From an uncultured Clostridia bacterium (GTDB taxonomy: Bacteria > Bacillota > Clostridia > UBA1381), in contig CALXRY010000007.1 in the NCBI GenBank assembly GCA_944390955.1, positions 1 through 38,791 on the forward strand: a stretch of DNA of 38,791 bases. The letters are read 5' to 3'. A program made the position numbers and the translations under genes. Below, piece by piece: positions 1 to 38,791 of the stretch (the stretch's first letter is position 1; every line of letters begins with the position of its first letter). The notes under the pieces were generated by a model that worked only from the letters and a program-made list of their open reading frames with translations, had not been told where the DNA came from and did not search any database.

Positions 1-697
1 CGTCAAGATAGCTTACGCCCTGCGCAGTGGCCTCTATCGTATTGGCAAAAGCCATCTGCTGATTATTGTGCGCGTGTATCCCGACGAGCTTGCCGTATTT
101 TTCGGCCACTCCGCAGTACATCTCGCACAGCTCTCGTATCTGCTCCGGATAGAGCGAGCCATAGCTATCCACAATATAAATAACATCCGCGCTGCTCTGC
201 CCTATAATATCGAGCGCCTGCTCCACATCCTTGTAATTTGCCGTTGAAACAGCCATTATGTTTACGCTCGTTTCATAGCCCTTTTCATGGCAGTACTCGA
301 CCATCTCAGTAGCCGCTGGTATCTGGTGGATATACGTAGCGATACGTATCATATCCACAACGCTGTCCTGTCTGTCTGGTATGTCCGATAACTCCGTTCT
401 CCCTACGTCAGCCATGACTGCGATCTTCATGTCGCTGTCATTATTACCGACGATCCTTCTTATGGCTTCCTCGTCACAGAACTTCCAAGGGCCGTACTTG
501 TTCACATCGAACAATTCCTTGGAGGCCTTATACCCGAATTCCATGTAATCCACTCCGGCCTTGATATTCGCCTGATAAAGCTCCTTTACAAACTCCTCGT
601 CAAAAAAGAAGTTGTTTACAAGTCCGCCGTCGCGGAGAGTTGCGTCCACGACCTTGATGTCGGGACGGAAGGTCATAAGATCGCCTTTTGTTCCCAT
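1..697 (-). CDS. HMGL-like (DRE-TIM) aldolase-family enzyme, 3' end outside window
   Basis: About 232 N-terminal residues are visible; the gene runs off the left edge. The ATG at 697 has an AGGAGG site 6-8 nt upstream. Near the N-terminus is VDATLRDGG (residues 17-25), the signature of the DRE-TIM metallolyase barrel shared by isopropylmalate and homocitrate synthases, HMG-CoA lyase and 4-hydroxy-2-oxovalerate aldolase. Around residues 208-213 is GIHAHNN, whose HxH pair binds the divalent metal in this family. The visible part is a TIM barrel with no N-terminal extension, which suits the 4-hydroxy-2-oxovalerate-aldolase-like clade found in many Clostridia. The substrate cannot be told, because the specificity region and C-terminal domain are missing. 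It has its own promoter and is divergent from the ABC exporter gene. Confidence 0.8.
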   Translation of the reverse strand, partial: MGTKGDLMTFRPDIKVVDATLRDGGLVNNFFFDEEFVKELYQANIKAGVDYMEFGYKASKELFDVNKYGPWKFCDEEAIRRIVGNNDSDMKIAVMADVGRTELSDIPDRQDSVVDMIRIATYIHQIPAATEMVEYCHEKGYETSVNIMAVSTANYKDVEQALDIIGQSSADVIYIVDSYGSLYPEQIRELCEMYCGVAEKYGKLVGIHAHNNQQMAFANTIEATAQGVSYLD

Positions 698-780
698 ATT
701 AAATTCCTCCTACCATACTACATTGTTCCCGCAACGCGCGGAAACTTATTCTACATGCCGCAAGCTTTGCGGTAAACAAT

Positions 781-809
781 ATTATATCACTTTTGAGGCA
801 GTATGTCAA
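781..809 (-). promoter_or_regulatory. sigma-A promoter of the HMGL-like aldolase gene
   Basis: Minus strand: TTGACA (809-804), 17-bp spacer, TATAAT (786-781). Both boxes match the consensus exactly. The expected start lies about 80 nt before the ATG. The leader contains a small palindromic hairpin, CCGCAAAGCTTGCGG. Confidence 0.8.
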
Positions 810-847
810 GGAAATTAATATTTTGTTTACACTCTTCGCTTATTGTG

Positions 848-876
848 TTTACATGCAGGAATATTTGTGATATAAT
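848..876 (+). promoter_or_regulatory. sigma-A promoter of the ABC exporter gene
   Basis: TTTACA (848-853), 17-bp spacer, TATAAT (871-876), with an extended -10 TG at 868-869. It lies about 35 nt before the ATG at 914 and is divergent from the aldolase promoter. Confidence 0.75.
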
Positions 877-913
877 ATGTTAGCATTGTTATAGGGAAAC
901 GGAGGAGATCATA

Positions 914-2656
914 ATGAAAATATCTTATCTTGTAAAGCGGTTCGTGCCGTATTTCAAGCCGTACATACCGATACTCGTGCTCGACCTGCTCTGCGCGTCG
1001 CTCACGACTGTCTGCGAGCTTGTATTCCCGATGCTTGTCCGGTACATCACCGACATGGGAATGAACGACCCGGCGGCGCTTACCGTTGGTCTTATCATAA
1101 AGATCGGGCTGTTTTATCTTGTGCTAAGGATAATCGACGCGGCGGCGAATTTCTATATGGCTGATACCGGACATATCATGGGTGCAAAAATAGAGACCGA
1201 TATGCGCCGCGACTTGTTCAATCACCTGCAGAAGCTGTCGCATTCGTTCTATTCAAACCACAAAATAGGTCAGCTCATGTCGAGGATCACCTCGGACCTT
1301 TTTGACATAACGGAATTTGCGCATCACTGCCCCGAGGAATTTTTTATCTGCGGGCTCAAGATTTGCGTATCATTCGTTATACTCTGCGGTGTGAACATCC
1401 CGCTGACGCTGATCATATTCGTGACGATGCCGCTCATATTCCTGTTTGTCAAGTTCTTTAACAGCCGCATGCGCCGCGCCTTCAAGCGCCAGCGTGAGCA
1501 GATAGGCGAAATAAACTCGCAGGTAGAGGATTCGCTGCTCGGCATACGCGTCGTAAAGTCGTTTGCGAACGAGGATATAGAGTCGGAAAAGTTCGAAGAG
1601 GGCAATAAAAAATTCCTCGACACAAAAAAGGTCGGTTATTTCTATATGGCTGGCTTCCAGACATCAAACAGATTTTTTGAAGGTATAATGTATATAGCCG
1701 TCGTCGTTGCGGGCGGTATATTCATGATAAACAAACAAATAAACCCTGCAGACCTGACGGCATATCTCTTATACGTAAGCACTCTTCTCGCATCGCTCAG
1801 GACGATAATACAGTTTACGGAGCAGTTCCAACGAGGCATGACGGGAATAGAGCGTTTTCTTGAGGTCATGGACACTCCGGCGGATATCGTCGAGGACGAG
1901 GATGCAGTCGACATAGAAAACGCAGAGGGAAATATAGATTTTGAAAATGTCAGCTTCCATTACAGCGACGATGAAACAGAGATACTGTCTGATATAAACC
2001 TCCATATCAAAAAGGGCGAAAGCGTTGCGCTCGTCGGCCCCTCCGGCGGAGGAAAGACGACACTCTGCAACCTTATCCCTCGGTTCTATGACGTTACGAG
2101 CGGGCGCATACTGATAGACGGTCAGGATATACGCCATGTCACGCTCAAGTCACTCAGGAACACGGTTGGTACTGTACAGCAGGATGTATATCTGTTCTCA
2201 GGAACTGTATTTGAAAACATCGCCTACGGGCTTCCCGACGCCTCAAGAGATGACGTCATAAAAGCAGCAAAGCGCGCCGGCGCGCATGAATTCATATCTT
2301 CGCTGCCGGATGGCTATGACACATACGTTGGAGAGCGCGGCGTGAAGCTCTCCGGCGGGCAGAAGCAGCGAATATCGATAGCTCGCGTATTCCTCAAAAA
2401 TCCACCGATACTTATCCTCGACGAAGCCACCTCGGCGCTCGACAACGAAAGCGAAAAGATCGTTCAGGAATCGCTTGAGGAGCTGTCAAAGGGCAGGACG
2501 GTATTCACCATTGCCCACAGGCTGACTACGATAAGAAACGCAACGCTTATCCTCGTCCTTACCGACAAGGGCATAGAGGAGCAGGGCACGCATAAAGAGC
2601 TCATGGAAAAGAAGGGGCTATATTATAACCTGTACAGCATGTATACGGATATGTAA
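914..2656 (+). CDS. ABC exporter half-transporter (membrane domain fused to ATPase)
   Basis: A 580-residue protein with the type IV exporter layout. Residues about 15-300 form a six-helix membrane domain. The C-terminal ATPase has Walker A GPSGGGKTT (about 375), signature LSGGQKQR (about 478), Walker B LILDEATSALD (about 500) and the H-loop histidine in IAHRL (about 532). Length and domain order are normal for a half-transporter that works as a homo- or heterodimer exporting a lipid, peptide or drug. It stands alone, with no second half-transporter beside it, so a homodimer is the simpler reading. The start is set by GGAGGAGATCATA just upstream of ATG. The substrate cannot be inferred. Confidence 0.93.
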   Translation: MKISYLVKRFVPYFKPYIPILVLDLLCASLTTVCELVFPMLVRYITDMGMNDPAALTVGLIIKIGLFYLVLRIIDAAANFYMADTGHIMGAKIETDMRRDLFNHLQKLSHSFYSNHKIGQLMSRITSDLFDITEFAHHCPEEFFICGLKICVSFVILCGVNIPLTLIIFVTMPLIFLFVKFFNSRMRRAFKRQREQIGEINSQVEDSLLGIRVVKSFANEDIESEKFEEGNKKFLDTKKVGYFYMAGFQTSNRFFEGIMYIAVVVAGGIFMINKQINPADLTAYLLYVSTLLASLRTIIQFTEQFQRGMTGIERFLEVMDTPADIVEDEDAVDIENAEGNIDFENVSFHYSDDETEILSDINLHIKKGESVALVGPSGGGKTTLCNLIPRFYDVTSGRILIDGQDIRHVTLKSLRNTVGTVQQDVYLFSGTVFENIAYGLPDASRDDVIKAAKRAGAHEFISSLPDGYDTYVGERGVKLSGGQKQRISIARVFLKNPPILILDEATSALDNESEKIVQESLEELSKGRTVFTIAHRLTTIRNATLILVLTDKGIEEQGTHKELMEKKGLYYNLYSMYTDM

Positions 2657-2700
2657 TGAACAAACACGGCCGCCATAAATTCAAAAATTTAATGATGATG

Positions 2701-2728
2701 TTTACAAAATGTATACATATTGTATAAT
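2701..2728 (+). promoter_or_regulatory. sigma-A promoter of the lipoprotein gene
   Basis: TTTACA (2701-2706), 16-bp spacer, TATAAT (2723-2728), followed by AAGGAGG at 2751-2757 and ATG at 2766. The lipoprotein is therefore probably transcribed independently of the ABC exporter. Confidence 0.65.
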
Positions 2729-2765
2729 AAAGTTATAAGCCAAAATATCAAAGGAGGCGGAAAAC

Positions 2766-3389
2766 ATGAAAAAAACGATGGTAATGTTGGTCTCGGCCAT
2801 GCTGCTATCAGGCTGCGGAGGAAATACACAAAGCGGCTTGGTCGATGAAAAATTCATGCTCCACTCGGCGCCGTGGGGCGAAACATGGGAAAAGGTCAGC
2901 GAAACTGCGGGACTGTCGGGAACAGCGGAAGAGCGCGGACGCGGACAGATTGCGGAGCTCGATAATACCGAATTCTTGGGCGTGGAAGGAACGACGATAT
3001 TGGAGTTCGATGTTACCGGGATCTCCGATGATGAAACTCCGGTATTGGTAAACGCCTACTTCCGCTATAATGACGAGGACGAGGAACGGCTCATCGCGGA
3101 GGGCGAAAAAATATACGGCGAAAGAAAAGATTTCTTCCTTGATGAAAACGGTGTAGAAAATCCTCTTAATCCTCCCGCATGGTACAGCGAAGAAACTGTA
3201 GAGGGCAGCCTTACAGCTGCGGAGAAGGAAAAATATTCCGAGATCCTCGGCGATATTGAACAAACGCGTGCCGACGCTATAATGAGAGGGCCGCTTGTTG
3301 TGATATCGGTAGAGGAAGACAGTGATATGGTCAGAGTCTCGGGAAACGATGCGGCGATAGTAAAAGAGCTTAAGGAATTGACAGAATAA
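2766..3389 (+). CDS. predicted lipoprotein of unknown function
   Basis: 207 residues. The N-terminus is a lipoprotein signal: basic MKKT, a hydrophobic stretch, then lipobox LLSGC with Cys17 as the lipidated residue. The mature part is acidic and soluble (many Glu/Asp) with no motif I can name. The W-containing segment after the lipobox (SAPWGETWEKV) resembles other Clostridial lipoproteins of unknown role, but this is only an impression. It is expected to be anchored to the outer face of the membrane. It has its own promoter and ends before a strong bidirectional terminator facing icd. Confidence 0.75.
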   Translation: MKKTMVMLVSAMLLSGCGGNTQSGLVDEKFMLHSAPWGETWEKVSETAGLSGTAEERGRGQIAELDNTEFLGVEGTTILEFDVTGISDDETPVLVNAYFRYNDEDEERLIAEGEKIYGERKDFFLDENGVENPLNPPAWYSEETVEGSLTAAEKEKYSEILGDIEQTRADAIMRGPLVVISVEEDSDMVRVSGNDAAIVKELKELTE

Positions 3390-3424
3390 ATATTTTTTCT
3401 CATAACGAGCTTTGAAAGCAAAAG

Positions 3425-3472
3425 TGCGCCGCGCTCTGTGAAACATGGAGCGCGGCGCATTTTATATTTTTT
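3425..3472. terminator. bidirectional intrinsic terminator between lipoprotein gene and icd
   Basis: Perfect 12-bp GC-rich stem, TGCGCCGCGCTC (3425-3436) with GAGCGCGGCGCA (3448-3459), 11-nt loop, then a T-rich tract (3460-3472) for the plus strand. The T tract reaches the icd stop codon on the other strand. The minus-strand side has a weaker CTTTTG tail. Confidence 0.85.
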
Positions 3473-4682
3473 ACATCATTTTCTGAAGTCTTTCGTTTAC
3501 GGCAAGTAGAAATTCCTCTGTATTCACCGTCTGCTTATTCTCAAGCGTCGACAACGCGGCAAGGTCGCCTGTCATTACGCCTTCCTCTATCGTCTGGATC
3601 GTTGCCTTTTCAAGCTTGTCCGCAAATGCCATAAGCTCCGGAAGCTCGTCAAGCTCACCGCGCTTTCTCAGCGCACCTGTCCATGCAAAAAGCGTAGCAA
3701 CTGAGTTCGTCGAGGTCTTTTCACCCTTGAGGTGTCTGTAATAATGGCGCTGGACAGTTCCGTGAGCCGCCTCATACTCATACACTCCGTCCGGCGAAAC
3801 GAGCACCGACGTCATCATTGCAAGCGAGCCGTAGGCCGTTGCTACCATGTCCGACATAACGTCGCCGTCGTAGTTCTTGCACGCCCAGATATAGCCGCCC
3901 TCGGAGCGGATAACTCTTGCAACAGCATCGTCAATGAGCGTATAGAAATACTCTATGCCAGCAGCGTCAAACTTCTCTTTATATTCCGCGTCAAAGATCT
4001 CCTGGAATATATCCTTGAAGCGGTGGTCGTACTTCTTTGAGATAGTGTCCTTTGTCGCAAACCATACGTCCTGCTTTGTATCGAGCGCAAAATTAAAGCA
4101 TGCTCTTGCGAATGACGCAATGGAATCGTCGCGGTTGTGGAGTCCCTGGATTATGCCCGGTCCCTCGGTAAATTCATGGATGGTTTCCCTTGAAACGTTG
4201 CCGTCCTTATCTGTGTAAACGAGCTCTGCCTTTCCTCCTGCGGGGACCTGCATCTCAACGTTCTTGTACACGTCGCCGTAAGCATGACGCGCTATCGTTA
4301 TCGGCTTCGTCCATGTAGGGATATACGGTGTTATCCCCTTTACAAGTATCGGCGTTCTGAACACCGTCCCGTCAAGTATCGCACGGATAGTTCCGTTCGG
4401 TGATTTCCACATTTCCTTTAGGTTATATTCCGGCATTCTTGCAGCGTTCGGCGTGATAGTAGCACACTTTACGGCAACGCCGTATTTCTTTGTAGCCTCG
4501 GCGCTGTCGAACGTCACCTGATCGTTCGTTTCATTTCTGTGAACGAGCCCAAGGTCGTAATACTCCGTCTTAAGATCAATATACGGATTTAAAAGAATAT
4601 CCTTTATCATCTTCCAGATGATTCTTGTCATCTCGTCGCCGTCCATCTCAACAAGCGGCGTCTTCATTTGAATTTTTGCCAT
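3471..4682 (-). CDS. icd: NADP-dependent isocitrate dehydrogenase (eukaryotic-like subfamily II)
   Basis: 403 residues, normal for homodimeric subfamily II NADP-IDH, which oxidatively decarboxylates isocitrate to 2-oxoglutarate and NADPH. Visible family features: the N-terminal [13 protein letters not shown] block, substrate-loop [16 protein letters not shown] (about residues 94-109), and the metal-binding region with [29 protein letters not shown]. This bacterial use of the eukaryotic-type enzyme is common in anaerobes and bifidobacteria with an incomplete TCA cycle, where it feeds glutamate synthesis. No citrate synthase or aconitase gene is nearby. Translation starts after AGAAGGGA. The leader carries an unusual terminator-like hairpin downstream of the promoter (separate entries). 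Confidence 0.96.
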
Positions 4683-4700
4683 GACTGATCATTCCCTTCT

Positions 4701-4740
4701 AAAAAATAAGGAGGTTCATGAAAAGTACAGAACCTCCTTG
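4701..4740 (-). terminator. terminator-like hairpin in the icd leader (possible attenuator) with micro-ORF
   Basis: On the minus strand, AAGGAGGTT (4739-4731) pairs with AACCTCCTT (4716-4708), followed by ATTTTTT. It lies between a good promoter and the icd ATG, so it can either end the upstream SLH-gene transcript or attenuate icd. The 5' arm is a perfect Shine-Dalgarno sequence. Thirteen nt after it an ATG opens a six-codon ORF (MNLLIF, stop TAG) covering the 3' arm and the U tract. Translation of that ORF would melt the stem. Regulation is inferred. Confidence 0.6.
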
Positions 4741-4756
4741 TTTAATGTACGCTAAT

Positions 4757-4785
4757 ATAATACCATAAATATCATGAAAAGTCAA
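4757..4785 (-). promoter_or_regulatory. probable icd promoter
   Basis: Minus strand: TTGACT (4785-4780), 17-bp spacer, TATTAT (4762-4757). The expected start near 4750 is upstream of the terminator-like hairpin and about 68 nt before the icd start codon. Confidence 0.65.
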
Positions 4786-4824
4786 TATCAATTTACGGCT
4801 TTTTCATCTCTTGCTCATTTGATC

Positions 4825-7122
4825 CTACCAACAGAAATACGGACCTCCGCCTCCGGCTGGCATACGCGTGGCAACAACCTCTCGTTCGCCCGTTTCAAGC
4901 GATATCCGGCAGAGCTGTGCCTCACGCGAGTTTTGATAATTATACTCTGCATAATATAAATATCCACCGGCCATTCCTCCGTCTATATACGCATCGGAAG
5001 CCAGCAGCCTCGAGCTACCGTCGGCATCTATAATGTACAGATTATGATCTCCATCGGTATAGAACACCGTGTCATTATATATCCCAAGCTCTCTCGGATA
5101 ATCGCCCGATGCTCCATCAAACGTCATTCCGCCGAAATCATACGACGGCACATGCCGTGTGCTCTGTTCCATCGTTGCAAGGTCTATCGCCGTAACGTCT
5201 CCTGAGTTTCCGTAATAGAGAATATTATTGTCTATGATAAACTGGCGATTCCCAATCGGCGTGCCGGCTTCCCAGTCGCATATCATCTCGGAAAGCTTCT
5301 CCCTTTCGCTCCAGTCCGGACGGCATCTGTAAAGCCATGTGCTGTAATCACTTGAGCCCTGCTGTGTTTCTATATAGTAAACATAACCGTCATAATAGGC
5401 AAAACCCGAAATGCTGTTATAATTCTCAGTTCCTATCGGGAGCAGCGTGCACGTAGATATACCGTCTCTTATTGCATAAACAGTGCCGTTTACCTCGCCT
5501 ATCTCTGCGGAAAATACCGTGCCTGACGCGTCGCTCAGCCTCATATCACCGTCTCCGAAAATGATCGGATACGTCCCAAGCGAATCGGTCGGACCGTTTT
5601 GCTCAAACGCATAGTCAAGTGCTTCTGAAAGCGTATTGTATCCCGAGCCGCTGTCCTTTCTGAGCAGTCCCTCGCATACCGAGCGCATCATACTCTGATT
5701 ATATGATGTAAGTATAGTATCCGAATTTCCTATTACGGCCGCGGCACCCTTGTCAAGGAAACTGTTCACAAGCTCCGAATCCTTTCCGGACTCGCACGCG
5801 CCGAGATATATAAACGAATTGTTCATCGATGAGATATATTCGTCAACGAATTTTTCCGTTATCGCAATTCTGCCGAGGCTCGTGCACACTATATTCCCGC
5901 TGAGATAATCTACTGTGTGCTTTGCATTCTGCAGATAATATATCGGATCCCACAGGAACGACGTTTCATCCAATTCCTCTCCTGTACATAAAAATGAATG
6001 GATCTCGGAATTGTATCCGCCGTGACCGTGCCACAGGATTAGCTGATCATCTCCAAAGTTTTTGATCCTGTTGAGCGTAACTTCTCCGTCATCATAATTA
6101 TTTACAAAGCTGTATTCACCTATTGCAGCTTCAATATCCTCCGCGCTTCCGTCGGTAGCCTCCGTTCCGCGTTCATGATCACCGCTTCCGGGGCGTTCCT
6201 CCGCATACCACGTATCAAACGGCTGGCACGTTGTTATCGTCATATCTGTTCCGCCCAAATCAACGCCCTCTGCCTGCGGAACATATACATATTGTATACC
6301 ACTTTCTAATTGCATCCATACTGTATTATTATTGCTTGAATAATCCTCGACCGTACCCGAAGCCTTAAGCTCCTCGGCTGCCTCCTCAGCTGCTCCTACC
6401 GCTCCGTCTATATTCTCAATGTATCCATTATCGTCCTCGTATTCGCTTATGCTTTCCTTTATCTGAGCATCGACAGAAAACACCTCTTCAAACGCCTCCT
6501 GCGGAAGCATATCCGTATAGAGCCTCGAGGTACGGTAAGCCAACAAAACTGCCTCCTCGCATGATGTGTTGGCAAGAGGATTGATGCTGCCGCGCGAATC
6601 AACGCCGCGCATTATTCCATTATCATAAGCAAAATTAACGGACGGCCTTGCCCAGTCAGATATAAGCTCAGAATCAGGGAAAGTATTGTCATTATATATA
6701 GTTATATCCTCAAGCTCAACGGCTTTATCAATCATTCGAACGAGCATAACAGCGATCTGCTCACGTGTGATCAGGTCGTCAGGCGCAAATATGCCGTTTC
6801 CATAGCCCTGCACGATACCGAGATTTGCCGCCTTCAATATTTCAGGATTGTCGGTATCGGAGAATGAAACACTTCCTGCCTCAGCTTCCACACCGCTTAT
6901 CTCTTCATATGTGAGCAGCGCTGTTTCGCAGAATTCCTCACGCGTAATGCTTGCTTGATAGTCCCCCGTGACGCTGTCGGGCACTATACCGGCGGCGATC
7001 GCTTCGCCGACCTCCTCAGCCGCCCATGAGCTCGGCGAACCCGCAGCATATCCGAACGACGGAACAGAAAGCTGAATGGCTAATGCCGATCCAACAAGTA
7101 TTGTCAATAATCTTTTTTTCAT
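4825..7122 (-). CDS. SLH-domain surface protein with caspase-fold peptidase-like domain
   Basis: 765 residues. An N-terminal signal peptide (residues 1-26) is followed by about three SLH repeats (around 32-75, 84-132, 148-197), which in this group bind pyruvylated wall polymers. A linker leads to a clan-CD-like domain (about 290-530) with the histidine motif LWHGHGG (H365/H367) and the nucleophile motif YLGACESGKDS (C443), the His-Cys arrangement of gingipain, clostripain and CHAT-like peptidases. The C-terminus (about 540-765) holds YYD/YYI-type beta-propeller-like repeats as in DUF5050 proteins. It is probably a wall-anchored cysteine peptidase; substrate and activation are unknown. It has its own promoter and GGGGAG ribosome site. 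Confidence 0.8.
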   Translation of the reverse strand: MKKRLLTILVGSALAIQLSVPSFGYAAGSPSSWAAEEVGEAIAAGIVPDSVTGDYQASITREEFCETALLTYEEISGVEAEAGSVSFSDTDNPEILKAANLGIVQGYGNGIFAPDDLITREQIAVMLVRMIDKAVELEDITIYNDNTFPDSELISDWARPSVNFAYDNGIMRGVDSRGSINPLANTSCEEAVLLAYRTSRLYTDMLPQEAFEEVFSVDAQIKESISEYEDDNGYIENIDGAVGAAEEAAEELKASGTVEDYSSNNNTVWMQLESGIQYVYVPQAEGVDLGGTDMTITTCQPFDTWYAEERPGSGDHERGTEATDGSAEDIEAAIGEYSFVNNYDDGEVTLNRIKNFGDDQLILWHGHGGYNSEIHSFLCTGEELDETSFLWDPIYYLQNAKHTVDYLSGNIVCTSLGRIAITEKFVDEYISSMNNSFIYLGACESGKDSELVNSFLDKGAAAVIGNSDTILTSYNQSMMRSVCEGLLRKDSGSGYNTLSEALDYAFEQNGPTDSLGTYPIIFGDGDMRLSDASGTVFSAEIGEVNGTVYAIRDGISTCTLLPIGTENYNSISGFAYYDGYVYYIETQQGSSDYSTWLYRCRPDWSEREKLSEMICDWEAGTPIGNRQFIIDNNILYYGNSGDVTAIDLATMEQSTRHVPSYDFGGMTFDGASGDYPRELGIYNDTVFYTDGDHNLYIIDADGSSRLLASDAYIDGGMAGGYLYYAEYNYQNSREAQLCRISLETGEREVVATRMPAGGGGPYFCW

Positions 7123-7174
7123 TGTGCAACTCCCCTTTGCAATAAATCAAACTATGTATATCTTTCCTAATCTC

Positions 7175-7203
7175 AGCATATCACACACATCAAGCTTTGT
7201 CAA
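7175..7203 (-). promoter_or_regulatory. promoter of the SLH/caspase-like gene
   Basis: Minus strand: TTGACA (7203-7198), 17-bp spacer, TATGCT (7180-7175), with TGTGA just before the -10. About 50 nt before the ATG at 7122. Confidence 0.6.
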
Positions 7204-7208
7204 TGCTT

Positions 7209-8027
7209 TTATAATGCAGTACTGACAACCTGATTTTTTTCAGCATTAACCCGTTCCATACGCGTGAGCTTGCGCCATACTATCAGCATCATGGCAGTAA
7301 AGCAGGCAATGCCTCCTATTACATTCGAGATAGGCTCAGAAGCAAAAACTCCGTACGCGCCCAGCCCCGTACGCGGCAGAAAAATAGCCAGCGGCACCAC
7401 AAGTATCGCCTTCCTGAACAGCGAGAAAAATATCGCCGGCTTTGCCATACCGAGAGCCGTGAATGTATGCTGACCCGAAAACTGAAGTATCATTGTAAAA
7501 AACGCCAAATAATATATGCGTATTGCAGGGATCCCGTCTCTCAGCATCTCCGGATCAGATGTAAACGGCGCCATATACGCTCTCGGGAACATCATTACCG
7601 TTACCCAAAAAATAAGGCTCACTATCATTCCGACCATGACCGAAAACTTTATCCCGCTCTTTACCCGTTCCGGTCTGTTTGCTCCATAGTTATAGCCGAG
7701 AACCGGCTGCGAGCCGTTTGCTATTCCGGAAACGGGCAGCTGCGCGATCTCTCGTATGGAATTTACAACGGTCATTATCCCAACATACAGGTCGCCGTAG
7801 CTGCTTAGAACAACGTTGCATACCGCCTGAACAAGGCAGTTCGTGCCGTTCATTATAAAGCCCGCCATGCCTATTGAAAGTACGGTCTTTACTATCCCCT
7901 TCTCGGGAACTGCATATTTTTTTCTCATCTTTAGCAATGTCTTTTTTCCGAATATAAATTTAAGCACCCACAGCGCCGAAACAAGCTGTGATATCACAGT
8001 CGCCACCGCTGCACCGCGTATCCCCAT
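7209..8027 (-). CDS. MATE family efflux transporter, C-terminal fragment (frameshifted gene)
   Basis: 272 residues corresponding to TM6-TM12 of a MATE transporter. It begins MGIRGAAVATVISQ, normally an internal motif straight after the DPLFIF segment. It also carries the second-repeat signature with REIAQLPVSGIANGSQPVLGYNYGA. A complete MATE protein (about 450 residues) exports drugs or metabolites by cation antiport using two six-helix lobes. Here the reading frame is broken at about 8028-8035. The first ATG available to this fragment begins one base after the upstream stop (TAATATG), so reinitiation is conceivable, but the break falls between TM5 and TM6, not at the lobe boundary. Either a true pseudogene or a sequencing error in the T/A-rich tract. 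Confidence 0.8.
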   Translation of the reverse strand: MGIRGAAVATVISQLVSALWVLKFIFGKKTLLKMRKKYAVPEKGIVKTVLSIGMAGFIMNGTNCLVQAVCNVVLSSYGDLYVGIMTVVNSIREIAQLPVSGIANGSQPVLGYNYGANRPERVKSGIKFSVMVGMIVSLIFWVTVMMFPRAYMAPFTSDPEMLRDGIPAIRIYYLAFFTMILQFSGQHTFTALGMAKPAIFFSLFRKAILVVPLAIFLPRTGLGAYGVFASEPISNVIGGIACFTAMMLIVWRKLTRMERVNAEKNQVVSTAL

Positions 8028-8028
8028 A

Positions 8029-8592
8029 TTAAATAAAAATAAACAGCGGATCGAGCACGATATTGAGCACAGCCCCGCAGAGCACCGTCATCATACCTAT
8101 CTTTGCAAAACCCTGCGAATTGATAAACCAGTTCATTCCCACGCTTATCATTACAAACGGCGTTCCTATAAGATAAATGCTCAAATAGTCATTGGCATAA
8201 GCATATGTCGCGTCGCTCGCTCCAAGGCCGTACAGCACCGGGCGCTTAAATATGTAGCATACTGCCATTATGAATACCGAAGACACGCACAGCATCGTGA
8301 ATGTATTCGTCATGATCTTTTCTGCCCTGTCCGTATCACCCGCGCCGCGCGCTATAGCGCATATCGAGCCGCCTCCCATGCCGAACAGAGTTGTAAACGC
8401 CGAAACGAGCGCGACTATCGGAAAAATCAAGCCTATTCCCGTTAGCGCCAAACCCGATGCTCCGGGAAGATGACCTATGTATACTCTGTCGGTCAAATTA
8501 TATAATATCTGAACAAGCTGGGCAATAGTGAGCGGTATCGCCTGTGAGATTATATGCCGTTTCACACTTCCCTGTGAAAAATCATTCTGCAT
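8029..8592 (-). CDS. MATE family efflux transporter, N-terminal fragment (frameshifted gene)
   Basis: 187 residues from the ATG at 8592, chosen because AAAGGAGAGG lies just upstream; a longer frame to 8634 has no ribosome site. The sequence SVKRHIISQAIPLTIAQLVQILYNLTDRVYIG is the classic TM1 start of MatE proteins, and it ends in LNIVLDPLFIFI followed by TAA. In intact relatives, DPLFIF is followed about three residues later by MG(I/V)RGAA, which is exactly the start of the downstream fragment in another frame. Restoring the frame needs loss of one base or gain of two within TTTATTTTTATTTAAT. The two pieces together equal a full-length transporter. Confidence 0.82.
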   Translation of the reverse strand: MQNDFSQGSVKRHIISQAIPLTIAQLVQILYNLTDRVYIGHLPGASGLALTGIGLIFPIVALVSAFTTLFGMGGGSICAIARGAGDTDRAEKIMTNTFTMLCVSSVFIMAVCYIFKRPVLYGLGASDATYAYANDYLSIYLIGTPFVMISVGMNWFINSQGFAKIGMMTVLCGAVLNIVLDPLFIFI

Positions 8593-8622
8593 TTGAGCCT
8601 CTCCTTTCTGTGAATATTTTCT

Positions 8623-8651
8623 ATTATAGCACAATAACGCTCAAAAATCAA
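8623..8651 (-). promoter_or_regulatory. promoter of the MATE gene
   Basis: Minus strand: TTGATT (8651-8646), 17-bp spacer, extended -10 TGCTATAAT (box 8628-8623). About 30 nt before the chosen ATG. An intact promoter argues that any decay is recent. Confidence 0.65.
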
Positions 8652-8674
8652 TATCCTCGGCTTTGCCATGCACC

Positions 8675-8706
8675 AAAAAGGGGGCTGTCGCGTTAAAACA
8701 GTCCCC
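8675..8706 (-). terminator. intrinsic terminator after the polysaccharide biosynthesis gene
   Basis: Minus-strand stem GGGGACTGT (8706-8698) with ACAGCCCCC (8688-8680), one G-U pair, followed by TTTTT (8679-8675). The stem sequence matches the outer arms of the modular repeat elements at 15831, 20515 and 26763. Confidence 0.75.
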
Positions 8707-8713
8707 TGCAATT

Positions 8714-10555
8714 TTAATTTGATTTATGATGAAACGTCGGTACGATCTGTTCAAGCATTTCTATTACAGATTCTTTTTCATTATTGAGCGCCATACGCTT
8801 TATTATATTCAGCGCCCCCATAAACGTTTCTTCGTTTACGTATATCTGCTGACCTATAAAGATCTTCTTATTTTCCGTAGACTTAAGCCCCTCTTCATCC
8901 ATGAGCAGCTCTTCATACAGCTTTTCGCCCGGACGCAGTCCGGTAAACTTTATCTGGATGTCCTCATATGGTATTTTGCCGTGGAGACGTATAAGGTTTT
9001 CGGCAAGCGTCAGTATCTTGACAGGTTCGCCCATATCGAGTACGAATATCTCGCCGCCTCCGGCATCCGAAGCCGCCTGCAGTATCAATGACACTGCCTC
9101 GGGTATCGTCATAAAATACCGTATTATATCGGGATGCGTAACGGTCAGCGGGCCGCCCTCCTCAAGCTGTTTTTCAAACAGCGGTATGACCGATCCGTTG
9201 GAACCGAGAACGTTTCCGAAGCGCACCGTTATAAACTTCGTAACGCTCGAATGCTGCGCCATCTCCTGTATTATCATCTCACAGCAGCGCTTTGTCGCAC
9301 CCATGACGTTTGTCGGGTTCACCGCCTTGTCGGTAGAGATCAGCACAAATCTTTCGACCTTATAGAACTCGGCAAGCGTAGCTGCGTTGTATGTGCCTAT
9401 AATATTGTTTTTGACCGCTTCCTCGGGGTTATCCTCCATCAGCGGAACATGCTTATGTGCAGCCGCATGAAAAATAAGCTGGGGCTTATATGTAGAAAAC
9501 ACAAGATCAAGCTTTGCATAATCCCTTACCGAGCCGATCTCAACGTACAAATCAAGCGTATTGCCGTATTCATGCTTGAGCTCCTGCTGTATATCGTAGG
9601 CGTTATTTTCATATATGTCAAAAATTATTAATTTCCTCGGCCTATATTTCGCGATCTGACGACAAAGCTCCGAGCCTATAGAGCCCCCTCCGCCTGTAAT
9701 AAGGCACACTCTGCCGTTCACAAGCGAAGCAACGTTCTTATTGTCAAACGTGACCACGTCCCTGCCGAGCAGATCTTCTATTTTTATTCGTTTCGTCTGG
9801 TGAATAAGATCCTTGTCCACGCCTATCATTTCATGTATGTACGGCAATGTTTTTATTTCGCATCCGGTCTGTGAGCATATATCAATAATTTTCTTCCTTG
9901 ACGCAGCATCGAGCGACGGTATTGCTATAAGGATCGATTTTATATTGTATTTTTCGCACAGTGCGGGAATATCAGCCGTCTTCCCACGCACCTTTATACC
10001 CTTTACCATAAGCGACTGCTTGGCGTTGTCGTCATCAACCGCACATATTGGCTCATATTCGCAGTCGGTCTCCGTCATTTCCGATATGATCCTGTGCGCG
10101 GCATTTCCGGCACCTACGATAAGCGTCGGCATTTTCCCCGGCTGAGCTCTCGTCTGTTTTCTGATAAAGCCGTAAAGCCAGCTGTAGCCCGTCCTAAGCA
10201 CTACTATACCGCAAAGAGACACAAGATACGAAAACACAAGCATCAGCCGCGAATACGTGAATTCCAGCATATCGCACAATACATACGAAAAAGCAAAGCC
10301 TATCGTCAAACCCACAAAACACTTTATAAAATCGCTTATCTGGGCAAATCGCCATATATTGGTGTATACTCTGCAAATATACATGCAGGCTACAGACAGC
10401 ACGACAAACACCAGCACAGAGACATAATAGATGCTTATCGTTGCCGTCAGCACGTCCATTTCCGTAAGCATAACAAAGGCTATTATCGATGCAATTCCTA
10501 TAGTTGCGGCGTCTATGGCCATAAGCATCAGCTTTCTTATGTTCAGCCTCATCAT
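8714..10555 (-). CDS. FlaA1/CapD/PglF-type membrane nucleotide-sugar 4,6-dehydratase
   Basis: 613 residues, normal for the long CapD-like polysaccharide biosynthesis family. Residues about 8-125 form four membrane helices, followed by a CoA-binding-like Rossmann region (about 140-270, starting LIVGAGNAAHRII). The extended SDR domain has LITGGGGSIGSE near residue 287 for NAD(P). The active-site block STDKAVNPTNVMGATK has Met where ordinary SDRs have the catalytic Tyr, as known for PglF-type dehydratases. The likely reaction is conversion of UDP-GlcNAc to the 4-keto-6-deoxy sugar, an early step to bacillosamine-like or other modified sugars for surface glycans. Start follows GGAGGG. No complete glycan cluster is adjacent, so the end product is unknown. 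Confidence 0.88.
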   Translation of the reverse strand: MMRLNIRKLMLMAIDAATIGIASIIAFVMLTEMDVLTATISIYYVSVLVFVVLSVACMYICRVYTNIWRFAQISDFIKCFVGLTIGFAFSYVLCDMLEFTYSRLMLVFSYLVSLCGIVVLRTGYSWLYGFIRKQTRAQPGKMPTLIVGAGNAAHRIISEMTETDCEYEPICAVDDDNAKQSLMVKGIKVRGKTADIPALCEKYNIKSILIAIPSLDAASRKKIIDICSQTGCEIKTLPYIHEMIGVDKDLIHQTKRIKIEDLLGRDVVTFDNKNVASLVNGRVCLITGGGGSIGSELCRQIAKYRPRKLIIFDIYENNAYDIQQELKHEYGNTLDLYVEIGSVRDYAKLDLVFSTYKPQLIFHAAAHKHVPLMEDNPEEAVKNNIIGTYNAATLAEFYKVERFVLISTDKAVNPTNVMGATKRCCEMIIQEMAQHSSVTKFITVRFGNVLGSNGSVIPLFEKQLEEGGPLTVTHPDIIRYFMTIPEAVSLILQAASDAGGGEIFVLDMGEPVKILTLAENLIRLHGKIPYEDIQIKFTGLRPGEKLYEELLMDEEGLKSTENKKIFIGQQIYVNEETFMGALNIIKRMALNNEKESVIEMLEQIVPTFHHKSN

Positions 10556-10611
10556 TTTTCTATCATCCCTCCAAAATACACCGCGCCGCCGACGATGTAA
10601 TTATTTTAAAA

Positions 10612-11454
10612 TCACTCCTCCAACAGCATCGGGGCATATTTAAAGAATATCTCGACTGCTTCGCTGTATTCATCATTGCTAAGTATTGATTGAAGATATT
10701 CCTTTGCGCCCTCCTTATCGGATGTATTGTACATTGTCATAAGTGTATTCGTATCGGCGCGCTCTATTACGCTAAAGAACACTGCACGCTCATGCATCGT
10801 CATTGCACTCATGATCCTGTCATACAGTCTTTCTGCCCTAGATTCTGAGATAGCCGCCTGGGTCTCAGGATCAAGCTCTTCGCTCGTGTCCTCGTTAAAT
10901 GCATAGAGCTGCTCTTCTTCAAGCGCCGCCTGCTCCTCCTCTTCGTCATTATTTGTGGAATATTTCCTGCTATAGCTTTCATTCACCCTTGCTTCCGAAT
11001 CGTTGTCCTCCGACGTTCTTACGTTCGCCATACCGAGCGACGATCTTGCAGATTGTGTCTGAATGGTCGTTTCGTTATAGCTGTCCGCAGCATTTCCGTC
11101 TGCACCGCTGCTGTTCACGGAATCCGTTTCCGAAGCCGCTCTGTCTGTGTTCAAGGAATATTCGGATGACGATGACATCGCCCCCGATGAAGCACCTGCA
11201 CTCGTATATTTCTCTGCCTCACGCATATAATTCTCAAACGTTGTCTCATCGATCACGCCGCGGTCTACCAGATCTTTCGCCACATCCGTTATCACGTCCT
11301 GTATTTCTGCATCCTTCAACGCCTCCGACGCAGAAGCGATAACCGGCTCTATGTATCTCGGCACTATCACAAAATTATACAGCGACACACCTCCGATCGC
11401 AAGCACGGCGATCGCTGCAATCACTATAAGAACAATCTTTTTCCATAAGCTCAT
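10612..11454 (-). CDS. single-pass membrane protein with acidic/serine-rich linker, unknown function
   Basis: 280 residues. One N-terminal membrane helix (about 5-30, rich in I/V/A) anchors the protein. The middle (about 95-195) is low-complexity Ser, Ala, Asp and Glu, including an EEEEQAALEEEQ run, and is probably disordered. A helical C-terminal domain (about 205-280: RAERLYDRIMSAMTMHERAVFFSVIER and onward) loosely resembles the helical N-domains of MgtE-like or flagellar-type proteins; I cannot assign it. It ends about 57 bp before the dehydratase gene and may be co-transcribed with it from the promoter at 11544-11516. Confidence 0.7.
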   Translation of the reverse strand: MSLWKKIVLIVIAAIAVLAIGGVSLYNFVIVPRYIEPVIASASEALKDAEIQDVITDVAKDLVDRGVIDETTFENYMREAEKYTSAGASSGAMSSSSEYSLNTDRAASETDSVNSSGADGNAADSYNETTIQTQSARSSLGMANVRTSEDNDSEARVNESYSRKYSTNNDEEEEQAALEEEQLYAFNEDTSEELDPETQAAISESRAERLYDRIMSAMTMHERAVFFSVIERADTNTLMTMYNTSDKEGAKEYLQSILSNDEYSEAVEIFFKYAPMLLEE

Positions 11455-11515
11455 TGCATCTGGTCATTCCTTTCAACAAAATCAAATCACATTCACAAAA
11501 CCGTAAATATGATAT

Positions 11516-11544
11516 ATTATATCATAACTCTTCACAGATAACAA
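11516..11544 (-). promoter_or_regulatory. promoter of the membrane protein gene (and possibly the dehydratase)
   Basis: Minus strand: TTGTTA (11544-11539), 17-bp spacer, TATAAT (11521-11516), TG extension before the -10. About 60 nt before the ATG at 11454. Confidence 0.6.
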
Positions 11545-11553
11545 GATAAATTT

Positions 11554-12387
11554 TTAATTTCTATATTTTTCCGTTATCACCCCTGATATTGCGGCATATT
11601 GAGGATATTCCCGTCTTATCCTTGCATCGCATCGGAGACAGAAATCACGGCGCAGCCACGGCGTATCACGCATCTGCTGCTTCATGCCCCACGTATGCGT
11701 AAAGCATTTCTCCCCATGAGCAAACAGCCTTGCAAGATGGGAAAACGCTCTTACCTCTATTCCGAGTTTTGCGGCGCACATATTTATAAGCCGCTGCTCT
11801 GCAAACACCATATATCTGAGCGGATCACCGGTATTTTCCGCATTTTTCATAAACTCTATGGCAGTTTTTGTATAATAATCAAGCAATTCCTGCGACTTTA
11901 TGACAACAAACGCCGTATTGCACGCCGGAAGCTCCCAGTCAAGCTCTGGCCATTCATAGCTGCCGCGCATGGAAAAGCCGCTGCGCGGAGGGTACACATC
12001 CGGATAAAGTTCCTCAAAATGTATTACCGTACATTCGCCCAGCTTGTCAAAAAGTATCTCCTCCCATACGATAAAATCCGTATCGATCATCGCCGTCGGC
12101 GCTTTCTGCTTTCTCAGCGCAAAAAGCTTTCCCGCCGCCCAGAACATCTGCGGGTCAATATCGCCATCAACCTCTAGGCGCTCTGTCTCATCATATATTC
12201 CAATTATCCCTGTTTTTCTGTAATATTCAAGCGCCATATCATCGGCGCAGAGCTTTATCTTCCCGTTCTTTTCCTTCCACCTGAGAGCTGACAGAATCGT
12301 AGTAAGCAGCTCAAAATCCTCTATAAAATATTCTCCTCCGTGCCTTAAAGCAAACGGAGCCGTCCAGTTTATATGTATACCGTTCAT
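11554..12387 (-). CDS. glycosyltransferase-like protein coupled to the GSYGSF repeat protein
   Basis: 277 residues, soluble, no signal peptide. The segment APTAMIDTDFIVWEE (about residues 96-110) has a D-x-D followed by Trp, in the position and style of nucleotide-sugar-binding DXD motifs of GT-A transferases. The flanking LLTTILSALRWKEKNG and the C-terminal AEQRLINMCAAKLG blocks resemble capsular or DUF6734-like transferases from Firmicutes. I recognise no closer match. Its ATG overlaps the stop of the upstream repeat protein by 4 nt (ATGA), so the two are translationally coupled. It may glycosylate, or otherwise act on, that Ser/Tyr-rich partner or a surface polymer. This is inference from motif and coupling only. 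Confidence 0.65.
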   Translation of the reverse strand: MNGIHINWTAPFALRHGGEYFIEDFELLTTILSALRWKEKNGKIKLCADDMALEYYRKTGIIGIYDETERLEVDGDIDPQMFWAAGKLFALRKQKAPTAMIDTDFIVWEEILFDKLGECTVIHFEELYPDVYPPRSGFSMRGSYEWPELDWELPACNTAFVVIKSQELLDYYTKTAIEFMKNAENTGDPLRYMVFAEQRLINMCAAKLGIEVRAFSHLARLFAHGEKCFTHTWGMKQQMRDTPWLRRDFCLRCDARIRREYPQYAAISGVITEKYRN

Positions 12388-12941
12388 ATAAGATCTATCC
12401 CATATCCATTCACGAATATAAACGGATTTATTATATGCGCGTACGGATCCCTGTAGGAGCCGACGCCGTAAAGCGAACTGTGGGAGCCGCCGAATGAGCC
12501 GTAGGATCCCGAAAACGAGCCTGCGTACGAACCGACTCGCTCATATTCGTATTCGTATTCATACCAATGAAAATACGAGCCGCCGAACGATCCGTAGGAG
12601 CCTGAAAACGATGTAAGCAGAAATGACGAAGCATACGATGACATAAACGACCCGAAAGAGCCACCGCCTATCGACAGCGATTCGTCCCTCCATTGGACCA
12701 AAGCATATTCCGGCGCGGGAGCCTCGAACTCCGGCACAAAGCCGTCAAACGTTATGCCGGTCTCCGCTGCTGCTTTCTCCGTGACAGGAATAGCAGCGCT
12801 GACGTCGCCTATAGCCGTATAATGCATATCCGGCTCCGACGGAAGCGTAAATTCATTATCGCAGACGGCAATATATCTGCAGCCGCTGCCGACCGCCTCG
12901 CAGAGCTCCCTCTGCGAAAATACTATCGTATCAAATCTCAT
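12384..12941 (-). CDS. Gly/Ser/Tyr-rich GSYGSF-repeat protein, unknown function
   Basis: 185 residues in two parts. Residues 1-90 look globular and end in a Pro/Glu stretch (VPEFEAPAPEY). Residues 93-170 are low complexity, dominated by Gly, Ser, Tyr and Phe. The 11-residue unit FSGSYGSFGGS occurs exactly twice (112-122 and 143-153), separated by an alternating YEYEYEYE stretch (about 127-134). There is no signal peptide, membrane helix or catalytic motif. Only two cysteines occur (14 and 21), both in the N-terminal part. The start follows AAGGAGC and the gene has its own promoter. The Ser/Tyr-rich tail could be a scaffold or acceptor for the coupled downstream glycosyltransferase-like protein, or an adhesive or condensate-forming segment. 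Confidence 0.75.
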   Translation of the reverse strand: MRFDTIVFSQRELCEAVGSGCRYIAVCDNEFTLPSEPDMHYTAIGDVSAAIPVTEKAAAETGITFDGFVPEFEAPAPEYALVQWRDESLSIGGGSFGSFMSSYASSFLLTSFSGSYGSFGGSYFHWYEYEYEYERVGSYAGSFSGSYGSFGGSHSSLYGVGSYRDPYAHIINPFIFVNGYGIDLI

Positions 12942-13006
12942 ATATTGTCATCAGCTCCTTATAGATACAGCCCGGCAGAGGCTGAACATGTCTTTCTGTC
13001 TTTTTA

Positions 13007-13035
13007 ATTATAGCATATATATTAAAATTTCACAA
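13007..13035 (-). promoter_or_regulatory. promoter of the GSYGSF-repeat/glycosyltransferase-like pair
   Basis: Minus strand: TTGTGA (13035-13030), 17-bp spacer, extended -10 TGCTATAAT (box 13012-13007). About 65 nt before the ATG at 12941. Confidence 0.65.
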
Positions 13036-13045
13036 GTGCGGATTT

Positions 13046-13885
13046 TCATTTTTTATCAGTATTTTTCAATCGTTCAAAAAAATCCTCCTCAAGAAGCATA
13101 TTGAATTCCGCTCCGTAAAGGAATATATTCATACACACATACAGCCAGAGCATAAGGAATATTATCGCCGTCAGTGAGCCGTAAACGTACGAATAATTTG
13201 AAAACCGCTCGATATATATCGAATATATCTGCGAAAACACGATCCAGCCGCCCGCGGCAAGAGCCGCTCCCGGGAGCTGCCGCCGAAAGCTGTTTATCCG
13301 CTGCGGCAGGAATTTATAGAAAGACGCAAATATCAGCGTCAGAACAGCCATAAACAGCACAAGCCTGAACCGCATAAGTTTTCTCAGAGCAGGCAGTATG
13401 AACGTGCCCTCTAGCCTTTCTGTTATAGAGCCGCCGAAGCCAAACACTCCTATAGTGAGCAGCAACGCGATCATGAACAGCAGCGTATATACCACAGATA
13501 TAAAGCGCGCAAAAATATAGCTTCTCTCCTTTTCCGGCCTGAACACGTTATTAAGCCCAAGATAGAGCGCCATAATGCCCTTCGACGCAAGCCACAGCGT
13601 CGATACGGCCGTTACCGAGATAAGACCTATCGACGAATCGAATACCTCCATAAGTATCTCGCTAACAAGCGACGCTATCTCCGAGGGTATGTGCCGGTAA
13701 ACCTCCGTCAGGACCTGCTCAATATCGATCGGAAGAAAATATTTTGCCAGCGTTATTAGCAGCATTATGAACGGGGTTACGGAAAACACTATAAAAAATG
13801 ACGCCTGAGCCGCATACAGCCCAAGATTATCCTTTATGACCCTGTCTATAAACCTGGCAATATTTTTTAAAAACCGCTTTATCAA
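13046..13885 (-). CDS. YihY/BrkB family membrane protein
   Basis: About 279 residues with six predicted membrane helices. The N-terminal motif NLGLYAAQASFFIVFSVTPFIMLL is the family hallmark (N-x-x-x-A-A-x-x-F), and WLYVCMNIFLYGAEFN near the C-terminus is the second conserved block (G-A-E-x-N). The family was once annotated as ribonuclease BN by mistake; its members are inner-membrane proteins, probably transporters, of unknown substrate. I prefer TTG at 13885 as the start because GAGGGGG lies 7-8 nt upstream. The ATG at 13909 would add eight residues but has only a weak ribosome site. Confidence 0.87.
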   Translation of the reverse strand: MIKRFLKNIARFIDRVIKDNLGLYAAQASFFIVFSVTPFIMLLITLAKYFLPIDIEQVLTEVYRHIPSEIASLVSEILMEVFDSSIGLISVTAVSTLWLASKGIMALYLGLNNVFRPEKERSYIFARFISVVYTLLFMIALLLTIGVFGFGGSITERLEGTFILPALRKLMRFRLVLFMAVLTLIFASFYKFLPQRINSFRRQLPGAALAAGGWIVFSQIYSIYIERFSNYSYVYGSLTAIIFLMLWLYVCMNIFLYGAEFNMLLEEDFFERLKNTDKK

Positions 13886-13935
13886 CAAAACACCCCCTCG
13901 GAAAATCATTTTTTATTTTATCCCTGTTTTGTCTT

Positions 13936-14652
13936 TTAATACAGCATGAAATCAGCGCGTATATCATCCGGGTAGCCGGCATACATATCCGCAGCGCTTT
14001 CCGTATAGCCAAACTCAAAACCCTTGGCACTTCCGTCGCTGTATGCCGCATATCTGTATATATACATTCCGTTCTCGTTTATAAGAATATAATAATAATC
14101 GCTCCCGCTCCTGTTTTCCTCTATTATAGCAGAAGGATGCTCACTCAAAAACGCTCTCATATCCATTGCCGGAGTATCAGCCGGGGAGTCGTCAGCTATG
14201 ATATACTGATATGCGCTGCCATCGCTCGAAGTGAGCGAAAGCTGCACTCCTTCTCCTTCCAAGCCATCCGGCTCGAAGTTCTCCGGATACGGACAGGCGA
14301 AGCCGTATATATCGTCCTCATACGTCGAGAATACGATCTCCGCCGCAGGCTCTCTGCCGGGCGTTCGCGTCGCTTCTAAGCCATATTCTTCCTCATCATC
14401 CGGTTCGGAACTCTCACGCACACTCGCCGATGGCGACGGTCTTAGCGATGGTGTGGGCTGTACTGAAGGCGATGGGCTTACCGCAGTCTGTACACCCGGA
14501 GTCGGAGACGCGTTTATGTATGGGCTCGAATCGACCATGAATGTATATGCTCCGTAGATGCAGGCTATAAACAGCGCGGCAAACAGCATCGATACCAAAA
14601 ATATCCTGCCCGGGTGTCCGCGCCTTTTTTTTCTTTTCTTCTTCTGAGCCAT
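13936..14652 (-). CDS. TM-anchored extracytoplasmic protein with Pro/Ser/Thr linker, unknown function
   Basis: 238 residues from ATG 14652, chosen for GGGAGA 8-10 nt upstream; the longer frame starts with TTG. The N-terminus is strongly basic (KKKRKKRR), then one membrane helix (about 17-38). A long SPTP/PSPS/RPSPS linker (about 48-85) leads to a folded region (about 105-238) containing FSTYEDDIYGFACPYPENFEP, the edge-strand pattern of PsbP/Mog1-like domains seen in other Firmicute surface proteins. No catalytic motif is visible. It is probably displayed outside the membrane. It lies 50 bp from the BrkB gene and may share a transcript with it. Confidence 0.72.
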   Translation of the reverse strand: MAQKKKRKKRRGHPGRIFLVSMLFAALFIACIYGAYTFMVDSSPYINASPTPGVQTAVSPSPSVQPTPSLRPSPSASVRESSEPDDEEEYGLEATRTPGREPAAEIVFSTYEDDIYGFACPYPENFEPDGLEGEGVQLSLTSSDGSAYQYIIADDSPADTPAMDMRAFLSEHPSAIIEENRSGSDYYYILINENGMYIYRYAAYSDGSAKGFEFGYTESAADMYAGYPDDIRADFMLY

Positions 14653-14806
14653 CAGCAAGCTCTCCCTTCGGTATTGTTTTAGTCAATTTTGCAGTCAAAC
14701 AGCTGCTTTGTTAAGCGTGTATATTATCTGCTTCTGTCAAAGCTTATATATTGTTATAATACCACAAAACGTCAAGCTTTTCAATATAAAATTCACAAAA
14801 TATATA

Positions 14807-14835
14807 TTTACAAATCCCTTGAAATATAGTATACT
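14807..14835 (+). promoter_or_regulatory. promoter of the glycerophosphodiesterase gene
   Basis: TTTACA (14807-14812), 17-bp spacer, TATACT (14830-14835). The leader of about 85 nt contains a GC-rich inverted repeat, GCCGCC (14881-14886) with GGCGGC (14895-14900), ahead of the ribosome site. The gap 14653-14926 holds no gene that I can support. Confidence 0.65.
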
Positions 14836-14926
14836 AAAAGGAGCACGGACGTTTGCGGAGTGTTTTTCCGTTTCCGCCGAGCCGCCGGCGGTACGGCGGC
14901 GTTTAATTTTAAAAGGAGTAATCGAA

Positions 14927-15829
14927 TTGAGAAAAAAATTGTGGATTCTGACAGTGCTGCTGTTTATCATTTCCACCGCGGATACTTTTCTGTCGCCGCA
15001 GACAGCAAGACCGCAGTCAGTTACCGCAGAAACACCGCTGCAGCCGCCTCCCGAGGCTACCTTCAGCGTGGAAATAAGCTCAGAGCCAATCTTTGCGGAT
15101 TATCAAACCGACCGGTTCGTGGCCCACAGGGGACTTTCCGATCACGCTCCCGAAAACACCATGCCGGCATTTGAGCTTGCAGGAAAATCCGGTTTCTGGG
15201 GCATTGAAACAGATATTATAGAAACTCTCGACGGCGTGTTCATGTGTATGCACGACGACGAGCTCGACAGAACGACAACAGGGACGGGCGATGTGCTTAG
15301 CTATACCTACAGCGAACTTATGTCGTTTGATGTGGACTACGGCAACGACATTGAAGACTACCCGGGACTCAAGATCCCGACAATGATAGAATACCTCAAT
15401 ATGTGCGTCATATACAACTGCGTGCCCGTGATCGAAATAAAGAAAATAAATGACTATGAGGCATTTCTGAAAACAATTGAGGAAAGCGGTCTCATAAACA
15501 GATGCATAATCTCGGGCGGGATAGAGGATCTGCTGAAAATACGTGAGCTCAATACCGATATACCGCTTATGGTCGTGGGCTATTCAAACAAGCCCTATAC
15601 CTTTTATACCGAGCTCATACAGCAGCTTCCCGAAAACTCGGGAATACTCTACGATTATCACAGCGTAGACCAAGCTGTTGTTGACGAGCTGCACTCAATG
15701 GGACTGATAGCCGGAGTATGGACGCTTGATTCGGGTGAGGAGGCTGCTCAGTACATGAGCTATGGTGTGGATTTTGTCGTGACGAACCATATCCCGGGGC
15801 TAAACCACATGATAAACGAGAACGAATAA
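14927..15829 (+). CDS. membrane-anchored glycerophosphodiester phosphodiesterase family protein
   Basis: 300 residues. Start chosen as TTG 14927 because AAAGGAG lies 8 nt upstream and the next residues (RKKLWILTVLLFII) form a signal-anchor; the reading frame is open further upstream but without a ribosome site. The GDPD barrel has AHRGLSDHAPENT (catalytic His-Arg), GIETDI (metal Glu and Asp) and MHDDELDRTTTG (catalytic second His), all intact. The C-terminal VWTLDSGEEAAQYMSYGVDFVVTN is the usual closing block. It hydrolyses glycerophosphodiesters to glycerol-3-phosphate and an alcohol, outside the membrane, in lipid or teichoic-acid-related turnover. Its stop codon is followed at once by the modular repeat element. 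Confidence 0.9.
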   Translation: MRKKLWILTVLLFIISTADTFLSPQTARPQSVTAETPLQPPPEATFSVEISSEPIFADYQTDRFVAHRGLSDHAPENTMPAFELAGKSGFWGIETDIIETLDGVFMCMHDDELDRTTTGTGDVLSYTYSELMSFDVDYGNDIEDYPGLKIPTMIEYLNMCVIYNCVPVIEIKKINDYEAFLKTIEESGLINRCIISGGIEDLLKIRELNTDIPLMVVGYSNKPYTFYTELIQQLPENSGILYDYHSVDQAVVDELHSMGLIAGVWTLDSGEEAAQYMSYGVDFVVTNHIPGLNHMINENE

Positions 15830-15830
15830 T

Positions 15831-16064
15831 GGGGCTGTCGCTTTTAGCGCAGACCGCAGCACAGAATAAAAGCTGTTCTGCTACGAATAAAACGAACCAC
15901 TCGGCGTACTTGCGCTTCCGCTATGCGGAAGTTGCCAAAGGCAAGTTTTGCAAAGCAAAACCGCAGGCATACGCCGTCGGGCAAGGGTTTGCAAGCAAAC
16001 CTTCGTTTCATCCGTTCTGCATCTAAAATCGAGCAGCCCTATGCGATTCTTAATACGACAGTAC
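15831..16064 (+). repeat. modular hairpin repeat element, copy 1 (longest)
   Basis: Starts 2 nt after the GDPD stop with GGGGCTGTCGCTTTTAGCGC and ends with TTCTTAATACGACAG, so the ends form an inverted repeat. A conserved block near the 3' end (GTTCTGCATCTAAAATCG, then GCAGCCCTATGCGATTCTT) is shared with copy 2 and, more weakly, copy 3. The interior is a string of short hairpins: CTTCCGC/GCGGAAG, TTGCC/GGCAA, TTTTGC/GCAAAA and GGTTTGC/GCAAACC, enclosed by GGCGTA/TACGCC. A 65-codon ORF here is an artefact of the repeat. It separates GDPD from cdaA. Confidence 0.8.
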
Positions 16065-16089
16065 CATCAAAATAAAAAGGGGGAGAAAA

Positions 16090-16932
16090 ATGCAGGATTT
16101 CTTTGTACAGCTTTCAAGATATTTTCGTATTTTGCGCATAAACGATGCAGTGGATATATTGATTGTCGCTGTTATTTTGTATTATATGATAAAAATCGTG
16201 CGCGAAACACGGGCAATGCAGCTCCTGAAAGGCCTCGCAATATTCGGCATAGCATTTATTGTGAGCAGCGCTCTCAGGCTGACAGCGCTTAATTATATCC
16301 TGAGCACCACTCTCCAATTCGGAGTTTTTGCGATAATCGTAATCTTCCAGCCGGAGCTGCGGAATATACTTGAGAGAATAGGGCGAGTCAAGGTAGGAAA
16401 TATCATAGACCTTAACGGCGGTGATGACGAAGCGCTTATCCAAGAGGCGATCGCCGCCGTTTCCGAGGCGGCGGCAAACATGTCCGCAACGCGCACGGGA
16501 GCACTTATGGTGTTTGAGCGCGAAACACGGCTGGGCGAATATATTTCCACCGGAACGCTGCTCGACGCAAAAATCTCAAGCCGACTGCTTGAAAATATTT
16601 TTGTACCGAATACGCCGCTTCATGACGGCGCAGTTATAATGCGCGGCGATAAAATAATCACTGCAGGCTGTCTGCTGCCTCTGACTGCAAACAACAACCT
16701 CTCAAAAGACCTCGGCACACGTCACAGAGCCGCCATAGGGCTCTCCGAGGTAACTGACGCCGCAATTATAGTCGTGAGCGAGGAAACGGGAAAGATCTCA
16801 ATAGCTTTGAACGGCTCGCTTACACGCAACCTAAATGAAGAGTCACTGAAAAAGGCGCTCACAAAAATACTTACAAAAAATCAGCGCACATCAGATGCGC
16901 TCGGAAAAATCAAATTCTGGAGGTCAAAATGA
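16090..16932 (+). CDS. cdaA: diadenylate cyclase CdaA (c-di-AMP synthase)
   Basis: 280 residues, the usual CdaA size. Three N-terminal membrane helices (about 14-90) precede the DAC domain, which condenses two ATP into c-di-AMP at the membrane. The two catalytic blocks are intact: LHDGAVIMRGDKI (DGA at about 179-181) and GTRHRAAIGLSE (RHR at about 211-213). Ribosome site AGGGGGAG precedes the ATG. The stop overlaps the cdaR start by 4 nt, the conserved Firmicute pairing in which CdaR modulates CdaA. The gap to GDPD is filled by the repeat element, so the promoter is unclear; read-through from the GDPD promoter is possible. Confidence 0.96.
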   Translation: MQDFFVQLSRYFRILRINDAVDILIVAVILYYMIKIVRETRAMQLLKGLAIFGIAFIVSSALRLTALNYILSTTLQFGVFAIIVIFQPELRNILERIGRVKVGNIIDLNGGDDEALIQEAIAAVSEAAANMSATRTGALMVFERETRLGEYISTGTLLDAKISSRLLENIFVPNTPLHDGAVIMRGDKIITAGCLLPLTANNNLSKDLGTRHRAAIGLSEVTDAAIIVVSEETGKISIALNGSLTRNLNEESLKKALTKILTKNQRTSDALGKIKFWRSK

Positions 16933-18143
16933 AAAAGTTTTTTAATCTGAAGCCCTCCGGAAACAACGAGGGCGGACATAAATTTACGGCCAGTGATCGT
17001 TTTAAAACGATCGTAACATCGATCATATGCGCAGTTGCCATATGGCTTATGGTCGTGTATATAAATGATCCGAGCATAACAATAACACTGAACGATGTAG
17101 ACATAAGATTTTCCGGAGAGATGGCTCTTAAGGAAAAGGGATTTGTTATTACAGGTAAAAGCGAGCTCCCGTCAATTTCCGTTTCGATAAGCGGACGGCG
17201 GAGCGACCTGATAGATTATATGGACAGCGTCTATATCAGAGTCACTGTCGACAGCGCAAATGAAACGGGAGAGCATGAATTTGCCACAAGCGTAGAACTT
17301 CCGACAACGCGGCTTACGCTCGAAAGCGGCGGCAGCACGACCGTTACCCTTAACGTTGAACAACTTGAACGCAAAAGCATTCAGATTCTTACTCGTCAAA
17401 CAGGCTCGAACAAAGACTTTCTTGTCGATTCCCAAATAGCCGATGATTACGTTGACATTTCAGGAGCGAAAAGCGAGATAGACAATGTAGCCTATGGTAT
17501 AGCATCGATCGATATTTCATCGATAGCCGCCGCATCGGAAGGCGACTATTCATACACAATGTACGATAAAAACAACGCAGTTATCGATTCAAACGAAACT
17601 ATAGAAGCTCAGCAGGCTACCGTTCATGTAAAGAACACACCGTATACAAAAATGTCGCTTCCGGTTATCCCTGAGCTGAGCAGTGAGTTGGCGGACGAAT
17701 ATCTTATAGATACCTCCAGGACCGTATGTACGCCATCCATCGTGGAAGTAGGTGTAAGCCCAGAATTTACCGGTGTAGGCGTCGGTGCCGTCATCGACAA
17801 AGTCACAGATGCTGAGACGGAATTTTACCTTAATAGCGTAACAGGACTGTATATACCATATGAAAATTCCACAGTAAAGATCACCCCTGTACTGGCCAGA
17901 AAGCAGACAAAGACGCTGCGCGTCAAAGTCACTGCCATAAACGTTCCCGAAGGCATGACGGCAGACTTTGCCCAGGAAACAGACGTAACGCTCGTATGTG
18001 CGGAAGACGTTGATGCAGACGATGTTACTGCACAAATAGATCTTTCTGGCTTGGACAAAGGCTCGCACTACGTTCCTGTGAGCGTCAGCGGACCAAGAGT
18101 CGCATCATTTACGCCGCTCAGTCTTGATGTTACATTGCGATAA
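16929..18143 (+). CDS. cdaR: CdaR, YbbR-domain regulator of CdaA
   Basis: 404 residues. One N-terminal membrane helix (about 30-48, TIVTSIICAVAIWLMVVYI) is followed by about four beta-rich YbbR repeats in the extracytoplasmic region. Phrases such as DVDIRFSGEMALKEKGF and VDISGAKSEIDNVAYGIASIDIS are typical of successive repeats. In Bacillus and relatives CdaR binds CdaA through its membrane end and regulates c-di-AMP synthesis. The start overlaps the cdaA stop (ATGA), so the two are made together. The usual third gene, glmM, is absent; a strong terminator follows. Confidence 0.94.
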   Translation: MKKFFNLKPSGNNEGGHKFTASDRFKTIVTSIICAVAIWLMVVYINDPSITITLNDVDIRFSGEMALKEKGFVITGKSELPSISVSISGRRSDLIDYMDSVYIRVTVDSANETGEHEFATSVELPTTRLTLESGGSTTVTLNVEQLERKSIQILTRQTGSNKDFLVDSQIADDYVDISGAKSEIDNVAYGIASIDISSIAAASEGDYSYTMYDKNNAVIDSNETIEAQQATVHVKNTPYTKMSLPVIPELSSELADEYLIDTSRTVCTPSIVEVGVSPEFTGVGVGAVIDKVTDAETEFYLNSVTGLYIPYENSTVKITPVLARKQTKTLRVKVTAINVPEGMTADFAQETDVTLVCAEDVDADDVTAQIDLSGLDKGSHYVPVSVSGPRVASFTPLSLDVTLR

Positions 18144-18156
18144 AAAGTAGATATCA

Positions 18157-18197
18157 AAAAGCTTCCAAGCCTGATCTACGGCTCGGAAGCTTTTTTG
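18157..18197. terminator. bidirectional terminator between cdaR and the LRR gene
   Basis: AAAAGCTTCC with one mismatch then AGCC, pairing with GGCT then GGAAGCTTTTTT, loop TGATCTAC. A-rich on one side and T-rich on the other, so it can act for both converging transcripts. Confidence 0.85.
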
Positions 18198-18201
18198 TGG
18201 G

Positions 18202-18227
18202 GGCTGCCGCTTCTTAATGCGGCAGTC
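18202..18227 (-). repeat. minimal hairpin resembling the outer frame of the modular repeats
   Basis: GGCTGCCGC (18202-18210) pairs with GCGGCAGTC (18219-18227) around TTCTTAAT. It lies directly after the LRR stop codon. Sequence and loop match the fused outer ends of the large elements (CTGTCGC and TTCTTAAT). Confidence 0.6.
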
Positions 18228-18228
18228 A

Positions 18229-20193
18229 TTATATTATCCTTTCAGGCTCTGCAACGGGTGTCATCTCATCGTCCCATACAAATACCTTGGCTGAATCATA
18301 TTCTTTGTCAGTCTCAAACTGTACCGTTTCGCTGTTATCATATTCATACCTGCTTATATATACGAGCACGCCGTCCTTATAGCAGGCAAGAATTATGCCG
18401 CTTCCCTCGGGAATGCCCTCAGGCGTGACCGTTAATTTATTGCCGCTAAGTTCAGTGCGCGTATACGACGTTTCCTCCCAAAGCGCATATACTGTTATAT
18501 CTGCGGCGGGAGCTGTTATCGTATCGCCCGGGCGGTACCACGCAGCTTCCGCATCTGGAGACAACGCCCATCCGAGAAAGGTATGTCCTGCACGCTGCGG
18601 GATATCGTCCGTCAATACGATGTCGCCGCCGCGTTCTACGGTAGTTCTGTTTTTATACTGCGAGTTGAAATTAGGCTCATAGGTTACGCTCACACCGCCG
18701 CAGTGCAGCTCTGCTCCGGCAATACCGCTGTTTTTGTCGGCTATAGATATATCGTTCCAGTCGGCCATACTGCCTGAATAATATATATCGGCAAGTGCAC
18801 CGCAATCATAAAATACGCCCTCACCTATGCTCGTCACGCTTTGCGGTATAGTTATATCGGTCAGCTCACTGCAGCCGTGAAATGCAAAATTATCTATCAT
18901 TTCCACGCCGTCAGGTATCGTTACGCTCTTTAATGCACACCAGAAAAATACTGAATTGCCTATCGTCTTCAAACCTCTTGGCAGCTTTACGCTCTCAAGG
19001 CTCCGGCATGTGTTAAATGCGCGGTCGTCTATATTCGTTATGCTGTCCGGAAGCTCCGCGCTTTTAAGAGATTCGCAGCCGTAGAATGCGTCTGAGCCAA
19101 TGCTTGTTATATTGTCGTGGAAATCTACCTCCTCAACGCTGAGGCACATATAAAACGCCCAATCGTTCACCTCAGTCATATCCTGCGGAAGCGTCACATG
19201 CTTAAGGCTTTTACAGTTCCTGAAAGCATTTTGAGATATTTTTACAACGCTGTCGGGAATATCATATGCCTCTGCCGACCCTGCCGGAGCATATCGGACG
19301 AGTTCCGTCTTGTCCTTGTTGAAAAGATTGCCATCCTGTGACGAAAAATATTGATTTGCCTCATCGACTTCTATGCTCTCCAGATTTACGCAGCCGTTAA
19401 AAACCCATATCCCTATATGAGAAAGCGTGGCTGGTAGCGACAGCTCCGTTATGCCGCTGTCCATAAATGCGTTGTCGCCGATAGCTTCAAGACCGCTGCC
19501 GACAGTTATCGTCTTTAGTGCCTTGCATTTCTCAAAAGCGTTATTTCCTATGCTCGCCACACTGTCAGGCAGTATGATATCATCAATGGCAACACAGCGT
19601 GAAAATGCATAATCTCCTATAGATGTTACATCACCGAATATAGTTATATGCTGTAGATTTTCACAATCGGCAAACGCCCTTCTGCCGATATATTTCACGC
19701 TTTCCGGAACCGTGACCTCGGTAAGAGCGACACAGCCGGCAAATGTATCCTCTTTAATATGAGTCACACCGCTGCCTATGTAAATACTCTCCGCGGAATC
19801 ACACGCTGCAAATGCACTTTTACCGAGATATGTCACGCTGTCCGGAATATTTATCTTCTTCAGCTCTGGGCAAAATGCAAAAGCCCCGTCGCCGATACTC
19901 GTCACGCTGCCGGGTATGTCTGCCGTTTCCATAGTAGATGTTTTAAACGCACGGCTGTCAATACTTGTTACCCCGTCTTCTATTATTACATTTTTTACAT
20001 CAAGCTGAGGCCACACCGGGTCTGCTCTCATATCCCCCTCGCCGCTTATCGTAAGCGTTCCATCGTCGTCAAGCGTCCATGTAAGATTATCGCCGCACTG
20101 TCCGCTTTCCGCGGCAGATACAGCAACCTGCAGAGCCGCAAAACTTCCGATGATACACATCAAAAATAATATACCTATAACCTTTTTCTTCAT
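18229..20193 (-). CDS. secreted BspA-like leucine-rich repeat protein
   Basis: 654 residues. Signal peptide (1-28), then the CGDNLTWTLDDDGTLTISGEGDM block that often precedes LRR_5 arrays in gut Clostridia. Residues about 55-490 hold many 22-23-residue repeats of the form (V)TSIGDGAFAFCPELKKINIPDS. A Listeria-Bacteroides (InlB-B) repeat follows (about 515-590, ending AGHTFLGW and ITVYALW). A C-terminal module ends KVFVWDDEMTPVAEPE, a tail seen in other secreted Clostridial proteins. No sortase, SLH or lipid anchor is visible. BspA-type proteins are associated with adhesion or host and matrix binding. The 220-nt leader is heavily structured. Confidence 0.9.
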   Translation of the reverse strand: MKKKVIGILFLMCIIGSFAALQVAVSAAESGQCGDNLTWTLDDDGTLTISGEGDMRADPVWPQLDVKNVIIEDGVTSIDSRAFKTSTMETADIPGSVTSIGDGAFAFCPELKKINIPDSVTYLGKSAFAACDSAESIYIGSGVTHIKEDTFAGCVALTEVTVPESVKYIGRRAFADCENLQHITIFGDVTSIGDYAFSRCVAIDDIILPDSVASIGNNAFEKCKALKTITVGSGLEAIGDNAFMDSGITELSLPATLSHIGIWVFNGCVNLESIEVDEANQYFSSQDGNLFNKDKTELVRYAPAGSAEAYDIPDSVVKISQNAFRNCKSLKHVTLPQDMTEVNDWAFYMCLSVEEVDFHDNITSIGSDAFYGCESLKSAELPDSITNIDDRAFNTCRSLESVKLPRGLKTIGNSVFFWCALKSVTIPDGVEMIDNFAFHGCSELTDITIPQSVTSIGEGVFYDCGALADIYYSGSMADWNDISIADKNSGIAGAELHCGGVSVTYEPNFNSQYKNRTTVERGGDIVLTDDIPQRAGHTFLGWALSPDAEAAWYRPGDTITAPAADITVYALWEETSYTRTELSGNKLTVTPEGIPEGSGIILACYKDGVLVYISRYEYDNSETVQFETDKEYDSAKVFVWDDEMTPVAEPERII

Positions 20194-20232
20194 CTTTTCA
20201 CTCCTCCTTAAATATAATGATGTGCTTATAAT

Positions 20233-20288
20233 TAAAAATGTGCCGCGGCATTAACCAGCGGCACAATAAAAACGCCCGCTTTGGTTAA
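20233..20288 (-). promoter_or_regulatory. terminator with overlapping antiterminator pairing in the LRR leader
   Basis: Minus strand: GTGCCGC (20264-20258) pairs with GCGGCAC (20246-20240), followed by ATTTTTA, a compact intrinsic terminator about 45 nt before the ATG. The upstream TTAACCA plus GCGG (20288-20282 and 20279-20276) can instead pair with CCGCTGGTTAA (20261-20251), which uses the 5' arm of the terminator. The two pairings exclude each other, the layout of transcription attenuation. The signal is unknown. Confidence 0.6.
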
Positions 20289-20292
20289 ATGC

Positions 20293-20414
20293 TGCGACAC
20301 ATCTTCAATGCTCTTTATTATTCGGAAATAGACATTGACAAACAAAGCATATAAGCGTTTTTTACAAACCTTATATACTATTTCCAAATAATAATTAAAT
20401 TGAAGATTGTCGCA
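20293..20414 (-). ncRNA. long nested hairpin forming the start of the LRR mRNA leader
   Basis: Outer stem: TGCGACA-C-ATCTTCAAT (20293-20309) with ATTGAAGAT and TGTCGCA (20399-20414), 16 bp with one bulge. Middle stem: 17 nt (20315-20331) with 20378-20394, where the single mismatch on the plus strand becomes a G-U pair on the minus strand. Inner stem: ATATAAG (20349-20355) with CTTATAT (20370-20376). The predicted start site (about 20413) coincides with the foot of the outer stem. I match it to no known riboswitch. The overlapping 87-codon ORF is not credible. Confidence 0.6.
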
Positions 20415-20419
20415 CCTAT

Positions 20420-20448
20420 ATAATATCACAACTATGCTTAAATGTAAA
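20420..20448 (-). promoter_or_regulatory. promoter of the LRR gene
   Basis: Minus strand: TTTACA (20448-20443), 17-bp spacer, TATTAT (20425-20420), with TGTGA before the -10. It gives a leader of about 220 nt, much longer than others in the window. The 511-bp gap 20194-20704 therefore holds this promoter, the leader structures and repeat copy 2; 20449-20514 is A/T-rich with no feature seen. Confidence 0.7.
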
Positions 20449-20514
20449 TACAAAATTTGATTTTTTAAGAAAAAATATAATAAATCAATTGACAACTACG
20501 GACTTAAATAAAAT

Positions 20515-20699
20515 GGACCTGTCTCATTAAGAATCGCATAGGGCTGCTCGATTTTAGATGCAGAACGGACGAAACGCACCCGACGGCGTATTGGTATACT
20601 CCGAGTGGTGCGTTTCGTTCGTAGCCAGGGGCTAAAAGCCCCTGTGTCGAACTTACACTGCGTGTAAGTCGCTGCGGTCTGCGCCAAAAGCGACAGCCC
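20515..20699 (-). repeat. modular hairpin repeat element, copy 2
   Basis: Read on the minus strand it begins 5 nt after the purD stop with GGGCTGTCGCTTTTGGCGC, contains GTTCTGCATCTAAAATCG and ends ATTCTTAATGAGACAGGTCC. Inner hairpins: CTTACAC/GTGTAAG, CAGGGGCT/AGCCCCTG and a 13-14-bp GAACGAAACGCACC/GGTGCGTTTCGTTC stem. It has the same orientation relative to the upstream gene as copies 1 and 3. The 70-codon ORF across it is spurious. Confidence 0.8.
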
Positions 20700-20704
20700 G
20701 TTTG

Positions 20705-21967
20705 TCAATATTTTTTTATCCCGATATCATGCCTGTAATGAGCGTCCTTGAAGTGTATTTTTTCAACGGCCGCATACGATTTTTCTATAGCCCTGTCGAG
20801 GTCCTCGGCAACGGCCGTAACGCCGAGCACTCTTCCGCCGTTCGTTACGAATTTGCCATCCTTTACCGCCGTTCCGGCATGGAACACGATAAGGTCATCG
20901 GCCTTTACATCGTCAAGTCCGCTTATCTCGTAGCCCTTTTCATATTTTACAGGGTATCCGCCCGACGCCATGACTACGCATACAGCGGCGTTGTCCGTCC
21001 ATTCTATATCTATCTCATCAAGACGCTCGTCAATGACCGCCTCCATAATATCTACAAGATCAGTCTTCAGCCTCGGAAGCACGACCTGTGTTTCAGGATC
21101 GCCGAAGCGGCAGTTATACTCTATGACCTTTACTCCGTCCTTTGTCATCATCAGCCCGAAATACAGCACGCCCTTGAACGGTCTGCCCTCGGCTGACATC
21201 GCCTTTATCGTCGGCAGGAAGATATTCTCCATGCACTCGTCGGCCTTTGACTTGTCGTATAGGCGGCTCGGCGAGAACGTGCCCATGCCGCCGGTGTTAA
21301 GGCCCTCGTCGTTATCATAAGCTCTCTTATGGTCCTGTGCCGATACCATCGGCTTTACGGTCTTTCCGTCCGTAAACGCAAGCACCGATACCTCGGGGCC
21401 CGTCAGGTAATCCTCTATTACTACCCTGCTGCCGCTCTTGCCGAATTTGCCGTTGTCTATCATCTCGTGAACGGCTTCCTCGGCCTCCTCAAGGTTCTGC
21501 GCGATTATAACGCCCTTGCCGAGAGCGAGCCCGTCGGCCTTTATAACTGCCGGGAACGTGCCTTTTTTCAGGTACTCTATCGCCGAAGCACTGTCTGTGA
21601 ACACCCCATATCCTGCGGTAGGTATGCCGTACTTTTTCATCAGCTCCTTTGAAAAGGCCTTGCTGCCCTCGATTATCGCGGCGTTTGCACGCGGTCCGAA
21701 GGCGCGTATGCCCGCCGCCTCCATGGCGTCTACCATGCCGTCAACAAGCGGATCGTCGGGTGCGACCATAACGAGGTCTATATTATTTTCTTTTGCGAAC
21801 GCCGTCATTTTTTCCTTGTCCATGACGTTTATATCAACGCACTCGGCAAGCTCCGATATGCCGCCGTTGCCCGGCGCACAGTATATCTTTTCGACTCTCG
21901 GCGACTGCGCTATCTTCCATACTATCGCATGCTCGCGTCCGCCCGAGCCTATTACTAATATTTTCAT
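20705..21967 (-). CDS. purD: phosphoribosylamine-glycine ligase (GAR synthetase)
   Basis: 420 residues, the normal PurD size. It makes glycinamide ribonucleotide from phosphoribosylamine, glycine and ATP, the second step of de novo purine synthesis. N-terminus MKILVIGSGGREHAIVWKIAQSP and the HKRAYDNDEGLNTGGMGTFSP block are family signatures; the ATP-grasp domain spans about 100-320, with IEYNCRFGDPETQ carrying metal-binding Glu and Asn. AAAGGAAG precedes the ATG. It is 22 bp downstream of purH in one transcription unit. Confidence 0.97.
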   Translation of the reverse strand: MKILVIGSGGREHAIVWKIAQSPRVEKIYCAPGNGGISELAECVDINVMDKEKMTAFAKENNIDLVMVAPDDPLVDGMVDAMEAAGIRAFGPRANAAIIEGSKAFSKELMKKYGIPTAGYGVFTDSASAIEYLKKGTFPAVIKADGLALGKGVIIAQNLEEAEEAVHEMIDNGKFGKSGSRVVIEDYLTGPEVSVLAFTDGKTVKPMVSAQDHKRAYDNDEGLNTGGMGTFSPSRLYDKSKADECMENIFLPTIKAMSAEGRPFKGVLYFGLMMTKDGVKVIEYNCRFGDPETQVVLPRLKTDLVDIMEAVIDERLDEIDIEWTDNAAVCVVMASGGYPVKYEKGYEISGLDDVKADDLIVFHAGTAVKDGKFVTNGGRVLGVTAVAEDLDRAIEKSYAAVEKIHFKDAHYRHDIGIKKY

Positions 21968-21989
21968 TTATGTGCTTCCTTTCTGCTTA

Positions 21990-23162
21990 TTAATGGTGGA
22001 ACAGACGTATTCCCGTGAACGCCATTGCCATATTGTACTTGTTGCAGGTCTCGATAACGTTGTCGTCGCGTATCGAGCCGCCGGGTTGCGCTATCACCGT
22101 AACGCCGGACTTATGCGCTCTTTCGATATTGTCACCGAACGGGAAGAACGCATCCGAGCCGAGAGCAACGCCTGTGTTCTTTGCGAGCCACTCCTTCTGC
22201 TCCTCCTTTGTGAATACGGGCGGCTTCACCTTGAATACCTTTTCCCATGCGCCGTCGGCAAGCACGTCCATGTGCTCGTCCGAAATATACACGTCTATAG
22301 CGTTGTCGCGGTCGGCTCTCTTTATCCCGTCGACAAACTCAAGCGAAAGGACCTGCGGAGCCTGACGAAGCCACCATATATCTGCCTTGTTGCCCGCAAG
22401 ACGCGTACAGTGTATCCTCGACTGCTGGCCTGCGCCTATTCCTATGGCCTGTCCGTCCTTTACGTAGCACACACTGTTCGACTGCGTATACTTGAGCGTA
22501 ATAAGAGCGATCTTGAGGTCTCGCTTTTCCTCATCGGTAAGCGATTTGTTCTCAGTAACGACATTCGATAAAAGCTCATCGTTTATATCGAGCTCGTTCC
22601 TGCCCTGTTCAAACGTCACACCGAATACCTGCTTTCTTTCGATCTCGGCAGGCTTGTAATTTTCATCTATCTTTATTATGTTATAATTCCCCTTTTTCTT
22701 TGACTTCAATATCTCAAGCGCCGCATCCGTATAACCGGGCGCAATAACACCGTCGGAGACCTCTTTCTTTATGAGCAGCGCCGTAGCCTCGTCGCACTCG
22801 TCCGAAAGCGCGATAAAATCGCCGAACGACGACATTCTGTCCGCGCCCCTCGCCCTTGCATAAGCATTCGCAAGCGGTGACAGCTCAACACCGTCCGTAA
22901 AATATATCTTTTTGAGAGTATCGGAAAGCGGAAGTCCCACTGCCGCTCCTGCCGGAGAAACGTGCTTGAATGACGTTGCTGCAGGAAGTCCTGTTGCCGC
23001 CTTCAACTCCTTGACGAGCTGCCAGCCGTTCAATGCATCAAGCAGGTTTATATATCCCGGCTTTCCCGAAAGCACCTCAAACGGAAGCTCTCCGTTCTCC
23101 ATAAAAACTCTTGACGGCTTCTGGTTTGGATTACAGCCGTATTTTAATTGAAGTTCGTTCAT
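21990..23162 (-). CDS. purH: AICAR transformylase, PurH C-terminal-domain-only form
   Basis: 391 residues from ATG 23162 (GAAAGGA upstream; a longer frame to 23198 lacks a ribosome site). It contains only the formyltransferase part of PurH: ELQLKYGCNPNQKPSR at the start, SFKHVSPAGAAVG (the catalytic K-H of the family) and the C-terminal GSDAFFPFGDNIERAHKSGV and PGGSIRDD blocks. The N-terminal IMP-cyclohydrolase (MGS-like) domain of bifunctional PurH (about 520 residues) is absent. The enzyme should formylate AICAR to FAICAR only; ring closure is probably supplied by PurO encoded 1.1 kb upstream in the same unit. Confidence 0.95.
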   Translation of the reverse strand: MNELQLKYGCNPNQKPSRVFMENGELPFEVLSGKPGYINLLDALNGWQLVKELKAATGLPAATSFKHVSPAGAAVGLPLSDTLKKIYFTDGVELSPLANAYARARGADRMSSFGDFIALSDECDEATALLIKKEVSDGVIAPGYTDAALEILKSKKKGNYNIIKIDENYKPAEIERKQVFGVTFEQGRNELDINDELLSNVVTENKSLTDEEKRDLKIALITLKYTQSNSVCYVKDGQAIGIGAGQQSRIHCTRLAGNKADIWWLRQAPQVLSLEFVDGIKRADRDNAIDVYISDEHMDVLADGAWEKVFKVKPPVFTKEEQKEWLAKNTGVALGSDAFFPFGDNIERAHKSGVTVIAQPGGSIRDDNVIETCNKYNMAMAFTGIRLFHH

Positions 23163-23525
23163 TTTATATTGTCCTTTCTTTATTTTATGTCTGTTCAATT
23201 CCTGTTATTATGTATTTTGCTCAGCAGATTATATGACGCTTTCCTACTCGAAAGTTCTCATCCCAGCTTGTTCCAAAGGGCGTTACCGCGAACGCCCTCC
23301 GGACTCCCACACGCAAACTTTTTGAGGAAAGTTTTATCAAAAATCTTACAGCTCATACACCCGCCATACCGTTCGCGTTCTTCGTAAACTTAAGGTTATC
23401 TCAAACCGACACGAACGGGCGGCGGAACTCGCTATAAGTATGCTTTGCTCCGTAAAGCGATTTTAATATATTTCGCACGCCCTAACACTTCGCACCGCCG
23501 CATTGATGCAAAATTCGCTGTTTGA
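23163..23525. other. 363-bp gap upstream of purH, with a repeated hairpin
   Basis: No gene seen. It contains CCAAAGGGCGTT (23273-23284) with AACGCCC (23291-23297) and a trailing GGACTCCCACACGC, related to the hairpin at 29360. A second small stem, GCTTT...AAAGC, lies near 23440. No convincing promoter for purH was found, so read-through from the upstream genes is likely. Confidence 0.55.
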
Positions 23526-24047
23526 TCAGTCGCCCATGAAGTAATCCCTGGCTTCTTCCGTAAGCTCCATCTCCAGCTCGCCTGCCTCCATAGAGTAATA
23601 ATCCGCCATTGAGAGCGAAGCATTATTGTCGGGTAGCCGCCTTTGCAGATCCTCCGGCACAAAGCTGCCAGTGTTCTGGATAAATTCATCGCCGTCCATG
23701 GAGTTATAGTCCGTTTGGCTTGAGGACTCCATTTCGACGACCATATTTCCTCCGTCGACCTTTTCAACGGAGCCGTTTTCATAATTAAAGCTGCCATATA
23801 CGGCTATCGCATATATCTTTCCGCCGCTCGTTCCGAGTATCTCCGCCTTGGCAAAGCCGTTTTCACCCTGCATATCAGGCAACATCGACTCAAGAACTGT
23901 CCTTGCGACTATATCCTCCTCATCATTTGATTTTTCAACGATACCGACAGTGTCGTAGCCCTTTATCTGATCATACTCAAACATCCTGCACGACGCCAGC
24001 GCCGAAGCCGCGGCAAGCGCCGCCGCTATAAAAACAATTTTTTTCAT
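23526..24047 (-). CDS. small predicted lipoprotein within the purine gene cluster
   Basis: 173 residues from ATG 24047 (AAGGGGG upstream). Signal MKKIVFIAAALAAASALASC with lipobox ALASC, so it is lipidated and membrane-bound outside the cell. The mature part is acidic (pI clearly low), with a conserved-looking GFAKAEILGTSGGKIYAIAVYG segment and a Met/Glu-rich C-terminus. I do not recognise a family. It lies between the small membrane protein and purH, probably co-transcribed. A link to purine metabolism is not implied by the sequence itself. Confidence 0.7.
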   Translation of the reverse strand: MKKIVFIAAALAAASALASCRMFEYDQIKGYDTVGIVEKSNDEEDIVARTVLESMLPDMQGENGFAKAEILGTSGGKIYAIAVYGSFNYENGSVEKVDGGNMVVEMESSSQTDYNSMDGDEFIQNTGSFVPEDLQRRLPDNNASLSMADYYSMEAGELEMELTEEARDYFMGD

Positions 24048-24089
24048 CAGGCATAACCCCCTTCCATATAGGTTCAATAATTATTTACA

Positions 24090-24293
24090 TCACACTGCTT
24101 TTTTATCTCCGTTAGAAAGCTCCTTTACCGCGTCCTTTACGGCTCGCTTGACGATATAATACATCCCGGCCAACAGTCCTGCGGCAGCGGCCGGTATCAG
24201 GCAGTAAACAAATAGTACGCTGCCAGAAAACATCAGTATCAAGCCTAACGCCGCACAAAATACGCATGTCATCGACAAAACAAACCCTGTCAT
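24090..24293 (-). CDS. small two-helix membrane protein
   Basis: 67 residues with two hydrophobic segments (about 3-22 and 27-47) and a basic C-terminal tail (KRAVKDAVKELSNGDKKAV). GAGGTG sits 7 nt before the ATG and overlaps the end of purO, which makes it a real coding gene and not a chance ORF. The purO stop is 12 bp upstream. Function unknown. Positive-inside logic puts both termini in the cytoplasm. Confidence 0.65.
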   Translation of the reverse strand: MTGFVLSMTCVFCAALGLILMFSGSVLFVYCLIPAAAAGLLAGMYYIVKRAVKDAVKELSNGDKKAV

Positions 24294-24305
24294 GGTGACA
24301 CCTCA

Positions 24306-25019
24306 TCAAGCGTTCTTGTTCACTATCCTCGATTCCGTTTTTCCTGTTTCGATGTCTATAAATCTTACAAACAGCGAGACCTTGTTGTCCTCGTTAAGCG
24401 CATCCCACAGCTTTTCCGTAAACTCGTCTATATCGTTCGGTATCCCGACGAGCTTCGGCTCGCCCTCAAACGACGGAAGCGGATCGCCGTCACCCATATA
24501 AGTGTGTATAAAATGACCCTCGCCGCTTATGGGAGCCTTATAGCTGAACGTAAAGCGCTGGCATGACTCCGGATTTCCTCCGGCGCTCTTTAATATCGAC
24601 ATCGCATAGCTGTAGCCGCCGTCCCCGACCTTCATGATACCCGATATCCTTGGTGTATAGTTCGGAGCGTCATCCTCAAACTCACGCGTTCTTAGACTCT
24701 GCTCAAACGTCAGCTGCTGATTCATTAGCTCATAGATCGTATCGGTCTGGTCGCCGTTTGTTACAATAGTCTTGTTCCCTAGCACACGCACCGGAGCGTA
24801 GATTATCAGGTGCGGGTCGGTAAGCTTTGACGGGTCGAACGCCTGCGTGCGTATACCGTCTCCGTCCTCAACAAACACCCTGTTCCTGCTGTTTTCGCTC
24901 CTGCCCATGATAAAATACGCAGTCACCGCCGATCTCCCGTCCCCGGACTTGCCGATAACTATCCCTCGTCCGGGATATGCATTTGAGCGAAGCTCGCTAT
25001 AAATATCTCTTTTCTGCAT
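24306..25019 (-). CDS. purO: IMP cyclohydrolase, PurO type
   Basis: 237 residues. The N-terminus YPGRGIVIGKSGDGRSAVTAYFIMGRSENSRNRVF matches the archaeal-type IMP cyclohydrolase fold (an NTN-hydrolase-like fold), as does the GDGGYSYAMSILKS block. It closes the ring of FAICAR to give IMP, the last step of de novo purine synthesis. The assignment is strengthened by the truncated PurH in the same cluster, which lacks exactly this activity. It is slightly longer than archaeal PurO (about 200 residues), as in other Clostridia. Start after GGAGGAACATT; 41 bp downstream of the flavoprotein gene. Confidence 0.88.
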   Translation of the reverse strand: MQKRDIYSELRSNAYPGRGIVIGKSGDGRSAVTAYFIMGRSENSRNRVFVEDGDGIRTQAFDPSKLTDPHLIIYAPVRVLGNKTIVTNGDQTDTIYELMNQQLTFEQSLRTREFEDDAPNYTPRISGIMKVGDGGYSYAMSILKSAGGNPESCQRFTFSYKAPISGEGHFIHTYMGDGDPLPSFEGEPKLVGIPNDIDEFTEKLWDALNEDNKVSLFVRFIDIETGKTESRIVNKNA

Positions 25020-25060
25020 AATGTTCCTCCGTTATCTATTTTATTGCAGGTATGTCCCCG

Positions 25061-26671
25061 CTATTTTACTCTTCTGCCAACTCTTAATCCTACAAGCAGC
25101 GGACGCTTTGATAAGGGCTGCTCTGCCTTCTTCCCGAACAGCCTGTACACCGCCTGCTTTGCAGATGCAGCATAATACTCAAGATCGCCCTTTGCCTTAT
25201 CCGTTTTCACAAATTCACCTATCATTGCAAGATTGTCTGCGGGAAGCATCTCCGCAAGAGCACGTGAATTCCCCGCAGCTATGGCGGCTCCGCCGTACGG
25301 CAGCAGCACGGGAATGACGTTTACGGCACTCTCTCTTATCTCCTCCCACTCGTCCTTAAGCCCGAGCAGACCGACAAGCTCATAAAGTATCTCCGCACCG
25401 CTTGAATTTACGGCGGCCTTTTTTACGTAATCGCCCTCCACATCGCAATTCAGTATTTTACCTGTTACCACAAACGTATTCTCATCCTGTCCCGCAAAAT
25501 ACTGCCCCATAGGACACATTACAGACATATGCCATTTTGAATTCTTGAATGTCAAGAGCGTTCCCGGCGAATTGAGCGTCACATCAAACAGCCTTGACGG
25601 CAGCATGTCATTTCTGAGCGTCGCCGTGAACAGAATGACAGACTCCTCGGAAAGTGCCTCAGGATTGCCTGCGCCGTCTCTTTTCTCATACAGCCTGTTC
25701 CAGAGCGGTGTCCGCTCACAGGCGTATGATGAAGCAGGAGCGTCAAAGCTGCCCTCGGTCATAGCCTCGTATACCGTGCACGGCGTCATTATGCACATGT
25801 CTCCTTTATTAAGAAAGAACGTCTTGCGAGTTTCCCTGTCCATAATATGAAATGCCGAAACGCTTTTATTTTCCTCGTCAAAGTCGATGTCAATTACCTC
25901 TATGTCCTCGCAGAACTCAACACCGCGGCTCTTGAGGTATTCGTAAAGCGGTACATATATCCCCTCATATTTGTTTAACGGCGTATCAAAAACTCCCTCG
26001 CAACTTTCCACAGACGGCGAGATCAGGAGCATTTCCCTGAGCATTTTTCCGAATTCTGCCGCCGATGTGCTCCGCTCAATCCCGAACATCGACTGCCACA
26101 TCGCATAAAAATCACTCGCAAAAAATCCTGCGCTAAACATATCTCCTATAGTTACGGATGTATCGGGAAGCGCCCGCATAAGAGCGGCAAGCTGCTTTTT
26201 GTCAGCTCTCGCTACCGAATCCCTGTCCTCCTTAAAAAGCCTTCCCGTCGAGGACAGAGGATATGCATTATTGTAATTTTCAATTTCCGTTTTGACCGAA
26301 ATATCGCCTATGTCGCGCGACGGGACGTTTTTCAGCACGTCAAACAGCGTTTCGGAATTTTCGGCAGCTATAAAGGACATATCATAGCATGCAAAGCCGC
26401 TTTCGCCGCTTCCGCAACCGTCAACGGCATACTTACCGTAGATATGGATACTGTCGCCGCGGAATCCGAAATCATCCATAAGATACGCCGCGCCGAACAG
26501 CGCCGCAAGCGAGTTCCCCAGAAAATAAATATTTCTGCCCTTCGGCAGCCGCTTAAGCTCCTCTGCGGCTTTTTTCTTGTGCTTTACAACTACAGCCGTT
26601 GCCGCCGCAGCAGCGCCGACCGCCGCAGCTACGACAAACAGCTTTTTCATGTCTTTTTTGTTCAATCTCAT
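25061..26671 (-). CDS. membrane-anchored oleate hydratase-like flavoprotein (MCRA family), divergent
   Basis: 536 residues. An N-terminal helix (about 11-29) and a KHKKK stop-transfer anchor it. The FAD loop IYFLGNSLAALFGAAYLMDDFGF (47-69) and the IHIYGKY strand match myosin-cross-reactive antigen/oleate hydratases, as do LNSPGTLLTFKNSKWHMSV and the C-terminal LLGL(K) region. These enzymes add water to the 9-10 double bond of unsaturated fatty acids. It is about 50 residues shorter than usual and has an extra anchor. The active-site loop that normally reads GG(R)E in catalytic members is here DGCGSGESGFACYDM (84-98), without the GGRE-type motif. Activity is therefore uncertain. It is the first gene of the purine-containing unit. 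Confidence 0.72.
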   Translation of the reverse strand: MRLNKKDMKKLFVVAAAVGAAAAATAVVVKHKKKAAEELKRLPKGRNIYFLGNSLAALFGAAYLMDDFGFRGDSIHIYGKYAVDGCGSGESGFACYDMSFIAAENSETLFDVLKNVPSRDIGDISVKTEIENYNNAYPLSSTGRLFKEDRDSVARADKKQLAALMRALPDTSVTIGDMFSAGFFASDFYAMWQSMFGIERSTSAAEFGKMLREMLLISPSVESCEGVFDTPLNKYEGIYVPLYEYLKSRGVEFCEDIEVIDIDFDEENKSVSAFHIMDRETRKTFFLNKGDMCIMTPCTVYEAMTEGSFDAPASSYACERTPLWNRLYEKRDGAGNPEALSEESVILFTATLRNDMLPSRLFDVTLNSPGTLLTFKNSKWHMSVMCPMGQYFAGQDENTFVVTGKILNCDVEGDYVKKAAVNSSGAEILYELVGLLGLKDEWEEIRESAVNVIPVLLPYGGAAIAAGNSRALAEMLPADNLAMIGEFVKTDKAKGDLEYYAASAKQAVYRLFGKKAEQPLSKRPLLVGLRVGRRVK

Positions 26672-26715
26672 CAGTCCTTTCCGATCTGCATTCTACTCCG
26701 ATATATCATAGGCTA

Positions 26716-26744
26716 ATTATACCAGTATTCCGCCTCTTTGTCAA
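26716..26744 (-). promoter_or_regulatory. consensus promoter of the flavoprotein-purO-purH-purD unit
   Basis: Minus strand: TTGACA (26744-26739), 17-bp spacer, TATAAT (26721-26716); both boxes perfect. About 45 nt before the flavoprotein ATG. Inferred to drive six genes down to purD. Confidence 0.8.
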
Positions 26745-26762
26745 CGTAAAATACAGTAAAAA

Positions 26763-26914
26763 GAGCTACCGCATTAATACGTACATAGGGAAGCTGCCGA
26801 TTTTAGATGCAGAACGGGCAAAACGCACCGGGTTGTACACCCGGTGCGTTTTGTTTGTGGTTCCAAGACTTTTTACAGGCTTGACACGATCTGCGCTAAA
26901 AGCGACAGTGCCCT
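26763..26914 (-). repeat. modular hairpin repeat element, copy 3 (shortest)
   Basis: On the minus strand it begins 4 nt after the spmA stop: AGGGCACTGTCGCTTTTAGC, then a perfect 15-bp stem (CAAAACGCACCGGGT with ACCCGGTGCGTTTTG, loop about 3 nt), then GTTCTGCATCTAAAATCGG and an end resembling TTAATGCGGTAGCTC. It keeps the frame of copies 1 and 2 with only one main internal hairpin. Confidence 0.78.
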
Positions 26915-26918
26915 ATCC

Positions 26919-27488
26919 TTATTTTTTATCTCTGCAAAATATCCTCGCAAGGACGGCTCCCCAAAGTAACGCAGACGCGGACACGCACCATATCGGCAGT
27001 ATCACGTCATACGGCTCGGCGGCTCCCGCCGCAGACCGCAGCGCGATCACCGTTGCCGGAAATATCGTAAACGACGTGGTATTCAGTATCGTGAACATGC
27101 ACATGGCCGCGGACGGCCGTGAGGGGCTTTCGTTTTCGCGGTCAAGCTCCTCCATCGCCTTTATCCCCATCGGCGTCGCGGCGTTGCCCATCCCGAGAAG
27201 GTTGGCGCTGAGGTTCATCGTTATAAATCCCCGCGCCTTCTCTCCCGACTTAGGGAACAGCCGGCGTATCACAGGCGAAAACAACTTCTGCACGAACTTC
27301 ATTATGCCGGCATCCTCTCCGACTTTGAGGATCCCAGTCCAGAAACACATTATTCCCGCAAACGACAGCAGCGTAAAAACGCTGTCCTTCGCGCCCTGCA
27401 GCATTGCATCGGCCGTTTCCTGAAGCGTCCCGTTGAAAAATGCACATACAAAAGAAATGCACACCATAAAGCACCAAGCGTAGCTCAT
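26919..27488 (-). CDS. spmA: spore maturation protein A
   Basis: 189 residues, close to Bacillus SpmA. The block GEKARGFITMNLSANLLGMGNAATPMGIKAMEEL is the SpmA signature and belongs to the nucleoside-recognition (Gate) domain; about five membrane helices are predicted. In Bacillus, SpmA and SpmB together are needed for full dehydration of the spore core. Its presence points to a spore former or a recent descendant. No spmB follows; the next element is the modular repeat and then the flavoprotein. It is divergent from holB. Confidence 0.92.
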   Translation of the reverse strand: MSYAWCFMVCISFVCAFFNGTLQETADAMLQGAKDSVFTLLSFAGIMCFWTGILKVGEDAGIMKFVQKLFSPVIRRLFPKSGEKARGFITMNLSANLLGMGNAATPMGIKAMEELDRENESPSRPSAAMCMFTILNTTSFTIFPATVIALRSAAGAAEPYDVILPIWCVSASALLWGAVLARIFCRDKK

Positions 27489-27535
27489 AATCTGCTCCTT
27501 TTCAATTTACCCTTTTATTTTCGGTTTAGTTATGA

Positions 27536-27541
27536 TATAAT
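27536..27541 (+). promoter_or_regulatory. extended -10 element, probable holB promoter
   Basis: TGATATAAT with box 27536-27541, 55 bp before the holB ATG. No good -35 box at 17 bp, so it would rely on the TG extension. Confidence 0.45.
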
Positions 27542-27596
27542 TATTTAAAAGCGGAATTATCCTATTACTAAAATATATTAAGAGGTCTGACAAAAA

Positions 27597-28577
27597 ATGC
27601 ACGGTTACAGGACGTTTCACGAGGATATTATAAATAATCTTATAGAAAGCGTAAAGAACAACGCAAGTTCGCACGCTTATATATTTGAAGGCCCAAAAGG
27701 GCTTTATAAGCACGAGAGCGCAAGGCTCTTTGCGGCGGTGCTCACGTGCCTTTCGCACGGCGATATCCCGTGCGGCGTATGCTCAAGCTGCATTCAGGCA
27801 GCGGCAAACAGCAATCCCGACATAATATATATTGACAAGCCGAAGGACAAAACAAGGATACCTGTCGATTCGATCCGCAGGATAAACGAGGACGCGGCAA
27901 TAAAGCCGTTCAACGCGCCGAGAAAGGTATATATCATAAACGACGGCGACCTCCTCACACCGGAGGCGCAGAACGCGTTCCTCAAGACCTTTGAGGAGCC
28001 GCCAGAATATGCTGTATTTATAATAGTGGCCGAAAGCGCCGCAAGTCTTCTGCCCACGATACTTTCAAGGGCGGTGCAGATAACGTTCCCGCCCGTTCCG
28101 AACAGCCGGATAGAAGAATGGCTCCTGCGCGAACACCCCAAGATGCGCGAAAAGGTCCCGTTTCTTGTGAACTTCTGCGAAGGTATCCCCGGAGCGGCTG
28201 AGGATATTATAAGCGATCCCGGTTTTGAGGAGCTCAGAAGCTCCTCTCTCGATATGCTTGCCAAGCTGATGTCATCCGATAAGACTGACTCATTTGCTAT
28301 AGAGGAATTTATCGAAAAAAACAAGGAGAACGCCGAAACGGTGTTCTCCCTATGGCTCTCATATTTAAGAGATATTCTTGTGATGCAGTGCGGCGCGTTT
28401 GACAATGCTGTGAATGTCGATAAGCTGTCGGCTCTCAGAAGCCTTTCGGCGTTCTTTGACGAGAAAAAATCTGCCCGCGCCATCGAAACGCTCCTTGAGG
28501 GTATACGTATGCTCGACAGACACGTCAAAACAAGCGCCGTCGGTCTGTGGTGTGCGCTTAAGATCAAACAGGCTTGA
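27597..28577 (+). CDS. holB: DNA polymerase III subunit delta prime
   Basis: 326 residues, the usual size. This clamp-loader subunit acts with tau and delta to place the beta clamp on DNA. The zinc module CGVCSSC (about 60-66) and FLKTFEEPPEYAVFIIVAESAASLLPTILSRAVQI (sensor-1 and arginine-finger SR region) are typical. The P-loop position reads GPKGLYKH, lacking the Gly and Ser/Thr of a working Walker A, in line with delta prime subunits that do not hydrolyse ATP. The last 14 bp overlap the convergent GDSL hydrolase gene. Confidence 0.9.
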   Translation: MHGYRTFHEDIINNLIESVKNNASSHAYIFEGPKGLYKHESARLFAAVLTCLSHGDIPCGVCSSCIQAAANSNPDIIYIDKPKDKTRIPVDSIRRINEDAAIKPFNAPRKVYIINDGDLLTPEAQNAFLKTFEEPPEYAVFIIVAESAASLLPTILSRAVQITFPPVPNSRIEEWLLREHPKMREKVPFLVNFCEGIPGAAEDIISDPGFEELRSSSLDMLAKLMSSDKTDSFAIEEFIEKNKENAETVFSLWLSYLRDILVMQCGAFDNAVNVDKLSALRSLSAFFDEKKSARAIETLLEGIRMLDRHVKTSAVGLWCALKIKQA

Positions 28578-29232
28578 CCCTGTGATCATAATCAAAGCCG
28601 CACTTTTCCAGAAATTCACGCGCCATCAGAGTTGCGCCCACCTGATTCGGGTGCACTCTGTCCCAAGCAATATAGGATGAATGGCGTATTTTACAATAAT
28701 CCTCATACATCTGCTGAAAATCGACAAATATACAGCCATGCTTTTCGGCAAGCCTGCGCATGATAGCAACGTACTCGTCCATTCTTGCACGCATCTTATC
28801 CTCTCGGTTAGGCTCCATATAATACGGCGTCAGCAGAAATATCCCTTTTACGCTGTCCTTTACCGCAAGGATCATCTTCTCAACATTTCTTTCGTATTCA
28901 TCCGGCATCACCTGGCAGTCCACCATAGCAGGGCAGTCAAACTGCCGCCACACATCGTTTATCCCTATGCATATCGACACCCAGTCGGGCTTGAGCGAAA
29001 CTACGTCGCGGTCAAATCTTTCAAGCAGATCGCGGCTCGTGTTTCCCGAAATACCGGCGTTCGTCACCCTGATCCTTACCTCGGGATAATATACTGAAAG
29101 CATATTTTCCACGACCCTCACATAGCTCCTGCCAAGATTATCGGCAAGCCCCTCGCCTACCGGCTGGGCGCTCTCCATATCCGTAACGGAATCTCCGGCA
29201 AAGACAATCCTGTCCATATCCTCAAATATCAT
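28564..29232 (-). CDS. SGNH/GDSL-family hydrolase
   Basis: 222 residues. Block I VFAGDSVTDM holds the nucleophile Ser15, block III GINDVW the oxyanion Asn, and block V DRVHPNQVGATLMA the Asp-x-x-His pair, so the catalytic set is complete. No signal peptide, so cytoplasmic. This subgroup (rhamnogalacturonan-acetylesterase-like SGNH) often removes acyl groups from sugars. Placement near a GH112 phosphorylase supports a carbohydrate deacetylase, but the substrate is unproven. AAGGAG lies 11 nt before the ATG. Its 3' end overlaps holB by 14 bp on the opposite strand. The gap 29233-29411 holds only a hairpin repeat. Confidence 0.88.
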   Translation of the reverse strand: MIFEDMDRIVFAGDSVTDMESAQPVGEGLADNLGRSYVRVVENMLSVYYPEVRIRVTNAGISGNTSRDLLERFDRDVVSLKPDWVSICIGINDVWRQFDCPAMVDCQVMPDEYERNVEKMILAVKDSVKGIFLLTPYYMEPNREDKMRARMDEYVAIMRRLAEKHGCIFVDFQQMYEDYCKIRHSSYIAWDRVHPNQVGATLMAREFLEKCGFDYDHRVKPV

Positions 29233-29359
29233 ATTTTCAGCAGCTCCTTGATTTTTATTCTGTCATTTTAATTAACGCAAAAAAATTTTATTAGCGAAAT
29301 GCCTCCCGGGCTCTGCCCTGTCAAACAGCTCCCATTCTTTCTGCTTTGCCGAATCCCCG

Positions 29360-29389
29360 CCAAATGGCGTTAATGCGAACGCCATTTGG
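29360..29389. repeat. 12-bp perfect inverted repeat downstream of the GH112 gene
   Basis: CCAAATGGCGTT (29360-29371) and AACGCCATTTGG (29378-29389), 6-nt loop, then GGACCCGCGCA. Same design as the hairpin at 23273, with compensating base changes in the stem. Confidence 0.7.
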
Positions 29390-29411
29390 GGACCCGCGCA
29401 TAAAAATATTT

Positions 29412-31550
29412 TTACAGCTTTATTATCTCAGTATCGAATGCTCCGAGAGTCACGGTTTTTTCTCCGGCTTCGGTCTTGACGCTTGTCGTCTGCTCCGCAT
29501 CGCTGTTGTTTATCACAACGAGCACCTTCCCCTCGGGATAATAGCAGCACTCCGTATACGGATTATCGGTCAGGTATTCTCCGTCGTTATCGCCGCATGC
29601 CGAAAGGATAAGATTTAAAAGCGTACGGTTGTTTATCTCTCCGTGCTTGAAGGACGACATATAAATGCCCTTGCCCTTTCCGAAATCGCGCACCGTTATA
29701 ACGGGGTTCTTTCCGTCAGCCGCAAGTACCCTTGTTTCGGCGTCGGCAATGTATATATTGTCCTTTGCCTTGAGCTCCGTACCCTCGCATATAGCGTCTG
29801 AGCCCTCAGCCTCAAATTCATATACTCCGTGACATATCCTCGCTCCGGTGTTTTCATCAACGCCAAGAACGTGTGACATCCTGAACGTCTTGTCATAGCC
29901 CGGGCATGCCGACGGCTCGTTTACGCCGAGGAATACCCCGCCGTTGTATACCCATTCGGTCATCGCCGCAACGACCTCATCATCCTGCCAGCGCTCTCCG
30001 CCCGACCATGCGCTTCCCGCAAAGCCGGCGTTTATAACAACATCATAATCCGACAGTCCCTTTTCCTTTAGCTCATCAAAGCAAATAAAGTCAACGTCGA
30101 GAGGCATTCCCGAAAGCGCCTCTATCACGTTTATAAGGTCGACCTCGGGATGCTCATGATAATGTCCCGAGCATGTCCACGATCTCAGCTTGCCCCAGAA
30201 TGTAATCACCGCTACCCTCGGCTTCTTAACATATGGCTTGCCTGCCGTATGCAGCTCTCTTATCTCTCTGAATTCATCCGCTATCTTTTCTATGTAATCA
30301 TTAAAATCCGGGAACGGCAGCGTCAGCGACAGATATCCTCCGAGGCCTATCCTGTCTATCTTGTCCCTTAAGAGCGCACGGCGGACGTTCTTCCAGTAGC
30401 CCTGCGCCTCACGCGTCGGATTCCCGCCCTCCATAAATGTCGGGGCTCCGCCGAGACCTACAGGGAACAAATACGGATGCAGACGTATCTCATGAGTCTC
30501 CACCGCATCAACGCCTGCGCACAGCCTTGCCTCAAAGCCGTTGAATACGCACTTGATAAGTCCGTCAAAGCCGAACTCCTTGAATCTCTTTCCCCACGGC
30601 TCGACGCCTACCCAGCTGTCGTCATAGAATACATATGCTTTCTTGCCGTAGCTGTGAACAAGGTCAACGAGCTTCTTGCCGAACTCAACGACAAACTTAT
30701 TTACAAAATCCATATAATCAAGCTTCTTATCCGAGCATGTCATATGAGTTGCATTCAGATTGCCCTTGTTTATAAAGTCCTCCGACGTAAGCGCATAGCC
30801 CTTCTCCTTTTCAAAAGCCTTGAGCATTTTCGGGCTTACGGTAAAATCATACGACGCCCAATCAGAGAACAGCTGTCTGTTTCTTTCATTCGAGCCCCAT
30901 ATCCAAACGAAATTGTAGAACATCGATGTAAATCTTACAACAGTCGTCGCGGGATGTGTCTCACACCAATTCTTCATCCAGTCGAGCATATACTCCTGCG
31001 TTTCCGGATATACGGGATCGATCTGCATAAGATGCTCCTTGTCCCAGTTATTCGTGGTATGGTTGTACATGGAAATTTCCTCCCATATACGGTACGCGAG
31101 GAAATTGACCGTATACTTATGGAATGGAATAACGTTGTTTATTGTCACGCTTCCGTCCGAATATGTCCAGTCCTTTACCTCGCAGTTTGATGTGCGGTCA
31201 AACACCTGCCAGAACTCCTTCGACTCATCCGATTCGTTGATCTTAAACTGCTCGTCAAAGAAATCCTTCATAAGCTCTATTGTGAGCGTCTCCCCCGCTG
31301 CCACGACAGGCTCCGTCATCAGGAACGTCTGCTGAAGCTTATCCTGATTCTGTTTTGCCCATTCGTTATGATCTCTTATGATACAGATGGTGGAATATAT
31401 CCCGTATCCGGCGTTTATGATCTCCGGCGAAAGCTCAGTACCGTCGCTGTCGCGTATAACATCGGCTCCCCATTTTTCCGCCATTTGCAGCGTAAGCTCC
31501 TCATACCCGCTTTCACCAGGAAGAGTAAAACCTCCTTTTGTTTTTCCCAT
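29412..31550 (-). CDS. GH112 beta-galactosyl phosphorylase (galacto-/lacto-N-biose phosphorylase-like)
   Basis: 712 residues, near the usual 720-750. GH112 enzymes split beta-1,3-galactosyl-N-acetylhexosamines (from mucin and milk glycans) or galactosyl-rhamnose with phosphate, giving galactose-1-phosphate. The barrel contains TTVVRFTSMFYNFVWIWG with an Arg near 206, and AYVFYDDSWVGVEPWG with the acidic pair D310-D311 at the place of the family catalytic Asp. A Rossmann-like middle domain and a small C-terminal beta domain follow (ending EKTVTLGAFDTEIIKL). No signal peptide, so it acts on imported disaccharide. Which substrate cannot be told by eye. It is divergent from the region holding the ROK kinase. 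Confidence 0.9.
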   Translation of the reverse strand: MGKTKGGFTLPGESGYEELTLQMAEKWGADVIRDSDGTELSPEIINAGYGIYSTICIIRDHNEWAKQNQDKLQQTFLMTEPVVAAGETLTIELMKDFFDEQFKINESDESKEFWQVFDRTSNCEVKDWTYSDGSVTINNVIPFHKYTVNFLAYRIWEEISMYNHTTNNWDKEHLMQIDPVYPETQEYMLDWMKNWCETHPATTVVRFTSMFYNFVWIWGSNERNRQLFSDWASYDFTVSPKMLKAFEKEKGYALTSEDFINKGNLNATHMTCSDKKLDYMDFVNKFVVEFGKKLVDLVHSYGKKAYVFYDDSWVGVEPWGKRFKEFGFDGLIKCVFNGFEARLCAGVDAVETHEIRLHPYLFPVGLGGAPTFMEGGNPTREAQGYWKNVRRALLRDKIDRIGLGGYLSLTLPFPDFNDYIEKIADEFREIRELHTAGKPYVKKPRVAVITFWGKLRSWTCSGHYHEHPEVDLINVIEALSGMPLDVDFICFDELKEKGLSDYDVVINAGFAGSAWSGGERWQDDEVVAAMTEWVYNGGVFLGVNEPSACPGYDKTFRMSHVLGVDENTGARICHGVYEFEAEGSDAICEGTELKAKDNIYIADAETRVLAADGKNPVITVRDFGKGKGIYMSSFKHGEINNRTLLNLILSACGDNDGEYLTDNPYTECCYYPEGKVLVVINNSDAEQTTSVKTEAGEKTVTLGAFDTEIIKL

Positions 31551-31584
31551 AGCGTTTCTCTCCTTTTCTCTGAATGATAATCTA

Positions 31585-31613
31585 ATTATACCATAACATT
31601 CAAACCATGTAAA
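31585..31613 (-). promoter_or_regulatory. promoter of the GH112 gene
   Basis: Minus strand: TTTACA (31613-31608), 17-bp spacer, TATAAT (31590-31585). About 35 nt before the ATG, with AAAGGAGAG between. Confidence 0.7.
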
Positions 31614-31925
31614 CGATAAAATTTAAAAAACCCTGTTTTTTTGTGGTATGCACCGCTTTTTTTGCTTCATAAGAAAAAAAAGACGGCAGCCGAAAAAATA
31701 ACCGTCGTACAAAAAATTATACATACCTGTGAAACAAATATCTTTACAAAAATAAAATTTTGACATAAATCAAATAAATCGCTTATTTATTTTGCATACA
31801 AAAAGTAAAAAAGCAAATATCGCAATTGTATAAACCGCCTTTTATGATTTGCTTTTGCTATTTTTTATTTTTTGTATTTTAGGCATGAAAAAAATAACAA
31901 AATCCAAGATAATTAAATTTCAAAG

Positions 31926-32142
31926 TTGATTTTTTCTTAATATTCTGATAGAATATTTCTCGCAGGACAAGGAAAGAGCATTACTCTTTCATCCTGCTAA
32001 ACAAAGGAAGAGTTGCGAACCTCTCTTTTTCTCTCCCTAAAGGAATCGCTTATAAATCCTTATCATGCAGCTCTTCTTTTTTACCCCATATAGTATATGA
32101 AAAAGAACGCCGTTTCACCCCCTTGGCGTTTTTTTTCATATA
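31926..32142 (+). ncRNA. orphan promoter-hairpins-terminator unit, candidate small RNA
   Basis: Promoter TTGATT (31926-31931), 17 bp, TAGAAT (31949-31954) with a TG extension; expected start about 31961. Hairpin 1: GCAGGA (31962-31967) with TCCTGC (31992-31997), enclosing AAAGAG/CTCTTT. Hairpin 2: GAAGAGTTGC (32007-32016) with GCAGCTCTTC (32067-32076), extended by A-T pairs, with an inner AAGGA/TCCTT hairpin. It ends in an intrinsic terminator. No ORF fits. The RNA would be about 175 nt. I match it to no known family. The rest of the gap (31614-31925) is A/T-rich with nothing assignable. Confidence 0.55.
32094..32142 (+). terminator. intrinsic terminator of the orphan RNA unit
   Basis: AACGCC (32106-32111), 13-nt loop, GGCGTT (32125-32130) running into eight T. 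Outer arms TATATGAAAAA (32094-32104) and TTTTTTCATATA (32131-32142) extend the stem, so it may also work on the minus strand. Confidence 0.8.
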
Positions 32143-32198
32143 AGCGTATTTTTTATGTATTTCGTAACAAAAGAAATACAATCCGCGTTTTTACAGCA

Positions 32199-32227
32199 TT
32201 GACACAGCACGGATTTTGTAATATAAT
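32199..32227 (+). promoter_or_regulatory. consensus promoter of the GH43 remnant/ROK kinase unit
   Basis: TTGACA (32199-32204), 17-bp spacer, TATAAT (32222-32227), both perfect. It lies about 78 nt before the remnant ATG and is the likely source of ROK kinase mRNA. Confidence 0.75.
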
Positions 32228-32304
32228 TAATATATAAATTTCACAAGATGATATATGTTTTGGAAATGAAACATTATGATTTCGAAAGGAGCATACGACA
32301 AAGC

Positions 32305-32772
32305 ATGATCGAAAATCTAATTTTAAGAGGCTGCAATCCCGATTTCGCGGCAATACATGTCGGAACAATTATTACATAGCCGCCTCGACCTTTGAATGAT
32401 AGCCGATAGTGGTGCTTTGCCATTCAAGGAGCCTTAACGCTTGGAGCTGCATTTATATCCATTGAACATAACACCGCAGCTTGGCTTAAAGGGAGTTCTG
32501 AACAGCAGAGGCGTATGGGTATAGTACCTTGCCTACGACGGTGTGCTTGTTACGCTGAGAGCAAATATCGATTGCCGCGATCTGCAATTCTAATATGAGA
32601 TCAACGGTATAATAAAAAACTCGGCAAACCGCGTGATATGTATATCCTGAACGATGAGCAAAGCTATTTCTGATTTACCGGCACAATGGTCAGAGCCTGC
32701 TGTCAGGATGTGATAAGCAGTGAAAAGAAGGCCGTATTTGAATATTTTAATTATGAAAGGAAAAAGAAATAA
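32305..32772 (+). pseudogene. decayed and deleted GH43 (beta-xylosidase-like) gene
   Basis: ATG 32305 with AAAGGAG upstream opens MIENLILRGCNPDF, the usual beginning of GH43 xylosidases (ILRGFNPDPS), then meets TAG at 32377. In other frames further on, YDGVLVTLRANIDCRDLQF-stop-YEING matches the GH43 C-terminal sandwich (VYLRAEVDYRDLQF-type). After another stop, FTGTMVRACCQDV and KKAVFEYFNYE match its end (GAFVGMCCQD, ADFDYFEY). The catalytic five-blade propeller is missing, so roughly two thirds of the gene was deleted. The remnant stop overlaps the ROK start (TAATG). Function is lost. Confidence 0.75.
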
Positions 32773-33710
32773 TGCTTTATATAGGAATAGATCTCGGCGG
32801 AACGAACATCGCCGCAGGAATAGTTGATGAAAACGGAAAAATTTTAAGACAGGGCAGCGTTCCCACGCTTGCCGAACGTCCTATTGAGGAGATAGTTGAC
32901 GACATGGCGAAGCTATGCCTGCATCTTATCGAAGAAGAAGGCTTATCAATGGATCAGATAGAATCTGTAGGTCTCGGCTGTCCGGGAACTGTAGATAACG
33001 CAAACGGAGTAATTGCGTATGCAAACAACCTAAAGATGGAAAACACTCCCATGCGCAAGCTGCTTGAAGCATATTTTCCTGGCAAGCGCATAAACCTTGA
33101 AAACGACGCAAATGCCGCCGCCTACGGAGAATATATCGTCAATGGAGGCGGTGCAAAAAGCTTTGTTTTCATTACGCTCGGTACAGGCGTTGGCGGAGGA
33201 ATAATAATTGACGGCAAGCTTTACAGGGGCTTTAACGGAGCCGGAGCAGAGCTTGGGCATATGACGCTCATTTCAGGAGGAGAACCGTGCACCTGCGGCA
33301 AGCCCGGCTGCTGGGAGGCATACGCCTCTGTAACGGCTCTCATCCGCCAGACAAAGGCTGCAATGGCCGCTCATCCCGAATCGTCCATGAACAAATGGAC
33401 CGAGGAAAACGGCAAGGTCAGCGGAAGGACTGCATTCGAATGCTCAAAGGCCGGCGACAAAGCCGCAAAGGCGGTCGTGGATAATTACGTGAAATACGTT
33501 GCGGACGGTCTTGTGAGCATAGTGAACATATTCCAGCCCGAAAGAATTTCGATCGGCGGAGGGATTTCCAAAGAAGGCGAATATCTGTTCGGCCCAGTAA
33601 GAGAGCTTGTCAGAAAATATGACTACAACAAATATATGCCCAAAACGAAGATAAGCGCCGCAACGCTGTTTAACGATGCGGGCATTATAGGCGCCGCTCT
33701 TTCCAAATAG
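32772..33710 (+). CDS. ROK-family sugar kinase (glucokinase-like)
   Basis: 312 residues, intact. N-terminal phosphate motif GIDLGGTNIAAGIVDENG, catalytic Asp in LENDANAAAYGEY, second glycine loop TLGTGVGGGIIIDG, and the ROK zinc motif with CTCGKPGCWEAYAS (about 173-186) bearing the Cys set. This composition is typical of Firmicute ROK glucokinases, but N-acetylhexosamine or other hexoses cannot be excluded. AAAGGA lies 10 nt before the ATG. The start overlaps the end of the decayed GH43 gene, suggesting the two were once translationally coupled for glycoside use. Confidence 0.92.
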   Translation: MLYIGIDLGGTNIAAGIVDENGKILRQGSVPTLAERPIEEIVDDMAKLCLHLIEEEGLSMDQIESVGLGCPGTVDNANGVIAYANNLKMENTPMRKLLEAYFPGKRINLENDANAAAYGEYIVNGGGAKSFVFITLGTGVGGGIIIDGKLYRGFNGAGAELGHMTLISGGEPCTCGKPGCWEAYASVTALIRQTKAAMAAHPESSMNKWTEENGKVSGRTAFECSKAGDKAAKAVVDNYVKYVADGLVSIVNIFQPERISIGGGISKEGEYLFGPVRELVRKYDYNKYMPKTKISAATLFNDAGIIGAALSK

Positions 33711-33769
33711 CCACTTTATATATCATATTGCGAAAGAGATCATGATCTGAAAATATAGATCTATTTTTC

Positions 33770-34633
33770 ATGTCCAGCAATTACAACAAGTCCAGCTCTG
33801 AAATCCCGGGCAACGAGCCACAAAAAGATGGTGCGGCGCTGTTTTTCCATACTCCCAGGCGCAAAACGGGCCGATGATAAGAATGAATCTGATTTATATT
33901 ATGCATTCTACCCTGATGATAATCGCGCTGTTCCTGATTTCGAGCATCGTCTCAAGCTATAAATATCACAAAGTAGCTTATAGCAAACATTGCCGGCTCA
34001 AACGGTGTTATTTTATACATGCGGCGGCATATCTTCGCTATCAGGCGGCGCTTGGCCTGTCGGTCAAGATATTTCTCACTATAACGGGGCTTATGCTTTT
34101 CGGAAGCGGCCCCGCGTCCGCGGCGATGTATGCGGTGCATGACTGCCATGCGCGGCGAGCCGCTGTGGCTATGGAGCGACTACAATGGCTTCCTGATCAA
34201 AAATATGAAGCAGGGGTTCATAGTCGCTGTCATAGACCTTGCGTTCTTCTTCCTGCTCTTGACAGGCTATCTGGTCTACGGACGTATCAATCTGTTTATA
34301 GACCTGCGCATCGTGCTGACGGTGATACTCGCTCTTTACGTCATGGCGCATATGTACATATATCCGATGATGGTAAAATACGACCTCAGTATCGGCGCGC
34401 TTTACAGGAACGCCTTTATTATCGCAGTCGGCAAGCTGCCGCAGTCTGCGCTTGTACTGCTCATATGGCTGTTTATGGCGGCATTTCCCATACTTGCCGT
34501 ATACATCGCGCCGGGAGTGGCCGTATTCCGCATCATGATCTATCTGCTGCTTGCGCTGATATTCACGTTTTCGTTTATGACGCTTATCGCCGCCGTAAAC
34601 GCACGAACACAGATGAATAAGGTGTTCAAATAG
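33770..34633 (+). pseudogene. frameshifted DUF624 (YesL-like) membrane protein gene
   Basis: Three consecutive pieces in two frames add up to one DUF624 protein. 33770-33877: SSNYNKSSSEIPGNEPQKDGAALFF, the family N-terminus, ends at TGA. The next piece (from ATG 33874, frame shifted) has MNLIYIMHSTLMIIALFLISS and reaches FGSGPASAAMYAV, the family GPA motif. From about 34130 the first frame resumes with AMRGEPLWLWSDYNGFLIKNMKQGFIV and the remaining helices to 34633. Two compensating indels thus bracket the first half. YesL-like proteins accompany sugar-uptake operons. The final stop abuts the convergent permease stop with no gap. Confidence 0.72.
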
Positions 34634-35248
34634 CTATTCCTTTTTATATATCCCGACAGATATCCGTGCCGAGACAGCCATCACAGCTGCCGCTATAACG
34701 GCTCCGGCTGCCAGCACGGCCGTCGTTGGAAAGCCCGCTTCCTCGGAAAGGTACCCCATCACCGACGCCGTCATCGGTGTGGCAAACGCAAGCCCGATCC
34801 ATATGAACATTATAGGGATACGCGACCGCGTATAGCCGTACTTATATACAAACGGCAGCGTCACACCGGCAACGATGCCCATCGTTACAAACGATGACAG
34901 TATATTGTCGGTATAATTCACCTGCTCAGTTATCATCGAGTTTTTCGTCATCACAAATATAACGATCACATTGATGACAGTCGCAATTGCCCATACCAAT
35001 ACACATTCTGCGTATTTTGCTCCGACAATATCCTCAGCTCTCACCGGCATTATCTTGTAAAGCAAATTCACTCTGTCGCGTTCCTCTGCCGCAAAGAGAC
35101 CAAGCACAAATATATAGACCGAAAGCGCTCCGACCGTGCTCATATAAGCACTGTACCTGAACAGTATAGGAAAGATCAAGGTATATATCAGCACAAGTAT
35201 AAGTGTTCTTCCCGATATGCTGAAATCAGTCTTTATAAGCTTAAGCAT
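34634..35248 (-). CDS. ABC-2 type transporter permease
   Basis: 204 residues with about six membrane helices and the AAEERDRVNLLYKIMPVRAEDIVGAKY motif typical of the ABC-2 permease family (ABC2_membrane_5 type). There is no ATPase domain; the ATPase is encoded immediately upstream with an 8-bp overlap. The ribosome site AAGGGAG lies within the end of the ATPase gene. With the GntR gene this forms a YtrA-like regulator-ATPase-permease operon, whose relatives answer cell-wall stress or antimicrobial peptides. Its stop codon directly abuts the stop of the convergent DUF624 remnant. Confidence 0.85.
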   Translation of the reverse strand: MLKLIKTDFSISGRTLILVLIYTLIFPILFRYSAYMSTVGALSVYIFVLGLFAAEERDRVNLLYKIMPVRAEDIVGAKYAECVLVWAIATVINVIVIFVMTKNSMITEQVNYTDNILSSFVTMGIVAGVTLPFVYKYGYTRSRIPIMFIWIGLAFATPMTASVMGYLSEEAGFPTTAVLAAGAVIAAAVMAVSARISVGIYKKE

Positions 35249-36101
35249 TTTTAACAGCTCCCTTCGGATTTTTGGTATAAAATCTCATAATATCCTCTAT
35301 CGACGGCTTTTCGTATACAAGCTCACGCTTCCTGTCCGGCGAGGCGGTCAGTCCCTCAAAGCCGAGCGAGCTCTGCTTATACGATACAAGCGATCTCTTC
35401 AGATCATCGGTCAGCGCGCTCGATGCGCCCTTGACTATCCTATGCGTTTCAAGCAGCTCATCCTTCGGAAGATTGAACACGAGCCTGCCGTTGTCTATCA
35501 TCACGATAAAATCAGCCGTCCTGTCAAGGTCCGACGTTATATGCGTCGATATTATAACACTCTTTTCCTCATCGGAAATTATCTCCGAAAATATATCCAT
35601 GAGCTCTCCGCGTGCCACAGGGTCAAGCCCCGACGACGGCTCATCCATGATTATCAGGTCCGCTCCGTGCGACAGCGCCGCGGCAATGCTGAATTTTTCG
35701 CGCATTCCCGTTGATAACTCCTTTATCTTCTTGCCCATATCAAGCCCAAAACGGCGCATATAACCTTCAAACACCGCATCGTCCCAGCCGGAATAGAACC
35801 GCTTTAAAAGCTCCGCCGTTTTTCTCAGCGTCAGTCCCTCATAAAAGAAACCGCCGCCGAGCGCCGCGCCTATTCTGTTTTTAAGCTCTATCTCACTTTC
35901 CTGCATAGCTTTTCCGAATATCCTTATACTCCCCTCAAAGTTCGTAACGCCGAGGATCGTATTTATCAGTGTCGTCTTCCCCGCGCCGTTACGTCCTATT
36001 ATCCCCGTTATATAGCCCTTCGGTATCTCAAGACTTATATTGTCGAGACAAAAACCGTCGTAACGTTTTGTGACGTTTTTCATTCTGATAACGCTTTCCA
36101 T
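35241..36101 (-). CDS. ABC transporter ATP-binding protein
   Basis: 286 residues. Walker A IIGRNGAGKTT (about 34-44), signature ELSTGMREKFSIA (a variant LSxGM form usual in ABC-2 partners), Walker B LIIMDEPSSGLDP and the His switch IISTHI are all present. About 60 residues follow the core domain, with SSLGFEGLTASPDRKRELVYEKPSIEDIM. It should power the downstream permease. GGAGGT precedes the ATG. It is 15 bp downstream of the GntR regulator gene and overlaps the permease gene by 8 bp, a tight operon. Confidence 0.95.
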   Translation of the reverse strand: MESVIRMKNVTKRYDGFCLDNISLEIPKGYITGIIGRNGAGKTTLINTILGVTNFEGSIRIFGKAMQESEIELKNRIGAALGGGFFYEGLTLRKTAELLKRFYSGWDDAVFEGYMRRFGLDMGKKIKELSTGMREKFSIAAALSHGADLIIMDEPSSGLDPVARGELMDIFSEIISDEEKSVIISTHITSDLDRTADFIVMIDNGRLVFNLPKDELLETHRIVKGASSALTDDLKRSLVSYKQSSLGFEGLTASPDRKRELVYEKPSIEDIMRFYTKNPKGAVKNA

Positions 36102-36116
36102 AATAATACCTCCATT

Positions 36117-36497
36117 TTACCCTAAATCCTCTGAATATAACGCTTTCGCTGTTTCTGCCAGTTCCTCCGCACCTATCCCCAGCTCACGTGCAATGTCCGC
36201 CGCCGCAAGCAGATGCTGCTCCATCTCGCTTATCCTATGCTCTCTTGCAAGTGATGAACTCCTTGCCGAAACTACCGATCCCTTGCCGGGCTGCGTCTTT
36301 ATATACCCCTGCGCCTCGAGCACCTCATAGGCCTTTTTCGTCGTTATGACGCTCACGGAAAGCTCTTTTGCAAGTGCCCTGATAGACGGCAGCGAATCTC
36401 CCTCCGTAAGCTCTCCGCTTATGATGCTCTTCTGTATCCCCTCTGCTATCTGGGAATAGATAGGCGTGTCGGAGGAGTTTGAAATAATTATATTCAC
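36117..36497 (-). CDS. GntR-family (YtrA-type) transcriptional repressor
   Basis: 126 residues, starting with GTG after GAGGAG. Residues about 10-76 form the winged helix: PIYSQIAEGIQKSIISGELTEGDSLPSIRALAKELSVS and TTKKAYEVLEAQGYIKTQPGKGS. The C-terminal 50 residues are helical and lack an effector domain, as in the short YtrA subfamily, which regulates its own ABC operon. Its promoter carries two GTATATAC sites overlapping the -10 and the start region, the expected place for autorepression. The inducing signal is unknown. Confidence 0.93.
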   Translation of the reverse strand: MNIIISNSSDTPIYSQIAEGIQKSIISGELTEGDSLPSIRALAKELSVSVITTKKAYEVLEAQGYIKTQPGKGSVVSARSSSLAREHRISEMEQHLLAAADIARELGIGAEELAETAKALYSEDLG

Positions 36498-36514
36498 CGG
36501 TGACTTTCTCCTCT

Positions 36515-36573
36515 CTGTATATACCGTTCATATATGATATATACAGTATATACGCTTTTGCCTCGTTTGTCAA
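36515..36573 (-). promoter_or_regulatory. promoter with YtrA-like operator for the GntR-ABC operon
   Basis: Minus strand: TTGACA (36573-36568), 17-bp spacer, TATACT (36550-36545). The palindrome GTATATAC occurs at 36546-36553, overlapping the -10, and at 36517-36524, near the leader start. A 9-bp inverted repeat, CTGTATATA (36515-36523) with TATATACAG (36538-36546), joins them. Repression by the GntR product is inferred. Confidence 0.75.
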
Positions 36574-36605
36574 TAGCTTTTTTAAATTTTTTAAAATTTT
36601 TCTGC

Positions 36606-36635
36606 AAAAAAGCCGCCGCGCAAAAGCGCGGCGGC
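36606..36635 (-). terminator. strong intrinsic terminator of the 3D-domain gene
   Basis: Perfect 10-bp stem GCCGCCGCGC/GCGCGGCGGC with a 4-nt loop (36612-36635), followed on the minus strand by TTTTTT (36611-36606). Confidence 0.9.
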
Positions 36636-36646
36636 GGCTGATCAAC

Positions 36647-37642
36647 TTATTGTAACCAAACGTCCTTATATACCACTCCGAGTCTGTAAGCTTCCTCATG
36701 CGACGAGACTGCCATATCTATATGGTAGCCGTTGATTGCTCCGCCGCAGTCCTCGGCACGTCTTAAGCCGTAATCCTCTATGTAGACCCAGCTCAGGGGA
36801 GCTATTACATCAGGGTCAACGGCTATCGTCTGGCCGGGTGTAATTTTTCCGGCATATGCCGTGTTGTTTCCCCAGCCCCCGTTGCATATGCTGCATGTGC
36901 AGTAATGCGTTATCTTAAACCTTCCGAGGTACGTGCCGTTATTCTCAGCAACCGGCGCGTCCTCTGTAACCTCCTCGGTATACACCTCCGCAGTCTGTTC
37001 TACAGGCGAGTGCACCGGAATGATCTGCATATTCGTCGGCACTACCGTAAACTGCGGGATAGAAACCTTCACCGCCAGATTTTCCTGATCCCAGTCGACC
37101 TCAAGCCCGAATATCGAAACTGTGTCCCTCAGCGGCACCATCAGCGTGGTGTCGTTTACGACCTCTGGATATACCGACAGCCCTACCGTCTTGCCTATAG
37201 CGATCTCATAGCCGTCGGTATCCTTAAAGATAAACCGAAGCACGGCATTTGTGTCGCCCGCGGTAAGAGCCGCGGAAACAGCCGACGGAGTGACCTCAAG
37301 CCCGTATCCGGAGACCTTGTTTATAAGCTCCCATGCATACTGCTTTATCGGTGTATCCGTGCCGTTTTCGAGGTCTATGGTAAACAGAGCGGTCTCTGTC
37401 GTCTGGTCCCAGGAAACCTCCATGCCTGCCGCATCGGCAAGTGATCTTGCCGGCACGAAAAGCACGTCGTTCCGCATAAACGGCTGAGCACTGTCAAAGC
37501 TCATGTACTCGCCGTATGTACTTCTTATTGCGTTCATTCTTACCGTAACGTCGGCAGCCGACGCGGTAAGCCCCGTTGTGAATGTTGTTACAGACAGCAG
37601 CGCCGCCGACAGCAGTGCCGCTGTTTTCTTAAAGCTTATCAT
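36647..37642 (-). CDS. secreted 3D-domain cell-wall protein with copper-amine-oxidase-like N-terminal domains
   Basis: 331 residues. Signal peptide (1-30) is followed by copper-amine-oxidase N-terminal-like units: LFVPARSLADAAGMEVSWDQTTETALFTI (about 61-89) and TLMVPLRDTVSIFGLEVDWDQENLAVKVSI (about 165-195). After an acidic linker, the C-terminal 3D domain (about 240-331) contains FKITHYCTCSICNGG, TAYAGKITPGQTIAVDP and GYHIDMAV with the conserved Asp residues of this lytic-transglycosylase-like barrel. It is probably a peptidoglycan-active or wall-binding enzyme. GGGAGG precedes the ATG and a strong terminator follows. The C-x-C-x-x-C motif is common in Clostridial 3D proteins. Confidence 0.9.
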   Translation of the reverse strand: MISFKKTAALLSAALLSVTTFTTGLTASAADVTVRMNAIRSTYGEYMSFDSAQPFMRNDVLFVPARSLADAAGMEVSWDQTTETALFTIDLENGTDTPIKQYAWELINKVSGYGLEVTPSAVSAALTAGDTNAVLRFIFKDTDGYEIAIGKTVGLSVYPEVVNDTTLMVPLRDTVSIFGLEVDWDQENLAVKVSIPQFTVVPTNMQIIPVHSPVEQTAEVYTEEVTEDAPVAENNGTYLGRFKITHYCTCSICNGGWGNNTAYAGKITPGQTIAVDPDVIAPLSWVYIEDYGLRRAEDCGGAINGYHIDMAVSSHEEAYRLGVVYKDVWLQ

Positions 37643-37775
37643 TATGATTTTTTCCTCCCAGAATTCTTTCTTTTTCTCTCATTGCCTCCGATCATCACCG
37701 GCCGGCGCGATACCAAAAAAATTGACCTTTTGAGTTAGCCTATCATTCTTTCAGCCTGTCGAATAATATGTGGTA

Positions 37776-38791
37776 TTAATAAGTATAAAGTATGATGTCC
37801 ATGACCGTTCCGTCAACTACTCTTGCAAGAACGTAGTCATAGTCCGTGTCGTCAAGCTCTATCACCGAATCATCGGAGCCGTAAGCATCCTCCCATGTTG
37901 AGGTCGGGATCGACGATGTGATCTGAGACATCCTTATCGAGTCGATACCGATCGTATCTGTCATATCACACCTATATGCAACAACGTCCTCGGGCAGGCT
38001 CAGCTCGATGGCATCGTTCGCATCGCCCGACTTGTTGAGCAGATACAGCGTTCCTCCGTCGCGCCTTGCCGACACGCCGAACGCAAAATACGTTCCACTG
38101 CTCGGTATCTCGCTGCCGTAGCTTGCAACTCCCCAGCCGGAATAGCCGCCTACGGCCGTTCCGTTCACGCTGAACAGCTCCTCAAAATTAGTCCCGTAAT
38201 CCTCTGAGCTGTTCACAATATCACTTGAAAGAGGACGGTACAGAAGTGCGACCTCCTTTATCTCTCCGCCGAATGCCCTGTTAAGGTACACAACGTCACC
38301 GCGCTTAAGTGCGGAAACATTCTCGCCTATCAAAGTGTTCTGGCTGTCGGGCGCGGAAACTATCTCGATATCGTTTTCAAGCCATACCGACTGCTCGCTG
38401 CCCTGATAATAATAGTCGATCGTATAACCCTGCTCCGAGCCGTTCATCGTGCTCGAGACCTGCTCAATAACAGAAAACGCATTTACCGCTACCGAAGCCT
38501 CCCCGTATGAATCGGGGAACTCATTGGGATTATATGTAGATGTAGGCGCCTGCGTTGCATCAGGTTCCTCTGTAGCCTCGGGCGTTGCCGTAGGCGCGGG
38601 TGTTGCTGTAGCGCTTGGGTCGGGCGTTGCCGTAGGCTCCGCTTCGCTTATTTCAACATCCAATACTATACTGTATCTGGTGTTATATGCCCTTAGGTCA
38701 TATTCAAGCACGGTATTGGGAACTGTAACGGTACCGTCGTCCGCAACCTCAAAGCCGTCAGCATAAACAAGCTTCCCTTCATCATCGTATC
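37776..38791 (-). CDS. C-terminal part of a large surface protein with TPxAT linker, 5' end outside window
   Basis: At least 338 residues; the frame is open to the right edge, so the start is unseen. A threonine/proline linker (TATPDPSATATPAPTATPEAT region, around plus-strand 38545-38640) joins an upstream domain to a beta-rich C-terminus with many Ser, Asp and Tyr residues and no cysteine-based or catalytic motif. The segment ALKRGDVVYLNRAFGGEIKEVALLYRP suggests repeated beta units as in S-layer-like or SLH-associated proteins of Clostridia. No anchor is visible in this part; an SLH or other domain could lie in the missing N-terminus. Function unknown. Confidence 0.75.
   Translation of the reverse strand, partial: YDDEGKLVYADGFEVADDGTVTVPNTVLEYDLRAYNTRYSIVLDVEISEAEPTATPDPSATATPAPTATPEATEEPDATQAPTSTYNPNEFPDSYGEASVAVNAFSVIEQVSSTMNGSEQGYTIDYYYQGSEQSVWLENDIEIVSAPDSQNTLIGENVSALKRGDVVYLNRAFGGEIKEVALLYRPLSSDIVNSSEDYGTNFEELFSVNGTAVGGYSGWGVASYGSEIPSSGTYFAFGVSARRDGGTLYLLNKSGDANDAIELSLPEDVVAYRCDMTDTIGIDSIRMSQITSSIPTSTWEDAYGSDDSVIELDDTDYDYVLARVVDGTVMDIILYTY

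Follow-up and report, generated by a model that had tools for sequence, protein, structure and literature searches.

Serine-rich repeat adhesins are glycosylated in the cytosol by dedicated transferases, GtfA and GtfB, and are large, secreted and wall-anchored proteins that depend on an accessory Sec system, whereas glycocins (SunS-type glycosylated bacteriocins) have a leader, disulfides, a transporter/peptidase and a glycosyltransferase different from the one considered here. The two clostridial genes described below, called REP and PAR, resemble the former in combining a dedicated, apparently cytosolic transferase with a low-complexity Ser-rich protein, but REP is small and comes without secretion, wall anchor or accessory Sec genes. 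With the latter they share a small gene adjoining a glycosyltransferase gene in Firmicutes; however, what is conserved here is a signal at the C-terminus, and export genes do not recur, there being no recurrent adjacent transporter/peptidase across 80 loci and no Cys-rich core with two disulfides (Cys makes up less than 1% of REP tails). Glycogenin (GYG1), the self-glucosylating primer of family GT8, shares with PAR a fold (about 207 residues), a DxD motif, a cytosolic protein acceptor and a Tyr-rich substrate, although the sequence identity is 10%. Unlike in glycogenin, PAR and its proposed acceptor are two proteins, the acceptor carrying a tag at its C-terminus, and no eukaryote-type glycogen synthase partner is known. 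PAR scores above the cut-off of Pfam DUF6734 (PF20508), a family without assigned function, in its N-terminal part only. In the open-access literature we found no paper naming DUF6734 or the tag motif, and wider searches gave only general papers on RiPPs or glycosylation. In short, REP and PAR together look like a protein-glycosylation system of two parts that has not been described.

The window, that is, the whole 38,791-nucleotide stretch analyzed (contig CALXRY010000007.1 of an uncultured Clostridia bacterium, assembly GCA_944390955.1), carries the pair on its minus strand, with the following features.

11554 to 12387, minus strand: PAR, 277 residues, predicted GT-A fold glycosyltransferase (predicted structure and fold comparison)
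11680 to 11697, minus strand: HTWGMK of PAR, residues 231-236, with H, W, G and K invariant; resembles the GT8 motif HxxGxxKPW
12076 to 12084, minus strand: DTD (DxD) of PAR, residues 102-104, predicted metal/nucleotide-sugar site, invariant in 62 homologues
12384 to 12941, minus strand: REP, proposed acceptor, 185 residues (open-reading frame translation)
12384 to 12407, minus strand: C-terminal tag GYGIDLI and stop, proposed docking tag for PAR (family-wide conservation)
12450 to 12668, minus strand: Ser/Gly/Tyr/Phe-rich low-complexity tail of REP; family-wide, the aromatics recur with a period of 4
12483 to 12515, minus strand: second copy of FSGSYGSFGGS, REP residues 143-153, exact repeat
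12540 to 12563, minus strand: YEYEYEYE tract, REP residues 127-134 (sequence)
12576 to 12608, minus strand: first copy of FSGSYGSFGGS, REP residues 112-122, exact repeat
12726 to 12941, minus strand: N-terminal domain of REP, residues 1-72, IVFSQ-ELxxA-LCDN-F-LP-Y-AIG, found only in the bacterial family of the window
12955 to 12960, minus strand: ribosome-binding site of REP, AAGGAG (sequence)
13007 to 13035, minus strand: candidate promoter for the pair, sigma-A-like, TTGTGA-17-TATAAT (by consensus alone)

A sequence-only reading of the window had described two open-reading frames of 185 and 277 residues joined by an ATGA overlap, an exact FSGSYGSFGGS duplication and a YEYEYEYE tract in the first, and a DXD-W motif in the second, and all of these were recovered: the TGA of REP overlaps the ATG of PAR, and the DXD-W motif corresponds to residues 102-108 of PAR, DTDFIVW. 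The DNA of the two FSGSYGSFGGS copies is identical at 28 of 33 nucleotides, the five differences all falling at third codon positions. The same reading gave the pair its own promoter, and a sigma-A-like consensus match with a TG element does lie at 13035-13007 of the minus strand (10 of 12 consensus positions), but the surrounding region holds 12 promoter-like sites against 5.7 expected, and upstream of REP relatives no clear conservation of a promoter was seen. What had escaped that reading is the conserved element, the C-terminus VNGYGIDLI. REP begins with MRFDTIVFSQRELC and ends with NGYGIDLI; no signal peptide or membrane segment is seen in it by eye, and neither REP nor its counterparts from other clades had any match in Pfam, NCBIfam or PHROGs. 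Because dN/dS over the whole of REP is about 0.08-0.27 between close relatives, with the tail under constraint as well, REP is a real protein under purifying selection, tail included.

That the partner is glycosyltransferase-like was borne out by structure prediction, since the AlphaFold2 model of PAR (62 homologues; pLDDT 96, pTM 0.92) has a GT-A fold. When the model was compared with solved structures, 998 chains aligned at Z ≥ 5, headed by glycogenin (Z 12.8, 207 residues, rmsd 3.8) and the UGGT catalytic domain (12.2), with WbbM (11.9), LgtC (11.8) and the Skp1 galactosyltransferase (11.2) among the further matches. Because these best folds lie within about 1.6 Z of one another, the predicted structure can be assigned to a GT8/GT24-like GT-A fold, and not specifically to glycogenin. 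A Pfam scan of PAR yielded only DUF6734 (29.2 bits against a cut-off of 27, residues 19-112 only) and no match to the GT8 profile (PF01501), and a PDB sequence search with PAR and with the N-terminal domain of REP returned nothing significant. Across 62 PAR sequences, down to 42% identity, the motifs DTD, AEQR and HxWGxK do not vary and NTAF hardly varies, a pattern that fits an active enzyme. The C-terminal motif of GT8 is HxxGxxKPW; in the HxWGxK of PAR the H, G and K are kept, but the K stands one residue nearer and the PW is absent. The C-terminal helix of PAR also contains an FCxRC motif with two nearly invariant cysteines (residues 250-253).

The Pfam model of DUF6734 was too weak for mapping the PAR family phylum-wide. 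Relatives were found with a purpose-built PAR profile, which recovered 177 in the named genomes; the best 80 of these 177 were fetched and read. At 62 of the 80 loci, an open-reading frame whose end matches GYG[LI]x[LI][IV], exactly or nearly, overlaps PAR or lies 0-51 nucleotides upstream, and these loci span Monoglobaceae-like MAGs, Butyricicoccaceae, Oscillospiraceae, Clostridium and Cellulosilyticum. The family consensus of the tag is [VA]-x-G-Y-G-[IL]-[NEHD]-[LI]-[IV]-COOH. In the family of the window, REP homologues, searched for in the 95 genomes of the order, have a common N-terminal domain some 70 residues long, continue in tails that differ in length and wording, and end in VNGYGINLI or VFGYGINLI. 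The N-terminal domain itself changes with the PAR clade, being of the IVFSQ type in the family of the window, the DGVxxDxxSY type in Butyricicoccaceae and the GYFLGGSL type in Oscillospiraceae; in Clostridium and Cellulosilyticum it is missing, and the tagged gene encodes a peptide of about 23-60 residues. Class-wide, the profile of the REP N-terminal domain matched nine genomes of the window's family and one further genome marginally, so that this domain is, judged by profile search, lineage-specific.

The tails are diverse too, with period-4 SSY/TSY/GSF types ([ST]S[YF]x units), GSYRTSS types and plain (SG)n in different clades. Their aromatic residues show autocorrelation peaks at 4, 8 and 12, and 639 aromatics have a Ser just before them; the mean composition of the acceptor tails is 21% Ser, 14% Gly and 10% Tyr, with Cys below 1%. 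Ser/Thr are present in every version of the acceptor, whereas Tyr outside the tag is not. Ruminococcal acceptors (L115, L128, L129, L132, L139 and L140) have WEWEWEW where the family of the window has YEYEYEYE, an alternating aromatic/Glu tract being kept mid-tail in both. In four loci of genus g89, family f54 (L206-L209), a long tract of nothing but Ser and Gly, SGSGSGSGGGSFGYGLELI, closes the acceptor and is reminiscent of the regions of animal proteoglycans to which attachment is made at Ser-Gly. Because N-terminal domains and tails differ between clades while the heptapeptide persists, the C-terminal heptapeptide is, by this comparison, the fixed part of REP and the tail the variable part. 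The earlier view of a dedicated pair defined by a GSYGSF-repeat protein therefore stands only as to the pairing, since that tail is swapped or missing elsewhere.

The pairing itself was followed by scanning whole genomes, most of them incomplete MAGs, with a degenerate DNA pattern for GYG-x-x-[LI]-I-stop. Among 291 genomes of the class, 14 have PAR and all 14 also have the tag pattern; the pattern occurs in 18, but the four matches without PAR read as frames of 15-58 codons and not as proteins, so that no convincing tagged protein without PAR was found in this set (a reversed-pattern control gave two single matches). Among 95 genomes of the order, PAR is present in 42, and the tag or REP in 40 of these 42. 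The tag pattern was found in 41 of the 95; two more PAR genomes carry the variant GYGVNLI, and in G093 there is one further match, GYGLKFI, at the level of the DNA pattern. PAR without a tag that we could find is confined to two MAGs (G005 and G048), and REP homologues without PAR, which by the sequence-only reading would speak against it if they were common, to two others (G020 and G045; completeness 81-87%), the four exceptional MAGs together being 77-87% complete. There is one tagged protein per genome, except that G040 has two matches, both at contig ends. Fisher's test gives p ~1e-20 for the class and the order tables alike, in both cases with shared ancestry left uncorrected. These results are strong evidence that REP and PAR form an exclusive pair with a functional link. 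A Spirochaetaceae bacterium MAG (L117) has a PAR homologue with no tagged gene directly upstream, which may reflect either an unlinked partner or lateral transfer of the transferase alone.

On this evidence, all of it computational, we think it probable that REP and PAR constitute a dedicated two-gene intracellular glycosylation system, in which PAR reads the tag and glycosylates the tail. PAR, a GT8/GT24/glycogenin-like GT-A enzyme, would recognize its single protein substrate by the C-terminal GYG[IL]x[LI]I and, from this docking site, transfer sugar to hydroxyls of the flexible low-complexity tail upstream, most likely those of the many Ser/Thr and possibly of Tyr. Once glycosylated, the tail might form a cytosolic scaffold or granule or act as a primer. 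A long tail is not needed, because the partner in Cellulosilyticum has only about 23 residues with few Ser/Thr, and the Tyr of the tag could itself be the acceptor residue, because it is the one invariant hydroxyl besides Ser/Thr.

The genes beside the pair vary by clade, and among the neighbors at the 80 loci no other gene recurs, be it for a protease, transporter/peptidase, immunity, sec or polysaccharide function; any export, cleavage or further glycan building would thus rely on genes elsewhere. This bears on the idea that REP is the RiPP-like precursor of a small product, the GYGxxLI segment being set free, perhaps with a sugar on its Tyr, and the tail acting only as a spacer. Such maturation would suit a protein whose C-terminus is its most conserved part and whose whole gene in Clostridium and Cellulosilyticum is a peptide of 23-60 residues, but a protease, transporter or immunity gene would be expected to recur beside the pair, and in most clades elaborate Ser/aromatic tails stand beside the tag under purifying selection, so that we regard it as unlikely. 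Plasmid and phage records gave no match. An IMG/VR contig (3300042922_001482; L210:4001-5766) encodes two tandem divergent PAR-like transferases, the first 39% identical, between phage tail-like and lysin/amidase-like genes and with no GYGxxLI gene adjoining, perhaps a use of the PAR enzyme family in phage virion glycosylation.

In one Clostridium locus (L099), the peptide gene and PAR lie in the same frame 36 nucleotides apart, and a read-through protein, with both stops read as Ser, was modeled with AlphaFold2 as one single chain, in which the linker is artificial and the free C-terminus of the peptide is blocked. Residues 1-52 were disordered (pLDDT < 50), whereas pLDDT averaged 69 over block 51-60, which holds GGYGLNLI and whose first two residues fall below 50, and 57 over the linker block; PAR exceeded 88. 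The model is suggestive only of a tag locally ordered beside PAR, as docking would require. An ordered tag would also suit a REP that binds through it as a regulatory, adaptor or scaffold subunit while the acceptor of PAR is a polysaccharide or a lipid; glycans are what most GT-A folds serve, and polysaccharide-type genes (epimerase/dehydratase, 8714-10555) lie near the pair in the window. We consider this quite unlikely, however, as across clades no polysaccharide gene recurs beside the pair, and a mere adaptor does not explain why tails rich in Ser/Thr/Tyr, (SG)n among them, evolved repeatedly.

Given that glycogenin is the top fold match and that REP is cytosolic-looking and Tyr-rich, the pair might also be a bacterial split glycogenin, in which PAR glucosylates Tyr/Ser of the tagged REP, the tag binds PAR or GlgA, and glucosylated REP primes glycogen made by GlgA or another alpha-glucan, or builds a glycoprotein granule. 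GlgA is indeed present in 39 of the 42 PAR genomes of the order (the three without it are 69-81% complete), but it is found in 84 of the 95 genomes overall, nearly as commonly without PAR, and because it is near-universal in the order its co-occurrence does not discriminate. Moreover, no more than 1 Z separates glycogenin from UGGT and LgtC, not every tail contains Tyr, and glycogenin homologues have been described as missing from the genomes of bacteria in which glycogen accumulates (PMC11046441). We therefore give this proposal little credence.

In a clade of 15 loci, REP and PAR have come apart by one change on the tree (support 99) and both are kept: REP, with the same C-terminus, lies on another contig than PAR and is flanked by hydF and a U32-family peptidase gene, while the gene preceding PAR codes for an O-methyltransferase (neighbors identified by sequence recognition). 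In genus g10 (L012, L017, L019, L023, L188 and L190) the operon is split in this manner, the hydF-like gene coding for a GTPase, and in a second small clade the two genes are likewise unlinked. The link between REP and PAR hence appears to work in trans, because both genes are kept where they are unlinked; the functional link that had been drawn from translational coupling holds, but coupling is not its sole basis. The location of the conserved residues at the very C-terminus, the short coding versions directly upstream of PAR and the ATGA overlaps might suggest that REP, as a leader or arrest peptide, governs translation of PAR in cis through this end. That idea is contradicted by the unlinked clade, with its different gene context, and by long N-terminal domains under selection, and was rejected as extremely improbable.

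If the reading of REP-PAR as a tag-guided glycosylation pair is true, common gut clostridia would possess a cytosolic protein-glycosylation system in which one acceptor, its body freely swappable, would be marked for one transferase by a tag of seven C-terminal residues. The tag would be testable and possibly portable for site-directed glycosylation, and the question of glycogenin-like protein primers in bacteria would be reopened. For the uncharacterized Pfam family DUF6734, the pair provides a concrete hypothesis.
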